Below are positions 1-64,000 of a DNA stretch of 64,000 nt, one piece after another. The translations under genes and the position numbers were made by a program. Positions within the stretch are counted from its first letter, which is position 1; every line of letters begins with the position of its first letter. Location: assembly GCF_005937185.1 (NCBI RefSeq), contig NZ_VCNI01000002.1, positions 806,001 to 870,000 of the forward strand, written 5' to 3'. The DNA comes from Flagellimonas algicola (lineage in GTDB: Bacteria > Bacteroidota > Bacteroidia > Flavobacteriales > Flavobacteriaceae). The notes below the pieces were generated by a model. That model made no database searches. It was not told where the DNA came from and was given only the letters and a program-made list of their open reading frames with translations.

Positions 1-978
1 AAAAATGGCCCGTGCCTTGCTTCCCTTATCTGTTGCAATTGTAACCCCATTGTTCCGATGTTTTATTCCAGGGTAAAAGCGATCGGCGTAAACTCCATAC
101 CCTTGGCTTTTAATTCCTTTTTCCACCGGCCAAATCAACTTTCCTTTATTGGCCGAGAAATTTGTCGCCACCAATTTGGCTTCAGGGGTCAATACAAATT
201 TGGTTCTTGAGCTTGAAGAGCCTGCCTTACGGTTGGTGCTAACAATCGCGCTTTTAATAAGTTGCTCAATCTCCCGGTCTATCTTACGTGCCTCTCGCTG
301 TTTCTTCTGAATGGCCGCTGTATACTTGCTCTCATTTTGACGAATGCTCTGTAACAGGTCCTTTTGCGTTTGAATTTCATCAAACAGACTTGCCTTTACT
401 CTTTTGTTTTCCGCTAGCAATTGCTCCTTGGACTTTCTTTGCTGAACCAATTCTTGGTTCAACCGAGCCAATTGGTCTGTTTTTTTCTGAATATCCTCCC
501 CCTGTTTCTTTCTATGCTTTGCATATTGCTCCATATATTGGAGCCGTTTAAAAGCCTGAAAAAAGTTGTCGGCGGACAACAGGAACATTAAACGATTATT
601 CTGCGCTTTGTTTTGATAGGTTTTGCGGATCAATTGCGCATAATCTTCCTTTAAGATTTTTAAATCTTCCCGAAGCTTACTGATGCTTCTGATGTTCACA
701 TTGATTTGTCTGTTGAGTAAGTTGGACTGCTGGTTGGTTACACGAATCAACTCCTGGCGGACATTGATTCGATTATCCAGTGCCTCCATTTGATCCAGTA
801 CATTGCCTTTTTCCTTCTTTTCGGCAAAAAGCAATCTGTTAATTTCCTTTATTTCTGTTTGCAGTCGCTCCCTTTTGGCTTCCAATGCTTTCTGTTCGCT
901 CGTCTGAGCCGACACTGAACCAATACATACCAAGGTAAAAAGCAATAAGTAAAGACAATATGGTAGCTTATTGAACAT
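1..978 (-). CDS. EnvC-like murein hydrolase activator / M23 peptidase, C-terminus cut by window edge
   Basis: Partial gene; 326 codons are visible and the 3' end lies before base 1. The product starts with a signal peptide (about residues 1-25, ending VSAQ). A long charged coiled coil rich in E, K, Q and R follows to about residue 250. The beginning of an M23/LytM-type domain is seen at about residue 285 (LIWPVEKG), where the window ends. This order is typical of EnvC/NlpD-like factors that bind or activate cell-wall amidases at division. The catalytic or degenerate state of the LytM domain cannot be judged. The ATG at 976-978 lies 1 nt after the DUF4292 gene stop, so the two are co-transcribed. 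Confidence 0.88.
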   Translation of the reverse strand, partial: MFNKLPYCLYLLLFTLVCIGSVSAQTSEQKALEAKRERLQTEIKEINRLLFAEKKEKGNVLDQMEALDNRINVRQELIRVTNQQSNLLNRQINVNIRSISKLREDLKILKEDYAQLIRKTYQNKAQNNRLMFLLSADNFFQAFKRLQYMEQYAKHRKKQGEDIQKKTDQLARLNQELVQQRKSKEQLLAENKRVKASLFDEIQTQKDLLQSIRQNESKYTAAIQKKQREARKIDREIEQLIKSAIVSTNRKAGSSSSRTKFVLTPEAKLVATNFSANKGKLIWPVEKGIKSQGYGVYADRFYPGIKHRNNGVTIATDKGSKARAIF

Positions 979-979
979 A

Positions 980-1768
980 TTACTTTAATATAATTTCGTC
1001 AAACCCTTTTGGAATTTTATAGGGAAAATTCAAGGGTCTGTTCAATTCAAGGCTTCTAAAACTAAGGTCAATTTTTGTGTTCTCATTCTTTTCCAATGCA
1101 ACAATATGAATTTCATTGGGCAGCACACTTCCCGATATATCCTGATAGGTATATTCAGCAGTAAGCAATCTATTGCTTTCCAGCTGTGCTATTTCCTGGG
1201 AATGAATTTTAAAATTTCCAGGTTCCAATTGGAACAGGATCTTAAACAATTCCCGGGCCTTCTTAGGTTTTAACTGATAATTGCTCCCATTTATTGTGGA
1301 CGTATATTTTTCATCCCTCATGTCTAAAACCGCTGTACCCAAAAGCAGGTTCTGTACTTTGGTAAAGTCCAATTCTGTCCCCAACAAATCACTTAGGTAG
1401 CTAAAGTCTCCGTCAAAATATTCATTCTGCAGTTTGTTATAGAAAGATACCCGCTCTGGGGTAATACGAGCCTTAACCATGCCTAAAGGAGCGCTAATCC
1501 ATATCACCTCATCTTTTTCCATTCGAAGACTCACCGTGACCCCCTGGGCGTCCTCACCATCTGAATAATCAATTTTGACCCTCCCGCTCAGGGTTTTAAA
1601 CTCAAGCTGGTTGGCATAATGGTTTTCGATGATCCGTTTGGTAGACAAACGGGAATCCACTTCACCCCCAGTTATGCTCTTTGCGGATTTACAAGCAGTA
1701 AAGCCCATCATCAAAATCAATGCAATTGCGGTAAAAAGGCGATTTGTTCTAAACTGAATGCCCATCAT
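980..1768 (-). CDS. DUF4292 family lipoprotein
   Basis: 262 aa. The N-terminus has a hydrophobic segment and a lipobox ending at Cys26 (GFTAC), so it is a predicted periplasmic-facing lipoprotein. The body is mostly beta-rich and matches the DUF4292 family found in Bacteroidota next to EnvC-like and TPR genes. The LolA/LolB-like fold proposed for such proteins is family inference, not seen directly. Its ATG overlaps the stop of the upstream TPR gene by one base, and it is followed after 1 nt by the EnvC-like gene. A role in envelope or outer-membrane assembly is inferred from these neighbours only. Confidence 0.82.
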   Translation of the reverse strand: MMGIQFRTNRLFTAIALILMMGFTACKSAKSITGGEVDSRLSTKRIIENHYANQLEFKTLSGRVKIDYSDGEDAQGVTVSLRMEKDEVIWISAPLGMVKARITPERVSFYNKLQNEYFDGDFSYLSDLLGTELDFTKVQNLLLGTAVLDMRDEKYTSTINGSNYQLKPKKARELFKILFQLEPGNFKIHSQEIAQLESNRLLTAEYTYQDISGSVLPNEIHIVALEKNENTKIDLSFRSLELNRPLNFPYKIPKGFDEIILK

Positions 1769-2682
1769 TACAATCCGGGTTTTATTTTATTAAGATATTC
1801 TGTTGCCTTGGACGAATTTCCAATTTTGGTGTACGCCACGGAAAGTTCCTTATATATTTTATTGGCGAGTGCATCATCGTCAAATAAAAAATCCAAGGCT
1901 CCTTCCAACACCTCAATGGCTTTTGCCGTGTCCGATTTTCCATTGAGAGCAGCTCCATAGGCGTAGTGAAAAAACGCCTGAAGGGGATACGCTTCCAGTG
2001 CCTCCTCGGCCAATTTTTCCAATGCTCCAAAATCCGATGTCCCTAAAAGTTCTTCCATTTTAGCGATATTCTGGGCTAACAGGTCATCTTCTTTAGGGGC
2101 ATTCTCCTTTGCCGGCTCCACCCGAGAACTGTTCTTCTTGTTCAAGGAATCCTGGATTTTCAATGCAAGCTCATGAGCAAATTTGGTGTCGCCCATTTCT
2201 CTTAAAACCTTTTGGGCCTTTTCATATTTAGCCTTTTTGAAATAAATCAAGGCAAGGTTCTCCTTTAGCTTCGAATTTTCCAACGGCAAACGCTCTTTCA
2301 AGGATTCCAAAGAACTCCCTTGCGCTTCCACAATGTTGACGAGGTTTTCCAAATACCAAAAATCCCCTGATTTGGCCTTGAGAGTTTCAATGGCATATTC
2401 TTGGGCTTGGATATACTGCTTGTCCAAAAAGTATGTTTTGGCCAATTGGTAGTCAATTACATCACTTGAAACATCCAACTGTTTACATTCCAAAAAGAGG
2501 TTGATTGCCTTGTCATAATTTTGGATGCTCTTCTGCATTACGGCCTCAAAAAAAGTCTCCTGAAATTCGTCGGTATATTCCTCAAGATAGACTTCGGCAC
2601 TCTCTTCCTCTTGGGCATAGCATGTATACCCCGTTCCAAGAAACAGGGCCAATACAACCCAAAAATTGAAATGCTTTTTCAT
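1768..2682 (-). CDS. Secreted tetratricopeptide repeat protein
   Basis: 304 aa with a signal peptide (residues 1-24, ending CYAQ), so it is exported to the periplasm. TPR-like helix pairs are visible at about 45-170 (for example IDYQLAKTYFLDKQYIQAQ) and again at about 215-300, separated by a charged Lys/Glu linker near 175-200. TPR proteins scaffold protein complexes; no catalytic motif is present. Translationally coupled to the DUF4292 lipoprotein by an ATG/TAA overlap and lying 28 nt after the nucleotidyltransferase gene, so it belongs to the same envelope operon. Confidence 0.8.
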   Translation of the reverse strand: MKKHFNFWVVLALFLGTGYTCYAQEEESAEVYLEEYTDEFQETFFEAVMQKSIQNYDKAINLFLECKQLDVSSDVIDYQLAKTYFLDKQYIQAQEYAIETLKAKSGDFWYLENLVNIVEAQGSSLESLKERLPLENSKLKENLALIYFKKAKYEKAQKVLREMGDTKFAHELALKIQDSLNKKNSSRVEPAKENAPKEDDLLAQNIAKMEELLGTSDFGALEKLAEEALEAYPLQAFFHYAYGAALNGKSDTAKAIEVLEGALDFLFDDDALANKIYKELSVAYTKIGNSSKATEYLNKIKPGL

Positions 2683-2710
2683 CCGTCCATCACTTATATC
2701 TGCCTGCTAT

Positions 2711-3727
2711 TTACACCAGCACGGAATAGTCCCCAATGCTTATTGATTCGAAGTTGCCGTCAAAAACCACATTGTTGCCAATCATGGCATTATCCAGATT
2801 GGCATTTGAAATCTTGCTATTGCTTTGGATCAAACTGTTTTTTATGGTGGAATTCTCCACCAAAGTGTCCGCCCCTATTGAAACATATGGGCCAACGGTC
2901 GTGTCTTTTAGCATCACATTTTCCCCAATGAAACAAGGCTCAATAATGTTAGCATTTTCCTGTTTTACTGATTCAGCAATCAAACTTTCACCATCCTTTT
3001 CCAAAAAGCCCAACATGCGTTGATTGGTTTCCACAGTTACATTTTTATTGCCACAGTCCATCCATTCATCAACCTTTCCGGGCACAAACTTCATGCCCTT
3101 CTCCATCATCCGCTTGATTCCGTCATTGATTTGATATTCTCCGCCATGTACTATGTTATTGTCAAGCACGTATTGAAGCTCATTTTTCAAGACACCGACA
3201 TCTTTGAAATAGTAGATGCCAATAACAGCTAAATCAGAAACAAATTCCTTTGGCTTTTCCACCAGCTCAACAATCTCTTTGTCATCATTCAGGTTGACCA
3301 CCCCAAATGCTTCTGGGCGTTCTACCTGTTTTACCCATATTACGCTATCAGCGGACTTGTCCAAATCGAAATCTGCACGAATCAGGGTGTCTGCATAAGC
3401 AATTACTGCAGGGCCGCTAAGGGATTCCTTCGCACTCATAATGGCGTGTCCGGTGCCAAGCGGTTCATCCTGTCTGTAAATGGATCCTTTTGCTCCCAAT
3501 TCTTCGGCCAGGTTCATTAGGCTTTCAACCACATCATCACCAAAGAATGCGGGATCTCCCAGAATGAAGGCTACTTCTTCAATTTGTTCGCCTAGGACCT
3601 TTGCAATATCCGTCACCAAGCGATGTACAATAGGTTTTCCCGCTACCGGTATCAGTGGTTTAGGAATGGTTAATGTATGTGGTCTTAAGCGAGATCCCCG
3701 TCCCGCCATAGGCACTATAATTTTCAT
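2711..3727 (-). CDS. Sugar-phosphate nucleotidyltransferase with C-terminal left-handed beta-helix
   Basis: 338 aa. The N-terminal nucleotidyltransferase motif GRGSRLRPHTLTIPKPLIPV (residues 9-28) binds NTP and sugar phosphate. The segment DTLIRADFDLD carries the metal Asp region. The C-terminus (about 255-330) has hexapeptide-type imperfect repeats (IGENVML, IGADTLV, IGNNVVF, IGDYSVLV). The architecture fits a glucose-1-phosphate thymidylyl- or uridylyltransferase-like enzyme; the exact NTP and sugar cannot be read from sequence. It lies between dut and the TPR gene in an operon headed by a flippase, so a role in surface-glycan precursor supply is likely. Confidence 0.82.
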   Translation of the reverse strand: MKIIVPMAGRGSRLRPHTLTIPKPLIPVAGKPIVHRLVTDIAKVLGEQIEEVAFILGDPAFFGDDVVESLMNLAEELGAKGSIYRQDEPLGTGHAIMSAKESLSGPAVIAYADTLIRADFDLDKSADSVIWVKQVERPEAFGVVNLNDDKEIVELVEKPKEFVSDLAVIGIYYFKDVGVLKNELQYVLDNNIVHGGEYQINDGIKRMMEKGMKFVPGKVDEWMDCGNKNVTVETNQRMLGFLEKDGESLIAESVKQENANIIEPCFIGENVMLKDTTVGPYVSIGADTLVENSTIKNSLIQSNSKISNANLDNAMIGNNVVFDGNFESISIGDYSVLV

Positions 3728-3761
3728 GCTTATCAGTATATAACGTAGTTAGTGTTTTCTT

Positions 3762-4196
3762 TTATTGTCTTCCGGTACTCCCAAATCCTCCAGCTCCTCT
3801 ATCTGTACTGGAAAGTTCCTCTACCTGGATCCATTCGGCTTGTTCATGTTTGGCAATAACCATTTGGGCCACTCGCTCACCATTTTCAATGGTAAAATCC
3901 TCTGCGGACAAGTTGGCCAAAATAACCCCGACCTCCCCCCTGTAGTCGGCATCGACTGTGCCTGGGGCATTCAACACCGTGATTCCTTTTTTGGCTGCCA
4001 GTCCACTACGAGGCCTCACCTGTGCTTCATAGCCAACCGGCAGTTCTATATAAAGACCCGTTGGTATTATGGTCCTTTCCAAGGATTTTAAGGTGATGGG
4101 TTGGTCAATATTTGCCCTTAGGTCCATTCCAGCCGAAGCGATAGTCTCATAATGGGGCAATGGGTGGTTTGATTTATTGATGATCTTAACTTTCAC
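3762..4196 (-). CDS. dut: dUTP diphosphatase
   Basis: 144 aa, the normal length for trimeric dUTPase, which hydrolyses dUTP to dUMP and PPi. The conserved motifs are all present in order: AGMDLRAN (motif 1), [10 protein letters not shown] (motif 2), [13 protein letters not shown] (motif 3, with the catalytic Asp and Tyr), GERVAQMVI (motif 4) and the glycine-rich C-terminal arm [11 protein letters not shown] (motif 5). The start is GTG, fixed by the family N-terminus MKVKIIN. The start overlaps the end of the flippase gene by 11 nt, so the two are translationally coupled. Confidence 0.97.
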
Positions 4197-5655
4197 GCTG
4201 CAAAAATATGGTCTTTAACTTATCCCCTTCCAATTTATAAACTAACATCAAAAATACTAAAAGTAACAGGCCTCCAGCTATTAAATTTCGGTTAAAAACA
4301 TAGAATGCAAGGGCAGAAAAAATCAAGGAAACGGACATATAGAAAACGATTTTCCTCATGTTATATGGAACGGGGTAATATTTTCTCCCAAAGTAATAAG
4401 ACATGAGCATCATGCTTCCGTAGGCTGCTAGTGTTGCCAGCGCGGAAGCCATATATCCTATTTTATCAATAAAGGCCAAATTAACGATCAAGGTAATCAA
4501 AGCGCCAATAGAGGAAATGTAAGCGCCAAACTTGGTCTGGTCCGTAACTTTATACCATACGGATAAGTTGTGATAGATGCCCAAGCAAAAGCTCGCCAAC
4601 AGTATTATGGGAACCACGCTCAAAGCTTCCCAATAGGTTGAATTTCGAATCAACAGTTTCCCCAAAGGCTCCACAAACACAATCACCGTGAGCAATATCA
4701 GGCTTCCTAGAATGACAAAGTAATTGGTAATCTGTGCATACGTTTTTTGGGGTTTCTCAGAATTTGCATGACTAAAAAAGAAAGGTTCCACCCCCATTCT
4801 AAATGCGGTTCCAAAAAGAGTCATGAAAAGGGCCAATTTATAACAGGCGCCGTATTTGCCCACCTCGGCCTCGGCCACATCAGGATGTAAAAGTTCGGTC
4901 AAAAGAATTTTGTCAAATACCTCATTGATGGTAAAAGCAACTCCCGCCACCATCACGGGACCTGCATATTTGAGCATGCCTTTCCAGATTGAAAAATCGA
5001 AGCTGTAGGACGTCTTAAAATATGTGGGCAACAACAAGAGCAATGTAATTCCACTTGCAATAATATTGGAAATGAAGATATACTGGATTTCCCATCCCTC
5101 ATGGTAAATTCCCGCCAAAAACCCTTCTGGATGTTGCTGGGCGAGTCCCGGGAGAATTAAAAGGAAAAACACATTGAATCCTAAATTGATTGCCACGTTG
5201 ATGGTCTTGAGCATGGCATACTTCATAGGTTTTTCATTAGCTCTCAACAAAGCAAAAGGGATGATTACCAAGGCATCCAGCACCAAAATGTAAGTGGTAA
5301 ACTTGATGTAATCGATATTGATATTGGTGACGTTGGCCAAGCTTTCCTTGACGCCCAAAGCCAAAATCAAAAACAGTAGCGAGGAACATAAAAGGGAAAT
5401 CAATGAAGTGGAAATCACCGATTTTTTATCTTCATTCTTATGGTAAAATCGGAAAAAAGCAGTTTCCATTCCATAAGCCAAAAAAACATTGAATATCGCT
5501 ATCCAAGCGTAGATGTTGATATATTGACCATATCCAGCAGCATTTTCAAAAACTGAAGTGTACAAGGGTAGCAAGAAGAAGGAAAGTACCCTGGGCAAAA
5601 CGGTGGCCAGGCCATAGATAAAAGTCTGTTTAAAAAGCCGCTTAAGTGGGTTCAA
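4186..5655 (-). CDS. Polysaccharide flippase (MOP/Wzx-like), TTG start
   Basis: 489 aa from the chosen start. Multispanning membrane protein with about 12-14 hydrophobic segments and the RPS-type N-terminal helix [20 protein letters not shown]. It fits the oligosaccharide flippase (MOP) superfamily, which moves lipid-linked glycans across the inner membrane. No ATG exists near the N-terminus. The open frame reaches a TTG at 5706, but the TTG at 5653-5655 has an AAGGAG Shine-Dalgarno six bases upstream and gives the expected N-terminus [10 protein letters not shown], so I chose it. First gene of the envelope operon running to the window edge; overlaps dut by 11 nt. Confidence 0.87.
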
Positions 5656-5773
5656 TAGAAACTCCTTGTTATAATACCATTCCTTTGAAGAGTACAAGTT
5701 ACGCAAAACGTTTTGGTTATAGCTTTAGCGGAACAATTTGTACCTTTTTGACTTGTATAAATAAATCAACCCA

Positions 5774-7411
5774 ATGCAAGCCATTTCAAAAACATTTTCC
5801 CTCATCTTTTCAACCCTCTTTTTAATCTCTTGTGCTGAAAAGAAAAAAGAAGTCCAAACCGAAAATCAAACAAGACCCAACATCCTGTTCATCATGTCAG
5901 ATGACCATGCCTATCAGGCCATAAGTGCCTATAGTGACCATCTGATCCAAACTCCCAATATTGACCGAATAGGAAAGGAAGGAATTGTTTTTACCAATGC
6001 TTGTGTTACCAATTCTATATGCGCGCCATCCAGGGCCACCATTTTAACGGGAAAACACACCCATATCAATGGTAAAGTGGATAATTTGATGCCCTTTGAC
6101 ACCACTCAAGTGACTTTTCCCCAATTGTTCCAAAAGGCCGGCTATCAAACCGCCATGTTTGGGAAACTCCATTTTGGAAATAACCCCAAAGGAGTTGATG
6201 ATTTCATGATTCTTCCAGGTCAAGGACAGTATATTAATCCCGATTTTATCACTCAAAATGGAGATACAACCATAACAGGTTACGCCACGCATATCACCAC
6301 CGATATCACCCTTAACTGGTTGGACAAAAAACGAGATCCCAACAAGCCTTTCATGCTGATGTATTTGCACAAAGCTCCCCATAGACCTTGGTGGCCAACG
6401 CCTGAAAAGTTCAAGGAATACTATGGCAAGGAGTTTCCGATTCCTGAAACACTTTTTGATGATTATAGCAATAGAGGTTCAGCTGCCAAAACAGCAGAAA
6501 TGAACCTGCTCACCCATATGAAGTACGTGTATGACACCAAGGTTTGGCCAGAGACCATTGCAAACATGGGCACCGTGACTCCAGAGGTGCCTGATTTGGT
6601 CAACGCCTTTAACAATCAGTACAATCGTGCCACCGAGGAGCAGAAAGCCCAACTCAAACCTTTTTTGGATGCGATAAGCAAAGATTTTGAAGAGAACTGG
6701 CCCTCTAAGACGGATAAAGAGAAAATGATTTGGAAATACCAGCGCTATATGCAGGATTATCTGGCCTGTATTTCTTCTGTGGATGACAATGTGGGACGTG
6801 TGTTGGATTATTTGGACGAGAATCAGCTAGCGGAGAATACGTTGGTAGTCTACACCTCTGACCAGGGGTTTTATTTAGGGGAGCACGGCTGGTTTGACAA
6901 ACGTTTTATTTATGACGAATCCTTCAAAACACCTTTGCTGATTCGTTGGCCAAACAAAATAAAGGCCGGAATAACCAATGAGGAAATGGTACAAAATCTG
7001 GATTTTGCCCAAACCTTTTTGGAGGCTGCACAAATTGAAATTCCGGATGATATGCAAGGGGAAAGTTTGATGCCCCTCTTGACATCGAACGAGGAGAAAT
7101 GGACGCGGGATGCCGTGTATTACCACTACTATGAATATCCTGCAGAACATCAAGTGATGCGGCACTACGGAATTGTTACCGTTGATTACAAACTAGCCCA
7201 CTTTTATTATGATGTGGACGAATGGGAGCTCTATGACCGCAAAAAAGATCCACGGGAAATGAACAATGTATATGCAGATCCTGCTTATGCGGAAGTGGTG
7301 CGTGAACTAAAGATAAAGCTGGAGAAACTTCGCGTTCAGTATAAAGATTCTGATGAGCTCAATCAACACTATATTGATTTGCACGAATCCAGAATGGCTA
7401 AAACCCATTAG
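5774..7411 (+). CDS. S1-type sulfatase lipoprotein
   Basis: 545 aa. A lipoprotein signal ends at Cys20 (LISC). The type I sulfatase signature is at residues 83-90 (CAPSRATI); Cys83 should be converted to formylglycine by a separate maturase. Asp43-Asp44 in MSDDHAYQ and the downstream SDQGFYLGEHG provide the usual calcium ligands. Substrate is probably a sulfated algal or host glycan, but no SusC/SusD pair, glycoside hydrolase or maturase lies beside it, so substrate is unassigned. It stands alone on the plus strand and ends at the bidirectional terminator shared with the atp operon. Confidence 0.92.
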   Translation: MQAISKTFSLIFSTLFLISCAEKKKEVQTENQTRPNILFIMSDDHAYQAISAYSDHLIQTPNIDRIGKEGIVFTNACVTNSICAPSRATILTGKHTHINGKVDNLMPFDTTQVTFPQLFQKAGYQTAMFGKLHFGNNPKGVDDFMILPGQGQYINPDFITQNGDTTITGYATHITTDITLNWLDKKRDPNKPFMLMYLHKAPHRPWWPTPEKFKEYYGKEFPIPETLFDDYSNRGSAAKTAEMNLLTHMKYVYDTKVWPETIANMGTVTPEVPDLVNAFNNQYNRATEEQKAQLKPFLDAISKDFEENWPSKTDKEKMIWKYQRYMQDYLACISSVDDNVGRVLDYLDENQLAENTLVVYTSDQGFYLGEHGWFDKRFIYDESFKTPLLIRWPNKIKAGITNEEMVQNLDFAQTFLEAAQIEIPDDMQGESLMPLLTSNEEKWTRDAVYYHYYEYPAEHQVMRHYGIVTVDYKLAHFYYDVDEWELYDRKKDPREMNNVYADPAYAEVVRELKIKLEKLRVQYKDSDELNQHYIDLHESRMAKTH

Positions 7412-7433
7412 CCCGTTAACATGATAAAATAAA

Positions 7434-7460
7434 AAAGGCCGCTTCAATGAAGCGGCCTTT
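7434..7460. terminator. Bidirectional intrinsic terminator between sulfatase and atpG
   Basis: Perfect 12-bp stem (AAAGGCCGCTTC / GAAGCGGCCTTT) with a 3-nt AAT loop. On the plus strand it is followed by T-rich sequence. On the minus strand the stem is followed by a T-run (TTTTTTATTTTAT). It lies between convergent genes and serves both. Confidence 0.92.
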
Positions 7461-7480
7461 TCCATTAGTATTATTTAGCC

Positions 7481-7504
7481 TTAATTGTTCAAAGCTTCAG
7501 CACT
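7481..7504 (-). pseudogene. Degenerate second copy of the atpG 3' end
   Basis: On the minus strand this stretch reads codons for S-A-E-A-L-N-N-stop. The genuine atpG end, 52 nt upstream, reads G-A-E-A-L-N-N-stop. The two differ mostly at third codon positions. The second copy is in a different frame from atpG. It looks like the relic of a partial duplication or allele replacement at the gene end. See findings. Confidence 0.45.
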
Positions 7505-7532
7505 TAATCTATTTGGCTTCTCTTTGTTCCGC

Positions 7533-8393
7533 CTAATTGTTTAGTGCTTCCGCACCACCAACAATTTCCAAGATTTCGTTGGTAATTGCAGCCTGTCTTG
7601 CTTTGTTATAGGTCAATTTTAACTGATCTCTAAGCTCTGTGGCATTATCAGTTGCTTTGTGCATTGCTGTCATACGGGCACCATGCTCACTTGCAAAGGA
7701 ATCACGAACCGCTTTGAACAATTGGGTTTTCAAAGATTTCGGAATCAGTTGCTCAACGATTTCAGGTTTTGATGGCTCAAAAATGTAATCTGCAGCACCT
7801 GAATTATCGCCTTCTACCGGCACAATCGGCAAGAATTGCTCCGTCATGACAATTTGCGTTGCCGCATTCTTGAACTTGTTGTACACCAACTCAATCTTGT
7901 CATAATCGCCTTCGGTGAAATGATTCATTAGGTCTTGGGCGATTGCTGCAACATTTTCAAAAGTCATGTCATCAAAAACCTGGCTGTGGTTGGCAATAAC
8001 CGTATTCTTTTTACTTAGAATATCATTCCCTTTTTTCCCAATAGCAATAAAATCCACCTGCTTGCCCGTATAGGTCTCATTAACCAATACGATGGATTGT
8101 TTAATGATGTTGGAATTGAAGGCACCACATAAACCACGGTTGGAGGTAATGGCCACTACCAAAACCTTGTTTACGGCTCTAGCATCCGCAAATTTACTTC
8201 CGGCATCTCCATCCAAGCTTGCGCTTAAACTTTGTAACAATTCCGTAAGCTTATTTGCATAGGGACGCATCGCGGTAATGGCATCCTGGGCTTTCTTCAA
8301 TTTGGCAGCAGACACCATTTTCATGGCACTGGTAATCTGCATGGTTGAAGATACCGAGGCTATTCTATTTCGTATTTCCTTTAAGTTTGCCAT
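7533..8393 (-). CDS. atpG: F1Fo ATP synthase gamma subunit
   Basis: 286 aa, usual length. Central rotor stalk of F1. Typical N-terminal helix MANLKEIRNRIASVSSTMQITSAMKMVSAAKL and the C-terminal helix ITNEILEIVGGAEALNN, which together form the rotating coiled coil inside the alpha3-beta3 ring; also SNRGLCGAFN. Last gene of the atp operon, 68 nt after atpA and followed by a strong terminator. atpD and atpC (beta and epsilon) are not in this operon, as is common in Flavobacteriaceae, where they sit at another locus. Confidence 0.97.
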   Translation of the reverse strand: MANLKEIRNRIASVSSTMQITSAMKMVSAAKLKKAQDAITAMRPYANKLTELLQSLSASLDGDAGSKFADARAVNKVLVVAITSNRGLCGAFNSNIIKQSIVLVNETYTGKQVDFIAIGKKGNDILSKKNTVIANHSQVFDDMTFENVAAIAQDLMNHFTEGDYDKIELVYNKFKNAATQIVMTEQFLPIVPVEGDNSGAADYIFEPSKPEIVEQLIPKSLKTQLFKAVRDSFASEHGARMTAMHKATDNATELRDQLKLTYNKARQAAITNEILEIVGGAEALNN

Positions 8394-8408
8394 TCTTATT
8401 TAGAATTG

Positions 8409-8456
8409 AGTATTGAGTATTAAGCAATGAGATGTCCTATCTCACTTCTCAATACT
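8409..8456. repeat. Palindrome in the atpA-atpG gap
   Basis: Nested inverted repeat: outer arms AGTATTGAG (8409-8417) / CTCAATACT (8448-8456) and inner arms TGAGAT (8428-8433) / ATCTCA (8439-8444). It fills most of the 68-nt intercistronic space and could fold in RNA as a processing or stability element. Confidence 0.7.
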
Positions 8457-8461
8457 AAAAT

Positions 8462-10042
8462 CTATGCTCTATACTTTCCTGAAAGATCTTTACAAACCGC
8501 AGTCAACGTTTCGGTTACCTCATCGGTAAGCTTACCAGCTTTAAGGGTATCCAATACATTTCTGTGTTTGGCATTCAAGAATTCTATGAAATCTCTTTCA
8601 AATTCCTTTACTTTTTCAACAGGAACATCTCTTAACAAGTTTTTAGAACCTGCAAAGATAATTGCAATCTGATCTTCCACAGTAAATGGATCGTTTTGTG
8701 CTTGCTTCAAAATCTCAACGTTTCTACGACCTTTCTCGATTACGTTTAAGGTAGCAGCATCCAAATCGGAACCAAACTTGGCAAAAGCTTCCAATTCACG
8801 GAACTGTGCTTGATCCAGTTTCAAGGTACCTGCTACTTTTCTCATGGACTTCACCTGAGCTGAACCACCCACACGAGATACGGAAATACCCACGTTGATC
8901 GCTGGTCTTACCCCTTGGTTAAATAAATCTTGCTCCAAGAAAATCTGTCCATCCGTAATGGAAATTACGTTGGTTGGAATATATGCGGATACGTCACCCG
9001 CCTGTGTTTCAATGATAGGAAGTGCAGTTAAAGAACCTCCTCCTTTTACCATTGGCTTTAAGGCATCAGGTAAATCGTTCATGTTTTTTGCAATGCTATC
9101 ATCTGAAATAACTTTTGCTGCACGCTCCAACAATCTTGAGTGCAAATAGAATACGTCACCTGGATAGGCCTCACGTCCTGGGGGTCTTCTCAAAAGAAGT
9201 GAAACTTCACGATAAGCAACAGCTTGTTTTGATAAATCATCATAGATGATCAAAGCTGGTCTACCTGTATCTCTAAAATATTCTCCTATGGATGCTCCGG
9301 CCATTGGCGCATAAACCTGCATCGGCGCAGGATCGGATGCGTTGGCTGCAACTATAGTTGTATAGGCCAAAGCTCCTCTGTCTTCCAAAGTCTTGGCAAT
9401 AGCCGCAACTGTAGAAGCTTTTTGTCCGATAGCTACATAAATACAGTAAACAGGTTCTCCTGCATCGTAGAATTCTTTTTGGTTTAGGATGGTATCAATA
9501 CAAACGGTGGTCTTACCCGTTTGACGGTCACCAATCACCAACTCACGCTGGCCTCTACCGATTGGAATCATGGCATCGATTGCCTTAACTCCTGTTTGCA
9601 ATGGCTCATTTACAGGCTGACGGTAGATAACCCCTGGGGCTTTACGCTCCAAAGGCATTTCGTAAGTTTCACCAGAAATGGGTCCTTTTCCATCAATAGG
9701 GTTACCCAAGGTGTCTACCACACGACCAACAATTCCTTCACCTACATTGATGGATGCGATACGTTGTGTTCTTTTTACGGTTGCGCCTTCCATAACTTCT
9801 TTGGATGGGCCCAACAATACAACACCAACATTATCTTCTTCCAAGTTCAAAACAATACCTTCCATACCGCCATCGAACTCCACAAGCTCACCATATTGAG
9901 CATTGGAAAGTCCGTAGACACGGGCAATACCGTCACCTACTTGTAATACGGTACCTACTTCATCCAAGGAAGCGGATGCTTCAAATCCTGATAATTGTTC
10001 TTTCAAAATTGCTGATACTTCAGCGGCTTTTACTCCTGCCAT
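8462..10042 (-). CDS. atpA: F1Fo ATP synthase alpha subunit
   Basis: 526 aa. Non-catalytic nucleotide-binding subunit of F1. Walker A P-loop GDRQTGKT at residues 171-178; the hinge [18 protein letters not shown] and the [20 protein letters not shown] segment are all canonical. N-terminal beta-barrel residues about 25-95, C-terminal helical domain from about 380. ATG start agrees with the family N-terminus that binds the delta subunit. Lies 101 nt after atpH. Confidence 0.98.
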
Positions 10043-10120
10043 TTTGACTAGATATTAGACTTTAGACGATAGATTTTGATAGCTATGCGTCGTGTTTTTA
10101 TTTCAATTTTTTAAACGATT

Positions 10121-10147
10121 ATAGTCCGTAGCACAGCGAAGGACTAT
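10121..10147. repeat. Palindrome in the atpH-atpA gap
   Basis: Inverted repeat ATAGTCC (10121-10127) / GGACTAT (10141-10147) around a 13-nt loop. The distal arm overlaps the atpH stop codon. The rest of the gap is A/T-rich with short TAGA-type repeats, no gene. Confidence 0.65.
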
Positions 10148-10683
10148 AGACTATTTGTAAATTCTCTTTTTAAATTGTTCAATTTGTTGGATACGCTGGC
10201 ATCGTACTGCAAATCCCCAATGCGCAACACAAACCCACCCAAGATGCTTTCATCCACCTTGTTTTGTATAGTGACTTTGTTTCCCGTGATTTTATTCACT
10301 TGGGCCAACACCTCTTTTTCCAAAGTTGCCGTCAATGGAACCGCAGTGGTGACATACGCAACGTCCTCACCTTTCAATTGCTCGTGTAAGATGATAAACT
10401 TATAGGCCACCTCTTGCAACAGACCAATTCTTTTATTATCGGTCAAGGTATTGATCAGGCCCAAAGTAATTTGGTTAGACCCTTTGAATATCTTTTTTAG
10501 CGCCTCCTTTTTTGCTTCTCCTTTGATGACCGGGCTTCCCAATAAGCTTTGGAGCTCGTCATTATCGTTGATGGTAGCAGCAATGCTTCGCATATCTTTT
10601 TCAACGGCATCGGCCGCTTTCTTTTCGATAGCGAAATCCAAGGTTGCTTTTGCGTAACGTACGGCTGCCCTGTTATTGCTCAT
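10144..10683 (-). CDS. atpH: F1Fo ATP synthase delta subunit
   Basis: 179 aa (OSCP-type). Links the F1 head to the b-subunit stalk. N-terminal helical bundle with RYAKATLDFAIEK (residues 9-21), and the C-terminal signature region VDESILGGFVLRIGDLQYDASVSNKL. Position between atpF and atpA is the standard gene order. Gap of 96 nt to atpF, without an obvious separate promoter. Confidence 0.96.
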   Translation of the reverse strand: MSNNRAAVRYAKATLDFAIEKKAADAVEKDMRSIAATINDNDELQSLLGSPVIKGEAKKEALKKIFKGSNQITLGLINTLTDNKRIGLLQEVAYKFIILHEQLKGEDVAYVTTAVPLTATLEKEVLAQVNKITGNKVTIQNKVDESILGGFVLRIGDLQYDASVSNKLNNLKREFTNSL

Positions 10684-10779
10684 TATATTCGCAATTGTTA
10701 TTCGTTTCTTGGTTAACAGTTAATAGGTTCCAATCTCTGTAAGGCCGATTGTCTTTAACTTTTAACCTTAATCTTTTAA

Positions 10780-11280
10780 CTAGTTTAACTCGATGTCACC
10801 CAACATATCCTGAACAAGCTTTTCTTGTTTCTTCTTGTCGGACAATTCTTCTTTGATCACTTTCTCAGCAATATCGATGGAAAGATTTGCCACCTGCGCC
10901 TTGATATCGGCAACAGCAGCTTTCTTTTCACTCTCGATGGTTGCTTGGGCTTGCTTTACCAATTTATCTCCTTCAACCTGAGCTTGCTCTTTGGCATCAG
11001 CCACAATCTTATCTTTGATCTCACGTGCTTCCTTCAACATAGCTTCGCGCTCAGCTCTAGCTTCCTTCAACAATTTTTCGCTATCGGCAGTAACGTTCTG
11101 CATTTCCTTTTTGGCATCTTCCGCTGCTGCCAAGGCGTCCTTGATTCCATCTTCACGATCGTTTACTGCCTTCAAAATTGGTTTCCATGCAAACTTCCAC
11201 ATTAGAAACAGCAACAAGCCGAACAACAATGTCTGCCAGAAAAACAATCCTACTGAAAACTCTTCCAATAACTTTTCCAT
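10780..11280 (-). CDS. atpF: F1Fo ATP synthase b subunit
   Basis: 166 aa. One N-terminal membrane helix (about residues 10-30, FFWQTLLFGLLLFLMWKFAW) followed by a long charged coiled coil rich in Ala, Lys and Glu that forms the peripheral stalk. A single b-type gene is present, so the stalk is expected to be a homodimer. Standard position between atpE and atpH. Confidence 0.96.
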   Translation of the reverse strand: MEKLLEEFSVGLFFWQTLLFGLLLFLMWKFAWKPILKAVNDREDGIKDALAAAEDAKKEMQNVTADSEKLLKEARAEREAMLKEAREIKDKIVADAKEQAQVEGDKLVKQAQATIESEKKAAVADIKAQVANLSIDIAEKVIKEELSDKKKQEKLVQDMLGDIELN

Positions 11281-11366
11281 AATCTATTCTATGCTTTTAT
11301 ACTTTGAATTTTTAAACGAAGTAAAAGCTGCAACCAACCGTTACAGCCTTTACTTTGTGGGTTTGA

Positions 11367-11558
11367 TTATACCGCGAATAGGGCAGCGAAACCAATACCT
11401 TCAATCAACGCTGCTGCAATCAACATCGCTGTTTGGATTTTTCCGTAAGCTTCAGGCTGACGAGCGATAGCCTCCATAGCAGAACCACCGATTCTACCAA
11501 TACCAAGACCTACACCGATCACTACCAAACCTGCACCTACCATTACTGGAATTTCCAT
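11367..11558 (-). CDS. atpE: F1Fo ATP synthase c subunit (H+-type)
   Basis: 63 aa, two membrane helices with the polar loop ARQPEA (residues 32-37). The ion-carrying carboxylate is Glu53 (AALIEGIGF). The residue after Glu53 is Gly rather than the Ser/Thr seen in sodium-binding c-rings, so proton coupling is expected; that is inference from the motif. Short length is normal for Bacteroidota. The gap to atpB contains a nested palindrome. Confidence 0.96.
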   Translation of the reverse strand: MEIPVMVGAGLVVIGVGLGIGRIGGSAMEAIARQPEAYGKIQTAMLIAAALIEGIGFAALFAV

Positions 11559-11596
11559 ATCTATCTAGTTTAAAAATTAAATACTCAATTTTTGGA

Positions 11597-11639
11597 TTCC
11601 CACATTTAGTCTCGACTGCGCTCGACCTGACGGTGGGAA
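11597..11639. repeat. Palindromic repeat in the atpB-atpE gap
   Basis: Perfect 7-bp outer arms TTCCCAC (11597-11603) / GTGGGAA (11633-11639) enclose a core with two CTCGA copies (TCTCGACTGCGCTCGACC). A GTCAGGTCGAGCGCAGTCGA-type core is a motif I have seen repeated between genes in flavobacterial genomes; copy number here cannot be tested. Confidence 0.6.
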
Positions 11640-11654
11640 CAACATTCTAATCAA

Positions 11655-12785
11655 TTAATGCGCTACTTCAGCTTCATGCTCATGGTCGTGCTCGTGTTCT
11701 TCAGAAGCAAATCCGAAATACAGAGCAGACAACATGGTGAAAATATATGCTTGCAGCAATGCTACCAATACCTCAATCAATGAAATGGCGAAAGCCAGTC
11801 CAAAGGACAATGGGCTTCCCAACCAGCTTTTAAAGATGAACATCAACCCGATCAAACTCATTAATACAATATGACCCGCTTGCATGTTTGCATACAAACG
11901 AATCAATAAGGAGAAAGGTTTAATGATCAATCCCAACAATTCAATGGGAACCAAAATGATATACAATGGTATTTTGCCATACCAAGGCAATGACTTTCCT
12001 AGGGGGTCAAACTGGTGCATCCAGTAATCCTTTGTCCCTGTAAAATTGGTAATCAAAAAGGTCATAATCGCCAAAGAAACTGTAATGGCAATGTTTCCTG
12101 TTACGTTGATTCCCAGTGGAGTCAATCCAAATATGTTCAAAAACCAAATAAAGAAAAAGATAGTCAACAAAAAGGGCATATACTTTCTATAGCGCTTTTC
12201 GCCAATGTTTGGTCTTGCAATATCATCCCTAATATATAGGACTATCGGCTCGAAGAAACGACCTGCTCCTGTTGGAATACCGTTGTTCTTGCCGTAGGAT
12301 TTTGCCAAACTGGTGAACAACCACAACATCAACAAGCCAGTTACAATAATCATCACCACGTTTTTGGTGATGGAAAAGTCCAAAGGCTTTACATTGGTGG
12401 CGTGGTGGTCTTCATCATAATGGATGGTCCCTTCCGCATCTGTTTTATATATTTTGCTGTGATAAAGCTTGTAATAGTTACCATCAACTTCGGCCAAAGT
12501 TTCGCCATGATGGAATTTTGAAGAGGAAAAAACCTTCAATCCGTTATCCCAAAGAATAACCGGTAATGGAAATCCAACATACTTGTGCTCCCCATTTTCC
12601 TTGGTATAGGAAAACAAAGAAAAATCATGGGCGTCCTGAAGGTGATGGGCGATGTATTCCTTAATTTCTGTCTTAAGGTCCTTGCCGTGTCCATCGGCTT
12701 CTTCTTTGGTTTCACTTGCAAAAGTGAACTGACCTAAAAATAGTGCTGCAATAAGAAGAAATCTCGTAAAAAAAGTTTTTCGCAT
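11655..12785 (-). CDS. atpB: F1Fo ATP synthase a subunit
   Basis: 376 aa. Membrane stator channel for protons. Bacteroidota-type long N-terminus: signal peptide MRKTFFTRFLLIAALFLGQ, then an extended periplasmic domain to about residue 135, before the membrane helices. The essential Arg lies in PFSLLIRLYANMQAGHIVL. The His-rich tail is EEHEHDHEHEAEVAH. The frame opens three codons earlier with TTG, but the ATG at 12783-12785 gives a proper signal peptide and is preferred. First canonical atp gene, 118 nt after the small membrane protein gene, with a promoter-like element at 12819-12826. Confidence 0.95.
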   Translation of the reverse strand: MRKTFFTRFLLIAALFLGQFTFASETKEEADGHGKDLKTEIKEYIAHHLQDAHDFSLFSYTKENGEHKYVGFPLPVILWDNGLKVFSSSKFHHGETLAEVDGNYYKLYHSKIYKTDAEGTIHYDEDHHATNVKPLDFSITKNVVMIIVTGLLMLWLFTSLAKSYGKNNGIPTGAGRFFEPIVLYIRDDIARPNIGEKRYRKYMPFLLTIFFFIWFLNIFGLTPLGINVTGNIAITVSLAIMTFLITNFTGTKDYWMHQFDPLGKSLPWYGKIPLYIILVPIELLGLIIKPFSLLIRLYANMQAGHIVLMSLIGLMFIFKSWLGSPLSFGLAFAISLIEVLVALLQAYIFTMLSALYFGFASEEHEHDHEHEAEVAH

Positions 12786-12818
12786 TTCGCTCAAAATATC
12801 GGTCTCTCAAAATCGGTG

Positions 12819-12826
12819 CAAATGTA
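12819..12826 (-). promoter_or_regulatory. Putative -7 box upstream of atpB
   Basis: TACATTTG on the minus strand matches TANNTTTG exactly, 34 nt upstream of the atpB ATG. No well-spaced TTG -33 element is seen, so it could be a weak internal promoter. Confidence 0.45.
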
Positions 12827-12903
12827 AGTCATTCTCACAAAAAGAAAAAAGCTTTCAAACTTTTATTTTTGACACCTTGAGTGGGATAATTTTGAGGTCT
12901 ATC

Positions 12904-13293
12904 CTATAGGTTTTTGAGCATTTTGGAAGTAAAAAATGTCTCCAAAAAAAGTGAGATGGCGTAGGGAACAAAAAAAGCTGCAAACTCCAAGACGGACATA
13001 TCTCCATCACTCTTGTATGTCGGGTAAAATAATAGGAAGAAAAACACAAACTTGAGCAGACTTCCGCCCATAAACAAAAATCCAATCTGATTTTTAAGCT
13101 TCTCCTTGAATTTATAGAGCAATAGAAAAATTACGGCTGCCAAAATCGCGTTTACTACATAGGAAAGCACAATGAGATTGTCAAAAAGAGGAAGGTTCCT
13201 CAGCGACAGAATTCCTAAATGCGCTCCAAAGGACAGGAGCAACAATAACAAAAGAAGTGCAATAAATTTGGTGGGAAAATTGAGTTTGGGCAT
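12904..13293 (-). CDS. Small integral membrane protein preceding atpB (DUF6168-like)
   Basis: 129 aa with four predicted membrane helices (about 10-30, 38-60, 70-92, 100-122). The position after an AtpZ/AtpI-like gene and before atpB is where some bacteria carry AtpI/UncI, a helper for c-ring assembly and magnesium transport. No sequence motif proves such a role. I recall the family as DUF6168, with moderate certainty. Its ATG overlaps the atpZ stop by one base. Confidence 0.72.
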   Translation of the reverse strand: MPKLNFPTKFIALLLLLLLLSFGAHLGILSLRNLPLFDNLIVLSYVVNAILAAVIFLLLYKFKEKLKNQIGFLFMGGSLLKFVFFFLLFYPTYKSDGDMSVLEFAAFFVPYAISLFLETFFTSKMLKNL

Positions 13294-13523
13294 TAGTACT
13301 TAATCCGTTTTAGCTGTTGCAAAACTACCCAAATTGAAATTGCCACTCCCAATAAAGTGGCAATTACCGTGAAAATATTTTTTTCGTTCCCGTAATAAGA
13401 ATCCAACCATTTCCCACCTTTTACAGCGAGGAAAATAATGGCCCCCATTTCAAATGCAATGCCTGAAAGCATTGCGGCATTCTTAAAATTGTTCTTCTTC
13501 TTAGGAGACTTTTGCTGGTTCAT
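13293..13523 (-). CDS. AtpZ/AtpI family protein
   Basis: 76 aa. Basic N-terminus (NQQKSPKKKNNFKNAA), then two membrane helices (about 18-38 and 50-68), as in AtpZ/AtpI proteins associated with F1Fo assembly or magnesium uptake. The start ATG at 13521-13523 lies inside the end of the bactofilin gene (23-nt overlap). The open frame extends further upstream only as an antisense-like shadow over bactofilin. The overlap indicates translational coupling of a cytoskeletal protein with the ATP synthase helper. Confidence 0.85.
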   Translation of the reverse strand: MNQQKSPKKKNNFKNAAMLSGIAFEMGAIIFLAVKGGKWLDSYYGNEKNIFTVIATLLGVAISIWVVLQQLKRIKY

Positions 13524-13938
13524 TGGTCTTGTTGGGCTGCAGTTTGTGCGTGGAGGCAGCAGCAGCTGGTGCCGATGCTCCTTTGCCCATGGTACAAGCA
13601 GCATTAAATGTGGCTCCGGGTTCAACCGCCAACTTTGAAACACTTACCGTTCCTTCAATTATTGCAGATGCCTTAAGGGATAGTAAATCGTTTACTTGAA
13701 GTTCGCCATTAAATTTCCCTTCAATATCTGCATTTACACATTCTACTTTTCCTTTGATGTAGCCATCTTTTCCGATAACCACTTTTCCGGAAGTTTTTAC
13801 GTTGCCTTCGAGTTTACCATCGATTCGAAAATCGGCCTCCGAAGTAATATCACCCTTAATTTTGGTGTTCTTCTCAATTCTGTTGGGTTGTCCTCCAAGT
13901 TCTGTCATAGTCCGAGGTTTTTTGTTGTCTGAAAACAT
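13501..13938 (-). CDS. Bactofilin (polymer-forming cytoskeletal protein)
   Basis: 145 aa. Central beta-helix domain with the bactofilin pattern: NTKIKGDITSEADFRIDGKL, EGNVKTSGKVVIGKDGYIKG and EGTVSVSKLAVEPGATFNA (about residues 24-115). Unstructured Ala/Pro-rich C-terminal tail. Bactofilins polymerise without nucleotide and help place cell-wall enzymes or motility machinery. Lies 6 nt after sprE and overlaps atpZ. This gene order (sprE, bactofilin, atpZ, atp) puts it in an operon with gliding and ATP synthase genes. Confidence 0.92.
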   Translation of the reverse strand: MFSDNKKPRTMTELGGQPNRIEKNTKIKGDITSEADFRIDGKLEGNVKTSGKVVIGKDGYIKGKVECVNADIEGKFNGELQVNDLLSLKASAIIEGTVSVSKLAVEPGATFNAACTMGKGASAPAAAASTHKLQPNKTNEPAKVS

Positions 13939-13944
13939 TGTTTT

Positions 13945-16500
13945 CTAAGGTTTTGGGGTTAAAATTTGCGCCTTATACGCATTTAAGTTTTTGTGTACTT
14001 GTATGATTTTATAATTGTTAGATAAAACTACAAAATTCTCATCGTAGATGCGGTAGTCCTTATTCTTTTTTATAAGCTCTGCATAGCCTAGGGCAAAGTC
14101 TTTCGATCTAAATCCATGCACCACCACAAATTGGTCCTCCAACGTATAAATATCCTTGGAAACCACATTTTTATAATTAAGGTCCTTAATGGATGCCTCC
14201 AATCGCTCCTTTAATTTCAACGCTTTTTCGTTGTCCTTTATTTTAAATGGGAAAACCACTTTCCAATTCCCAGCTCCGGTTGATCCGGTTTCTGGGGAAA
14301 ATTCCTTGGCTTCCAACTTGGGCAATTGGTTGGCCACCATTGCTTCGGCTTTTTTACCTTCCGGATTATTGGGATAGGTCAGTGCCACAAAATTCAGTGC
14401 TTCCTTGAAAGACTCAAATCCTTGCAAACGACCAATGGCATTCGCTTTCAACATCTCAAACTTGGGAACAATGGGGTCTCCTGTAAATTTGTTGATGTAA
14501 TCCTGGGTTAAGGTTATTACCTGAAGATATTCTTGTTGTTCGTACAATTTATAAAGCGACGCATACCTGGCATCCGGGCTATCCGTATTTCCAGCCAATA
14601 CCGCTTGGGGATTCAGCAGAATTTCGGCATATCTGGTATCCGGATGGTTCCTGATGATATCCTGTTTCATGTTCTGCGCCAAGGGACTTCCTGTTTCCTC
14701 ATAGATTTTGTACAGATTGTATTTGGATGGAAGGATCAAGCGCTCCTCTGGATTCAAAGCCAAAACCCGTTCAAGTTTGCCCGCAGCCAATAGGTTCTCC
14801 TTGAATTTTTCCTTATAGATCAATCCCAATTGATAGTTGGCAAAATTGCGTTCGCCCCAAAGACTATCAATCACCTTTTCATCTGTTGGTATCTGGCTCA
14901 AATAAAAATCCAGCGAATATTTTTGTTCATCCGAAATGGCCGTAGCGGGCTGACCATTGGCCAAAACTGCTTCTCCGGTTGCTTCGGAAACCAAAGTTCT
15001 AGCTTTGTTACTCCAACGCCAATCATCTTCCAAGGTTCGATCCCCCCAGCGGGTTCTAAAATCGTTTTTTCCGTAGCCCAAACTGGTAATGTTGTAAAAA
15101 TAAAACTTGCCCTTGTTTTCTTTTCCGCCTTTGGATTCTGCAAAAGTGGCAAAACCAGCGGTTGTTCGTTCCAATTCTGCTTGGGCCGCTTCCTCATCCT
15201 TGCGCTTGAGCTCTGCAATAAGTTCTTCAAAATAAGCTTTACGCTCTGCTTCCGGCATTTCATATAAAGTGATTACGCTATCCGCATACTGCACAATGTC
15301 CTCGTACTTGATCACATCTTCCAAATTGTCCAACTTCTTCTTGATGCGACGATGCTCCTTGGTGTTTACCACAAGGTTGGTCAGGGTGCTATCATAATAG
15401 GCCCCTGAGGTTTTGTAGGCGTCTTGGTCAAAGTAGTAGTCGCCCAAATCTTTGTAATTAAGCGCATTTAATTTACGCTCTCCGGTATTGGCCATTAAGG
15501 ATTTGTTGAAATAGATAATGGCCAAGCTGTCGGATTGGGTGTTCAAATGGAACTGGGCAATCTCTCTATAGATCTTGTCCAAAAACGGTCGGTTTTCTCT
15601 ATTCTCTTCCAACTCGGTCAAATATTCCAATACCTCTTCTTGGTTGGTATCCGTAATCTCCGTGTTCTGGATTTTCTTTAGATGGGCATTGATCATGTAG
15701 ACCCTTGGGGATTTCCTGTTCAGGGCAATTACCTTATCAAAAGCATAGTTGGCGCTATCCTTGAATCCCAAATTGTTGTACAGCTGACCAATGATGAACA
15801 GGTACCTTCCCTTTTCAGCATTCTTTTTGGTATAGGCCTGGGCTATCTTCAATTTTTGGATGGCCGTGTCCTTAGCCTTTAGGTTGATATAGCATTGTGC
15901 CATCACTGCATTGGCATCGGCATGCTCTTGATCTTTTAGGCGTTCAAATTTGAACAATCTTTGCAGGTTCTTTATGGCCAATTCCGGATTGTCTAGACGC
16001 ATATTCGTTTTCTCCCGCCAGATGGTGGCTTCGTTGAGCTTATCACTTTCCGTATATTTTCTCAGAATGTAATTGAAAGATTCCAAGGCTGGAATATAGC
16101 GTTGGTCAAAATATCGGGCCTTGCCCAACAAAAGAAAAGCCTCATCCGTTTGTGGATTGCGCTCTTCGTCCTTAATGTCCATGCTGTGCTTTTGGATGGC
16201 CTTGGTGGCCTTCTCCTCCGCAATGATAAAGTTGGGGTTGTTGTTCTCGGAATCCAGTTTCACCTCATCGGTGACTTCCAAACGTTCCACGGGCAAAATT
16301 TCCCAATAGTCATCGCGGTAATTGGAATTGAGTTCCTCCCTGCCTTGATCAAAGGCAATATTGCCATTATACAGGGTGTTGTATTTAGTATTTAGGGCAT
16401 GCCAATTGCGGTTAAGGAACTTGTCCTTTTTTGTGGAACAGGAGTTAAAAACCAGCCCGCCCAATACAATTGTGGCAAAAAAAAGATGTTGAAGCTTCAA
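13945..16500 (-). CDS. sprE: SprE/PorW-like TPR lipoprotein (gliding motility, type IX secretion)
   Basis: 851 aa lipoprotein; lipobox Cys21 (LVFNSC). Family hallmark region just after it: FLNRNWHALNTKYNTLYNG (residues 28-46). Numerous TPR-like helix pairs run through residues about 120-420 and 560-720. SprE of Flavobacterium johnsoniae and PorW of Porphyromonas gingivalis are needed for type IX secretion, and SprE also for gliding. The reading frame has no ATG near the start; TTG at 16498-16500 gives a correct lipoprotein signal (MKLQHLFFATIVLGG). Its last bases coincide with a TAATTTTG sequence, so start and promoter need mapping. Upstream is repeat element A. Confidence 0.88.
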   Translation of the reverse strand: MKLQHLFFATIVLGGLVFNSCSTKKDKFLNRNWHALNTKYNTLYNGNIAFDQGREELNSNYRDDYWEILPVERLEVTDEVKLDSENNNPNFIIAEEKATKAIQKHSMDIKDEERNPQTDEAFLLLGKARYFDQRYIPALESFNYILRKYTESDKLNEATIWREKTNMRLDNPELAIKNLQRLFKFERLKDQEHADANAVMAQCYINLKAKDTAIQKLKIAQAYTKKNAEKGRYLFIIGQLYNNLGFKDSANYAFDKVIALNRKSPRVYMINAHLKKIQNTEITDTNQEEVLEYLTELEENRENRPFLDKIYREIAQFHLNTQSDSLAIIYFNKSLMANTGERKLNALNYKDLGDYYFDQDAYKTSGAYYDSTLTNLVVNTKEHRRIKKKLDNLEDVIKYEDIVQYADSVITLYEMPEAERKAYFEELIAELKRKDEEAAQAELERTTAGFATFAESKGGKENKGKFYFYNITSLGYGKNDFRTRWGDRTLEDDWRWSNKARTLVSEATGEAVLANGQPATAISDEQKYSLDFYLSQIPTDEKVIDSLWGERNFANYQLGLIYKEKFKENLLAAGKLERVLALNPEERLILPSKYNLYKIYEETGSPLAQNMKQDIIRNHPDTRYAEILLNPQAVLAGNTDSPDARYASLYKLYEQQEYLQVITLTQDYINKFTGDPIVPKFEMLKANAIGRLQGFESFKEALNFVALTYPNNPEGKKAEAMVANQLPKLEAKEFSPETGSTGAGNWKVVFPFKIKDNEKALKLKERLEASIKDLNYKNVVSKDIYTLEDQFVVVHGFRSKDFALGYAELIKKNKDYRIYDENFVVLSNNYKIIQVHKNLNAYKAQILTPKP

Positions 16501-16596
16501 AATTATCGATAATCGTGTCTAACCTTAACTGAAAAACGTCCAGATTATTATAAGGCTCATCGGCAAAATGCAATAATTTTTCTTCTTGGATTTTTT

Positions 16597-16704
16597 ACAC
16601 ACCTCGAACCCCTCTCCAGAGGGGAATTTAATCTTAGAAAGTTTTTGATAATCCTCCCTTCTTGAGAAGGGAAAGATTTCAAGCAACGAAATCCAGGATG
16701 TGTC
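16597..16704. repeat. Paired-palindrome intergenic element, copy A
   Basis: Contains two hairpins: CCCCTCTCCAGAGGGG (16609-16624) and CCCTTCTTGAGAAGGG (16656-16671). These are followed by GATTTC...GAAATC arms (16675-16694). The ends are short imperfect inverted repeats (ACACACC at the left, GGATGTGT at the right). Same layout as copies B and C. Confidence 0.85.
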
Positions 16705-16741
16705 ACTACCAAACATCCCCGTACATTAAAAATATTGAAGA

Positions 16742-17755
16742 CTACCAGGCTGAAGGTCTTTCAAAATTGGTCCTGCTCCTATTGTATTTGGACTTGTATG
16801 CCACTGGGGAAAGTCCCACATATTTTTTAAAGACGGTGCGAAACGCTTTTTGATCGGCATAACCCACTTGATACATGATCTCATTCACATTTTGCTGGGT
16901 AGATTCCAAGCTGCGTTTCGCTGCTTCAATCTTCACTCTTTGAATGTATTCCAAGGGGGTGTTCTGGGTAGCTTTTTTAAACCGTCGCACAAAATTGCGA
17001 CTACTGATTGCATATTTCTCTGCCAAACGTTCCACAGATATCTTACTCCTCACATTATCTTCAATATACTTTTGAGCTTCTTTTATGGCATCATCCTCGT
17101 GATCTTTTTGTGCCTGAAAAATCGCAAATTGGTTCTGGTCCTGCCGATCCATATCAATCTCAAAAAACTTGGACAGATAAATAGCTGCTGGCCGGCCACA
17201 GTATTTTTCAACCAAATGGAGGATAAGGTTCAAAAAGGAAAAAGCTCCGCCACTTGTATAAATGCCATCTTCGTCGGTCACAATTTTGTTGGACACCAAG
17301 TTTACTTGTGGAAACATCTTTCTAAACATATCCATTCCCGCCCAGTGGGTAGCGCATTGTTTGCCGTCCACCAATCCGGTTTGGGCCAACAAAAAAGCGC
17401 CCATACACATACTGGCAACTTCGGTATTGTTCCGGAGTCTTTGGTTTAGAATCCATGGAATAAAATCCTTGTTCTGATCCAAATCGGCGTCCAGTTTGTC
17501 CGGCCTTAAGGCTGGAATAAGAATCAAATCCGTCTTTTTAATATCATCAATTGTGCTATCGCAATGTATACTGAAAAGTCCTTCGTACAAGGAATAGTCA
17601 TGATTCAAACCCACCAAATGCAGTTCAAAAAAATCATCTTCCCGAATCCCCGCTTTTTTCAAGAACTGATTAGCGGCCATCAATATTTTAAATGGGCCCA
17701 CCACACTGCTTAAAATGGCATTGCCCTTGGGCACCAATATGCTTACATGTTTCAT
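16742..17755 (-). CDS. GlxA-type AraC transcriptional regulator
   Basis: 337 aa. N-terminal DJ-1/PfpI-like domain (about residues 3-190, with ASMCMGAFLLAQTGL around the nucleophile-elbow position). C-terminal AraC/XylS domain with two helix-turn-helix units (about 230-325; SVERLAEKYAISSRNFVRRF and VNEIMYQVGYADQKAFRTVF). GlxA-like proteins sense small molecules through the DJ-1 part. The frame opens 22 codons earlier, but MKHVSILVPKGN at 17755 is the family N-terminus. Divergent from the small-enzyme group that starts at 17866, which it may regulate. Preceded by repeat element A at its 3' side. Confidence 0.88.
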   Translation of the reverse strand: MKHVSILVPKGNAILSSVVGPFKILMAANQFLKKAGIREDDFFELHLVGLNHDYSLYEGLFSIHCDSTIDDIKKTDLILIPALRPDKLDADLDQNKDFIPWILNQRLRNNTEVASMCMGAFLLAQTGLVDGKQCATHWAGMDMFRKMFPQVNLVSNKIVTDEDGIYTSGGAFSFLNLILHLVEKYCGRPAAIYLSKFFEIDMDRQDQNQFAIFQAQKDHEDDAIKEAQKYIEDNVRSKISVERLAEKYAISSRNFVRRFKKATQNTPLEYIQRVKIEAAKRSLESTQQNVNEIMYQVGYADQKAFRTVFKKYVGLSPVAYKSKYNRSRTNFERPSAW

Positions 17756-17853
17756 AATCAGCTTTTTTACACTATAAATGTAATGGGAATACTTGGCACA
17801 ATCAACCCTTAAAAGTGTCATATTTACCCTTATACCTGCATAGGCCTCTTTTG

Positions 17854-17861
17854 TAGCTTTG
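17854..17861 (+). promoter_or_regulatory. Putative -7 box directly before the TfoX/YjbR-like gene
   Basis: TAGCTTTG matches TANNTTTG and ends 4 nt before the ATG at 17866. If used, the transcript would be leaderless. No clear -33 TTG at 17-23 nt spacing, so chance match is possible. Confidence 0.35.
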
Positions 17862-17865
17862 GGAT

Positions 17866-18180
17866 ATGGAGTTCGAAAAATTCTTGGAAATACGGGATAA
17901 GCTTTGCTTGCAAGAGGCTGATGTCACCGAAGGCAAAATGATGAGTTCCCAGTCCATTCATTATAAAAAGAAGGTGTTTGCCTTTTTCTCGAAAAAAAAT
18001 AAAATGGTTTTTAAGCTGGGTTCGCCATCCGCCGTGGAAGGAATTGAAGTTGAACTCATGGAGTTTAACCCTTTCAAGAACAAAGGGCCATTGAAAGGTT
18101 GGTACGAAGCGGAGTTCCAATACCACGAAAGTTGGGAAAAACTGGCAGACATTGCTTTGGAAAAAATCAAAACGGACTGA
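17866..18180 (+). CDS. Small TfoX/MmcQ-YjbR-like protein
   Basis: 104 aa, soluble, no signal peptide. The pattern EGKMMSSQSIHYKKKVFAFF followed by MVFKLG resembles small proteins of the TfoX-N/YjbR-like fold, whose functions are mostly unknown. Assignment is tentative. It begins a plus-strand group (17866-19554) of four short genes, with only 3 nt to the next gene, so they are probably one transcript divergent from the GlxA-type regulator. Confidence 0.68.
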   Translation: MEFEKFLEIRDKLCLQEADVTEGKMMSSQSIHYKKKVFAFFSKKNKMVFKLGSPSAVEGIEVELMEFNPFKNKGPLKGWYEAEFQYHESWEKLADIALEKIKTD

Positions 18181-18183
18181 GCC

Positions 18184-18474
18184 ATGATCCATGTATTTGT
18201 ACCCTATAAGGTAAGACCGGATGCCGTGGAAACCGTAAAGGAAATTGTGGGCAAGTTTATTTCCCAAATTGAGGAAAACGAGCCTGGCACCTTGTTGTAC
18301 AAATCCTTCCAGGATGCTGAAGAACCCACAAGTTTTACACATGTGATGAGCTTTGCCAACCCGGAGGCCGAAACGCTGCACAAGAAGAGTAGCTATTGCA
18401 GGGAATTTACGGATGTGCTGTATCCGCTTTGCGAAATTATGCCCAAGCCCATGCTCCAAAATGAAATCCACTAA
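18184..18474 (+). CDS. Antibiotic biosynthesis monooxygenase (ABM) domain protein
   Basis: 96 aa, dimeric alpha-beta ferredoxin-like fold expected. N-terminal strand VFVPYKVRPDAVETVKEIVG and the later YKSFQDAEEPTSFTHVMSF segment fit the ABM/YgiN-like family. Members range from quinol monooxygenases to heme-degrading enzymes; no distinguishing residue is seen, so the reaction is unassigned. Starts 3 nt after the preceding gene's stop. Its 3' end lies 10 nt before the DUF2461 start. Confidence 0.78.
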   Translation: MIHVFVPYKVRPDAVETVKEIVGKFISQIEENEPGTLLYKSFQDAEEPTSFTHVMSFANPEAETLHKKSSYCREFTDVLYPLCEIMPKPMLQNEIH

Positions 18475-18484
18475 CAGACCTATC

Positions 18485-19144
18485 ATGATCACAAAAACCT
18501 ACACTTCGTTCTTTAAGGAATTGGCCAAGAACAACAATAAAGAATGGTTCCATACCAATAAAAAGCGGTACGAGATTGAGGTCAAAAATCCTTTTTTGAA
18601 ACTATTGGAAGAATTGATTCCCGCTTTGACCGAATGGGACCATAGAATTCTTGCCGACCCCAAAAAGGCCATGTTCCGAATTAACAGGGATGTTCGGTTT
18701 TCCAAGGACAAAACGCCTTACCATACCATTCTAAAAGCCGGCTTCTCCCCTAATGGGAAAAAGTCTGTTTTACCAGGGTATTATTTGGGCATTGATGCGG
18801 AAAACATCCATGTAGGAGGTGGGCTTTTTATGCTTCACCCACCAGAGTTAAAGAAAGTGAGGGAACATATTGCCGATGACCCAGAGGTTTTGATAAAGCT
18901 TGTTTCGGATACTTCCTTTACCCAAAACTTTGGTAAGCTCAAGGGTGAAAAAGCGAAGCGTTTGGATAAAAGTTTACTTCCTGTCGCGGAAAAAACAGAT
19001 TTGATTTATCACAAACAGTTCTATGCTATGGCCGAGTTTCCGTTGGAGCCTTTTTATGAAAGTAGCAAACTGCAGGATGAGGTTCTATCCCATTTTGAAG
19101 CCATTAAACCTTTGAATACCTATCTGGGCCAAGCATTGGATTGA
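18485..19144 (+). CDS. DUF2461 family protein (TIGR02453-like)
   Basis: 219 aa. The conserved N-terminus is FFKELAKNNNKEWFHTNKKR, and FRINRDVRFSKDKTPYHT in the middle is the family's best-known stretch. Function unknown in the literature as I know it. I chose the ATG at 18485; the frame stays open upstream but there it only shadows the ABM gene. An alternative ATG at 18461 would overlap the ABM gene by 14 nt. Member of the four-gene plus-strand group. Confidence 0.87.
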   Translation: MITKTYTSFFKELAKNNNKEWFHTNKKRYEIEVKNPFLKLLEELIPALTEWDHRILADPKKAMFRINRDVRFSKDKTPYHTILKAGFSPNGKKSVLPGYYLGIDAENIHVGGGLFMLHPPELKKVREHIADDPEVLIKLVSDTSFTQNFGKLKGEKAKRLDKSLLPVAEKTDLIYHKQFYAMAEFPLEPFYESSKLQDEVLSHFEAIKPLNTYLGQALD

Positions 19145-19182
19145 ATACCAATTTATTTATTAATCATAAAAACAGAAACAAA

Positions 19183-19554
19183 ATGACAACACAAGAAGTA
19201 GCAGACAAACTAGTGGGCCTTTGTAGGGAAGGCAAATATGAGGAAGCTTATGGCCTGTATGCTAAGGATGCGGTGAGCGTTGAGATGCCAGGGGTACCCA
19301 ACGAAAAAACCGAAGGACTGGACAATATTCTTCAAGGATTTGCCCAATGGGCCAGCAATATTGAGGAATCCCATGGCGGAACCGTGGGCGACCCCATGGT
19401 AGTGGGCAACCACTTTGTAGTACCCATGACCAGCGATGTGACCTTTAAACAGGGAGGCCGTATCAACATGGAAGAATTCTGTATGTACCAGGTAGAAAAT
19501 GGGCAAATCACCAAAGCCCAGTTTTTCTATGATCCTTCGGTTATGGGGGGTTAA
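19183..19554 (+). CDS. SnoaL-like / NTF2-superfamily protein
   Basis: 123 aa. The start MTTQEVADKLVGLCREGKY at 19183 matches the family pattern of an N-terminal helix followed by a curved sheet (DAVSVEMPG ... VTFKQGGRINMEEFCMYQVENGQI). NTF2-like proteins bind or isomerise small hydrophobic ligands. No catalytic Asp-His pair typical of ketosteroid isomerase is obvious. Ends the plus-strand group; a hairpin follows at 19567. Confidence 0.8.
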   Translation: MTTQEVADKLVGLCREGKYEEAYGLYAKDAVSVEMPGVPNEKTEGLDNILQGFAQWASNIEESHGGTVGDPMVVGNHFVVPMTSDVTFKQGGRINMEEFCMYQVENGQITKAQFFYDPSVMGG

Positions 19555-19566
19555 AATTTAAGTTAA

Positions 19567-19598
19567 GTTCGAGCCTGCCGACAAAAGCAGGTTCGAAC
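19567..19598 (+). terminator. Hairpin after the SnoaL-like gene
   Basis: 12-bp stem GTTCGAGCCTGC / GCAGGTTCGAAC with one G-T wobble and an 8-nt loop, starting 12 nt after the stop. No T-run follows at once (the T7 tract is 14 nt later), so termination efficiency is uncertain. Confidence 0.6.
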
Positions 19599-19619
19599 TG
19601 AATATTTGGGTGTTTTTTT

Positions 19620-19698
19620 ACACACCCCTGACCCCTCTCAAGAGGGGAATTCATTTTTGATAATTGATTAAAATCCCTTCTTGAGAAGGGACCATCCA
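19620..19698. repeat. Paired-palindrome intergenic element, copy B
   Basis: Left end ACACACCCCTG, hairpins CCCCTCTCAAGAGGGG (19632-19647) and CCCTTCTTGAGAAGGG (19675-19690). The GATTTC/GAAATC part seen in copies A and C is missing, so this copy is shortened at its right end. Confidence 0.85.
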
Positions 19699-19770
19699 AG
19701 TCAAAAACAACAAAAACCAAGCTTATGGCTATCTCATTGCTGCCTATAAATGTATTCCAAAACTTGTTGA

Positions 19771-21396
19771 TTAAGAGCAATTTACTTGGGTGTCATCATT
19801 TATCGTCCATTCATTGTCAATATCCAAAACATCTCGGTAGGTTGACACTTCCGTACAGTATTCCAGTCCTTCTGCCCCTAGGGTAATACCGTTTGGAACA
19901 TTTAATTGGTTAGCCCAGCCAATAAGGGTCTTACTATAGTTTGATGAAGAAAGCCCTGATCTATCCAACATTTGTGCCATATTCTCAACTTTGCTTATAT
20001 CCCATCCTCCAAGGTCCTGATCAAAACTCTCGGCATCCCGGAACATTCCCCACATATCTGTTACCTTACCTACTTTCCAATTGCTTATATCACTATTAAA
20101 ACTAGTGGCTCCGCTAAACATTACACTCATATCCGTAACCAGATCCACTTTCCAATTGGACAGGTCTGAATCAAAGTTTGAAGCATTAAAGAACATTGAG
20201 TGCAAATTAGTAACCTTACCCGTTTTCCATTTGCTCAAATCTTGGTTAAACACCTTGGCATATCTAAACATTGATTCCATGGTTTCCACATTACTTACAT
20301 CCCATGTGTTTATGTTGCCGTTAAATGCCGTTGTTAGGGAAAACATAAAAGCCATATTTGCAACCTTATCTACTTTCCAAGCACTCAAATCCTGATTAAA
20401 AAGTTTTGTGCCTAAGAACATTGCCCTCATATTTTCGACATTACGTACGTCCCAATTACCGATATCTCCATTAAACGATTCTGCGCCATTGAACATGTCT
20501 GCCATATTAGTTACGTTTGTTACATTCCAGTTATTCAGGTTGCTATTAAATGATGTCGCGTAGTCAAACATGCTGGCCATATTCACCACATTACCTACAT
20601 CCCAATTATTAAGATTTCCGGTAAAAGACGTTGCCGAAGCAAACATCCCTTCAAGGCTTGTTACCAGTGAAAGGTCCGGGGCATCTGTGGCATTTCCTAT
20701 CATATTTACACAATAATTAAATGCGTTTTCCAATTTTTTCCATTCAATCTCACCCCATTGCTCTATACTTACAAGATTGCTATCGAAATAACTATCCTTC
20801 ATTTCAATACTCGGAAACCCTATACCGATGGTTACGGTATAAGTCCCTGCGGTACCATAGGTATGAGATGGGGTGTTCGAGGTAATGGTTTCCTCCGTGC
20901 CATCTCCCCAATTTATGGTGCAACTATAGGTGTAGTCTCCTCCAGTAGGAATTTCCAAAGTTTCTCCATCTCCAACCTTCCATGTGGTAATGAAAGGCTC
21001 GTCTGGAACGTTCCCCACCAACACCGTGATGGTCTCACTGGCACTATTTGTTCCGTCCGATACCTCAACAATAAGTTCGTGGGACGATGCCGACTCGTAG
21101 TCCAATTTTTTGTCCGCTGCCAAACTTAGTTCGCCCTCTTCAGAAATTTTAAAGAGATTGTCGGAATTGGTTTTGATTGAAAAAGTAATTGGGTCTCCAT
21201 CTGGATCAGAGGCTGATACATTATCAATTACGCCTGGAGCTATGTCCTCAGAGGCATTTAATGTTTGTGCCGCAATGTTTGGAGTTCCATTACCAGGTTC
21301 TGGATTTGTGCTTGGACCATCTTCTTTGCCACAGGCTATTACAATCAAAACTAGGGCTAGGGCCACTGTGGGCCATTGAGCAATTCTTTTCATCAT
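19771..21396 (-). CDS. Surface lipoprotein with cadherin-like, PKD-like and about ten BspA/DUF285 repeats
   Basis: 541 aa lipoprotein; lipobox Cys22 (VIAC). Order: cadherin-like domain (about 38-130, DPDGDPITFSI), PKD-like beta domain (about 135-205, GDYTYSCTINWGDGTEET), then ten repeats of about 25 aa (about 225-485). Each carries the pattern SMFxxATSFNxxLxxWxVxxVxxM, which is the BspA-type DUF285 leucine-rich repeat. No type IX sorting domain is visible at the C-terminus, so it is probably lipid-anchored at the surface. BspA-like proteins of other bacteria bind host matrix or other cells; the ligand here is unknown. Flanked by repeat elements B and C. Confidence 0.88.
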   Translation of the reverse strand: MMKRIAQWPTVALALVLIVIACGKEDGPSTNPEPGNGTPNIAAQTLNASEDIAPGVIDNVSASDPDGDPITFSIKTNSDNLFKISEEGELSLAADKKLDYESASSHELIVEVSDGTNSASETITVLVGNVPDEPFITTWKVGDGETLEIPTGGDYTYSCTINWGDGTEETITSNTPSHTYGTAGTYTVTIGIGFPSIEMKDSYFDSNLVSIEQWGEIEWKKLENAFNYCVNMIGNATDAPDLSLVTSLEGMFASATSFTGNLNNWDVGNVVNMASMFDYATSFNSNLNNWNVTNVTNMADMFNGAESFNGDIGNWDVRNVENMRAMFLGTKLFNQDLSAWKVDKVANMAFMFSLTTAFNGNINTWDVSNVETMESMFRYAKVFNQDLSKWKTGKVTNLHSMFFNASNFDSDLSNWKVDLVTDMSVMFSGATSFNSDISNWKVGKVTDMWGMFRDAESFDQDLGGWDISKVENMAQMLDRSGLSSSNYSKTLIGWANQLNVPNGITLGAEGLEYCTEVSTYRDVLDIDNEWTINDDTQVNCS

Positions 21397-21507
21397 TTGG
21401 GTTTTTATGGTTAAACCATAAAGTAAAATGATACCGCTCTTTTAGGCGCCTCCCAATTGACGGATGCCCCATATGAATTGATGGATGGGTGTTTTGAAGC
21501 CATATAA

Positions 21508-21611
21508 ACACACCCCTAGCCCCTCTCGAGAGGGGAATTTAAATTGAATATTTTTAAAACCTCTCCCTTCTTGAGAAGGGAAGATTTCGAGCTGAGAAAT
21601 CAGGGATATGT
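21508..21611. repeat. Paired-palindrome intergenic element, copy C
   Basis: Left end ACACACCCCTAG, perfect palindrome CCCCTCTCGAGAGGGG (21520-21535), hairpin CCCTTCTTGAGAAGGG (21565-21580), GATTTC/GAAATC arms (21583-21601), right end AGGGATATGT. The ends are imperfect inverted repeats of each other. Confidence 0.88.
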
Positions 21612-21638
21612 TTTATGGGTTCGTATCAAAAAGGTTGA

Positions 21639-21667
21639 ACACACCCCTAGCCCCTCTCAAGAGGGGA
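21639..21667. repeat. Half copy D of the paired-palindrome element
   Basis: Left half only: ACACACCCCTAG followed by CCCCTCTCAAGAGGGG (21651-21666). It ends 4 nt before the stop of the ABC transporter gene and lies 27 nt after copy C, in the same orientation. It may act as that gene's 3' hairpin. Confidence 0.8.
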
Positions 21668-21671
21668 GTTA

Positions 21672-22367
21672 TCACCCGCCAAAGAAAGTTTCCAGTTCTT
21701 GAAGGGTCTCTGTAGAGGTCTGGATGTCTTTAACTATTTCCCCTTTGTTCAAAACCACAATGCGCTCACAAACTTCTGTTACATGGGCCAGATCATGACT
21801 GGAAATTAAAACGGTGACGCCTTCTTTTGCCGCCAGTTCCCTGATAATGGCCTTAAGGCGGATTTGCGTAGTGGGATCCAAATTGGCAAAGGGCTCGTCC
21901 AAAATCACCACTTCCGGGTTGCCAATAAAGGACGCAACAATACCAGCCTTTTTCTGGTTTCCTTTGGATAGATCCCGCAAATATTTCTTTTGCCCCAAAA
22001 TCTCTCCGTGGAAAAAATTTTCAAATGACGCCAAAAGCTTATCCACATCAGCTTTGTTTCTGCCGCGGAGGTCGCCAATAAAATAGAAGTATTCCTCTGG
22101 GGTCAAATAGCCTATCAAAAAAGATTCATCAATAAAGGCTGAGGTGAACGGTTTCCAATCCTCGCTGGTGTTGATCTGAATCCCGTTGTTTTCCACACGC
22201 CCCGTTGTGGGTTGAATCAAATCCAATAACAAACTAAAAAAGGTGGTCTTCCCTGCCCCATTGTTTCCGACCAAGCCAAAGCTCTGCCCTTTGGGAATGT
22301 CTAGGGATTCTATATTCAATACTAGCTGCGATCCGTATTTTTTGGTGAGGTTTTGTGTAGTTATCAT
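21672..22367 (-). CDS. ABC transporter ATP-binding protein
   Basis: 231 aa, soluble ATPase. Walker A GNNGAGKTT (residues 34-42), signature LSKGNQKK (about 134-141; the standard LSGGQ is replaced by LSKGN, as often in the ABC-2/CcmA-like drug and polysaccharide exporter group), Walker B VVILDEPFANLDP (about 151-163) and switch His in ISSHDLAHV. Pairs with the membrane protein encoded 114 nt upstream on the same strand. Substrate unknown. Its 3' end abuts repeat copy D. Confidence 0.92.
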   Translation of the reverse strand: MITTQNLTKKYGSQLVLNIESLDIPKGQSFGLVGNNGAGKTTFFSLLLDLIQPTTGRVENNGIQINTSEDWKPFTSAFIDESFLIGYLTPEEYFYFIGDLRGRNKADVDKLLASFENFFHGEILGQKKYLRDLSKGNQKKAGIVASFIGNPEVVILDEPFANLDPTTQIRLKAIIRELAAKEGVTVLISSHDLAHVTEVCERIVVLNKGEIVKDIQTSTETLQELETFFGG

Positions 22368-22378
22368 AATGATAAAGT

Positions 22379-22428
22379 ATCAAGTTCAATTTTAAAGTTC
22401 AAGCTCAAAAATCAAGTTCAAGTTCAAT
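22379..22428. repeat. Direct repeats of AAGTTCAA in the ABC gene gap
   Basis: Between the permease and ATPase genes the short motif AAGTTCA occurs four times within 50 nt (22382, 22395, 22413 and 22419), plus a variant AAGCTCAA. The rest of the 114-nt gap holds no gene. Confidence 0.6.
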
Positions 22429-22481
22429 CTTCTTTTTGTCAGATTCAATTTGTGTAAAGCTATTACTAGGTTTATAGTTCT

Positions 22482-23951
22482 TTAGCCTTCTTTTTCCTTA
22501 AAGCCGGCTATCATCCCATATTTTTTCTTTCTATAGTGTTCCGTGATTGCATCCAAAAGTTTACTTTTCAGCGCAAATCCGACAATTCCCAAAAGCGAAA
22601 GTGTTATCACAGCCGCTTCTAGGGAAATCAGAAAATACACCCCAGTAAAAATCAAAATGGGAAGCCCCAAAACCGGTAGAATAATCAAAAATTGGGTAGC
22701 ACTGGTGCCTTGCATATTCCCCAATGGACTTTTATCCAAATCGATTCTTTTCTTATTGAACGATCCAAAAAATAGGATGACCGGAATGTTCACACCCAAA
22801 TTATAAAGTGCGCTCCCAAAATTGATCGCCAGGGCATCCCATCCAAAATAGACGTAGGGAATGGTCAACAAAAACATGACCACAACACTAACCGATATCA
22901 AACTGGCTTTGGATTCCAAATATTTACGAAGGGGTATGTTCTGGGACATCATCATACTATAATAGGAGCTATCCCAAGCCGGAATGAACTGCCCAAAATT
23001 GGTCAGGAAAATGCCTGTCATAAAAATGCCCAAGAATGCCAGCATGGGCATCATATTGGCGAATTCTTCCTGCGAATAAAAAATCAAGCCATAAAAAACA
23101 AAGAGCAGGGAGATAACTACTTGGGCTTTGGTTCTCTTGTTGCGCCAGATCATTTTAAGGTCCAATTGTAAAAAAGGCGCCATATCGCCAAAGCGTTTGG
23201 TCCAAGCCAAATCTGAAGTCTTCGCTTCCTTGGATTTGGTCTTGAGCGAAGCATCCAAAAATATACGGTTCCTTAAATATCTGTAGTTAACGTAGTAGGT
23301 AATGGCAGCTAGGGTAAGCGGTATCAAAACCGTAACCGGGTACTGGTACAACCCGTGAAATAGCGGCCCAAAAAATTCCCTGACAGGAAGCAGTTGAAAA
23401 TAGTCAAGTCCATAAAGGGTCAACAAAATTCCACCTATGATCATCAAGGCCTTATCACTCTTGTTTACAATAAAATTGAGATAGTTGATACACAAGACCA
23501 AGGCCATAATAGACACCAACCAAAGACCTACGTTCAAAATAGGGTAACCTCTGGATAGCAAAACCAATCCATAGGGAACAAATAGGAAAAATGCCATCAG
23601 GTTGTAAACTGAAATTGCCGATTTCCCAAGAATATAATGTGTGATGGCACTCTTTTTAATGGGCATGGACAAGAGCGGTTTCACATCCATCACCGGGAGT
23701 TTTTGCATGAAATACCGGAAGAAGAGCTCCACCAAAATCCAGTATATCATAAACTGGCTCAGCATCCACATAGGGTTTTGGTCTGGAAAAATCTTTCGAA
23801 GGACAAAGTAGAGAACGACCCCTAAACCAACCAGGGCAGACAACAAATAGAGTCCAAAAAAGATCATCACAATTTTTAGAGCCAACCCCTTTCCGAAAGA
23901 AGAGGACCGAAAAAAGGATTTCCACTGCAGCTGGATAAAACGTTTAAACAT
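22482..23951 (-). CDS. DUF5687-like ABC transporter membrane protein
   Basis: 489 aa polytopic protein with about 11-12 hydrophobic segments. It lacks an ATPase domain and has the arrangement of ABC-2-like exporters of Bacteroidota (DUF5687 as I recall the family). The strongest support is its partner, the ATP-binding gene immediately downstream. Substrate cannot be inferred. A basic C-terminus (AITEHYRKKKYGMIAGFKEKEG) faces the cytoplasm. Divergent from the PaaE-type reductase. Confidence 0.82.
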   Translation of the reverse strand: MFKRFIQLQWKSFFRSSSFGKGLALKIVMIFFGLYLLSALVGLGVVLYFVLRKIFPDQNPMWMLSQFMIYWILVELFFRYFMQKLPVMDVKPLLSMPIKKSAITHYILGKSAISVYNLMAFFLFVPYGLVLLSRGYPILNVGLWLVSIMALVLCINYLNFIVNKSDKALMIIGGILLTLYGLDYFQLLPVREFFGPLFHGLYQYPVTVLIPLTLAAITYYVNYRYLRNRIFLDASLKTKSKEAKTSDLAWTKRFGDMAPFLQLDLKMIWRNKRTKAQVVISLLFVFYGLIFYSQEEFANMMPMLAFLGIFMTGIFLTNFGQFIPAWDSSYYSMMMSQNIPLRKYLESKASLISVSVVVMFLLTIPYVYFGWDALAINFGSALYNLGVNIPVILFFGSFNKKRIDLDKSPLGNMQGTSATQFLIILPVLGLPILIFTGVYFLISLEAAVITLSLLGIVGFALKSKLLDAITEHYRKKKYGMIAGFKEKEG

Positions 23952-24022
23952 GGTTGGAGGTTTATCGATTGGTTAGTAGCCCATTCCGTTCATTTGTTAC
24001 AAAAAGTACTCTTTTTTCAAAA

Positions 24023-24057
24023 TTGGCACTCCAAAATAGCCCGAATCCGTAGTTTTG
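24023..24057 (+). promoter_or_regulatory. Promoter of the PaaE-type reductase
   Basis: TTG at 24023-24025, 24-nt spacer, then TAGTTTTG (24050-24057), an exact TANNTTTG box 17 nt before the ATG at 24075. The spacer is slightly longer than the usual 17-23 nt. Confidence 0.6.
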
Positions 24058-24074
24058 CACAAAAATTGATTACA

Positions 24075-25124
24075 ATGAGCGAATTTCATGCTTTGAAAAT
24101 AGCTTCGACGGAAGCATTGACCCCAAATTCAGTTGCACTTACTTTTGAAATAACCACGGACCTAAAAGATACATTTTCCTTTACCGCTGGTCAATATATC
24201 ACGCTAAAACATCAGGTGAACGGAGCCGAGGTCCGACGAGCCTACTCCATTTCCTCTTCCCCATCATCTGGTCAAATCACGGTGGGTATAAAGAAAGTAC
24301 CCAACGGTACATTTTCTGTTTATGCCAATGAGCAATTAAAAGCTGGGGATGTGCTGGAGGTAATGGTGCCAGAGGGTCGATTTGTGTTTGAACCGAACTC
24401 TTCCCCAAAAAACGTTGCGGCCTTCGCAGCAGGTAGTGGAATTACCCCTATAATGAGTATTGCCCAAACTGTTTTGGAATCCCATCCGGAAAGCACATTT
24501 GTGCTTGTTTTTGGGAACCAAACTCCGGGGGAAACTATGTATTTAAAGGATTTAGAGGGATTACAAACAAAATATTCCGATAGGTTTTTTATTCAAAAGG
24601 TGTACAGTCGTTCCCAGGAAGAAGGCGCTCTATTTGGACGAATAGAAACCTCAACCGTCAACTTTATTGTAAAAAACAAGTTCAAGGAAACGGCTTTTGA
24701 CGCCTTTTACCTATGTGGCCCAGAGGAGATGATCAATACGGTATCTGATACTTTGAAAAACAATGGGGTTTCCGAAGATAAAATTCTATTTGAGCTCTTT
24801 ACGGCTTCTGAAACGGAAGATACCTTGGCCGAAAACTTGGACGGAAAAACCCAGGTAGAAGTGGTGGTGGACGACGAGACTTTTTCTTTCGCCATGGATA
24901 AAAAGAGTCTTGTACTAGACGCAGTGCTGAAGGAAAAAATCGATGCTCCTTATTCCTGTCAAGGCGGGGTTTGCAGCAGCTGTATTGCACGTATCACCGA
25001 AGGAAAGGCCGAGATGGTGAAAAATCAAATCCTAACAGACGGGGAAGTTGCCGAGGGCTTAATCCTAACCTGCCAAGCACATCCTTTGACGCCCACTCTG
25101 AAGGTGGATTATGATGATGTATAG
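24075..25124 (+). CDS. PaaE-type ferredoxin-NADP reductase (FAD, NAD(P)H, 2Fe-2S)
   Basis: 349 aa. FAD domain with RRAYSISSS (about 54-62), NAD(P)-binding region with AAGSGITPIMSI (118-129) and YLCGPEEMI (212-220), and a C-terminal plant-type 2Fe-2S domain with Cys295, Cys300, Cys303 and Cys333. This order is that of PaaE, the reductase of phenylacetyl-CoA epoxidase, and of many monooxygenase reductases. No oxygenase gene is nearby, so its partner is unknown. The frame extends 27 codons upstream; MSEFHALKIA at 24075 is chosen for family fit and for its promoter. Confidence 0.92.
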   Translation: MSEFHALKIASTEALTPNSVALTFEITTDLKDTFSFTAGQYITLKHQVNGAEVRRAYSISSSPSSGQITVGIKKVPNGTFSVYANEQLKAGDVLEVMVPEGRFVFEPNSSPKNVAAFAAGSGITPIMSIAQTVLESHPESTFVLVFGNQTPGETMYLKDLEGLQTKYSDRFFIQKVYSRSQEEGALFGRIETSTVNFIVKNKFKETAFDAFYLCGPEEMINTVSDTLKNNGVSEDKILFELFTASETEDTLAENLDGKTQVEVVVDDETFSFAMDKKSLVLDAVLKEKIDAPYSCQGGVCSSCIARITEGKAEMVKNQILTDGEVAEGLILTCQAHPLTPTLKVDYDDV

Positions 25125-25136
25125 GGTGTAAGGGTA

Positions 25137-25164
25137 AAAGGCGAAGGGTTCTATTCGCTTTTTC
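25137..25164 (+). terminator. Intrinsic terminator after the PaaE-type reductase
   Basis: 10-bp stem AAAAGGCGAA / TTCGCTTTTT with one G-T wobble and an 8-nt loop, 13 nt after the stop codon. The T-tract is part of the 3' arm. Because the A-tract mirrors it, it can also act on the convergent patatin gene. Confidence 0.75.
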
Positions 25165-25210
25165 AACAACCTCCACATTAATTCGATAAGTTGGTGAAAT
25201 TCGTGTCAGG

Positions 25211-25996
25211 CTAATTTGAAACACTTGTTAGTTCTAATGCCCTGCTCCCATGTTCGTATCCGATTTTGAAGGCCTTTTCTATCCCTTTTTTGTCAAGAAC
25301 ACCGATGCCTTCCAGCTCTTTGGGCTCTATGCTGATATCACATTCCAACAATTTCCTGTGACTGGAGGCATAAATCATCAAGCCAGTTACCCTTCCGGCC
25401 AATAAAATGGAATTCCGGATGGCCCTTTTATCAATTTCATCTGCAATGGAAACATTACTCCCGATGATGAAATCCGCCTTATCGTCCACATATTCCTTTG
25501 GGAAGTTGTTCATGACCCCACCATCAGCGTAGAGGGTCTTTTCAATTTCGATTGGACTAAAAACTGGCGGTAAGGCTGCGGATGCTAGCAGCGGCCTAAT
25601 CAATTTTCCATTAGAAAAAACCTTTTCTTCTCCTTTAAGGAGGTCCGTAGCCACCACGAACAATGGAATTCGCAATGCCTCAAAAGCATCTTCCGGAAAA
25701 TAGCCCTTAAAAATCTTGAAATAGCGTTCAGTGTCGATAAAACCTGGCTTGTTGATTGCAAAAAAATCATATTTGAACAAGGGGGTCTCCTTAAAAAACT
25801 GCAGCATCTCATCAATGGAATTCCCGTTGGCATACAATGCTCCCACCAAGGCGCCCACACTTGAGCCTGAAACCACTTGGACCTGAACGCCCTTTTCTTC
25901 CATCGCCTTGAGAAGTCCAATATGTGCCATGCCCCGGATTCCACCTCCAGATAGCACAAGCCCCACAGTTTTTGCATCAGAAATTACTTTGTTCAT
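25211..25996 (-). CDS. Patatin-like phospholipase
   Basis: 261 aa, no signal peptide, so cytoplasmic or membrane-associated. Oxyanion-hole glycine stretch SGGGIRG (residues 16-22), nucleophile elbow GSSVG with Ser46, and catalytic Asp in ADGGVMNN: the full Ser-Asp dyad of patatins (RssA/YchK-like short form). Expected to hydrolyse acyl esters of phospholipids. Divergent from the arsenosugar set; the 342-nt space between them carries two TetR-type palindromes. Confidence 0.92.
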   Translation of the reverse strand: MNKVISDAKTVGLVLSGGGIRGMAHIGLLKAMEEKGVQVQVVSGSSVGALVGALYANGNSIDEMLQFFKETPLFKYDFFAINKPGFIDTERYFKIFKGYFPEDAFEALRIPLFVVATDLLKGEEKVFSNGKLIRPLLASAALPPVFSPIEIEKTLYADGGVMNNFPKEYVDDKADFIIGSNVSIADEIDKRAIRNSILLAGRVTGLMIYASSHRKLLECDISIEPKELEGIGVLDKKGIEKAFKIGYEHGSRALELTSVSN

Positions 25997-26078
25997 AGAT
26001 TCAAGATTTTAGGCACTATAAAACTAGCTTCCACTTGGGAAAAATCCAGTTTTTAACCTGAAAATTTATGGGATTATT

Positions 26079-26096
26079 ACAGACTGGCGGGTCGGT
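26079..26096. promoter_or_regulatory. Operator-like palindrome O1
   Basis: ACAGACTGGCGGGTCGGT. Read on the minus strand it matches O3 upstream of tetR (29777-29794) at 16 of 18 bases. Arms are imperfect (5 of 7 pairs). Centre lies 105 nt, about ten helical turns, from O2. Confidence 0.65.
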
Positions 26097-26180
26097 TTGA
26101 AATCGAAATTGAGGTAGTTTGTGCATTTTATCGAAATGTCATCGATTTTAATCTGGACTTTTTCAAAGGTGCCTTTTTCG

Positions 26181-26214
26181 TTGACCGACTGGGGAGTCGG
26201 TATGTTAAAATTTG
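26181..26214 (+). promoter_or_regulatory. Putative promoter enclosing operator O2
   Basis: TTG (26181-26183), 23-nt spacer, AAAATTTG (26207-26214; one mismatch to TANNTTTG). The 18-bp palindrome ACCGACTGGGGAGTCGGT (O2, 26184-26201, perfect 7-bp arms) lies wholly in the spacer, the classic place for a repressor. Reads towards the arsenosugar genes, with a leader of about 115 nt. Confidence 0.55.
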
Positions 26215-26279
26215 GAAAAAGCGGCATAAAATGTAAACTGAAAACCCATTTTTCGACCTAAATTGAAGCCTAGATTGTT

Positions 26280-26293
26280 GTAAGTTTACTTAC
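26280..26293. promoter_or_regulatory. Palindrome before the DUF2064 gene
   Basis: GTAAGTTTACTTAC, perfect 6-bp arms around TT, 46 nt upstream of the TTG start candidate. A second short inverted repeat CTTACATATAAG overlaps it. Possible operator; no regulator assigned. Confidence 0.45.
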
Positions 26294-26338
26294 ATATAAG
26301 CTGTTTTAATCAAAGCGCATACAAAACATACTGCCATT

Positions 26339-27007
26339 TTGCTCTTCGCCAATTCTGCCGAAGAGGATATTCGCGCAAAAAAATTGCATGCGGACAGCGG
26401 TTTGTTGGAATCCCTCAATCAACACGTTATAAAGGTTATTGAGGCCACTGATCTTCCACATTTTCATTTCTCAGAAAAGGAACAGGTTGGAAATTCCTTT
26501 GGAAAACGCTTTGTTAATGCTATTCAGGCCATATTTGACAAAGGCTATCTCAACGTTATTGCCATTGGAAATGACAGTCCCCATCTAGGAAAACACCATA
26601 TACAGGAAGCTTCAAAGCTACTCTTACAAAAGAAAGTGGTTCTGGGTCCATCATTGGATGGTGGATTTTATCTCTTGGGAATCACAAGAGAACATTTTGA
26701 CGCCAATGGGTTGGAATCCCTTCCCTGGCAGACTTCAAACTTATATCAGGACACTCTTGCTTATTTTGATTCCGTTGCTTGCCAACTGGCTACATTGGAA
26801 ACCTTATCGGATATAGACTCAATAATCGACATTAAACATCTCTCCAATTTTGCGAAAACATTGAGCAAAAATTGGTTGTCCTTGTTTTCCAAAATGTTGA
26901 AAACAAAACATCGCTTCATTTCAACTATAGAAATATCTCCTGAAATCCTAAGTCGACAAAATCCCTTTAACAAGGGGTCGCCGGTTCGTTTTACCCAACT
27001 CTATTAA
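26339..27007 (+). CDS. DUF2064/TIGR04282-like arsenosugar-locus glycosyltransferase, non-ATG start
   Basis: 222 aa counted from the TTG at 26339. Motifs fit the DUF2064 (GT-A-like) family that accompanies ArsS: FANSAEEDIRAKK, IGNDSPHLGKHH (Asp of the sugar-nucleotide site) and GPSLDGGFYLLGI. Relatives begin with a strand such as TAILLFAN, and the codons before the TTG here read H-T-A-I-L, so the real start is probably further upstream. No ATG, GTG or TTG exists between the in-frame stop at 26297-26299 and 26339; only ATC or ATT codons are available. First gene of the arsenosugar set; followed by a terminator. Confidence 0.75.
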   Translation: MLFANSAEEDIRAKKLHADSGLLESLNQHVIKVIEATDLPHFHFSEKEQVGNSFGKRFVNAIQAIFDKGYLNVIAIGNDSPHLGKHHIQEASKLLLQKKVVLGPSLDGGFYLLGITREHFDANGLESLPWQTSNLYQDTLAYFDSVACQLATLETLSDIDSIIDIKHLSNFAKTLSKNWLSLFSKMLKTKHRFISTIEISPEILSRQNPFNKGSPVRFTQLY

Positions 27008-27012
27008 TTCTT

Positions 27013-27034
27013 GAACCTTAGAAAGGTTCTTTTT
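27013..27034 (+). terminator. Intrinsic terminator inside the arsenosugar set
   Basis: Perfect 7-bp stem GAACCTT / AAGGTTC with a 3-nt AGA loop, followed by five T. It lies 5 nt after the DUF2064 stop and 66 nt before the next gene, so the downstream pair may have its own promoter or be attenuated. Confidence 0.8.
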
Positions 27035-27055
27035 CCCATTTAATTATTAGTGATG

Positions 27056-27065
27056 CGCTATAGCG
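27056..27065. promoter_or_regulatory. Palindrome before the CMD/peroxidase-like gene
   Basis: CGCTATAGCG, a perfect 10-nt palindrome 34 nt upstream of the ATG, between the terminator at 27013 and the gene. A possible operator; too short to be certain. Confidence 0.35.
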
Positions 27066-27099
27066 TTATTCACGTTTACGAACCAAAAAAGCAAAACAC

Positions 27100-27435
27100 A
27101 TGGCAAATTCATATTACGATCCCGCGGACTTACGGAAGTTTGGAAAAATCACCGAATGGAGCGAGGAATTGGGCAACAAATTTTTTGATTACTACGGAAA
27201 AGTTTTTGAAGAAGGCGCACTTAGTGCCCGCGAAAAATCTTTGATCGCCCTTGCAGTGGCACACGTGGTCAAATGCCCATATTGCATTGATGCCTATACC
27301 AAAGATGGGCTACAGCGAGGAATTACCAAAGAGGAAATGATGGAAGCGGTACATGCCGGAGCCGCAATTGAAAGTGGCGCTACCCTAGTGCATGGGGTAC
27401 AAATGATGAACAAGTACAACAAATTATCTATGTAA
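27100..27435 (+). CDS. Arsenosugar-associated carboxymuconolactone decarboxylase/peroxidase-like protein
   Basis: 111 aa. CMD/AhpD-fold protein with the redox pair Cys59-Pro-Tyr-Cys62 (HVVKCPYCIDAY) and the downstream helix MMEAVHAGAAIESGATLVHG. It matches the small peroxidase-like protein that is regularly encoded next to arsS. A role in protecting or reducing arsenical intermediates is plausible but unproven. An overlapping longer frame exists in another register at 27050-27244; the ATG at 27100 gives the family N-terminus. Confidence 0.9.
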   Translation: MANSYYDPADLRKFGKITEWSEELGNKFFDYYGKVFEEGALSAREKSLIALAVAHVVKCPYCIDAYTKDGLQRGITKEEMMEAVHAGAAIESGATLVHGVQMMNKYNKLSM

Positions 27436-27511
27436 GTATGGACGCGCTGCGCTCTTGGATTTTAGACCGCTTCGCTTCAAGAAACTAGACCAAATAATTG
27501 AGTTTACACAA

Positions 27512-28600
27512 ATGGAACAAAGCATATTACCTCAAATAAAAAAGGCGGCCAAAAAATCCCTTAAGGCCAGGGAAAATGAGCTTGCGGAAACCAACAAGCA
27601 ATTGGAAATCCTGAATGGGGGAATTTTCGCCGATGGGGAACTTCCTTATTTTAAGGATAAGATTGCGGAGATTGGACATTTTCCACTACGCCCCAATAAG
27701 CTGGAAATTTTGCAGATCAATGTGGGATACATGTGCAACCAGGTCTGCGAACACTGCCATGTGGATGCCGGGCCTGATCGAAAGGAAATTATGACGCGCG
27801 AAACCATGGAGCTGTGTTTGGAAGTCATCAGAAATACAGGTGCCCATACATTGGACCTTACGGGAGGTGCACCAGAAATGAATCCGAATTTTAGATGGTT
27901 TGTTGAGGAAGCCGCCAAAGCTGGTATCCAGGATTTTATTGTGCGTAGCAATCTGACCATAATCCGAGCCAACAAGAAGTACTATGACCTCCCTGAGTTC
28001 TTTAAAAAGCACAATGTTCATGTGGTTTCTTCCATGCCGCATTATACCAGAGGCAAAACTGACAAGCAACGTGGAGATGGGGTTTTTGACAAGTCCATCA
28101 AAGCTTTGCAGGAACTAAACGCTGTGGGCTATGGCATGCCGGGAAGTGATTTGCGATTGGATTTGGTCTACAATCCTTCGGGCGCTTTTTTACCTGGCGA
28201 TCAAATGGCCATGGAGCGCGACTTTAAAAAGGCTCTGGATGAAGATTTTGGAATCCAGTTCCATAATCTGTTTGCCATCACCAATCTACCCATATCACGT
28301 TTCTTGGATTATTTGATTGCATCGGACAACTATGAGGACTATATGTATGCTTTGGTTGAGGCCTATAATCCCTCAGCAGTTTCCAATGTGATGTGTACCA
28401 ATACCATTTCCGTAAGTTGGGATGGCTGGTTGTACGATTGTGACTTTAACCAAATGCTGGAACTGAAAGTAGCCAGCAAGGTGAAACATATAAAGGATTA
28501 CAACGAGGATTTGCTAAACGACCGAAACATTGTAATATCCCAACATTGTTATGGATGTACAGCAGGGGCGGGTAGTAGTTGCCAGGGAACGGTGGCCTAA
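27512..28600 (+). CDS. arsS: Arsenosugar biosynthesis radical SAM protein ArsS
   Basis: 362 aa. Radical SAM cluster motif Cys75-x3-Cys79-x2-Cys82 (CNQVCEHC), then DLTGGAPEMN. The C-terminal Cys-rich segment (SQHCYGCTAGAGSSC) is typical of this family. ArsS is proposed to join a 5'-deoxyadenosyl group to methylated arsenite as the first step to oxo-arsenosugars. The partner methyltransferase ArsM is absent from this window. The frame is open 19 codons further upstream; ATG at 27512 is preferred. Ends 23 nt from the convergent beta-lactamase stop. Confidence 0.93.
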   Translation: MEQSILPQIKKAAKKSLKARENELAETNKQLEILNGGIFADGELPYFKDKIAEIGHFPLRPNKLEILQINVGYMCNQVCEHCHVDAGPDRKEIMTRETMELCLEVIRNTGAHTLDLTGGAPEMNPNFRWFVEEAAKAGIQDFIVRSNLTIIRANKKYYDLPEFFKKHNVHVVSSMPHYTRGKTDKQRGDGVFDKSIKALQELNAVGYGMPGSDLRLDLVYNPSGAFLPGDQMAMERDFKKALDEDFGIQFHNLFAITNLPISRFLDYLIASDNYEDYMYALVEAYNPSAVSNVMCTNTISVSWDGWLYDCDFNQMLELKVASKVKHIKDYNEDLLNDRNIVISQHCYGCTAGAGSSCQGTVA

Positions 28601-28623
28601 TCCCCATCTATACTTTGGGTCGG

Positions 28624-29526
28624 TTACTTTACCAAGAAGTAGTCCCAAGCTGCTTTGGAAATTTCCGCTATTATTTTCTCATTGGTCTCAAGACTTTCAG
28701 ATGATTCAGTGACAAAGACGCTAATGGTAAAATGCTCCCCGCTGGGTAAAAAAACAATTCCGATGTTGTTCACTGCGGCGGTTATTCCTGTTTCTTTATG
28801 TTTTCCCGACCAGCCTGTTTTATGCGCCACTATGGTTTCCTCAGGTAGGTGTCCCCTTAATCGTTTTTTTCCTGTTTTGGTCCCTTTCATAATGTCCCAG
28901 ATAAAATCATAGCTTTTCTTGGAAAGCAAGTTGTTGCTGGTCTCATAAAATGTTGCCAATATCCTGTTGGCTTCTTTGGGGGTTGTCCAGTTTAAGAACT
29001 GTAGCTCCCAATTGCCCTGCATGACTTCTTCATTTATCTTAACCGCAAAATCGGTAAAGCCCAGTTTGGAAAAATATCTTTCAACGGCCCGAGGTTCGCC
29101 CAGTAGTCTTAATAGCGCATCGCAACCCACATTATCACTCAAAGCGACCGTGTACTCTATAATTTCGTCTAAGGGAATGGAGCCCCCTTCGGGGTACTTT
29201 TTTCGTAGCGGACTCCACAGACCTGGCAATAATTGGCTTTTCTTGATGTCGATTTTTTGGTCTAGGGAGAGATTGCCTTTATCAACTTCAGCTAAAATGG
29301 TCAATGCAATTGGAAACTTGAAAACGCTTTGCATAGGAAAGTGCCTTTGACCGTTGATGCTCAACGTATCTTTAGCATCCATCCCATTGATGGCCACCCC
29401 AACCGTGGCATTTTTGGAACTTATAATGCCCTCTATTTGATGTCTTAAGGTTTCTTTTTTTTGTGAATTGGTATGGGTAGAAACCATTAAGAAGGCGAAG
29501 ATTGTTGCAAGCGTGTGTTTTAGCAT
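28624..29526 (-). CDS. Class A beta-lactamase, PER/VEB-like (subclass A2)
   Basis: 300 aa with an N-terminal hydrophobic signal segment. Catalytic set complete: Ser67-V-F-Lys70 (preceded by Gln, as in PER), Ser130-Asp-Asn132, Glu166 in the omega region NEEVMQGN, and Lys236-Thr-Gly238. The omega loop aligns without gaps to my memory of PER-1. The residue after KTG is Trp239 (HKTGWSG), where class A enzymes usually have Ser, Thr, Ala or Gly, so substrate range may differ. Chromosomal setting, no mobile element nearby. Divergent from tetR across a 416-nt region. Confidence 0.9.
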   Translation of the reverse strand: MLKHTLATIFAFLMVSTHTNSQKKETLRHQIEGIISSKNATVGVAINGMDAKDTLSINGQRHFPMQSVFKFPIALTILAEVDKGNLSLDQKIDIKKSQLLPGLWSPLRKKYPEGGSIPLDEIIEYTVALSDNVGCDALLRLLGEPRAVERYFSKLGFTDFAVKINEEVMQGNWELQFLNWTTPKEANRILATFYETSNNLLSKKSYDFIWDIMKGTKTGKKRLRGHLPEETIVAHKTGWSGKHKETGITAAVNNIGIVFLPSGEHFTISVFVTESSESLETNEKIIAEISKAAWDYFLVK

Positions 29527-29776
29527 TATTGATTCTTTGTTTTTAGGTGTTAGTTATTTGAAAATGATTTTATGGTTCTTTTTGCTCAACAGTAAATGTG
29601 GAGAGAAGGGAAATCGGGCTGAAAATTTTATCCATAAAGTAGGTTAATGATCGAGATATCGCTCTTTAATAATAAGTAGCGATTGAAGTTCGGGAATTTT
29701 TAATTAAAAATCCTACCTAAATAGATGCATGTAGCCATTGGGTCCATGTTTTTAATCCCAAAAAAGAATCGCTTAA

Positions 29777-29794
29777 ACCGACCCGCCGGTCGGT
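29777..29794. promoter_or_regulatory. Operator-like palindrome O3 upstream of tetR
   Basis: ACCGACCCGCCGGTCGGT: perfect 7-bp arms around a 4-nt centre, with flanking AA/TT extending it. Best match to a TetR-family site in the window. 16 of 18 bases match O1 in inverse orientation. Confidence 0.7.
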
Positions 29795-29871
29795 TCCATT
29801 TTTTCGCTCCTTCAGATTTGGGGCCTTTTTGGTCACTTCACCGATTTTTCTTACAAATACGTCCTTGATTC

Positions 29872-29902
29872 TTGAGCTTGGGCCAAAACTGGGGAAACTT
29901 TG
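29872..29902 (+). promoter_or_regulatory. Putative tetR promoter
   Basis: TTG (29872-29874), 20-nt spacer, AAACTTTG (29895-29902; one mismatch to TANNTTTG). The start site would fall in the O4 palindrome, 40 nt before the ATG. Confidence 0.5.
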
Positions 29903-29904
29903 TA

Positions 29905-29922
29905 ACCGACTTAACAGTCTGA
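29905..29922. promoter_or_regulatory. Operator-like half-palindrome O4 at the tetR start site
   Basis: ACCGACTTAACAGTCTGA. Left arm ACCGACT equals that of O2; right arm is degenerate (AGTCTGA against AGTCGGT). Its place, 2 nt after the -7 box, suits autorepression. Confidence 0.55.
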
Positions 29923-29942
29923 ATGCCCAAAACCCAAATCTT

Positions 29943-30560
29943 ATGGACAAGAACCTGAAAAAACGCGAAACCATGCACCGCCTGTGTGCCAAAGGCCTTG
30001 AAGTTTTTCATGAAAAAGGCTATTACAACACCAATCTGGATGACATCCTAAAAGACCTTTCCTTATCTAAAGGTGCATTTTACCATCATTTTAAATCCAA
30101 GGAGGATTACTTTATTGCCATTGTGCAAAATCTTGTGCAGCAAAAGGTGTATGCCCTTTTGGTAGAACCTTTAAATACTCATGAAAATCCCTTGCCGGTA
30201 ATTTTGGACAGTATTGAGAAGGCCTTGGAGCCCGGTAGGCCCAATGAAATTGCCTATGGCTTTATGTTGAACGATTTTATCACGGAATTCAGTAAGCGAA
30301 ATGAAGAGATTGCCACCTATTTGCGGGATATCCTAAAAGTATGGGAGGTCAACTTGGTCTCGATCCTAAAAAGAGGAAAAGTGGATGGTTATATCGCCCG
30401 CCATGTGGATTGCGAAGGTGCTGCAAGCTATATTATTGCCTCGTATTTGGGAATGCGCACGCTTTTAGCTGAAAGTACAAATAGGCAATTGAAGTATAAT
30501 TACGTTCAGCAGCTGAAATTGTATTTTAATGCCATTGAGGAAAGACAGGTAGTGGCGTAA
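29943..30560 (+). CDS. TetR/AcrR family transcriptional regulator
   Basis: 205 aa. N-terminal HTH (residues about 8-55) with GYYNTNLDDILKDLSLSKGA and FYHHFKSKEDYF, the diagnostic recognition-helix region. The C-terminal ligand/dimer domain has no recognisable ligand motif. The frame opens 38 codons earlier, but that part would cover the operator and promoter; ATG at 29943 starts the protein MDKNLKKRETM. Palindromes in its own promoter and in the patatin/arsenosugar region suggest autoregulation and control of that locus. Confidence 0.92.
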   Translation: MDKNLKKRETMHRLCAKGLEVFHEKGYYNTNLDDILKDLSLSKGAFYHHFKSKEDYFIAIVQNLVQQKVYALLVEPLNTHENPLPVILDSIEKALEPGRPNEIAYGFMLNDFITEFSKRNEEIATYLRDILKVWEVNLVSILKRGKVDGYIARHVDCEGAASYIIASYLGMRTLLAESTNRQLKYNYVQQLKLYFNAIEERQVVA

Positions 30561-30577
30561 TTGGGTGAAGAATCCGT

Positions 30578-30620
30578 CACTTCGAGTTAAATGCTGAAAA
30601 GCATCCAGTATCGAGAAGTG
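30578..30620. repeat. Palindromic element after tetR
   Basis: Outer arms CACTTC (30578-30583) / GAAGTG (30615-30620), with TCGA next to each, and inner arms ATGCT / AGCAT. Lies between the convergent tetR and GT9 genes, where it may also terminate transcription. A CACTTCTCGA-type interspersed repeat is suspected. Confidence 0.6.
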
Positions 30621-30696
30621 CTTAAAGCCCGAAATTTTCTTGTTTTCGATACACCAAACCCTTGATTTGCCACTCAAACTGACGAAAACTTCCTTT

Positions 30697-31746
30697 CTAG
30701 TTTTCCAATATGTTGATAAGCCTCTCCACCACTTTTTTGGGTGGAATGGATTCCATCACGGATTCGTATCCTTTGGGAAGTTTATTCCCATATACCGAAG
30801 TGGGAACCAAAGGAAATTCATTTCGGTCTGATAGCAGCGCATTCTCCTTGGACTGTGCAAAGGGTGCAAAGCCCGCAAAAGGGTGGGTAACCCCCCAAAG
30901 CGTTACCACTGGAATACCATAGTTGGCCGCCAAATGGGCATTGCCACTGTCCATAGAGAGCATTACATCCAGATTGGAAATCAGTTCCAACTCTTCGGTC
31001 AAACTCAATTTCCCAGCCACATTTTGAACGTTACTATTGGATACTGCAATAGCATTTAGCTGTTCCACCTCGCTGGCGCCTCCCCCAAAAAGCAATATTT
31101 TATACTTATCGGTATCAACAATGGCCTTAACGACTTCCCTCATCAGTTTCAGCGGGTACATCTTGCCCTCATGGGCTGCAAAGGGCGCGATGCCCACCCA
31201 TTTCTTGGCATCTTGTGTTACAGCTTTCAGGACATTTTCTGAAAGTTGTAATCTGGCTAGTGGTTTCGCATCCTCCAAATTAATTTGGTAACCCAGTTCA
31301 GAGAACACATCCGCATACCGCTGGTGGGTGGTCTTTAATTGATGGAAAGATTTGTTGGATTTCCGCGTTAATGCCTTTTTTGCTTTCCTTCCTTTGTCAA
31401 TTTGCACAAAGGGCACCCCATCCAAGGCAAAATATTTCTTCAGAATCCGACTTCGGAGAACATTGTGAAGGTCGGCTACGGCATCAAACTTAAACTTGGA
31501 CAGTTCTTTGTACAATCGCCATAGCCCGATCAGGCCTTTATGTTTGGTTTTTACCTCAGCGTGATGCACTGACACCCTATCCAATTGGGAAAAAATAGGA
31601 GCAAAATGTTTTTTGGTGAGAACGGTAAATCTCGCTTCTGGATACGCATCCAAAACAGCATTTAAAACAGGAATGGTCATGGCAACATCCCCCATGGCCG
31701 AAAGCCGGATGACCAAAATGTGGGCAGGTTTACCCTTTTTGTCCAC
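30697..31746 (-). CDS. Glycosyltransferase family 9 (heptosyltransferase-like)
   Basis: 349 aa, GT-B fold. N-terminal ILVIRLSAMGDVAMTIPVLN and C-terminal LDVMLSMDSGNAHLAANYGIPVVTLWG are the two hallmark stretches of ADP-heptose:LPS transferases. Likely adds a core heptose or similar sugar to lipopolysaccharide; the exact acceptor is unknown. Start is GTG at 31744-31746, overlapping the DUF4254 gene by 17 nt, so it is translated from a coupled message. Confidence 0.9.
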   Translation of the reverse strand: MDKKGKPAHILVIRLSAMGDVAMTIPVLNAVLDAYPEARFTVLTKKHFAPIFSQLDRVSVHHAEVKTKHKGLIGLWRLYKELSKFKFDAVADLHNVLRSRILKKYFALDGVPFVQIDKGRKAKKALTRKSNKSFHQLKTTHQRYADVFSELGYQINLEDAKPLARLQLSENVLKAVTQDAKKWVGIAPFAAHEGKMYPLKLMREVVKAIVDTDKYKILLFGGGASEVEQLNAIAVSNSNVQNVAGKLSLTEELELISNLDVMLSMDSGNAHLAANYGIPVVTLWGVTHPFAGFAPFAQSKENALLSDRNEFPLVPTSVYGNKLPKGYESVMESIPPKKVVERLINILEN

Positions 31747-32335
31747 GAAGCACTGGATTTAGTTCATCATCGTTGTACATTTTCATCTGCTTATAGACTT
31801 TCATGTACTTGTTTCCCGCTTCAATGTCGGCCAATAGTTGGTCAATGGCGGAAGAAAGGTCCTTTTTCTGTTCTTGTAGCACAGCAAGTTTGACAGAGCA
31901 CTTATCAACGTGTTCTTGTGAAGCATCGGTACGATCTACTTCTTCTTGCATATGGTATATCTTCAATGCCAAGATGGAAAGGCGATCTATGGCCCAGGCC
32001 GGACTCTCTGTATTGATGGTGGCATCATCCTTTACCTGAACCGATTGGTATTTTTGAAGAAAATAGCTATCAATATACTCTACCAAGTCCGTTCTGTCCT
32101 GATTGCTGGCGTCAATTTTTCGTTTGAGATCCAGGGCAGCTACCGGATCAATTTCTGGGTCACGGATTATATCTTCATAATGCCATTGCACCGTATCTAT
32201 CCAATTTTTTCGATATAACAAATGCTCCACATCATCCTTGGGATAGGGATTTGTAAAATCTTGGTATACGTCGTCCTTAATGTGATAGGTATCTATACTC
32301 TTTTGAAAAATGCTAAAAGCAAACGCACTAAACAT
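31730..32335 (-). CDS. DUF4254 family protein
   Basis: 201 aa, soluble and helical. The HYEDIIRDPEID and RKIDASNQDRTDLVEYID segments fit DUF4254, a family often encoded beside GT9 genes in Bacteroidota. Function unknown; translational overlap with the GT9 gene hints at lipopolysaccharide assembly. Lies 36 nt after the DUF6427 gene on the same strand. Confidence 0.8.
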   Translation of the reverse strand: MFSAFAFSIFQKSIDTYHIKDDVYQDFTNPYPKDDVEHLLYRKNWIDTVQWHYEDIIRDPEIDPVAALDLKRKIDASNQDRTDLVEYIDSYFLQKYQSVQVKDDATINTESPAWAIDRLSILALKIYHMQEEVDRTDASQEHVDKCSVKLAVLQEQKKDLSSAIDQLLADIEAGNKYMKVYKQMKMYNDDELNPVLRGQKG

Positions 32336-32371
32336 GTTGTATCAATTTGCGCAAAGATATTGCTTTATGGT

Positions 32372-33304
32372 TTATTGGTTTAGGCTTTGAACGAAAAGCA
32401 AAACGGGAACTACTATGCAAGCGGCCAGAACCAATTCTTTGATTCTTGGGCGCTTTATGGTTTCCAAAAAATTGGTCAGAAAAACAGCTGCAGGGAAAAA
32501 AGTAATCAGTATAGTGGCCGTACCGTTTTGGGTGAGAAAACTAAATATGGCACCCAAGATGAAAGCCAGAAACAAAATACGCAGAGGCACCAACCTTCCA
32601 CCTCCCTTTCTTCTTACTTGAAGAAACACCAATGAGGCCAAAGCCCCCAAAAGCGACAGATAAATTAGAGACAGCAATACGCCCTTTTGAGAGAAAAGTC
32701 CATCTTGCAAAAAGCCAAAGGAAAATCGATAATGCAATTGGTAAAAATCAGAAATGCCAAACAGTCTTGTAATCCCAAATGTTAAAACAAAAACGGTAAA
32801 CATAGCTATCAAAGGAACTATCCAATTTTTTACGGTTTTCCTATCATATACATTGATCACCACAAACACCAAAATTAGGAACACAATGGCCCAATCATAG
32901 AACAGACTGGCCACGCATATTAAAAAAGAAGCGTCAAAAATTTTGTGTTTTACATTTTTGATGGACCTAACGGCCAAGAGTCTCCAGATGGCCAGCAATA
33001 GAAAAAAGGAGGCAAAAATTGCATTTTTATCTTTAAGGATGTTCGAAAATGCGACCAAGAGCAAAACAAAAAACAACATGGCATAGGAGCTAAACTCCGT
33101 GACTTTTTCTGTTTTAATAATTTGATTGATCACAAAAATGGTCAGGATCAACGTGCCTAAGGTCAAGACTTCCAACGGGATAGAAAGATTCTTTCCACTA
33201 CCATGGATTTGAAGAATTTGGAACAAGCCATAAAACAGAACCAAAAAGACGGACAAAACAATGTAGTTTATGGGTTTTGTTTTTCCGAAAAAGCTTGAAA
33301 TCAT
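32372..33304 (-). CDS. DUF6427-like polytopic membrane protein
   Basis: 310 aa with about nine hydrophobic segments; no soluble domain. The N-terminus MISSFFGKTKPINYIVLSVF is a recurrent feature of this flavobacterial family, whose function I do not know. First gene of the minus-strand group DUF6427-DUF4254-GT9, so a link to lipopolysaccharide or envelope glycan is possible. Its first codons overlap the divergent promoter of the DUF6341-like gene. Confidence 0.75.
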   Translation of the reverse strand: MISSFFGKTKPINYIVLSVFLVLFYGLFQILQIHGSGKNLSIPLEVLTLGTLILTIFVINQIIKTEKVTEFSSYAMLFFVLLLVAFSNILKDKNAIFASFFLLLAIWRLLAVRSIKNVKHKIFDASFLICVASLFYDWAIVFLILVFVVINVYDRKTVKNWIVPLIAMFTVFVLTFGITRLFGISDFYQLHYRFSFGFLQDGLFSQKGVLLSLIYLSLLGALASLVFLQVRRKGGGRLVPLRILFLAFILGAIFSFLTQNGTATILITFFPAAVFLTNFLETIKRPRIKELVLAACIVVPVLLFVQSLNQ

Positions 33305-33324
33305 CGTGGGTTTTACTACTTTTG
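33295..33324 (+). promoter_or_regulatory. Promoter of the DUF6341-like gene
   Basis: TTG (33295-33297), 19-nt spacer, TACTTTTG (33317-33324): exact match to the Bacteroidota consensus. Start codon 20 nt downstream. One of the best promoters in the window. Confidence 0.75.
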
Positions 33325-33343
33325 CAAAGTAAATATAGCTAAC

Positions 33344-33565
33344 ATGAGCAAGTTTTTTTACGGCATTGAAGACTTATTTGTAAACTACCTTTTTGCCCCT
33401 TATGATTTATTCCGTTTTATGGAAAGCTGGTGGGCCTCCAATACTGTAAACTGGATCTTTACCATTATCGGTTTTGTAGCCATGGTTTATTGGATGAAAG
33501 AACTGAAGATTTTCAATGACAACGGCGAGGAAGACAAGAGTATAACTTCCCACACCTACATATAA
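33344..33565 (+). CDS. Small membrane protein, DUF6341-like
   Basis: 73 aa with one clear membrane helix (about residues 35-52, NWIFTIIGFVAMVYWMKEL) and an aromatic-rich amphipathic N-terminus (FFYGIEDLFVNYLFAPYDLF). Short conserved flavobacterial family; function unknown. Has its own consensus promoter and stands alone between the DUF6427 and purD genes. No clear terminator in the 48 nt after it. Confidence 0.78.
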   Translation: MSKFFYGIEDLFVNYLFAPYDLFRFMESWWASNTVNWIFTIIGFVAMVYWMKELKIFNDNGEEDKSITSHTYI

Positions 33566-33613
33566 TATTTCCCTGGTATTCGTTTCTTTTTTGGGATAAT
33601 TCAAGCTATTTGG

Positions 33614-34885
33614 CTATAGGTCAAACCCTAGGTCTTTGCGGTAGTATATCCCATCAAAATGGAGTTTTCCCATGTTGTTGTAGGACTTTTTCAGGGCTTG
33701 GTGGAAATCATCTCCAAAAGAAGTTACAGCGATTACCCTTCCACCATTAGTTACCACTTTACCTTCTGAGATTTTGGTTCCAGCATGGAATACCAAAGAA
33801 TCTTCAACCGTATCTATTCCTATTATCTCTTTGCCCTTTTCATAAGCTTCAGGATATCCTCCTGAAACAGCCATAACCGTCGTAGCCGCCCTTTCATCAA
33901 TTTGAACATCTATTTGATCTAGTGTTCCATTTGCCATGGCGGTCAGAATATCCACCAAATCTGTTTGAACCCTTGGGATAACCACCTCGGTTTCCGGATC
34001 CCCCATTCTTACATTGTATTCTATGACCTTGGGTTGATTCCCAACCTTAATCAATCCAATAAATATAAATCCAACATAGGGTAATTGATCCTTTTTAAGG
34101 CCTTCTACGGTGGGTATAACAATTTGCTCTTCTATCTTCTGCATGAAGGCATTATCTGCAAAAGGAACCGGGGAAATAGCGCCCATGCCGCCCGTGTTTA
34201 ATCCTGTGTCTCCCTCACCTATCCGCTTGTAATCTTTTGCCGTAGGCAAGACCTTATAGTTGCTCCCATCCGTCAGTACAAAACAGCTCAATTCTATCCC
34301 ATCCAAGAACTCTTCGATCACGACTGTTGTGCTAGCCTTTCCAAATTTGGAATCGAGCAACATAGCACTAAGTTCTTTTTTGGCCTCTTCGAGGTTTTGA
34401 AGAATGAGAACACCCTTTCCAGCAGCTAAACCATCTGCCTTTAGTACATAAGGCGGTTGCAAAGTTTCCAAAAAGGCATAGCCTTCTTCCAGATTATCAG
34501 AAGTAAAACTTTGATAGGCGGCGGTAGGAATGTTATGTCTCATCATAAATTCCTTGGCAAATTCCTTGCTCCCTTCCAAGGCTGCAGCTGCTTTTTGCGG
34601 GCCAATCACGAATACCTTTTGTAGTTCTGGGTCGTTCAGGAAAAAATCGTGTACTCCATTCACCAACGGATCCTCGGGTCCCACAACCACCAGATTGACG
34701 TTCTTGTCCAAAACCAATTTCTTGATTCCTTCAAAATCATTGACCCCAACCCCAACATTGTTGGCAATTTTGGAGGTACCTGCGTTACCAGGGGCAACAT
34801 AAAGGTTGTTGATTTTTGGGCTTTGTGAAATCTTATGGGCAATCGCATGTTCACGACCTCCAGAACCTAGGACAAGGATGTTCAT
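33614..34885 (-). CDS. purD: Phosphoribosylamine-glycine ligase
   Basis: 423 aa. Third step of purine synthesis: joins glycine to phosphoribosylamine with ATP. N-terminal MNILVLGSGGREHAIAHKI, ATP-grasp part with VLKADGLAAGKGV, and the metal site region YNVRMGDPETEVVIPR are all canonical. The frame opens one codon earlier with TTG; the ATG at 34883-34885 is the true start. Monocistronic, with an exact -7 box upstream. Confidence 0.97.
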   Translation of the reverse strand: MNILVLGSGGREHAIAHKISQSPKINNLYVAPGNAGTSKIANNVGVGVNDFEGIKKLVLDKNVNLVVVGPEDPLVNGVHDFFLNDPELQKVFVIGPQKAAAALEGSKEFAKEFMMRHNIPTAAYQSFTSDNLEEGYAFLETLQPPYVLKADGLAAGKGVLILQNLEEAKKELSAMLLDSKFGKASTTVVIEEFLDGIELSCFVLTDGSNYKVLPTAKDYKRIGEGDTGLNTGGMGAISPVPFADNAFMQKIEEQIVIPTVEGLKKDQLPYVGFIFIGLIKVGNQPKVIEYNVRMGDPETEVVIPRVQTDLVDILTAMANGTLDQIDVQIDERAATTVMAVSGGYPEAYEKGKEIIGIDTVEDSLVFHAGTKISEGKVVTNGGRVIAVTSFGDDFHQALKKSYNNMGKLHFDGIYYRKDLGFDL

Positions 34886-34900
34886 CAATCAAAATTTTGG

Positions 34901-34908
34901 CAAAAATA
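34901..34908 (-). promoter_or_regulatory. Putative purD -7 box
   Basis: TATTTTTG on the minus strand (TANNTTTG match), 15 nt before the ATG. No TTG at ideal spacing upstream. No purine-type riboswitch or PurR-like palindrome was recognised. Confidence 0.5.
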
Positions 34909-34939
34909 GTTCAATTCAGATGTAATTGCATAAGAATAG

Positions 34940-35020
34940 TATCATTTCGAATGAAATAAGCAATCAGTTTCCAAACTTAATTGTTAGATTTCTCAGTCGC
35001 CTTGCTTCTTCGAAATGACA
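34940..35020. repeat. Palindromic intergenic element between UXS and purD
   Basis: Terminal inverted repeats TATCATTTCGAA (34940-34951) and TTCGAAATGACA (35009-35020), matching at 11 of 12 positions. The interior has GATTTCTCAGTCGCCTTGC. About 81 nt, no coding capacity. The 'TGTCATTTCGAA...GAGAAATC' pattern resembles interspersed repeats I have seen in flavobacteria; related in style, not sequence, to copies A-D. Confidence 0.75.
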
Positions 35021-35024
35021 TTCC

Positions 35025-36011
35025 TTATTTCCCATTTAAATGTGAAAAATCCCGATGTTCTTTTTGGTGCAATTCCTCGGGAGATAAGGATTTGAAGTAT
35101 TCATAAACCTTTTTTAAGCCCTCGGAACGATGCACTTGAGGCTCCCAGTCCAAGATTTTCTTGGCCCTTGAAATGTCCGGTTGTCGCTGTAGCGGGTCAT
35201 CCACTGGCAATGGTTTAAATACAATTTTTTGATTCGTTCCTGTTAGTTTTATGATTTCTTCTGCAAACTCCAAGATAGTGGTTTCATCCGGATTTCCAAT
35301 GTTGACCGGTTCCACATAGTCGCTCATCAATAAACGATAAATTCCCTCAATCTGGTCATCTATATATGTAAAAGAGCGGGTTTGGGAACCGTCGCCAAAG
35401 ACCGTCAAGTCCTCTCCTCTTAAAGCCTGTCCCATAAAGGCCGGCACCACACGGCCGTCATTCAATCGCATCCTGGCGCCATAGGTGTTGAAAATCCGAA
35501 CTATACGGGTATCCAAACCATGGTGTCGGTGATAAGCCATAGTGATCGATTCCATAAAACGTTTGGCCTCATCATAAACACCACGAGGGCCAATAGGGCT
35601 TACGTTGCCGTAGTACTCCTCATTCTGGGGATGAACAAGGGGATCACCATATACCTCGGAAGTGGAAGCGACCAAAATACGGGCATTCTTTTCTTTGGCC
35701 AGGCCCAAGAGATTAAGCGTACCCAAAGAACCCACTTTTAGGGTTTCAATTGGAATTTTCAGATAATCAATGGGACTTGCAGGAGATGCAAAATGTAGAA
35801 TATAATCCAACTCGCCTCCCAAATGGACAAAAGTGGACACATCGTGATGATGGAACTCGAAACGTTCCAATGGGAAAAGGTGCTCTATATTCTTTAAATC
35901 CCCAGTAATCAGATTGTCCATGCCAATGACATGGTGCCCCTCGGCAATGAACCGATCACAAAGATGAGACCCGAGGAAACCTGCAGCTCCTGTAATGAGG
36001 GTTTTTTTCAT
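35025..36011 (-). CDS. UDP-glucuronate decarboxylase (UDP-xylose synthase)
   Basis: 328 aa, short-chain dehydrogenase. NAD motif GAAGFLGSH (residues 8-16), catalytic Tyr-x3-Lys in YDEAKRF, and [20 protein letters not shown] and [14 protein letters not shown] near the end, as in UXS. Converts UDP-glucuronate to UDP-xylose. Membership in the polysaccharide locus, 15 nt after the initiating sugar transferase, indicates xylose or a derivative in the surface glycan. Confidence 0.92.
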
Positions 36012-36026
36012 ATATTATTTATCTCT

Positions 36027-37397
36027 CTATACGCCCCGTGAAAACAAAACAGTTGTAATGGTTTTAAAAATAATTCTCAGATCCAGCGTTACGGATTTGT
36101 TTTTAATATAATATAAATCGTACTCTAATTTTCTGATGGAATCCTGTAAATCTTCACCATATTTATATTTTACTTGAGCCCATCCAGTTATCCCCGGTTT
36201 GTAAAGGTGTCTAATACTATAAAATGGGGAAATGGCATCCAATTGATCTACAAAAATCTTTCTTTCTGGCCTTGGTCCAATAAAGGTCATATTACCTTTC
36301 AACACAGAAACTATTTGGGGTAATTCATCAATTCTAAATGTCCTTAAAATTTTGCCAAAAGGAGTTATGCGATTATCATTCTTTGAAGCCATCTTAGCCC
36401 CGTTCTTTTCTGCATCAACCACCATTGATCGGAATTTGTAAACTTTAAACTCCTTTCCATATTGACCAACTCTTAGTTGGGTGTAAAAAAGAGGGCCTCT
36501 ATTCAAGAATATATTAAAAAACCATACCAGTGGACAGACCAAGAAAAACACAATACCTACAAAAAGAGATAAAATGAAATTCACCATGAAACTGAAAATC
36601 ACCTGTAAATATCTGATTTTTTTATTCTTGAGTTGCAGCAATTCATAAAAACTATGGTAGTGGGAGCGGATAGGCATTGCCTCGTAAACACTTTCGTAAA
36701 ATGAAGTGTACGTCAAAACTTCTTTCCCCTTTAAAATTGAGTCCAAAAGCAAAGTTTCCAGCTCTTTGGAAATGTCTGAGTAATCTTGAACGTTTAATAT
36801 CCAAGTGTCTATTTTATCAATTGCATCATGAAATGTCTGCTTGTCTAAATTAGATTGATCTTCTTTGATCGCATAAGTAAGTTTTACTTTGTAAAATGTG
36901 CTTACACCATCGCCATTAATATATCCAATATTTTCGCGAAGATTGTCCAAGTTGTTCTCATCATATATATAGAGTACTTTTTTAACGGTAGGTATTATAC
37001 TAAATACATTGGTAAAAAACAGGCGCCATAACCATACTTCCAATGGGGTTAATATCAAAAAATAGAGCAATGGAATTCTCCAAAAACTAACATCATATGT
37101 TATAATGGTAAATACAAAAACCAGAAAAACAAAAATCCCCGTAATGTATACCGATTGTGACAATACATGTCGTTTACGGCCTGTTCTTTCTAAATTGTAA
37201 AAATCCAAAATGTAGGACAGCCCCAGATAAGTGGAAATCCCAAATACAAAAACAAATACTTTGAGCTCAAAAGAAATAAACTCATCATCTATTGCATGAT
37301 TAATAAAGAGGTTTAGGGATGCAACTATTATTGCAAGATCAACGATAAGCAGAATAAACTTGCGTTCTATTGAATTTAATATGGATAGTTTAGGCAT
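36027..37397 (-). CDS. Polyprenyl glycosylphosphotransferase (initiating sugar transferase)
   Basis: 456 aa. N-terminal membrane helices (four between residues 12 and 120), a poorly conserved middle domain, then one helix near 275-300 and the C-terminal bacterial sugar transferase domain with KVYKFRSM, FRIDELPQIVSVLKGNM, FIGPRPER and KPGITGWAQV. This WcaJ/WbaP-like enzyme loads the first sugar-1-phosphate onto undecaprenyl phosphate. Probable promoter at 37455-37486 separates it from the upstream GT4 gene. Confidence 0.93.
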   Translation of the reverse strand: MPKLSILNSIERKFILLIVDLAIIVASLNLFINHAIDDEFISFELKVFVFVFGISTYLGLSYILDFYNLERTGRKRHVLSQSVYITGIFVFLVFVFTIITYDVSFWRIPLLYFLILTPLEVWLWRLFFTNVFSIIPTVKKVLYIYDENNLDNLRENIGYINGDGVSTFYKVKLTYAIKEDQSNLDKQTFHDAIDKIDTWILNVQDYSDISKELETLLLDSILKGKEVLTYTSFYESVYEAMPIRSHYHSFYELLQLKNKKIRYLQVIFSFMVNFILSLFVGIVFFLVCPLVWFFNIFLNRGPLFYTQLRVGQYGKEFKVYKFRSMVVDAEKNGAKMASKNDNRITPFGKILRTFRIDELPQIVSVLKGNMTFIGPRPERKIFVDQLDAISPFYSIRHLYKPGITGWAQVKYKYGEDLQDSIRKLEYDLYYIKNKSVTLDLRIIFKTITTVLFSRGV

Positions 37398-37454
37398 CTG
37401 GGTATTAGTAAGATTCTACTAAATCATTTATAATTATCCTTCCCTGTTTTCCCC

Positions 37455-37486
37455 CAAAGTTTATTTATAAAACAATACTTAGCCAA
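37455..37486 (-). promoter_or_regulatory. Promoter of the initiating sugar transferase
   Basis: Minus strand: TTG (37486-37484), 21-nt spacer, AAACTTTG (37462-37455; one mismatch to TANNTTTG), start site about 50 nt before the ATG. Same -7 variant as the tetR candidate. Confidence 0.5.
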
Positions 37487-37574
37487 GGTAAAATTGGACA
37501 ATTTGTCTGGTTTTCTTCCAAAATTTTTTACAAAACTTGAAAAAAGCAAAAAACTAACATGTGGTTTCTTTGAT

Positions 37575-38816
37575 TTAAGTCATCAATTCATCAAAAACTT
37601 CTGCAAATCTTTCGCCAATTATCTTATAAGTGCAATTTGCGATCAAATATTCATAACCTCGGTTCCCATAAGAGTTGCGGCCATCTTTCCCCATTCCAAT
37701 AAAATAGTCAATTTTTTCCTTCAATTCTACATCATTTTCAGGCTCCACCACATAACCAGAATTAGAATAGGTAACAGGGTTTTCAGATGAGTTAAGCGCT
37801 TGAATAATGGGTTTTTTGGCGAAAAAGTAGTCAAAGGTCTTTAATTGTGAAGTCCCAAATTTGTAAATGGTGGTGTTTTTGGTTCCCTTACCCATAAACA
37901 ATAAATCCATTTGACTTAAAAAGGATTGAACATATTTTTTGGGTATTCTATCCAACACATGGATATTTGGGTAGTCCTTCCCAAGTTTTACAATCCGTTC
38001 TTTCTCTGGACCACCCCCCAATATAAAAAGGTTAATCTGTTTATTTTCATGATTCCCTACCACCTGAATTATTGTATCCAAAGGGTTGGCTACAACCAAG
38101 GTGCCAGCATAGCCAATATTAAAATCATTGGTATTAATCGAAGTGTCGCAAACATCTGAAAGTTCCAGTTTCCGTGAGCTTGAAGGGATTTTAAACCCGT
38201 TGGTAATCCACCGGAATTTAAATTTTTCATGTGTTAGAACCTCCTTGATATGTATGTCAGCCCGCGGGATTACCGATATAATAAAATCCGCATTTTGATA
38301 CGCCTTCTTTTCTAAGTATGATAAAAATCCTATAAAAGCATTCCGCTTTGAATAATTACCTAATTCTATTGCCGATAATGGCCATAAATCCCTGATTTCA
38401 AATACTATTTTCACCTTCCTATAAAATAGGGCCTTGAATAAAATGACATTCAAAATTGGCAACAAAGGCAATGAGGAAAGCACAATAATATCTGGGCGTG
38501 GAATTTTATTTCTAGAAATCAAAGGCAGACACATTAGCTGAATTACAAATACTATCCAGCTAATAATACGCCCCAAGCCTTGTGATTTCCCATATTTATT
38601 ACCCTTTAACACAAGCGTACGGACATCCTTATTTACAAGTTTATAAAGTCCTTTTATTTTAGTATGCCTATAGGGCGCATGCGAAAAAGATGAAGTGATC
38701 AAAGTGGTATCATATCCTTTTTCAGCCAGTTCTTTCGCTACATAATAGTGTCTATAACCATCACCTTCGATATCGGGACTGGTAATGTACTGGTTTATTA
38801 TCCAAACTTGCTTCAT
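37575..38816 (-). CDS. Glycosyltransferase family 4 (WbuB-like)
   Basis: 413 aa, GT-B fold. N-terminal VWIINQYITSPDIEGDGYRH, EIRDLWPLSAIELG in the acceptor domain, and NIGYAGTL plus the ILGGGPEKERI and MGKGTKN regions in the donor domain, as in WbuB-type N-acetylhexosaminyl transferases. The last family Glu motif is weak. One-base overlap with lhgO (ATG/TAA). Acts on the growing lipid-linked repeat unit; linkage unknown. Confidence 0.87.
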   Translation of the reverse strand: MKQVWIINQYITSPDIEGDGYRHYYVAKELAEKGYDTTLITSSFSHAPYRHTKIKGLYKLVNKDVRTLVLKGNKYGKSQGLGRIISWIVFVIQLMCLPLISRNKIPRPDIIVLSSLPLLPILNVILFKALFYRKVKIVFEIRDLWPLSAIELGNYSKRNAFIGFLSYLEKKAYQNADFIISVIPRADIHIKEVLTHEKFKFRWITNGFKIPSSSRKLELSDVCDTSINTNDFNIGYAGTLVVANPLDTIIQVVGNHENKQINLFILGGGPEKERIVKLGKDYPNIHVLDRIPKKYVQSFLSQMDLLFMGKGTKNTTIYKFGTSQLKTFDYFFAKKPIIQALNSSENPVTYSNSGYVVEPENDVELKEKIDYFIGMGKDGRNSYGNRGYEYLIANCTYKIIGERFAEVFDELMT

Positions 38817-40012
38817 TAGAAGTTTTTAGAAATTTTATCAGCAATAGTTTTTCCAATTTGCAATGATGAGGTAGCTGCAGGAGATGGGGCATTGACAACA
38901 TGAACCGCATCATCAGAATAATCAACCATAAAATCATCCACTAGATTTCCTTTATTGTCACAAAGTTGAGCCCTTACCCCTGAGCTTCCAACAATTAAAT
39001 CCGATTCTTCAATTTCTGGAATTAGTCTTTTCAAAGCTCGCACAAATGCTCGTTTTGAAAAAGATCTGTACATTTCATACAAGCCCACTTGCCAATATTT
39101 CAATGCGACTTTGATAAACCCGATGTATGATATACTCTCTAAAAATTCACTTATGTTGGCTTGATATTTTTTATATCCTTCTCTACTAAATGCCAGTACT
39201 GCATTCGGGCCTGCGTCAATCTCTCCAGTAATTCTTCTGGTAAAATGAACTCCCAAAAACGGAAATGCAGGGTTGGGTACAGGGTAAACCAAATTTTTGA
39301 CCAAATACTTTTTTTCTTCTTTTAACAAGTAGTACTCCCCTCTAAAAGGAATTATTTTTGCTTTCAGCCCAACACGGCTTTTTTGAGCAATTTTATCGGA
39401 ATAGAGTCCGGCACAATTTATTAGAAGTCTGGATTTAACAATCTTGGTATCGCATTTAATAATATACCCATTTTGGCCTTTGTCAATTGTTTTTACCGTC
39501 TGGTTAAAGCTAAATACTACACCTTGTTGAATTAATAGTTTTTCCAAACACTTCGCTACATCTTTATAACTTACAATCCCGGATTGCGGAACATATATTG
39601 CCTTTATTCCAACTACGTGAGGTTCTATATTCTTAATATCTTCAGGATCCAATATCTTTAACCCTTTCAATCCATTCTGTTGCCCCCGACGGTAAATTTC
39701 CATCAATCTGGACTCCTCGTCCTGGCTAGTTGCAACAATCAATTTCCCGCAGATATCATGTTCTATTCCATGTTTCTTACAAAAAGAAACCATCAACTCA
39801 TATCCTTTTTTACAATTGATTGCCTTAGAACTTCCGGGTGTATAGTAGATTCCGGAATGTATTACACCACTATTTCTTCCTGTCTGATGACTTGCCACAA
39901 TTGACTCTTTTTCAATAATTGCAATGGAAAGCCCAGGCCGTTCCAATAACAAATTATGCGCAACAGAGAGCCCAACAATTCCTGCTCCAATTACAGCAAC
40001 ATCATAATTCAT
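38816..40012 (-). CDS. lhgO: L-2-hydroxyglutarate oxidase
   Basis: 398 aa FAD enzyme. FAD motif GAGIVGLS (residues 9-16), HQTGRNSGVIHSGIYYTPGS (about 42-61), PFRGEYYLL, PVPNPAFPFLGVHFTR and GPNAVLAFSREGY are strong LhgO signatures. It oxidises L-2-hydroxyglutarate to 2-oxoglutarate and passes electrons to quinone. Unusual place: embedded in a glycan operon, overlapping the 3-aminotransferase by 11 nt and the GT4 by one base. It probably recycles the 2-hydroxyglutarate produced by the WlbA-type dehydrogenase (see findings). Confidence 0.92.
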   Translation of the reverse strand: MNYDVAVIGAGIVGLSVAHNLLLERPGLSIAIIEKESIVASHQTGRNSGVIHSGIYYTPGSSKAINCKKGYELMVSFCKKHGIEHDICGKLIVATSQDEESRLMEIYRRGQQNGLKGLKILDPEDIKNIEPHVVGIKAIYVPQSGIVSYKDVAKCLEKLLIQQGVVFSFNQTVKTIDKGQNGYIIKCDTKIVKSRLLINCAGLYSDKIAQKSRVGLKAKIIPFRGEYYLLKEEKKYLVKNLVYPVPNPAFPFLGVHFTRRITGEIDAGPNAVLAFSREGYKKYQANISEFLESISYIGFIKVALKYWQVGLYEMYRSFSKRAFVRALKRLIPEIEESDLIVGSSGVRAQLCDNKGNLVDDFMVDYSDDAVHVVNAPSPAATSSLQIGKTIADKISKNF

Positions 40013-41111
40013 GTTCCGAAAAATAATCTCTAATAGCCTTTACAACTGTATCCGCATCCTTGATAGTCAAGTGTTCTCCTATAGGTAGGCTTAGCAGTTC
40101 TGAATCTGTTTTATTGGCAAAGAACCCTTCTGAGGCCGAGTCAAGGTATTCATATGCCTTTAATTTAGGTAACGAAATTGGATAGTGAACACCACATTGA
40201 ATATTTCTTTCCAACAAAAAAGTCTTTAACTGGTCCCTTGAATTGGTTCTAATCACAAAAAGATGGTACACCTGACGTGCCCATTTCTCTCTTTTTGGAA
40301 GTTTCAAATTGTGAATCCCATCCAATTCCTTTAAATAATAGTCTGCAATTGCGATTCTTTGTTTAGTCCAATCTTCAAGATATTTGAGCTTCACATTTAA
40401 TATGGCAGCCTGTAAATTATCCAACCTACTATTCCTGCCTTCAAAAACATGGTTGTATTTTTCTATCCGACCGTGGTTCGCAATCATCCTTGTTTTTTTG
40501 GCTAAGTGCACATTATTTGTAATTATGGCGCCAGCATCCCCATATGCTCCTAAATTTTTACCTGGATAAAAGCTGAAGGTACCTATATCACCTATTGCAC
40601 CAACCCTTTTCCCTTTATACTCTGCTGCATGTGCTTGTGCACAATCCTCAATGATATAGATGTTTTTTTCCTTTGCCAAACTCAACAATTCATCCATATC
40701 ACAGGGATGGCCATACAAATGAACAGCGAGAATAGCTTTGGTTTTACTAGTTAATTTTTGTTTAAGGCTTGCGATTGAAATTGTATAATTATTAGGGTCA
40801 CAATCGCAAAAAACTACCTTATGGCCAGATCTAGTCACTGCCTCCGAGCTAGCTATAAAACTGTTAGCGGGAACAATAATTTCTGATTTAGCAGGTAACT
40901 CAAGCGCTTCTATAGCTATCTCAAGTGCATCAGTTCCATTTGCGACTCCTATACAATGTTCGGCTCCTTGGAATTGTGCAAAATCCTCTTCCAGTTTTTT
41001 TATTTCCTCTCCTCCAATGAAAGAAGACTTGGATATCACACTTTCAATGGCTGAGTCCACCTCTCCTTTTATGCTGTTATACTGACCTACTAAATCCAGA
41101 AATTTTATCAT
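40002..41111 (-). CDS. DegT/DnrJ/EryC1-type 3-keto-sugar aminotransferase (WbpE/FdtB-like)
   Basis: 369 aa PLP enzyme. PLP lysine is Lys185 in FYPGKNLGAYGDAGA, with ANGTDALEIA (phosphate binding) and the EDCAQAHAAEYKGKRVG segment. The sequence resembles 3-aminotransferases such as FdtB/WbpE more than 4-aminotransferases. With the WlbA-type dehydrogenase and the hexapeptide acetyltransferase it would install a 3-amino, then 3-acylamino group on a UDP-uronic acid. Glutamate is the usual amino donor, giving 2-oxoglutarate. Confidence 0.9.
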   Translation of the reverse strand: MIKFLDLVGQYNSIKGEVDSAIESVISKSSFIGGEEIKKLEEDFAQFQGAEHCIGVANGTDALEIAIEALELPAKSEIIVPANSFIASSEAVTRSGHKVVFCDCDPNNYTISIASLKQKLTSKTKAILAVHLYGHPCDMDELLSLAKEKNIYIIEDCAQAHAAEYKGKRVGAIGDIGTFSFYPGKNLGAYGDAGAIITNNVHLAKKTRMIANHGRIEKYNHVFEGRNSRLDNLQAAILNVKLKYLEDWTKQRIAIADYYLKELDGIHNLKLPKREKWARQVYHLFVIRTNSRDQLKTFLLERNIQCGVHYPISLPKLKAYEYLDSASEGFFANKTDSELLSLPIGEHLTIKDADTVVKAIRDYFSEHEL

Positions 41112-41113
41112 TA

Positions 41114-41566
41114 TTATTTAATCTTAACAGCAGGATTCCCTGCATATACTCCACTTTTTTTGATATTTTTAGTTACCACTGCACCGGCACCAATTACCAC
41201 GTTATCGCAAATCGACACTGGCAGTATAGTACAATTTGACCCAATGGAAACGTTGTTTCCAATTACTGTTGATTTCCATTTTGAGGTATCACCGCCGGCC
41301 GGACCCCCATCAGAAAACAGATCATTTATGAAAACGACTCCGTGTCCAATAAAGCAATCATCGCCAATTGTTACCAATTCGCAAATAAAACTATGTGACT
41401 GTACCCTGGTGCGATTGCCTATGATGACATCTTTCTGGATTTCAACAAAAGGGCCGACAAAACAATCATTTCCTATTTTACAGCCATAAATATTAACCGG
41501 CTCCACAACTTTCACATTAGAACCAAATGCTGTATCAACTATGCCGACTGTTAGTTTTTTATACAT
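41114..41566 (-). CDS. Hexapeptide-repeat N-acetyltransferase (WbpD/WlbB-like)
   Basis: 150 aa left-handed beta-helix protein. Repeats run through most of the length (IGNDCFVGPFVEIQ, IGNRTRVQSHSFI, IGDDCFIGHGVVF, IGNNVSIGSNCTILP, IGAGAVVT). The size and the SDGGPAGGD insertion near the middle fit sugar 3-N-acyltransferases. Uses acetyl-CoA. Overlaps the WlbA-type gene by 8 nt and precedes the aminotransferase by 2 nt, so all three are translated together. Confidence 0.88.
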   Translation of the reverse strand: MYKKLTVGIVDTAFGSNVKVVEPVNIYGCKIGNDCFVGPFVEIQKDVIIGNRTRVQSHSFICELVTIGDDCFIGHGVVFINDLFSDGGPAGGDTSKWKSTVIGNNVSIGSNCTILPVSICDNVVIGAGAVVTKNIKKSGVYAGNPAVKIK

Positions 41567-42584
41567 TTTGATTTCTATTTCCTATTTGTTGATATATCTT
41601 ATCTATTATTTCTACTGTTTTTAGTCCTTCAAAACCGTTGGCAGAAATTACGCCATCATTGGTTAATACCTGAACCACATTTTCATACACCTTGTCATGG
41701 TTGGACATGGAACCTTGGTATTTTCCATAATTGTTCGCCGTGTTTCCTTTGGGCAAATCTTTGATTTCCACGCCTTCTATTTTTTGATATTCCAATTCAT
41801 TTAAATATTGGCCCCCAATTTTTACAGTTCCTTTCTCTCCAAAGATTGTCAAGGATCCTTCCATGTTCCCTTCAAAACAATTCACCGTATAATTAATAGT
41901 ACCCAATGCACCATTGTAAAACTCAAGAGCTATTACACCATTGTCATCGAACTCCACAATTCCCTGATGATTGAAATTACCCCCGAAAGCTTTGACAGAT
42001 TTTACATCCCCTATCATCCAATACAATAAGTCAATAAAATGACTAAATTGTGTGTAGAGTGTCCCTCCATCCAAATCTAGAGTGCCTTTCCAAGAGTTCT
42101 TATAATAATCAGGGTTTCTGTTCCAAAAGCAGTTTAATTGAATAGAGTAAATTCTACCTAACTTGTCATTTTCGATAAGTTTTTTGACAGCCTCAACTGG
42201 GGGATTAAATCTATTTTGCTTAACAATCATCAATCGTCTATTGGCTGAATCAGCAGCCTTGATCATCTCACCACAGTCATGTACTGAAATTGCCATCGGT
42301 TTTTCACATAGAACATGAAATCCCATTCGCAAAGCCATTATAGAATGACTTGCGTGTAATCCATTTGGAGTACATATGGCCACCAAGTCTATATCGCCTT
42401 CAAGTTTTAACAAAGTATCAATGTCATAGTAGGCTTTAGCGTCATGTTTTTCAGCTAATTGATCCGCTTTATCTTTTTCGATATCACAGACCGCAATAAG
42501 TTTTCCATTCTTGACAATATGACCGGCATGTCTTTCGCCAATCCTACCACAGCCCACTATGGCAAAATTCAACTGTTTATTCAT
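41559..42584 (-). CDS. wlbA: WlbA/WbpB-like UDP-sugar 3-dehydrogenase (Gfo/Idh/MocA family)
   Basis: 341 aa. Rossmann motif VGCGRIGERHAGHI (residues 9-22), the Lys-Pro motif CEKPMA (about 93-98), and the WlbA-type stretch VKQNRFNPPVEAV, FWNRNPDYYKNSW and LDGGTLYTQFSHFID. WlbA/WbpB oxidise C3 of UDP-N-acetylglucosaminuronate and regenerate tightly bound NAD with 2-oxoglutarate. UDP-GlcNAc 6-dehydrogenase, which would make the substrate, is not in the window. Starts the wlbA-wbpD-wbpE-lhgO block. Confidence 0.88.
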   Translation of the reverse strand: MNKQLNFAIVGCGRIGERHAGHIVKNGKLIAVCDIEKDKADQLAEKHDAKAYYDIDTLLKLEGDIDLVAICTPNGLHASHSIMALRMGFHVLCEKPMAISVHDCGEMIKAADSANRRLMIVKQNRFNPPVEAVKKLIENDKLGRIYSIQLNCFWNRNPDYYKNSWKGTLDLDGGTLYTQFSHFIDLLYWMIGDVKSVKAFGGNFNHQGIVEFDDNGVIALEFYNGALGTINYTVNCFEGNMEGSLTIFGEKGTVKIGGQYLNELEYQKIEGVEIKDLPKGNTANNYGKYQGSMSNHDKVYENVVQVLTNDGVISANGFEGLKTVEIIDKIYQQIGNRNQNV

Positions 42585-42627
42585 GTGTTTAAACTCTTTA
42601 TGTTATTTTCTCAATTATCACGCAAAA

Positions 42628-43887
42628 TTACACTTTTAGAAGCCAGGGCATTTTATAATTCCTCTTGGATATTACAAAAACCACAATAAACAAAATTACG
42701 AAGGAAATCAAGGTGGCTTGAGCTGCACCAACAATACCATTATTGGTTATGAGAACATAGTTCAGTATTAGATTGATCATTACGGTAAACACGGTACAAA
42801 AAGCAATTATTTTGGTTTTTTTGAGATAAAATAAATAATTGACCATCATTTTATACATCCCTAAGACAGCATAACCCAATAGAATCCATAATACAACTGA
42901 AATTCCAGATTCAAATTCTTTACCAATAAAAACCCTATATATAAATGGCGTTGTTAGATAGAACAAAAGTGCTACAATTAAAATAAAGATGAAATAGACA
43001 TAAGTGATTTTTACAATTTTTATTTTGTCCTGTATTTGATCCTTCTTAAGTATTTGATAGAAATATGGAACCCATGCCTGATTAAAGGAATTTTGCAAAA
43101 GGGACATTACCATTCCTACCTGATAACCCACAGAATAAATCCCTACATCGCTCAAACCGAGCATGAATAAAATAAAAAATCGATCTGAAAAACCTAAAAG
43201 GCTGGAACCAAGGGAGTGAAAGATTAAAGGTGTACTAAATGATAGCGCTTCCTTCCTGTATTCCTTGGAATAACCATCCTTTAACAATAGACCTTTGCGA
43301 TACAGGATTATAACGGCAATAATACCAAATAAAATTGCTACGAACAGTTGTGGAAACACCCTTCCCTTCCAATCCATTCCCAGTCCAATAACCAAAACAA
43401 GAGACAGCCCTAAATCCAAAGAGGTTTTGCAAACTCTAAAAATGCCATATTGGACGGTTTTGTACGACACACGCCAAAGTAGCAGTAATATTTCCGAAAC
43501 TTGGGAAAAAAGAGTATATAACAATACAATTAAAATGAAGTGTCCAGGGATGTTGTGCCCAGACAAAAAATCTGAAAAAACTGATGATAGCAATGTGCTT
43601 AGCACAGTAATTATGAACCCTATAACACAAAGTATCACCAACACAGTGGTAAGAAATGGCCCAAGGTTGATTTTCTCAAAATAAAAACGACTTATGGATT
43701 GAACAACACTAAGACCAATTACAGGCATAGCAACCAAGTAAATATTATAGAAAATATCTACTAGGCCATAATCCTCTGGGCTCAAATAAACCGTCAAAAA
43801 TGGCAGAAGTAAAAAAGGGATTCCAGAGTTAAGTAGATTGAAAAAAGTAAAAAGGGAGATGTTTTTGAATAGGCCTTTATTGTTCAT
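42628..43887 (-). CDS. Wzx-type polysaccharide flippase
   Basis: 419 aa, about 12 membrane helices; N-terminal NISLFTFFNLLNSGIPFLLLPF as in MOP-family flippases. Predicted to move the lipid-linked repeat unit of this locus across the inner membrane. The frame opens nine codons earlier with TTG, but ATG at 43885-43887 is preferred. Second flippase of the window (the other, at 4186-5655, belongs to a different operon). Followed after 43 nt by wlbA. Confidence 0.9.
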   Translation of the reverse strand: MNNKGLFKNISLFTFFNLLNSGIPFLLLPFLTVYLSPEDYGLVDIFYNIYLVAMPVIGLSVVQSISRFYFEKINLGPFLTTVLVILCVIGFIITVLSTLLSSVFSDFLSGHNIPGHFILIVLLYTLFSQVSEILLLLWRVSYKTVQYGIFRVCKTSLDLGLSLVLVIGLGMDWKGRVFPQLFVAILFGIIAVIILYRKGLLLKDGYSKEYRKEALSFSTPLIFHSLGSSLLGFSDRFFILFMLGLSDVGIYSVGYQVGMVMSLLQNSFNQAWVPYFYQILKKDQIQDKIKIVKITYVYFIFILIVALLFYLTTPFIYRVFIGKEFESGISVVLWILLGYAVLGMYKMMVNYLFYLKKTKIIAFCTVFTVMINLILNYVLITNNGIVGAAQATLISFVILFIVVFVISKRNYKMPWLLKV

Positions 43888-43962
43888 TGTGTTGCTTAAA
43901 AATTTCTCCCCCAATCAACGCATTTTGATTGTTCTACAAATATATCATCTTTGAGGTGAATG

Positions 43963-45279
43963 CTATCCTGCAATTTTTGCTTTATGGTTTTCAAAGGATT
44001 TTGCACTTCTCAGTGCAGGTGGGCTTTTCTTTAGAAAAACTACTATAAACAACATGAAGTAAATTACTCCACGCTCCCTTTGTAAAAGACTTTCAAAAAA
44101 TAAATTCACGGAAATAAATGTTAAGAAAGTCAACAAGAAAATGTTGTTTGTCCGAATTGATTTGATAATACTAATCACAATTGCCAACACAAACAACAGC
44201 AAGAACAACAATCCGTTTGAAACCAAAAAGTTGAGATATTGATTATGGCTGTTTTTATTCCTTAACAGTTCACACGTAGAAAAATAATAGTGCTGCAGGC
44301 ATTGATCGTTCAATTCATTTTGGACACTACCCGTACCATGGCCCAAAAGCAATGAATTTTTGGCAGTTTTTAAGGACAATTTCCACAAATAATAACGGAT
44401 GCTTGTTGATTCGTAAACTGCTTGGCCACGCTCATAAGACTCGCTAAAACTTGTTAGACCTTTTATGGCTCTATTATAAAAACCTGATTTTTGGGCCGTG
44501 AATGCCAAAACAACAAAAATCAAAACCATATATAGGTAATTCGTTTTCTTTGATTTGGCACTTATCAATTTATAAACCGAGACAATTGTAAAAGCTGTTA
44601 AAAAAGAAATCAAACCACCTTTACTTGAAATTAAAAGGAGAGCGGCCATGAAACCAAGTGTCAGGCCAACTTTCCATAGTTTAGGTTTACAAATTAAAGA
44701 AGCGGAATCAAATAGCAACAGCAGCAGAGCCAAACCAACGTAAAGAGCAAAATACGATGGATGTAAGTCCATAAAAGAGGAAAATTCATTGTACGTAAAA
44801 ATATTATGTCTTTTCCCAAATGCATCAACCGTATACAGCGAATTAGACAAATAAAGTCTTCTTGTTGCATTTAGCAAACATATAATCACTGATAAAAACG
44901 TGCCCCAAACAAACATACGGATGTAAAACACTTTTTCCCACAACCTGAATCTTCTTCCCCCTAGAATTAGGGGTATTAAAATAAAAGAAACTTGCGTCTG
45001 GATTTTGGAAATACCGTTGTTGAAATTGGAAGAATAGAATATGCCAATGGTCAATAAAACATATAGCAACATATAGAGCAATAGTTCTTTTGAAATCAGC
45101 AATCTTTTAAAAAAAGCCACTCGAAACCTCAATAAGGAAAGGCAAGTAAATATGATTATAAGAACCGCCGTTATCTTTGGTATTAATGGAAGCGAGAATA
45201 GGATATTCCCAAGAAGCATTCTCTCTAAGTAGATCCATTTTTTTGTGAATGCCGTATCAAACTGAATTTTACTAGACAT
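43963..45279 (-). CDS. O-antigen ligase/polymerase family membrane protein 1
   Basis: 438 aa with about 11 membrane helices. A large periplasmic loop at about 275-340 carries GHGTGSVQNELNDQC and a NSHNQYLNFL motif, which is the Wzy_C/WaaL-type active loop (G-x-G-x and H-N-x-Y-L). It could be the O-antigen ligase or the polymerase. Overlaps the next upstream membrane protein by 8 nt; the pair probably divides the two jobs. Confidence 0.82.
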   Translation of the reverse strand: MSSKIQFDTAFTKKWIYLERMLLGNILFSLPLIPKITAVLIIIFTCLSLLRFRVAFFKRLLISKELLLYMLLYVLLTIGIFYSSNFNNGISKIQTQVSFILIPLILGGRRFRLWEKVFYIRMFVWGTFLSVIICLLNATRRLYLSNSLYTVDAFGKRHNIFTYNEFSSFMDLHPSYFALYVGLALLLLLFDSASLICKPKLWKVGLTLGFMAALLLISSKGGLISFLTAFTIVSVYKLISAKSKKTNYLYMVLIFVVLAFTAQKSGFYNRAIKGLTSFSESYERGQAVYESTSIRYYLWKLSLKTAKNSLLLGHGTGSVQNELNDQCLQHYYFSTCELLRNKNSHNQYLNFLVSNGLLFLLLFVLAIVISIIKSIRTNNIFLLTFLTFISVNLFFESLLQRERGVIYFMLFIVVFLKKSPPALRSAKSFENHKAKIAG

Positions 45280-46471
45280 TGTGCTTGAAAAAATCTATGG
45301 AATACACCAAAATGAACAAATAAAAGTAATTGGCCCATGCTCCCGATAATAGCGTAATGGAAATCACACAGCTAACGAAAAAGACAAAAACCATGTTCAA
45401 AGAGTATTTGCTTTGAAAAGCCGCTTGCTCAACCTTGCGAAAGAAAATGTAGTGCATGCCAAGTCCAAACAATCCCATTTCCGTGACCAATTGTAAGGTA
45501 AAATTGTGCATGCTCAAGGCGGTAAATTCTTCAGTTCCTGGAACAACTATTTCAGCCATCATTTTTAATGAATTTCCAGGGCCAATTCCAATAAAATATG
45601 AATTTACAAATTCTTTGACCCCTAAAATAACAGCATTTGATCTTGCGTTAAACGTACCCAAATGTTCCAAAGGCTCCTGGGCAATCAGATTATTTATCAA
45701 ACGTGAAATTATATATTCAATAGTGTATACACCATTGACACTATAATTACGGAAAAAATATAGCCCAAATACTCCTATTAAGCCCAACACGATAAACCCA
45801 AGATATTTGAGATTGAATATTTTTAATGCCATTAACCCATATCCGCCGAAAAATACTATTAGGGACAAAAAGGCCAACTTGGCATCATTATAGACGATAA
45901 GAAAAACTGCAAGACCTATCCAGAGGAATTTAACAAGACTTTTTTCCTTTAAAAAGTAAAGCGGAACAAAAATGGCCAAAATGGCGGAGAACTCATTTTC
46001 TGTCCAGAAAAAAATATGTACCGCAGGTAATCTGCTTATGGTATTAAAGTATACCCCTCCAAACAAGAACTGGACCATCCCAAGAATTATTAGGACTTTA
46101 AAAAGGACTAACAAATACTGGTATATACGGACCGCTCCTACTATCCTTAGAACTTCCTTATAGTAGAAGTAGAAAAAGAATACAGTTATATAGTATAAAT
46201 TATACGTAATACTCAATGAATGGAATCTACCCAAATATGAGGCAATTAATGAGTAAACAACAAACACAGACAGAATCAAAGATAATTTTAATGCTCGCCT
46301 GGTATTGGCAATAAACAGCCAAAAAAACAGGAAGGGAAGCAATACTCTGAACAGGGTTACCTTGCTCTCGATAGATGGTCTTAATATGGTACTTAAACCG
46401 GCAATTGTGATTATGACCAAGTGTAGATTACCGATCAGCCACTTTTTTGATATGCGTAAGGTTTGTTCCAT
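45272..46471 (-). CDS. O-antigen ligase/polymerase family membrane protein 2
   Basis: 399 aa with about 10-11 membrane helices. Loop near 270-330 has IGIGPGNSLKMM and a SMHNFTLQLVTEMG stretch, which again resembles the Wzy/WaaL active loop. It shares topology but little sequence with the adjacent gene. Wzy polymerase is the default guess; experiment would be needed to tell which protein ligates. Starts 19 nt after the small lipoprotein gene. Confidence 0.82.
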   Translation of the reverse strand: MEQTLRISKKWLIGNLHLVIITIAGLSTILRPSIESKVTLFRVLLPFLFFWLFIANTRRALKLSLILSVFVVYSLIASYLGRFHSLSITYNLYYITVFFFYFYYKEVLRIVGAVRIYQYLLVLFKVLIILGMVQFLFGGVYFNTISRLPAVHIFFWTENEFSAILAIFVPLYFLKEKSLVKFLWIGLAVFLIVYNDAKLAFLSLIVFFGGYGLMALKIFNLKYLGFIVLGLIGVFGLYFFRNYSVNGVYTIEYIISRLINNLIAQEPLEHLGTFNARSNAVILGVKEFVNSYFIGIGPGNSLKMMAEIVVPGTEEFTALSMHNFTLQLVTEMGLFGLGMHYIFFRKVEQAAFQSKYSLNMVFVFFVSCVISITLLSGAWANYFYLFILVYSIDFFKHNV

Positions 46472-46490
46472 CCTTAAGTTTCAATACCAA

Positions 46491-47018
46491 CTATTCGTTT
46501 AATTTCAAATTTTGAATTACCAAAACTTGATACTTTTTGTTCTCCCTATCCAACAATGTTATGGTCATTGCCCTAAGATTTCTTAAAGCTGTTTGAATGG
46601 TCCTTTCTATTAGAGGCTTTTCATTTGCCGAGGGTAAAATTTTAGTGGAAAAGGTTTCAAAACCATACCTTGTTCTTTCCTCCCTTAACAGCCCTATTTC
46701 GTCATCAATAGGATAAAAGGCAATTAGAAGGTAATATTCATTTAATTTACTATTGGTAAGGTCGTTTGTTTTGGCATCTATCGCTATTGTAAATGTATCA
46801 TTATTTGTCTTTGATAAATATATGTCTTCAAATTGAAATCCAAGCTTATCCTCAACATGTACTTCAAGTTTTACTTTTTGCTCAAAAATACTGATTGCAG
46901 AACATCCTATTGATAGAAAATTGTCATCGATTAATTGCGGATCTTTAACTTTATCCTCCTTTATTTGGTTACAGGAAAGAAGCGTTAAAACAATAAGGGT
47001 TATATACAGAATGGGCAT
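46491..47018 (-). CDS. Hypothetical lipoprotein in the polysaccharide locus
   Basis: 175 aa. From ATG 47018 it has a hydrophobic segment (PILYITLIVLTLLSC) and lipobox Cys16. An earlier TTG at 47075 would add 19 residues and weaken the signal peptide, so ATG is chosen. The rest is a mixed alpha-beta soluble domain without a family I recognise. It may be an outer-membrane or periplasmic accessory for glycan export. Sits between the nonulosonate module and the polymerase/ligase pair. Confidence 0.7.
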   Translation of the reverse strand: MPILYITLIVLTLLSCNQIKEDKVKDPQLIDDNFLSIGCSAISIFEQKVKLEVHVEDKLGFQFEDIYLSKTNNDTFTIAIDAKTNDLTNSKLNEYYLLIAFYPIDDEIGLLREERTRYGFETFSTKILPSANEKPLIERTIQTALRNLRAMTITLLDRENKKYQVLVIQNLKLNE

Positions 47019-47139
47019 AGAAGTTACTCTATGCTTTCGTAAATCTTCAATTTGTTTTACCTGATAAATAGACAACTTTCTTTTCAGTTAGATTGACCGC
47101 CAAACTCGAAGCAACTTCTTAATCCTTAGCAAAGATATC

Positions 47140-48504
47140 CTAATTAATTACTCCCTTGAAAAATGAATGAAACGCAGTGCGATCTACACCCTTTGCAAAA
47201 ATGTGATGCACCGACGCCTTTACTTTCTCTTGAATAAATGTTTCGTTGTTTAATGATAAGATTAGATTTTTTAATGCTAGCTTGGAACCGACTTCAAAAT
47301 TATAGGGGTTATCCTTTAAGATGTCATGCAAATACCTTTTATAATAGCCTTTAATGTCAACGGATATATTAGGTGTCCCCAATGCTAAACTTTCCAAAGC
47401 ACAAGTTGAATAAACAGTAAGATGATAATCACAATACTTCATTAATTCATAGGTGTTAATGCCATCACATCGAATTAAGTTGTCCTGGCCAGAAAAGTCC
47501 AAAAAGGAATCTAAATGTCTTGGTTTATACAAAAACCCAACACGAGGAAATGCTACACATATCTCACTCAACATTTGAATCAATGGCCGATCCGTGAGTT
47601 CTAACTGGCCTGTGACACAGATGACTCTCTCAAATCTCCTACGGTAGGCTATTAGGGTTTTGGATGCACTAAGTCTTTCATATACATCCTGGAGAAATGT
47701 ATTTCCGTAGTTCAATACCCTATCTGTAGTAACTATATTGCCTTTAAGGGCCACTTTAGTAGATTCAGCCCCATAGCTTAACAGATAATCCGGCATTAGT
47801 CTATTGTCTTGTTTTTCAGTAAAATTATATGCTCTATGCGCATCTGCAATTAAGCCATGTTGCATTTCCACCACGGGGATGTTTTTCTTTTTAGCTGCCC
47901 AGATCATTCCAAAATTGCAATAGTAGCATACTGCAAAAATCATCTTAGGCCTGATTATTCGGAATAAAAAACCATAGAACAGCATGGAAGCATAAATACG
48001 ATGATAAATTGGGTAGAACCGTTCCAAGTCGGCATCCAAATATTTTTCAAGCTTTTCAAAGTCTTTTATTTTTGGCTTTCTTGTTAATTTCTGAACAACA
48101 AATTGTCCTAGAAACATTAAGGACATGCCAACGTAAAATTCGTTTTTCTGAAATTTGCTTCTTGAGGTTTTGCCCTTTGGAATAGGATTTTCTATTAGAA
48201 CAATATTCGGCAAATAACGAAGCAGGCTTGACGCAACACGGTCAATTGACTCTTCATTAAGTCTGAATCTCGTTTGGGAGGTTGAAAAAACCCAATATTT
48301 GGATTTTCTCAAGTTAAGTAAGGAACCAACATCTAGCCAGATACCATTCAATACAATCTTGATGAATGATTGGTCAACCTTTTTAATGACCTTTCGTTCG
48401 CCTACTAAATCTATTAAATAACATTTTATTATTGGCCAAACGGAAACTCCTTTGTGTTTTATTCCTTGGACTTTTATGTCCCTTTCAATCTTATTGAGAT
48501 TCAT
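47140..48504 (-). CDS. GT-B-like glycosyltransferase (possible nonulosonate transferase)
   Basis: 454 aa, soluble. MQHGLIADAHRAYNF in the middle, LYKPRHLDSF (HP-like motif) and YSTCALESLALGTPNISVD near the C-terminus are the motifs of CDP-glycerol/capsule/polysialyl-type transferases. It lies 12 nt after the CMP-nonulosonate synthetase gene, so a transferase for the CMP-sugar made here is attractive, though only positional. No CAZy family could be assigned by eye. The gap to the downstream lipoprotein is 121 nt. Confidence 0.72.
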   Translation of the reverse strand: MNLNKIERDIKVQGIKHKGVSVWPIIKCYLIDLVGERKVIKKVDQSFIKIVLNGIWLDVGSLLNLRKSKYWVFSTSQTRFRLNEESIDRVASSLLRYLPNIVLIENPIPKGKTSRSKFQKNEFYVGMSLMFLGQFVVQKLTRKPKIKDFEKLEKYLDADLERFYPIYHRIYASMLFYGFLFRIIRPKMIFAVCYYCNFGMIWAAKKKNIPVVEMQHGLIADAHRAYNFTEKQDNRLMPDYLLSYGAESTKVALKGNIVTTDRVLNYGNTFLQDVYERLSASKTLIAYRRRFERVICVTGQLELTDRPLIQMLSEICVAFPRVGFLYKPRHLDSFLDFSGQDNLIRCDGINTYELMKYCDYHLTVYSTCALESLALGTPNISVDIKGYYKRYLHDILKDNPYNFEVGSKLALKNLILSLNNETFIQEKVKASVHHIFAKGVDRTAFHSFFKGVIN

Positions 48505-48516
48505 TTATTGGCTATC

Positions 48517-49221
48517 TTATTGGTTAAGAGCCCTTACAAATTCTTTGGTTTCCAACAATTTCTCGGCAATCATCCAATCCAATGGGGTGTCCAGGTCCAA
48601 GGAGTTTACATCTTCCATGACATACTTCTTGATCTTTTGGAAATTCAAGATACTGCTCTTCCGTAAAGATTCTGTGTTAATGATATAAATAGCCCCATTG
48701 TATTCCCAGACTTGCGGACAATCTTGTCTTCTGGTAAAGTCTCCGGATTTGCTTTTTACCAACCATCCATTATTGTCTTCCTCAAATAGTACGTAATATG
48801 GGTTGGATTTTGTCTCCTTAACTGAAACAAGCATGTCCATCTCATCGTCAAAGAGCTTCAAAGCTTCTAAGATATGTTTCGCACCGCGAAATGGTGATGT
48901 TGCCTGAAGTATTATTACAACTTCAGGCGAGTACCCTTTTTTTTCATAAAATTCCAGCGCATGTATCAACACGTCGTACGTACTTGCAGTATCCGTCGCG
49001 AGTTCGTCTGGTCTAAGAAACGGCACTTCCAGGCCATTTTTCTCAGCAACATTCTTTATTTCAACAGAATCAGTAGATATACAAATTTGTTCAATAGGAA
49101 AGACTTCTTTCGCTGCATCCAAAGTGTATTCAATCAAGGGTTTTCCCTTAAGCTTTTTAATATTCTTATTGGGAATCCCTTTTGATCCCCCTCTCACCGG
49201 TATTACAACAAGTGGTTTCAT
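48517..49221 (-). CDS. CMP-nonulosonate synthetase (NeuA/LegF/PseF-type cytidylyltransferase)
   Basis: 234 aa. N-terminal VIPVRGGSKGIPNKNIKKLK (residues 5-24) is the CTP-binding P-loop of the family; LQATSPFRGAKHI and ADELAT-type segment RPDELATDTASTYDV follow. Length matches LegF/PseF, shorter than NeuA with an esterase tail. It activates an eight- or nine-carbon keto acid with CTP. Ends 12 nt before the transferase start and begins 9 nt after gmd. Confidence 0.9.
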   Translation of the reverse strand: MKPLVVIPVRGGSKGIPNKNIKKLKGKPLIEYTLDAAKEVFPIEQICISTDSVEIKNVAEKNGLEVPFLRPDELATDTASTYDVLIHALEFYEKKGYSPEVVIILQATSPFRGAKHILEALKLFDDEMDMLVSVKETKSNPYYVLFEEDNNGWLVKSKSGDFTRRQDCPQVWEYNGAIYIINTESLRKSSILNFQKIKKYVMEDVNSLDLDTPLDWMIAEKLLETKEFVRALNQ

Positions 49222-49230
49222 AAATACACG

Positions 49231-50265
49231 TTATACCTCAGACAACTCGTACTTCATCATTATATCCACGAGTTCCTCAAACTTCACTTTAGCTTCCCAG
49301 TTCAGTTTCTCTTTTGCTTTGGTGGCATCGCCAATTAATATGTCCACCTCGGTTGGCCTAAAATAATATGGGTCTATTGTCACTAGGATTTCTTCCGTGT
49401 TTTTATCATAACCCACCTCATCAATCCCTTCACCTTTCCACACAATATCTATGTCGATATATTTAAAGGCTCTTTCCACAAATTCCCTTACTGTGTTTGT
49501 CTCACCGGTAGCAATAACAAAATCCTCGGCAACATCCTGCTGTAGCATTAACCACATGGCTTCAACATAGTCCTTTGCATATCCCCAATCTCTCTTTGCA
49601 TCCAAGTTGCCCAAACGTATTTTAGAAAGCTTCCCTTCTTTGATTTTGGAAACTGATTCCGCTATTTTTTTTGTTACAAAACTATTTCCCCTTCTTGGAC
49701 TTTCATGATTGAATAAAATTCCATTGCACGCAAAAATATTATACGCCTCTCGGTAATTTACCGTTAGCCAATATGAATAAAGTTTTGCTACTCCATATGG
49801 GCTTCTTGGATAAAATGGTGTGGTTTCTTTTTGTGGTATTTCTTGAACTTTTCCATAGAGTTCACTAGTGGAGGCTTGATAATACTTGGTTTTCCTCTCC
49901 AGCCCTAGAATACGTATTGCCTCAAGTATTCTAAGACTCCCCAAGGCATCGGCGTTCGCTGTATATTCCGGAATATCAAAAGATATTCTAACATGGCTCT
50001 GGGCGGCCAAGTTATAAATCTCGTCTGGCCTTATTTGCTGTAATAAACGCATAATGTTGGATGAATCCGTCATATCCCCGTAGTGTACATGAAAGTCTAA
50101 TTCATGGGCATCAACTCCCTTGTACAAATGATCTATTCTTAGTTTTTGTTCTAAGCTGGATCTTCTCACCATTCCGTGAACTTCATATCCCTTCTCCAAT
50201 AAAAATTCGGCCAAGTAGCTCCCATCCTGACCTGTAACTCCAGTTATTAATGCTTTCTTCTTCAC
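49231..50265 (-). CDS. gmd: GDP-mannose 4,6-dehydratase
   Basis: 344 aa SDR. Strong Gmd signature set: [13 protein letters not shown] (residues 8-20), [37 protein letters not shown] (Tyr-x3-Lys), [19 protein letters not shown] and [19 protein letters not shown]. It makes GDP-4-keto-6-deoxy-mannose. No GDP-fucose synthase is beside it; the neighbour is a perosamine-synthase-like aminotransferase. GTG start, fixed by family N-terminus. Placed in the middle of the NeuB/NeuA module. Confidence 0.96.
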
Positions 50266-50267
50266 AA

Positions 50268-51359
50268 TTATTTAATGTTGTTTTTGATTATTTCAATGAT
50301 TTGTTCTTGCTGTTCAAATTGTAGTCCAGGATAGCTTGGTAAATTTAGTCCCAAAGCAGAAATCCTCTTTGCATTTGGACAGTCTTCCACCTCATCGTAA
50401 AATGGTAATTCATCGATTGGGGTGAAAAAAGGTCTAGTTTCAATGTTGGCCGAATTTAATGCGGACTCAATTTTAAGTTTTTCATCAATTGAATTAAACA
50501 GTACCGAGCACATCCAATAAGATGATGTTGAGTGTTCTGGCAATTTCTGAAAAGTCAGAACATCTGACAAGGCTTTTTCATAGTTGTTTTGTAAAACACG
50601 TTTAAGGCCCAAGATTTCTTCTAGCTTGCCTAACTGTCCAAGTCCAATGGCCGCCTGTATATTTGTCATTCGATAATTATATCCAAGAACATCATGGTAA
50701 TATCTTCTGGTTTCAGAGTTGCCTTGATTCTTAAGTTTCCTTATTTTCTTGTTCAATTCGTCGTGAGGTGTCAATACCATTCCTCCTTCTCCAGTGGTTA
50801 TGGTTTTGTTTCCAAAAAAAGAGAATGTCGACACATCACCCAAAACCCCAGACATCTTTCCATGATAACTGGCACCAAATGATTCCGCAGCATCCTCAAT
50901 CAAAAATACACCATGCTCTTTTGCAATGCGTTTCAATTCGTTATATTCTGAAGGACATCCATAAATATTAGTATAGAGAATGGCCTTGGTTTTTGATGTA
51001 ATCTTCTCCGTGATTTTATTCGTGTCAATATTCCAACTTTCAGAATCAACATCTACAAATACTGGGTGGGCCCCTACATACAAAATAGCGTTGGTACTTG
51101 CCACATATGTAAAATTGGTGGTTATTACTTCATCTCCTTCGCCGATGTCCAAAGCCAACATGGCCAAATGGATTGCAACCGTTCCATTACTAACGGCAAT
51201 AGCATGTTTTGCTCCAGTATATTTTCCAACTTCTTGCTCGAAACTATTTATGAATTTACCTTGACTTGAAATCCAGGTGGAGTCCATGCATTCTGCAACC
51301 AATTTCTGTTCTTCGGCTCCTAAAAATGGCTGATATATTGGTATTTTACTGTTTGCCAT
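50268..51359 (-). CDS. GDP-perosamine synthase-like aminotransferase
   Basis: 363 aa, DegT family, PLP lysine Lys185 in [48 protein letters not shown] and [14 protein letters not shown] are close to perosamine synthase (Per/RfbE) as I know it. Substrate would be GDP-4-keto-6-deoxy-mannose from the adjacent gmd, giving GDP-perosamine (4-amino-4,6-dideoxy-mannose). Overlaps the GNAT-TIM gene by 14 nt; 2 nt before gmd. Confidence 0.9.
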
Positions 51360-52641
51360 AAGTTCTTAAAAGTCCAAGCTGTTTATTAATTTGATTTAAT
51401 GTGATGTTTTTTACTTCCAGGACATGGATGCAATCTGGAAAGTGTTTTAACCATGGTAAAAACCAATACGAGTCGTCAATGCTTTCATTGGTATCCCGGT
51501 TCCCGTCATTATCACTATGATGAATGTACCTCACATAAGGTTTAACTTTCTCAACAGCATTATTTAATTCAAAGTTCAACGCATTTGCGGACACTTTCAA
51601 ATGTGCGGTATCCAAAAGAAGCCCAAAACTTTCAGAGTTTATTTCTTCAAACAACCTTACCATTTCCTGAGGCCTTGAACACAAAAGCATCTCTATTCCA
51701 TCATTTCTTAGGTTAAAACTGGCGGTCACGTTGTTTTCAACATAAAAAGAAAGACCTAGACGTTCGGCTTCGTCCAAAACAATTTTGACAGAGTTTATAA
51801 AATGTGACCAATTCTCCTCCCTGTTCACGGGAACATCGATATTAAGCTTTTTGCCCAGTTGATCGGGCTGAGGGTCTACGCAAAATCCTGCATGAGCAGA
51901 AAAACATGGCGCTCCTGCCTTTTTGGATAATCTCAAACCCGAAATACAATGTAATATGGAACGTTCCCTTATTTCAGCATTACTACTTCCAAGGTTGAGT
52001 ACGAAGGGTTCGGAAGGAGCAGGAAAATAGTTGTGTGCCAACCTTTTAATGTCACAATTAACAAAGAATTCCCCCATGTCACTTTGAAATGGAAAGCTAG
52101 AACTAAATTCAATCGTAAGTTCCTCTTCCCTGGAAATTGAAACAATTTCTTCCCTGCTATTTTTACCAAATGCCAAGGTGCTTACACCAATAGTGTTGGC
52201 GAAAGAGTTGGCATTTATATCTATTCTAAATATAGAATAGGTGTTTTCCTGCAAAATTAATTTGAAGCCAAAACCTTTATAAAGTTTGATTGCCTTAAAA
52301 TTATCATTGTCAACAGACAACTGAATGGCTCCAACTCCCAGTTGCGTTGCTTTATCTAACAATATTTGTATTATCCTTTTACCTAAACCAAGTCCTTGAA
52401 AAGAACTCTTAACTACTATCCCTAGCCAGATGGTGTCATTTTCCTTGTCCAAATGTCCATAACCCATTGTTTCATTATCCTTTCTTAATAACAGGGTACA
52501 CAGATGGTTATTTAAAACCTCCTTACCCCTTTTGTTGAAATAACGAAAAGAGTTTTTCTCATCATCCAAGCTTTCAATGAAAGATTCGAGGATAGTATAA
52601 TTTTTATTTGATATCTCTAATACTTCAAGTTCTACTCCCAT
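51346..52641 (-). CDS. GNAT acetyltransferase fused to an AP-endonuclease-2/xylose-isomerase-type TIM barrel
   Basis: 431 aa bifunctional protein. Residues about 5-140 are a GNAT domain with the acetyl-CoA loop QGLGLG (82-87) and the DNDNFKAIKLYKGFGF helix. Residues 150-431 are a TIM barrel of the sugar-isomerase/endonuclease IV superfamily, with candidate metal ligands His250 (SAHAGFC), Glu302 (YVENN), Asp344 and His347 (LLDTAHLKV), His374/375 and Asp377/379 (YIHHSDNDG), and Glu409 (VLEVK). It overlaps neuB by 10 nt and the aminotransferase by 14 nt. Proposed job: N-acylate the 4-amino sugar, then free or isomerise it for NeuB. The fusion is unusual. Confidence 0.85.
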   Translation of the reverse strand: MGVELEVLEISNKNYTILESFIESLDDEKNSFRYFNKRGKEVLNNHLCTLLLRKDNETMGYGHLDKENDTIWLGIVVKSSFQGLGLGKRIIQILLDKATQLGVGAIQLSVDNDNFKAIKLYKGFGFKLILQENTYSIFRIDINANSFANTIGVSTLAFGKNSREEIVSISREEELTIEFSSSFPFQSDMGEFFVNCDIKRLAHNYFPAPSEPFVLNLGSSNAEIRERSILHCISGLRLSKKAGAPCFSAHAGFCVDPQPDQLGKKLNIDVPVNREENWSHFINSVKIVLDEAERLGLSFYVENNVTASFNLRNDGIEMLLCSRPQEMVRLFEEINSESFGLLLDTAHLKVSANALNFELNNAVEKVKPYVRYIHHSDNDGNRDTNESIDDSYWFLPWLKHFPDCIHVLEVKNITLNQINKQLGLLRTYGKQ

Positions 52642-53687
52642 ACTATCATGCTTTCCTTCAAAGGCACATCTTGTGGGATATCTTCACTAGCCTTTTTACC
52701 AACAATATCATTTTTCCTCTTAGGATTTAATCCCGTTGCTGGTCTTTTAAAAGCAATATTTTCCGACGTAATTCTCTGCCCCTCTTTAATTTCCTTTTTC
52801 AGAACTATACTCCTTCTCATTCCCTCAGTATTGGCAATTTCCTTTTCAGAAGGTCTTTTTACCGGGCTTCCCAATGCTATTTCCGTCTTTCGAATGCCTT
52901 CTATTAAATTTTGGAACTGATCAACGTTCAATGAAGCCTTATGGTCGGGCCCTGGAAGATTACGGTCTAGTGTAAAATGCTTTTCAATAATTTTAGCTCC
53001 TAAAGAAACAGCGGCATAACAGGCATAATTCTCTTCAATATGGTCAGAATAGCCAAAAATTGTATCTAAGGCTACTCCCATTGAAATCATCGCCCTAATA
53101 TTGGCATCTCTGTTTAACGATGGATAGTTGGTTGTACATTGCAGTACTGCAATTTGTTCGTTTCCTGTGGATCTAATTGTATTCACAGCATCCGAAACTT
53201 CAGCTAAGGTTGACATGCCCGTTGATAAAATGATTGGTTTGTTAAACTTAGCGACATGTTCTAAAAATGATAATTCCACAATCTGGCCTGACGCTATTTT
53301 AAAGGCTGGTACATTAAGCTTGTTTAAAAAATCAGCATCGTCCTCATTGTAAGGAGTAGAAAGAAATGTAATCCCCAGATTATTGCACTCTTCGATAATC
53401 GCTGTATAGTCGTTCTCAGTCAATTCTAGTTTTTTCAGCATTTCAAATTGGCTTTCAGCTTTGTCCGTTACTTCAAGCTGGTATTTTGCTTTAGGAGCAT
53501 CTTTTGTGATTACACTTTCTGCTTTAAAAGTTTGAAACTTGATACAATCAACACCAATTTTTTTAGCCGCTCTTACAAGATTAAGCGCCATTTGTAAGTC
53601 GCCGTTGTGGTTAACACCAGCCTCAGCAATTATATAGCAGCTACTATTATTGCCAATAGTAAAATCACCGATACGAAATGAGTTCAT
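52632..53687 (-). CDS. neuB: Nonulosonic acid synthase (NeuB/LegI/PseI-type)
   Basis: 351 aa. TIM barrel with AEAGVNHNGD (residues 21-30), KFQTFKAES, ILSTGMSTLAEV and IEKHFTLDRNLPGPDHKASL, and a C-terminal SAF antifreeze-like domain from about 290. Condenses phosphoenolpyruvate with a six-carbon aldose to a nine-carbon 2-keto-3-deoxy acid. Which aldose is used cannot be told by eye. First gene of the module; 95-nt A/T-rich gap separates it from wzz. Confidence 0.93.
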   Translation of the reverse strand: MNSFRIGDFTIGNNSSCYIIAEAGVNHNGDLQMALNLVRAAKKIGVDCIKFQTFKAESVITKDAPKAKYQLEVTDKAESQFEMLKKLELTENDYTAIIEECNNLGITFLSTPYNEDDADFLNKLNVPAFKIASGQIVELSFLEHVAKFNKPIILSTGMSTLAEVSDAVNTIRSTGNEQIAVLQCTTNYPSLNRDANIRAMISMGVALDTIFGYSDHIEENYACYAAVSLGAKIIEKHFTLDRNLPGPDHKASLNVDQFQNLIEGIRKTEIALGSPVKRPSEKEIANTEGMRRSIVLKKEIKEGQRITSENIAFKRPATGLNPKRKNDIVGKKASEDIPQDVPLKESMIVWE

Positions 53688-53782
53688 AAAAATCTAGGAT
53701 TAAATAATCTGGTTAGAGCAATAAAATTAAATAAATCACAAATACCAATGACAAATAAAAATTTGCTCACTATTCGATATAA

Positions 53783-54832
53783 TTATGGGTTATTGTACGT
53801 TTTTAAAAATGCATTTAAACCAATTATTCCCAATATTACAAGTACAAAACCCAATAGAATCAATGGCAGTACAAATTTATAGCTCTTCCAAAAACCTTTT
53901 TGCTTCACGCCTCTTGTAGGAAAATCGCTTATAACATTAAGTATTTCAGATTTATTTGCTCTTTCACGATTTAATTCCACTAAACGCCCCTTAAGCACTT
54001 CCCGTTCTTGAACCAATGCTAACTCTTTGTTTTGGGACTCTCCATTTTCTGCCAAATTAATATTTGTACCCTGCATAGGTTTGTCAGCTCCCTTGATTAA
54101 AACTGTTCTATAAAGGCTTTGAAGTGAGTCTATTTCAGTTAATTGCTTCTTGTAAATTCTTTCTTGTAAATCCAAGTTTTCATCGTTGATCTTCTTTTGG
54201 AGTTTGAAATAGTCATTTACGGAAATGGATCCAATAATGGCAGGTTGCAACTTTTTTGCTACCTTATTGTCATAGCTCACAACGGATATTTGATGAAACC
54301 TAGCATCCAGGGAATTAAAGTTCTTAAGGTAATTTTCAAAATCAATCGTCTTTATAGTAGTCGTATCCAAATTTTTAATGAAGTCATCAAAAAGTTCAAT
54401 TTTTTGGTTCTCGTCGGAGTAAGAGTCTACAAAAATCTGGCTGATACTAGCTGCCTCATGTTCTGTAATGTTTAGCGCAGTAGCCAAAGTCGTAGAATCC
54501 TGTGCTTTGGCCAAATCATTGTAAAAATCAATATTATTGTACAGCTGTTGGACGCTATTAAAATTGGGTTCCACTACCATCTTGGAAACATACTTTTCTG
54601 GTAAGCTTTTGTCCAGAAAATAACCGGCAACTGCCCCCACGAGTACTGCGGCGGATAGTACAATGAAGTTTTTCTGAACAAAAAGAAGTAAAAGAATCAC
54701 CAAATGGAAAATCCCTTTAAAAATGCTGCCAATAAAACTGAAAAAACGTTCGAAAGCCCTTCCAATCATTTGGAACAATTGTCCCAAATCTATTTCATCC
54801 GAAGAATTGTTGTTTACGGGTTGTTCTGCCAT
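53783..54832 (-). CDS. Wzz-like chain-length determinant protein
   Basis: 349 aa. N-terminal membrane region (about 35-85; two hydrophobic stretches), a periplasmic mostly helical domain with coiled coil (about 225-300) and a C-terminal helix (about 318-340, FVLPLILLGFVLVILGIIGL). This is the polysaccharide co-polymerase layout that sets glycan chain length with Wzy. No tyrosine-kinase domain. It lies 1 nt after the DUF6909-like gene. Confidence 0.87.
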   Translation of the reverse strand: MAEQPVNNNSSDEIDLGQLFQMIGRAFERFFSFIGSIFKGIFHLVILLLLFVQKNFIVLSAAVLVGAVAGYFLDKSLPEKYVSKMVVEPNFNSVQQLYNNIDFYNDLAKAQDSTTLATALNITEHEAASISQIFVDSYSDENQKIELFDDFIKNLDTTTIKTIDFENYLKNFNSLDARFHQISVVSYDNKVAKKLQPAIIGSISVNDYFKLQKKINDENLDLQERIYKKQLTEIDSLQSLYRTVLIKGADKPMQGTNINLAENGESQNKELALVQEREVLKGRLVELNRERANKSEILNVISDFPTRGVKQKGFWKSYKFVLPLILLGFVLVILGIIGLNAFLKTYNNP

Positions 54833-54833
54833 C

Positions 54834-56519
54834 TTATGAATTGAATATTTGTTTTAAAATCCGATCTGTTATCAAATAGGTGGGTTTTACACCGGTGGTT
54901 CCAAGACCACCTGATGCTAAGGTGCTCCCTGTTTCCAATGGATTATCCGATGCATAATACGCGTACCTTACTTTTACATCCTTTTTTATACTTTTCCGAA
55001 TCTTGGAAGCCGATTGAATGGCCTTTTGATAGTGTACTCCTTCCATCTCCAGGCCAATAACGTTCCATGTTGATTCATGAAAAAACTTGAGTATGTCCTT
55101 GTTCTGCAAGGATGTGCCCAATACCGTCACCATTGCTCCTTCCAAAACCATGAGATCATATCCTTCAAAGTCTTCTTTGCACAATTCATTGTCAAAGGGA
55201 TAATTATCTGCGGAGCCTTCAAAAATATGGGCTGAAGGAATCATCAAATCTCCCTTGCCTCCTTTCAAAATACCAGCTTTGCCCATAATGGAAATGGAAT
55301 CTACATTTAAAAATTGCTTCTTTCCCTTAATTTCTAAAGGCTTTAACAGTTCATCTATGGTCTCGTACGCTTGTTCGCCAAAGGCATAGTCCATTACAAA
55401 GATAACGGGTTTATCCGCCTCAGATATTCCCTCTGGAAAGTCATAACAGCATGCGTTGACGCCAAATTTAGCCGTATCGAAGATTTGAACATCGATGTTG
55501 GCTCCAGACTCGTCATCCAAAAATAGCATCCCGTTCTTTTTGGCGACTTGCTGAACTTTTTTTCTCAACTCTTTGTTTTCAGACGAACTCAAAGCTTCAT
55601 AAATGTCCAGGGATTTGGTTTCTTGCAATTCCTTTGACAAGGTTGTTTTGGCAAACAAAGAGTTCATTACACTGTGCATGTTGGCACTTATAATGTGGAG
55701 GGGGCGACCCAACAAACCGTTTTTGACTAGTGTTTGTTTGATTATGTCCGCCCAACGTTCTCCATGGATGTGATGCCCCAACCTTTCGCGCAGTAGTGGA
55801 CTAAAAGTGATTGTCCGCTTTAAGCCTGTTGTTTCTTCCTCTATGGCCAACTTCCCTAGCCAAAATATCACATCCAAAAAGCGGTCTGGATTTTCTTTTG
55901 TGCTAAGTTTTTCTTGAATCTCAACCACGTCCTCAAAAGTCCTGCCCAGAATGTTGGCGGCATGAATCATGGCAATTTCCCGTTCGGCACCACTCTTTTC
56001 TTCACTAGTGATAAATTCCGAAAGCTTGTCCCAGTCCCGAATGGTTTCGGTTTGGTCCACCAATACGCGTTTGCAAATCTTTCCTGATTCAATGTACAGA
56101 AACGTAAGGTGGGTAAGAATATCATAGATATCGCTTCTGCCACGAGTAATCTCAATATTCATTTGTTCCTCATCAATCCGATAGCAATTCCGTCGTCTTT
56201 TTGGTGGAATAATAGCGGATAAATGTGATTTGGAAAATCCCTCGTCTGAGGTGAGATTGATAAATCGGCATTCCTCTATGCCTTCAGGCAATCTCTCCAA
56301 CACATAAATAAGACCATTTAACTCCGCCTTATCCTCTGCAACAGAACCATAAATCTCAGGCCGTAACAACAAAAGTGCAGTCCTTAGCGCATTGCCCGAT
56401 ACACCAGATGGCTTATAAAACCCACGGTTTAGCAAATGGCGCATGGTAATATAAAGGCGTTCTATGGCATTGGTGGATTCCTGTGCGCGTGTCGCCTGTT
56501 TTACTTTGGTGGTCATCAT
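54834..56519 (-). CDS. Large conserved protein with nucleoside-phosphorylase-like C-terminus (DUF6909-like)
   Basis: 561 aa, soluble, no signal peptide. The N-terminal half is helical. The C-terminal half (about 340-555) has strands and the stretch VIGLEMEGVHYQKAI, which resembles the substrate-binding Glu-Met-Glu motif of purine/uridine phosphorylases, and VMDYAFGEQAYETIDELLKP. I recall the family as DUF6909; function unknown. Coupled to wzz (1-nt gap) and 42 nt after the GH3 gene, so possibly linked to envelope-glycan synthesis. Confidence 0.65.
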   Translation of the reverse strand: MMTTKVKQATRAQESTNAIERLYITMRHLLNRGFYKPSGVSGNALRTALLLLRPEIYGSVAEDKAELNGLIYVLERLPEGIEECRFINLTSDEGFSKSHLSAIIPPKRRRNCYRIDEEQMNIEITRGRSDIYDILTHLTFLYIESGKICKRVLVDQTETIRDWDKLSEFITSEEKSGAEREIAMIHAANILGRTFEDVVEIQEKLSTKENPDRFLDVIFWLGKLAIEEETTGLKRTITFSPLLRERLGHHIHGERWADIIKQTLVKNGLLGRPLHIISANMHSVMNSLFAKTTLSKELQETKSLDIYEALSSSENKELRKKVQQVAKKNGMLFLDDESGANIDVQIFDTAKFGVNACCYDFPEGISEADKPVIFVMDYAFGEQAYETIDELLKPLEIKGKKQFLNVDSISIMGKAGILKGGKGDLMIPSAHIFEGSADNYPFDNELCKEDFEGYDLMVLEGAMVTVLGTSLQNKDILKFFHESTWNVIGLEMEGVHYQKAIQSASKIRKSIKKDVKVRYAYYASDNPLETGSTLASGGLGTTGVKPTYLITDRILKQIFNS

Positions 56520-56561
56520 AATTTAGCGACAAAAATACATGAATTCCTACGAAAGCTGTAC

Positions 56562-58058
56562 CTAAATGAGAAAAGGTTTCAAGCCTTCTGCAACCTTACG
56601 GTCGTTGGAAAGACGCTGCACCTTGTTTTGACCGCCCAGTTTTCCAATGGTCTTCATAAATTCTTGGAATCCCCCAGTTTGTACTTTGGAAATTTTTAGT
56701 GGTTGCAGAATATTTCCCGCAATCAAATCCAGATAATAGCTATTCTGATCTTTCATGCTTTCTTCCAAATGGGAAATGAAGGTCGGCACATCTGAGGGTT
56801 GCTTTTCAAATTCTATAAGCCATTCGTGATAGGGGAGTTCTCCAGTTGGTGGGGAGGTCTGGGGCGCCACAGTAAATTCATTCACTATGGCATCCGATTT
56901 TGAAATAGCCATTTGAATGGCTTCCTCCACTTCTTTGGCAATTACATGCTCCCCAAAAGCAGAAATGAAGTGTTTGATTCGCCCAGATACCACAACCCTA
57001 TAAGGTTTAGAAGAAACAAACCGAACGGTATCTCCTAGGTTGTAGGCCCACAGCCCGGCATTAGTGGAAATAATCATGGCATAGTCCACTCCAGCTTCCA
57101 CATCCTTTACAGTTATTCGTTTTGGGCTTTCGTCAAAAAATTCGTCCGCTTTGATAAATTCATAGAAAATACCTGCATTAAGCAATAGAAGCATGCCTTC
57201 CTCTTTCTGGGAATCCTGATAGGCAAAAAATCCCTCACTAGCCGGGAACAATTCAATACTGTCCACTTTCCTGCCCATCAATTCCTCAAATTTAGCCCTG
57301 TAGGGTTCGTAATTTACCCCTCCATAAATGAACAATTGAAAATTTTTGAAAAGCTCCCCGACTTTCCTGCCCGATTTGGCATTCAGCTTTTCAAAATACA
57401 TTTGAACCCAAGACGGAATGCCGGCTATTACCGTCATGTTTTCATTTTCGGTCTCCTCTACAATTTTGTCCACTTTGGTTTCCCAATCCTCAATACAGTT
57501 GGTCTCCCAACTAGGTAGCCTGTTTTTCTGTAAATAGTTGGGAACGTAGTGGGCCGATATCCCAGACAGTCGTCCCAGTTTTATGCCTCCTTTTTCCTCC
57601 AATTCCGGACTTCCTTGTAAAAAAATCATGCGTCCATCCACAAAATTGGCATTGCCAGTCTCATGAATGTAGCTCAAAATGGCGTTCCTAGAGGCCTCAA
57701 CCTGATTTTTAATGGATTCCCTGGTAATGGGTATGTATTTGGCTCCTGAAGTAGTTCCCGAAGTCTTTGCAAAGTAAACCGGCTTTTCCGGCCATAGCAC
57801 ATCAGCTTCGCCATCAATAATTCTATGTACGTAGTCCTTGAGCTCCTCATAATCCCTTACGGGAACCTGTCTGGTAAAATCCGAATGCGTTTTAATCCCA
57901 TCAAAACCATGATCCAAGCCAAATTGGGTGTTTTTGGCCCTAGTAATTAAATTTTGAAATAGCTCTTCCTGGACCTGGATAGGGTTGCTAGACCATGCCC
58001 TTGTCTTTTTGGCTATTCTTTTGGCAAAAAGCTTTGCTGCAAATGACTTTAGCGACAT
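56562..58058 (-). CDS. GH3-family adenylate-forming enzyme
   Basis: 498 aa. ANL-superfamily fold; ATP-binding motif FAKTSGTTSGAKYIPIT (about 108-124), IYGGVNYEPYRAKF and LFPASEGFFAYQDS. In plants GH3 enzymes conjugate amino acids to hormones; bacterial members activate unknown carboxylates by adenylation. Directly follows the M23 peptidase gene with no intergenic base and precedes the DUF6909-like gene, so it may modify an envelope component. Substrate unknown. Confidence 0.9.
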   Translation of the reverse strand: MSLKSFAAKLFAKRIAKKTRAWSSNPIQVQEELFQNLITRAKNTQFGLDHGFDGIKTHSDFTRQVPVRDYEELKDYVHRIIDGEADVLWPEKPVYFAKTSGTTSGAKYIPITRESIKNQVEASRNAILSYIHETGNANFVDGRMIFLQGSPELEEKGGIKLGRLSGISAHYVPNYLQKNRLPSWETNCIEDWETKVDKIVEETENENMTVIAGIPSWVQMYFEKLNAKSGRKVGELFKNFQLFIYGGVNYEPYRAKFEELMGRKVDSIELFPASEGFFAYQDSQKEEGMLLLLNAGIFYEFIKADEFFDESPKRITVKDVEAGVDYAMIISTNAGLWAYNLGDTVRFVSSKPYRVVVSGRIKHFISAFGEHVIAKEVEEAIQMAISKSDAIVNEFTVAPQTSPPTGELPYHEWLIEFEKQPSDVPTFISHLEESMKDQNSYYLDLIAGNILQPLKISKVQTGGFQEFMKTIGKLGGQNKVQRLSNDRKVAEGLKPFLI

Positions 58059-58928
58059 TTATTTGAAGTCGATATAATTTAATGGATTTACGGGTTTGCC
58101 CTTTTTCCAAAGTTCAAAATGGAGATGTGGGCCAGTAGTCAACTCTCCAGTATTTCCTATGGATGCAATCACTTCCCCAGCCCTGACCAAGTCTCCCTGT
58201 GATTTACTCAAGGAACCATTGTGTTTATACACCGATGTCAAATCATCTTGGTGTTTAACAATAATCACATAGCCTGTCTCGGCAGTCCATTCAGAAAAAA
58301 GCACCGTTCCATCGGCAATGGATTTGACCGGAGTGTCCTTCGGTGCCACAACATCCACCGCATAATGTTTGTTGTTAGGGTCAAAGTTCTGCGATACTGT
58401 TCCGCTAAGCGGAGCGAACAACAAGGAGCCAACATTTTCGATGTTCCGTTCGAAGAGATTGTACTTGTCTTCCAAGTCCACTTCCTCCCGTAGTAGTAAG
58501 TCTTCTCGAATTGGAGTTAAATCCACTGTTGAGGGATCCAGCTTGTACTTTTCAAAAAGGGAATCTCTGTTGACCTCATTATTTTCCACGTCTCCTCTCA
58601 GTACCAGACGGACATTGTCCAAATACCTATTGGTATAATTCAATACAGTGACCAAAGAATCCGTTTTATAGGTGAGTTCAGTAGCCTGTCTTTTTAAGCG
58701 GGTTGAAGAATAGCCAGGAATATATTCCCTAAGGGGTGTAAAGGCAATAATCAGGGTCGTCAAGCCAATAAGCACGATTATGAAAAGAGTTCCGGTAACA
58801 AAAACGTTGAGTCTGCTCAGTTTAAATGAGATTTTCTCCTCAAAAGTGCTCTCGTTCAAAATCACCAAACGATACTTGTGGAGCAGCTTTTGCTTGATTT
58901 CTTTTCTTTTCTTCTTGTCCTTTGCCAT
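58059..58928 (-). CDS. M23 family metallopeptidase, membrane-anchored
   Basis: 289 aa. Basic N-terminus, one membrane helix (about 46-68), a coiled-coil linker (about 80-180), then the M23/LytM domain with HYAVDVVAPKDTPVKS (first zinc His/Asp) and GPHLHFELWKKGKPVNP (HxH), so zinc ligands are complete. Cleaves peptidoglycan cross-links. The frame opens with TTG three codons earlier; ATG at 58928 is preferred. An exact TATCTTTG box begins 6 nt upstream. Confidence 0.93.
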   Translation of the reverse strand: MAKDKKKRKEIKQKLLHKYRLVILNESTFEEKISFKLSRLNVFVTGTLFIIVLIGLTTLIIAFTPLREYIPGYSSTRLKRQATELTYKTDSLVTVLNYTNRYLDNVRLVLRGDVENNEVNRDSLFEKYKLDPSTVDLTPIREDLLLREEVDLEDKYNLFERNIENVGSLLFAPLSGTVSQNFDPNNKHYAVDVVAPKDTPVKSIADGTVLFSEWTAETGYVIIVKHQDDLTSVYKHNGSLSKSQGDLVRAGEVIASIGNTGELTTGPHLHFELWKKGKPVNPLNYIDFK

Positions 58929-58934
58929 GATGGA

Positions 58935-58942
58935 CAAAGATA
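58935..58942 (-). promoter_or_regulatory. Putative -7 box at the M23 peptidase start
   Basis: TATCTTTG on the minus strand matches TANNTTTG and ends 6 nt before the ATG, which would give a leaderless message. No good -33 element in range. Confidence 0.4.
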
Positions 58943-59098
58943 GCCTTAGATTTTTATATAGATGTTAAGCTTTTATAAAACCCCGTCTACAGCAACTATT
59001 TGTTCCAGAAACGGCTGGAACTGCTAATTTTCGTTAATCATCTAGAGCCTTACGGTTCTTTTTACTAATTTTACCATTCATTTAAAGGCATTGCGATT

Positions 59099-59293
59099 AT
59101 GATTGCTCAAACTTTTTTTCTTGGTATGCTAGGCCCATGGCAAATTGTACTTATTGTGGTAGTTGTTCTTTTGTTGTTTGGAGGCAAAAAAATTCCGGAG
59201 CTCATGCGAGGTTTGGGAAGCGGCATTAAAGAATTCAAAGATGCTTCCAAAGAAGACGAAAAATTGGAAAGCGGCAAGGAACCTGAAGCTTAA
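59099..59293 (+). CDS. tatA: Sec-independent translocase TatA/E
   Basis: 64 aa. One N-terminal membrane helix (about 8-24, with the [18 protein letters not shown] pattern), the hinge Phe-Gly, an amphipathic helix [17 protein letters not shown], and an acidic tail. Forms the pore of the twin-arginine translocase for folded proteins. No tatC adjacent; tatA away from tatC is common in Bacteroidota. Divergent from the M23 gene. Confidence 0.95.
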
Positions 59294-59510
59294 ATCCATT
59301 CAATTGGGCAGATTTTTCTTACTCACAAATTCCCAGTATCTATAAGGGATTGTCGATGAAAAACAACATATTTGCCTAGTTCATGCCATAATTCCCCCCT
59401 TTCACAACAAAAACTTATTCGCGCTAATACCATATTCTATTTTAGCGTTAGATATGCTACCAATAGGTTAAAGGCCTATGTAGCAACCATACCAAATGGT
59501 GTGTAGTTCA

Positions 59511-59525
59511 GAAGGAGGGACTATG
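59511..59525 (+). promoter_or_regulatory. Strong ribosome binding site deciding the OmpA-protein start
   Basis: GAAGGAGGGACTATG: AAGGAGG lies 5 nt before the ATG at 59523. The ORF could open at 59496, but this Shine-Dalgarno and the signal peptide that follows fix 59523. Strong sites are uncommon in Bacteroidota. Confidence 0.8.
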
Positions 59526-61583
59526 AAAAGACCTATTTTTATTTTATTCCTAATGCTGGCCTTGGGGCTTAATGCCCAATCTGTGTCCTTTTTGCAATTT
59601 GAGGATGAAGATCTTTACAAGGAAACCCAAAGCGTTCGTGGAACTTATTCCTCCCAAACCGCATTTTTAAAACAGCTGGAGGGGATGAGCAATAAATCCC
59701 TTTCCAAATTTGTACGCAAAAAAGGAGTAACGGAAAAGCTCATTAAGCAGGCCAACGAATTCTTTGATAAAATGTGGTATGCCGAAGCTGCCCGAGTTTA
59801 CGACATTGTTCTGGAAAAAAGTGAAGCACAGCACACATTTGAACTATTGTCAAGGGCAGGGGACTCACATTACTTCTCGGGCAATATGGAAAAAGCTTAT
59901 AAGTGGTACCACGAGTTGTATTTGACCTTTACAGATGATATTTCCGAAGAAAAATTCTTTAAATATGCCCACGCCCTTAAAGGCACAGGGCGCTACCGCA
60001 GGGCAGCCAAACTAACCAAGTTGTTTAGGCAAAAGAGAAGCGAGCCCTTGAACGAACTAGGGAAAGATCCAACCACATGGAGCAGTCCACGGTTGGTAGA
60101 GGTCAAGAATTTGGCCATTAATTCTAAATATTCCGAATTTTCACCCATGTTCCATAATGATTCTGAGGTGGTTTTTGCTTCTTCTTTGGATTCCTCCTTT
60201 CTGACCACCAGGAAATATCGCTGGAACAATCAACCATTTTTGGACCTTTATGTGGCAAAAGCGGATGTAGAAAACGACAATCTGACCCAGCCTAAAAAGT
60301 TTTCTAGGAAAATCAACACCAAATATCACGAAGCTTCTGTTTCCTTTTCGCCAGATCAGCAAACCATCTATTTTACCCGTAACAACTATGGTAAAAAATT
60401 AAAGCGGGGTAAAAATGGAATCAACCACCTTAAAATTTACCAATCCCAATTAGTGGACGGCGAATGGACCAAGGCTTTTGAATTGCCTTTTAACAGCGAA
60501 GATTACTCCACAGGTCACCCCTCCGTAAGCCCGGATGGGAAGAAAATCTATTTTGTTTCGGATAGGCCCGGTGGATTTGGTGGCACTGATGTATATGTGG
60601 CGGATATTCTTGGAGAAGGTAGGTTCTCCGAGCCTCAAAACTTGGGGCGTACCGTGAACACCAGCAAAAAAGAAATGTTTCCATACATCACCAATGATGC
60701 GCTTTATTTCTCATCAGACCGCACCATGGGGCTTGGCGGATTGGACATTTATAAGTCAGATCATGTTGATGGGGTCTTTAGTGTGGGCATCAACCTTGGG
60801 GAACCCATAAACAGTAACCGAGACGACTTCTCCTATATTATAGAAGAAAGTGGCGAAAAAGGATATTTTGCTTCCAATCGAAAAGGAGGTAAGGGAGATG
60901 ATGATATCTACTCCTTTAAAAACATCCTTAACCTAAATGCCATTTCAGGAAATGTTCTGGATGATCTAACTGGTGAGGCCATTGCAGAGGCCGAAGTGAT
61001 GCTCTTCGATAAAGACGACATCCAGGTTGCGCAATTGCGGACGCAACCAGACGGAAGCTTCATCTTCAAAAACCTTCAACCGGTATCCAGATATACCTTA
61101 AAAACCTTGAAAAAAGGATATTTTGATGCTACGACCAATGTAGATACCAAAGAAAATGAAGATGTCTCATTGATTCAATCGCTTAAACCCTTGGAAGAAA
61201 TCATAGCAGAAGATGAGGGAGTCCTAAAATTGGAAGTAGAGACCATCTATTTTGATTTTGACAAGTTCAGCATTAAACCTAAGGCAGCGCAAGAATTGGA
61301 CAAGCTGGTAGCGGTCATGACCGAATATCCCGATATGGTCATCAAAATTGAATCCCATACCGATGCCATTGGTACCCGCGCGTACAACAAATATTTATCC
61401 GACAAACGGGCCAAATCCACACGGGATTATATTATTGCGCACGGGATAGATCCCGGCAGGATAGAAAGTGCTGTGGGCTACGGCGAAGAGCAGCTCCTCA
61501 ACGACTGCTCAGATGGAGTACGGTGTGGCAGAACAAAGCACAGCGAAAACCGCCGATCGGAATTTATCATTGTGAACATGTAA
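59523..61583 (+). CDS. OmpA-family protein with TPR, PD40 propeller and CRD domains (PorE-like architecture)
   Basis: 686 aa with a signal peptide (MKRPIFILFLMLALGLNAQ). Domain order: TPR-like helices (about 55-170), PD40/WD40-like propeller blades (about 190-480; repeats such as HPSVSPDGKKIYFVSDRPGG and LYFSSDRTMGLGGLD), a carboxypeptidase-regulatory-like beta domain (about 485-560, SGNVLDDLTGEAIAEAEV), and an OmpA_C domain (about 575-686) with the peptidoglycan-binding pattern DFDKFSIKP and LSDKRAKSTRDYI. PorE of P. gingivalis type IX secretion has this order, but many other flavobacterial proteins share it. No PorP/SprF gene is adjacent. Confidence 0.88.
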   Translation: MKRPIFILFLMLALGLNAQSVSFLQFEDEDLYKETQSVRGTYSSQTAFLKQLEGMSNKSLSKFVRKKGVTEKLIKQANEFFDKMWYAEAARVYDIVLEKSEAQHTFELLSRAGDSHYFSGNMEKAYKWYHELYLTFTDDISEEKFFKYAHALKGTGRYRRAAKLTKLFRQKRSEPLNELGKDPTTWSSPRLVEVKNLAINSKYSEFSPMFHNDSEVVFASSLDSSFLTTRKYRWNNQPFLDLYVAKADVENDNLTQPKKFSRKINTKYHEASVSFSPDQQTIYFTRNNYGKKLKRGKNGINHLKIYQSQLVDGEWTKAFELPFNSEDYSTGHPSVSPDGKKIYFVSDRPGGFGGTDVYVADILGEGRFSEPQNLGRTVNTSKKEMFPYITNDALYFSSDRTMGLGGLDIYKSDHVDGVFSVGINLGEPINSNRDDFSYIIEESGEKGYFASNRKGGKGDDDIYSFKNILNLNAISGNVLDDLTGEAIAEAEVMLFDKDDIQVAQLRTQPDGSFIFKNLQPVSRYTLKTLKKGYFDATTNVDTKENEDVSLIQSLKPLEEIIAEDEGVLKLEVETIYFDFDKFSIKPKAAQELDKLVAVMTEYPDMVIKIESHTDAIGTRAYNKYLSDKRAKSTRDYIIAHGIDPGRIESAVGYGEEQLLNDCSDGVRCGRTKHSENRRSEFIIVNM

Positions 61584-61609
61584 CAAAACAACTAATCAAC
61601 CAAATATTG

Positions 61610-61633
61610 GGCCCCGGAGACGGGGCCTTTTTT
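61610..61633 (+). terminator. Intrinsic terminator after the OmpA-family gene
   Basis: Perfect 7-bp GC-rich stem GGCCCCG / CGGGGCC with a GAGA tetraloop, followed by six T (61628-61633); 26 nt after the stop codon. Confidence 0.92.
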
Positions 61634-61786
61634 AGTTTAAAATTCCATCCATGCACTTTATCGATCAAGTCCCTCGATAAAACAACAATCTTCCCTTTAC
61701 CATTAATCGATGAAAGTTTTACGTTAGTAGGGTTTTCCACGAATTTGATTGCATTAATCAAGTTTTTATGACCGTTCACCCTATTG

Positions 61787-61819
61787 TTTGCACATCCGTT
61801 TAAGCTTGCACAATCTTTG
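61787..61819 (+). promoter_or_regulatory. Promoter of the DUF6747-like gene
   Basis: TTTG (61787-61790), 21-nt spacer, AATCTTTG (61812-61819; one mismatch to TANNTTTG). The start codon is 31 nt downstream of the -7 box. Confidence 0.55.
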
Positions 61820-61849
61820 TAATGTCTTTAAATCTTTAAACTTATACTT

Positions 61850-62020
61850 ATGAAAAAACTATTACTCATTAAAGAAATCTACTTAGAAGGATTCCGAAAT
61901 TTAGGTCATATTCTTTTGGAAAAATATTTCAAGGCCTTTTCCTGGTTCTGTTTCATCATGTTCTTTATAGTGCTTTATGCTTTTGTTTACAGAATTGCTA
62001 CAGGATTCGCCTTTGACTAA
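61850..62020 (+). CDS. Small membrane protein, DUF6747-like
   Basis: 56 aa, shorter than usual gene-calling limits. Amphipathic N-terminus (KKLLLIKEIYLEGFRNLGHI), then one aromatic membrane helix (about 28-49, KAFSWFCFIMFFIVLYAFVY). It agrees with a short flavobacterial family that I recall as DUF6747. It has its own promoter-like element and is followed by a terminator, which supports it being a real, separately transcribed gene. Function unknown. Confidence 0.78.
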   Translation: MKKLLLIKEIYLEGFRNLGHILLEKYFKAFSWFCFIMFFIVLYAFVYRIATGFAFD

Positions 62021-62046
62021 AAATTACGTTTAAGCATTTAGAGGAC

Positions 62047-62082
62047 AAAAAAGCCCGGGATGTTCCGGCATACTGGGCTTTT
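62047..62082. terminator. Terminator between the DUF6747-like gene and the DUF4837 gene
   Basis: Stem AAAAAGCCC / GGGCTTTT with an 18-nt loop that contains GGGATGTTCCGG. A- and T-tracts on both sides let it serve both convergent genes. Confidence 0.75.
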
Positions 62083-62105
62083 CTGTTTCTGTTTTATCTA
62101 ATTTT

Positions 62106-63095
62106 TCAAGGTCCGGATTTGAACTCTACCGTCTTTAAGATGGCCTCCAGCTGAAACATATAATCGCGCTTTTCCTCATTTGGGGCAAAAGCGAACCCTT
62201 CCAGCACCATTTTTCTGTTGTTCTCCTTATCATTGATGATGTAGGTGACAAAGGGCCCTGCCATTGGATATCCCTCAATTTCCCAGGTTCCCCTCGTTTC
62301 TGCAGCCTTCTTTCCACCCACTAGAGCTGGAAAAACATAGGGCGAAAAAGCCTTTTCCGTTATCATATAAGTACCATCATAAGGTCCTGGAATATATTTC
62401 TTTCCAATGCTGTCCCTCATTTTTACAATATCCTGTACAAAAGTGGAGTCTGTGGCAAAACTGTCCCACGGCATTTCATAGGCCAAAATATTCATGGATC
62501 CTTTGGGAATCTGGATATCCATCCAAACAAAATTATCTTCATGTTTGCCAACGGTATACAGCGAAGGAACCTTTAAACTGATTCCGAATTCGTCTTCAAA
62601 AGCTGTTTCTTTGGTAAGAGACCGGGTAAACCTGCGCTGGGCCTCTGCTATCTCAACCTTTTTAAAAGCGGCAATGGCCATTCCCGCAATCGAGTCCAAA
62701 TTACCGGCCAAATCGTTATACGTTTCTCCAGTAACCACGGCAATCTTTTGCGGTTTAGCATACATGTTCGTCTTTATATGGGCTGCGGATACCGAATCTT
62801 GTTCCACAAAAAGTACAGATCGCGAATAAGCGGTAGCACCCTTAAATACTTGAGGGGGTATTTGAGTAATGGTAAACTTAGGTTCTGCCCTAGGAAGACC
62901 AAGTATAGGTGCTGCAAAATGCTCCCTGACCTTATCTCCTATACCGCCCTTCCAAAGTTCGGTGTCCATTACAACCATCAAAGAGTTGATTCCCCCAGTT
63001 GAGGGTGGCAAAAAGCGTTGTTTGGGGCCAGAATCCCCACATGATATCCCCACCAAAAGAAAAATGGTGAAGCATAGTGTTCCAAATTTTTTCAT
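62106..63095 (-). CDS. DUF4837 family lipoprotein
   Basis: 329 aa. Lipobox at Cys19 (VGISC) after a short hydrophobic stretch, so lipid-anchored. INSLMVVMDTELWKGGIGD opens the mature domain; WMDIQIPKGSMNILAYEMP and GTWEIEGYPMAGPFVTYIIN are in its C-terminal half. DUF4837 is a Bacteroidota family without known function. Lies 12 nt after the transglycosylase gene, so envelope-related. Confidence 0.85.
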   Translation of the reverse strand: MKKFGTLCFTIFLLVGISCGDSGPKQRFLPPSTGGINSLMVVMDTELWKGGIGDKVREHFAAPILGLPRAEPKFTITQIPPQVFKGATAYSRSVLFVEQDSVSAAHIKTNMYAKPQKIAVVTGETYNDLAGNLDSIAGMAIAAFKKVEIAEAQRRFTRSLTKETAFEDEFGISLKVPSLYTVGKHEDNFVWMDIQIPKGSMNILAYEMPWDSFATDSTFVQDIVKMRDSIGKKYIPGPYDGTYMITEKAFSPYVFPALVGGKKAAETRGTWEIEGYPMAGPFVTYIINDKENNRKMVLEGFAFAPNEEKRDYMFQLEAILKTVEFKSGP

Positions 63096-63107
63096 ATCGT
63101 GTTCAAT

Positions 63108-64000
63108 TTACGAAGAACAATCGCACAATTTTAGTTTTGTGCCGGGTTTAAGATTGTTCCCGCTAAGACCGTTCCATTCTCGAAGATTTTCAATGGAAAC
63201 TCCAGGATATTTTCTGGAAATGGTCCAAAGGGAGTCCCCTTCTTGCACTGTATGAACCTTATTGCCGCTGGCCACTGAACCTGAACTAGCCTTTGCAGTT
63301 GTTGGTTTAGAAGTAGTTTTTCTGGGGATATAGGGTTTTCTCGGGAAAATGGTTAGTCGCTGCCCAATCCTCAATTTATTGCTTCGCAATCCATTCCACC
63401 TTTTAATCTGGCTCACCCCAACACCATACCGCTCCGCAATCTTGCCCAAATAATCCCCACTTCTAACTTTATAGCGAATCTGGTTCTTGGTCTCTACAAA
63501 TTGCGGCAAGGGTTTTTCCAGAGAGTCCAGTTCCTTTTTTACGAAAGCATAAATCTCATCCTCATTGCTGACAAACTGCCCAATTTTGGTGACTGGCAAG
63601 CGCAACACATAGTCTTTCCCCTTTACCTTTGGAATGATGTTGAGCTTGTACGAAGGATTCAACATCTCCAATTCTTCGGTGCTTATGTCCACCAGCTTGG
63701 AAATCTGGTCAAAGGTTATCAGTTGCTTTACATGGATTGTATCGGTTTCAAAATAGGGTCGCTCTGCCTTTTTGTAATGCAGGCCATGTTCCTCTGCATA
63801 CTCAAAAATGTACATCGTCGCCAAAAAAGCAGGTAAGTAGCCCGCGGTTTCACGGGGAAGATTTCTGCGGATGTTCCAGTAGTTTTTATATCCACCCGAG
63901 CGTCTAATGGCCTTGTTCACATTTCCGGGGCCCGAATTATAGGCCGCTAGGGCCAAATCCCAATCGTTGAAAATGTCATACAATTTGGACAGATATTTAC
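63108..64000 (-). CDS. Lytic transglycosylase (MltD-like) with three LysM domains, N-terminus outside window
   Basis: Partial: 297 codons are visible and the 5' end lies beyond base 64000. The end of the SLT domain is seen (ALAAYNSGPGNVNKAI and LPRETAGYLPAFLA). Three LysM units follow: ITFDQISKLVDISTEELEML, YKVRSGDYLGKIAERYGVGV and HTVQEGDSLWTISRKY. MltD-type enzymes cut the glycan strands of peptidoglycan and bind it through LysM. The catalytic Glu would lie in the missing part. Confidence 0.92.
   Translation of the reverse strand, partial: KYLSKLYDIFNDWDLALAAYNSGPGNVNKAIRRSGGYKNYWNIRRNLPRETAGYLPAFLATMYIFEYAEEHGLHYKKAERPYFETDTIHVKQLITFDQISKLVDISTEELEMLNPSYKLNIIPKVKGKDYVLRLPVTKIGQFVSNEDEIYAFVKKELDSLEKPLPQFVETKNQIRYKVRSGDYLGKIAERYGVGVSQIKRWNGLRSNKLRIGQRLTIFPRKPYIPRKTTSKPTTAKASSGSVASGNKVHTVQEGDSLWTISRKYPGVSIENLREWNGLSGNNLKPGTKLKLCDCSS

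Follow-up and report, generated by a model that had tools for sequence, protein, structure and literature searches.

A putative nonulosonic acid pathway from GDP-mannose with a TIM-barrel domain as candidate hydrolase

Which sugar might a neuB operon make when it also carries a GDP-mannose 4,6-dehydratase and an acyltransferase fused to a TIM barrel? The question is raised by a 64,000-nucleotide stretch of Flagellimonas algicola DNA (hereafter, the window), in which five tightly packed minus-strand genes encode NeuB, a GNAT–TIM fusion, a perosamine-synthase-like aminotransferase, Gmd and a CMP-nonulosonate synthetase (Table 1). All five reading frames are intact, and the spacings from neuB onward to a 454-residue putative transferase are −10, −14, +2, +9 and +12 bases, in agreement with the genes and arrangement given in a preliminary description of this DNA. 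The locus thereby holds both a NeuB-family synthase and a CMP synthetase, as general nonulosonic acid synthesis requires.

Table 1. Features of the nonulosonic acid locus, in window coordinates.
Feature	Position	Strand	Length	Details
neuB-like nonulosonate synthase, NeuB and SAF domains	52632..53687	-	351 aa	PF03102, 305.7 bits; TIGR03569, 426.1 (cut-off 399.65)
GNAT-TIM fusion	51346..52641	-	431 aa	GNAT PF00583 and TIM barrel PF01261
TIM-barrel domain, stretch taken for family alignment and structure model	51349..52200	-		mean pLDDT 97.1
DegT/DnrJ aminotransferase, perosamine-synthase-like	50268..51359	-	363 aa	nearest solved protein 3bn1, 302 bits
gmd, GDP-mannose 4,6-dehydratase	49231..50265	-	344 aa	GTG start; TIGR01472, 579.3 bits (cut-off 415)
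CMP-nonulosonate cytidylyltransferase	48517..49221	-	234 aa	PF02348, 91.8 bits; nearest NCBIfam PseF, 155 (cut-off 205.7)
putative transferase, next gene	47140..48504	-	454 aa	no Pfam match

The dehydratase scores well above the cut-off of the Gmd model, as expected for GDP-perosamine synthesis, and reaches only 111.1 bits against the LegB model (cut-off 475). These scores rule out a LegB mis-called as Gmd and bear out the earlier naming of the gene. It is the sole gmd match at E 1e-60 in the 4.54 Mb genome (G000), and a role in fucose synthesis is ruled out because this genome has no GDP-fucose synthase match in a search that was positive in 39 of 53 genomes. The synthase lies below the PseI cut-off (297.4 against 340.25 bits). 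The fusion consists of an N-acetyltransferase (residues 1 to approximately 145) followed by a xylose-isomerase-like TIM barrel (148–431), which passes the PF01261 gathering score (59.4 against 31.1 bits). The preliminary description had recognized no NeuC/LegG/PseG-type gene, and this holds genome-wide: the NeuC model TIGR03568, which we take to cover LegG as well, gives no match at E 1e-40 in G000 or in genomes G279 and G437, and G000 has no match to PseG (TIGR03590, E 1e-15) or LegB (E 1e-70). In 39 of 53 genomes with the TIM domain, no NeuC or PseG match passes the cut-off.

The five-gene set is not local to the window genome, and its TIM domain defines a family. The fusion is matched in its own genome only among 148 genomes of close relatives, in no phage record, and in 4 of 395 genomes of a phylum search, its own included and one (G510) by the GNAT part alone. 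The search for the same five-gene order that had been suggested earlier was answered in part: G279 has the order of the window, with a fusion 61% identical, whereas in a Balneola contig (G437) the same set is split and reordered. Because the order is kept in the former and the set survives rearrangement in the latter, chance clustering is ruled out, and rearranged versions in further families and phyla support the view that these genes move together as a set.

Across several phyla, we counted genes at the best 80 of 135 confirmed TIM loci (two of which, L045 and L008, are one contig). Within 5 kb of the TIM domain, these 80 loci have neuB in 75, an aminotransferase in 68, an acyltransferase in 65 and neuC in 1; neuB is present at every one of the 46 loci whose sequence extends 5 kb in both directions. 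GNAT, PglD-like or formyltransferase proteins variously occupy the acyltransferase slot, an interchangeability that fits the expectation for an N-acylation step, and the GNAT–TIM fusion is found in the window and in 12 of the 80 loci.

Comparison also supports gmd as a member of this gene set, through enrichment and proximity. Whole-genome tests covered 50 of the 80 loci, to which G000, G279 and G437 were later added; the 50 genomes were picked once the gene maps were known but ahead of the genome results, with no rule set down in writing, mostly by dropping short stretches and near-copies. A gmd match is commoner in them (45 of 50) than in Bacteroidota (124 of 198; p = 1.4e-4), in a comparison that sets Bacteroidota genomes at least 90% complete against TIM genomes that include incomplete ones and other phyla, and in which the choice of genomes favours gmd because 17 of the 19 loci where gmd is local belong to the chosen 50 (the other two are among the 30 left out). 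With these 17 cases removed, 28 of 33 have gmd, compared with 124 of 198 (p = 0.016), and TIM genomes from Bacteroidota alone give 29 of 31; five of the 50 have no gmd match and a sixth has only a partial one. Furthermore, among gmd-positive genomes, those with no GDP-fucose synthase match have gmd within 5 kb of the TIM domain in 9 of 10 cases, compared with 11 of 37 where such a match exists (p = 0.0009).

The TIM domain, to which the preliminary description gave no role, belongs to the endonuclease IV/xylose-isomerase-like superfamily (PF01261) and aligns with endonuclease IV by hhalign (E 3e-6) and Foldseek. Our family alignment (A2), which comprises the window and 72 of the 80 loci with eight left out, has 20 invariant residues, including His56, His103, Glu155, Asp197, His200, His227, Asp236 and Glu262, and the putative metal ligands are kept in 73 of 73 rows. 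Of the nine zinc ligands of E. coli endonuclease IV, seven are paired by hhalign with the same residue in the family (H109, E145, D179, H182, H216, D229 and E261); the H231 column holds Asn in 71 of 73 rows and His in two, and H69 is unaligned, with the invariant His56 nearby. Endonuclease IV acts in DNA repair, whereas the TIM family is linked to neuB and has invariant motifs of its own, such as HNYFPxP and ENN.

We favour, with moderate confidence, a reading in which the five gene products turn GDP-mannose into a single CMP-nonulosonic acid, with the TIM domain replacing NeuC, LegG or PseG and a hydroxyl at C5 of the product. It builds on gene identities, conservation of the gene set, the lack of matches to known hydrolases, and linkage to gmd and manC. 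From these we infer each reaction, the metal involved, the bond that is cut, and the identity and stereochemistry of the product. Gmd would convert GDP-mannose to GDP-4-keto-6-deoxy-mannose, the aminotransferase would yield GDP-perosamine (4-amino-4,6-dideoxy-mannose), and the GNAT half of the fusion would acylate its N4. The TIM half, as a metal-dependent barrel, would then remove GDP, and NeuB would condense the free 4-acylamino-4,6-dideoxy-mannose with phosphoenolpyruvate into a 7-acylamino-3,7,9-trideoxy-D-glycero-D-galacto-nonulosonate, which the CMP synthetase would activate. The TIM domain is likely the missing GDP-sugar hydrolase, since its family goes with neuB, its relatives are fused to NeuB and, in the passages on Serratia of PMC9000132, a COG1082-type NeuB is tied to KDN.

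This scheme would combine elements of two known systems. Like the CMP-legionaminic pathway of Campylobacter jejuni (LegB, LegC, LegH, LegG, LegI and LegF), the window has a 4,6-dehydratase, C4 aminotransferase, N-acyltransferase, NeuB-family synthase and CMP synthetase, and GDP-linked intermediates are predicted for it; however, it has gmd for LegB and a TIM barrel for the NeuC-type hydrolase, and its predicted product has a hydroxyl rather than a nitrogen at C5. With the GDP-perosamine/N-acetylperosamine pathway (Gmd, RfbE/Per and an N-acyltransferase) it shares Gmd and an aminotransferase nearest to 3bn1, but here the sugar would be hydrolysed and passed to NeuB instead of being transferred as GDP-perosamine. 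The open-licence papers that we searched contain no description of 7-acylamino-9-deoxy-KDN and nothing on NeuB together with GDP-perosamine; KDN with GDP-mannose and NeuB matched, by title, only work on sialyllactose synthesis. A search with N-acetylneuraminate synthase and sugar phosphate isomerase leads to PMC9000132.

That source describes a Serratia strain whose sialic acid, mostly KDN, depends on a NeuB that carries an extra COG1082 domain (PMC9000132). As described there, the Serratia marcescens KL1/KL2 capsule NeuB is joined to a TIM-type domain, as are relatives of our family, and its KDN is a 5-OH nonulosonate, as predicted here; unlike in the window the gene is fused, and the passages on Serratia name no NeuC, dehydratase, aminotransferase or acyltransferase (PMC9000132). 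We examined ten NeuB–TIM fusion loci. Within these ten, a manC (three loci, two of which, L111 and L112, look like near relatives) or a gmd-like gene (three loci) is close by in six. Counting against the favoured reading, nine of the ten carry Gln in place of Glu155 in the TIM domain, and none has His in the His103 column of the merged alignment (in L110, a His lies one residue off). A wider proposal, which we regard as about evenly balanced, is that these loci belong to a second widespread nonulosonic branch rooted in GDP-mannose with a non-GT-B TIM hydrolase. It would lead from mannose to KDN without phosphate intermediates at fusion loci, and from 4-acylamino-4,6-dideoxy-mannose to 7-acylamino-9-deoxy-KDN in the window family, in Bacteroidota, SAR11, Prochlorococcus and others.

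Evidence against a 5-OH product comes from NeuB itself. Arg314 (meningococcal numbering) is described as contacting the 2-N-acetyl group of ManNAc (PMC6795526). It is kept in the window NeuB and in 76 of 76 TIM-linked NeuBs examined; in contrast, all ten NeuB–TIM fusions examined here have Ser, Thr or Ala there. The GDP-mannose reading first given to this locus is supported in part: comparison backs its gene set, the membership of gmd and the lack of NeuC, PseG and LegB matches in the window genome at the limits used, and Arg314 speaks against the C5 hydroxyl. At the position of meningococcal Glu134, the window NeuB has Gln; 70 of 76 TIM-linked NeuBs carry either Gln or Asp, and the three NeuC-linked copies (L052, L068 and L089) have Glu; we rejected this residue as proof of substrate.

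Arg314 is what an unlikely alternative would expect, in which the TIM domain is a hydrolase of a 2-acetamido sugar in a legionaminic-type route: the aminotransferase would act on UDP- or GDP-4-keto-6-deoxy-GlcNAc from an unlinked dehydratase, the TIM domain would invert C2, and gmd would serve another glycan. The window genome has one PF02719 dehydratase, located outside the operon; at one TIM locus (L056/L098), LegB lies near neuB and TIM and a QdtB-like aminotransferase is present, and acetamidino-type genes recur in some loci. The window aminotransferase reaches the cut-off of none of the 25 NCBIfam models listed (LegC, 359.5 against 420; PseC, 272.6 against 423.5), and its group lies near LegC-context proteins, on long branches of a quick tree. 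The Caulobacter perosamine synthetase 3bn1, its nearest solved protein, groups with the long aminotransferases of TIM loci (support 93, tree drawn open) and is also the nearest solved protein of one of these (366 bits). We rejected this tree as proof of a perosamine synthase, given weak support, long branches and a quick method. Against a 2-acetamido substrate stand the single gmd in the operon of a genome with no GDP-fucose synthase match, the manC or gmd-like genes at fusion loci, and gmd in 12 of 15 TIM genomes, some incomplete, that lack matches to both PF02719-type (E 1e-70) and LegB hexosamine dehydratases.

It is less probable still that the TIM domain isomerizes or epimerizes a free or phosphorylated sugar, with an unlinked Nudix or phosphatase enzyme removing GDP. 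The top Foldseek folds are sugar epimerases (D-tagatose/D-allulose 3-epimerase-like), not hydrolases, and an Azospirillum relative is annotated as a sugar phosphate isomerase/epimerase; however, a gmd route would need a hydrolysis step and leave none for an isomerase, NeuC and PseG fall short in most TIM genomes, and the residues that line up with endonuclease IV ligands do not vary. Glycans made from GDP-perosamine are well known, and at L009 a GNAT relative sits beside a perosamine-type aminotransferase and a gmd-like gene (334 against 415 bits) with neuB absent from its 19.5 kb, but two pathways in one operon, with Gmd, aminotransferase and GNAT feeding a GDP-N-acyl-perosamine transferase and NeuB/NeuA using an imported or otherwise made sugar, are very improbable given the GNAT–TIM fusions, the association of TIM with neuB, and a gmd, aminotransferase and neuB that remain together despite rearrangement.

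If the GDP-mannose reading is right, many environmental NeuB loci annotatable as sialic or legionaminic would make another sugar from other starting material. A new class of nucleotide-sugar hydrolase would explain nonulosonate synthesis without NeuC, LegG or PseG, a bacterial KDN route from GDP-mannose would follow, and existing sialic-acid screens could search for the predicted DMB-detectable mass. The putative transferase that follows the five genes has relatives above 200 bits in 11 other TIM loci (jackhmmer) and is possibly a CMP-nonulosonate transferase.

The window carries the five genes named in the preliminary description, in the claimed order and on the minus strand: neuB, a gene fusing a GNAT domain to a PF01261 barrel (hereafter 'TIM', for this domain and its family), an aminotransferase, gmd and a CMP-nonulosonate synthetase, tightly packed: two junctions overlap, by 10 and 14 bases, and at the other two the genes stand 2 and 9 bases apart. 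NeuB scores above its curated cut-off, and the dehydratase, previously read as Gmd, clears its own with 164 bits to spare. The aminotransferase falls under the cut-off for all 25 NCBIfam models listed; its closest solved relative is the Caulobacter perosamine synthetase. The surrounding polysaccharide region (36–54 kb) has a G+C content of 0.33–0.38, against 0.39–0.44 in the rest of the window. In the proposed route, Gmd would convert GDP-mannose to GDP-4-keto-6-deoxy-mannose, from which the aminotransferase would form GDP-perosamine; GNAT would then produce the N4-acyl form, TIM would release the free sugar, NeuB would extend it to a 7-acylamino-3,7,9-trideoxy-nonulosonate and the synthetase would yield the CMP form. 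An N-acetyl nonulosonate of this kind would be C11H19NO8 (293.111), with a calculated [M+H]+ of 410.156 for its DMB derivative; the N-formyl counterpart would give 396.14.

Nonulosonate synthesis generally starts from UDP-GlcNAc or GDP-GlcNAc and uses NeuC, LegG or PseG. The available parts of PMC7439481, PMC7371886 and PMC3438082 describe pathways of this type, matching the contrast originally drawn with known routes. The sole trideoxy-nonulosonate mentioned in the available part of PMC7371886 has nitrogen at C5, the reverse of the arrangement predicted here, and for animals KDN is described as derived from mannose 6-phosphate (PMC13214540, available part). Among open-licence papers, judged mostly by their listings, we found none joining NeuB with GDP-perosamine and none that tests what the TIM domain does.

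Among 148 near-kin genomes, the fusion was matched in its own genome only. The five-gene order, which the preliminary description had proposed to seek elsewhere, recurs in G279, a genome from the phylum draw whose fusion is 61% identical; in G437 (a Balneola contig, locus L008, identical to L045) it is rearranged as gmd, neuB, GNAT, TIM, aminotransferase and CMP synthetase, GNAT and TIM being encoded separately. Scanning the genome_contigs collection with the TIM alignment confirmed 135 places, and the best 80 of these 135, taken as loci, are labelled in their records as Bacteroidota, Pseudomonadota (SAR11, Methylophilaceae and others), Prochlorococcus, Lysinibacillus, Arcobacter, Deferribacterales and more. 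The pathway appears, from its genes, to be a widespread family rather than a one-genome curiosity.

Genes lying up to 5 kb from TIM were scored in these best 80 of 135 places with profiles built in this analysis, contig ends shortening many loci. They include neuB in 75/80 (46/46 where 5 kb is present on each side), an aminotransferase of at least 340 amino acids (aa) in 68, an acyltransferase in 65 (37 GNAT, 12 of them fused to TIM, 25 PglD-like and 3 formyltransferases), CMP synthetase in 61, gmd in 19 and neuC in one. Acetyl-, other acyl- and formyltransferases interchange in one slot, which would fit N-acylation of a 4-amino sugar. The aminotransferases form two size classes, about 360–380 aa in 12 loci and longer, mostly 470–490 aa, in 56; local gmd accompanies 8 of the 12 short but 11 of the 56 long ones (p 0.002). 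The only long one checked by Pfam, a perosamine-type enzyme in L033, has an N-terminal CBS domain, as does a NeuB–TIM fusion in L101. Extra length is common to most TIM-locus aminotransferases, and nucleotide sensing in these pathways is possible.

Genome-wide, gmd is present in 45/50 genomes from the fetched TIM loci (44 above cut-off) versus 124/198 Bacteroidota genomes (p 1.4e-4); this sample includes 17 of the 19 local-gmd loci, and without those genomes the comparison is 28/33 versus 124/198 (p 0.016). Genome searches gave no gmd match in G536, G541, G576, G579 and G583. With the window's genome (G000), G279 and G437 added, 47/53 are gmd-positive, a partial match in G567 being left uncounted. 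In 9 of the 10 gmd-positive genomes with no GDP-fucose synthase match, gmd is no more than 5 kb from TIM, compared with 11 of the 37 with one (p 0.0009); where gmd cannot double for fucose synthesis, it thus tends to stay at the TIM locus. G000 has a single gmd match and, by genome search, no GDP-fucose synthase match. The hexosamine dehydratase PF02719 occurs in 36/53 (once in G000, outside the five-gene set) and LegB in 5/53 (4 above cut-off); of the 15 that lack both, 12 carry gmd. On a Planctomycetes contig (L056/L098), LegB lies near neuB and TIM in a genome without a NeuC match, suggesting that TIM may stand in for LegG on a GlcNAc-derived sugar too. L056, L069 and L074 have a different SDR gene and aminotransferase group, the L056 aminotransferase being closest to QdtB.

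Gene identity, linkage and gmd enrichment partly support the proposed route from GDP-mannose to a CMP-nonulosonate; its weak point is one NeuB residue. According to the available part of PMC6795526, Arg314 (meningococcal numbering) positions the N-acetyl group of ManNAc. This residue is Arg in 76/76 TIM-linked NeuBs, so either it contacts another group in the window-type enzyme, such as a 4-acylamino group, or the sugar bears a 2-acylamino group after all.

The noted absence of a NeuC/LegG/PseG-type gene extends to the whole of G000, where NeuC and PseG were not matched at limits of E 1e-40 and 1e-15; the dehydratase LegB was not matched either, at E 1e-70. NeuC occurs in 11/53 TIM genomes and PseG, above cut-off, in 4; 39 carry neither. 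We extend the pathway as first read by one assignment: the probable hydrolase is the fusion's TIM half. In L052, L068 and L089, a NeuC-like gene adjoins a second NeuB, with Glu and Lys at two active-site positions where TIM-linked NeuBs have Gln or Asp and Arg. Across the TIM alignment (73 rows, one from the window and the rest from 72 of the best 80 places), 20 residues are invariant, including His56, His103, Glu155, Asp197, His200, His227, Asp236 and Glu262. Invariant residues align with seven of what we take to be the nine zinc ligands of the phosphodiesterase E. coli Nfo (profile comparison, E 3e-6), and an eighth ligand position holds Asn in 71/73 and His in 2/73, making a phosphoester-cutting metal site plausible. 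An epimerase is possible and compatible with the fold, since sugar epimerases are the best matches of the AlphaFold model (mean pLDDT 97.1), with endonuclease IV little behind.

Our search also found NeuB–TIM fusions of 616–784 aa; Pfam assigns NeuB, SAF and PF01261 to each of the three scanned, and CBS to one of them. Their TIM domain is homologous to the window family (hhalign probability 98.4, E 8.5e-15), with Gln replacing Glu155 in 9/10; in the merged alignment none of the ten has His in the column of His103 (in L110 it is one residue off). Position 314 is Ser, Thr or Ala in 10/10, which agrees with a 5-OH product there. CMP synthetase adjoins the fusion in 8/10 loci. Counted in the 10 fusion loci alone, manC is above cut-off in three (adjoining in L111 and the similar-looking L112, and one gene off in L101, from Ensifer), and a divergent gmd-like gene below the cut-off of 415 bits adjoins in three (L115, L116 and L117; 305, 250 and, cut by the contig end, 112 bits). 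The fetched stretches of these last three gave no aminotransferase match, and their product is perhaps 9-deoxy-KDN derived from 6-deoxy-mannose. In the available part of PMC9000132, the named sialic acid genes of Serratia marcescens KL1/KL2 are NeuA and a NeuB that carries an additional COG1082 domain; the capsule contains KDN, with Neu5Ac at about one twentieth, and in a neuB deletion mutant about a quarter of the sialic acid signal is left and the capsule is lost. From the 2241-bp gene length and the domain name, we infer that this domain belongs to the same TIM family.

Coordinates of features in the window and in two other TIM or fusion loci
Location	Coordinates	Feature	Basis
Window	38816–40012	FAD-dependent L-2-hydroxyglutarate oxidase-type enzyme (putative)	sequence alone
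Window	40002–41111	second aminotransferase	family searches
Window	41114–41566	NeuD-like hexapeptide transferase	family searches
Window	41559–42584	Gfo/Idh/MocA dehydrogenase	117 bits to UDP-GlcNAc 3-dehydrogenase, cut-off 450
Window	47140–48504	454-aa protein	
Window	48517–53687	five-gene set	
L033	10818–12272	long perosamine-type aminotransferase	
L101	9824–12178	NeuB–TIM fusion	

Beside the five-gene set, the 454-aa protein has no Pfam match, but jackhmmer gives it relatives above 200 bits at 11 further TIM loci among those fetched (L006, L025, L033, L034, L035, L037, L042, L043, L065, L076 and L084); it is a candidate transferase for the proposed CMP sugar. Elsewhere in the polysaccharide region, which also holds the putative oxidase-type gene, the second aminotransferase, hexapeptide transferase and dehydrogenase together look like a module for a 3-acylamino sugar of the UDP-GlcNAc3NAcA type.
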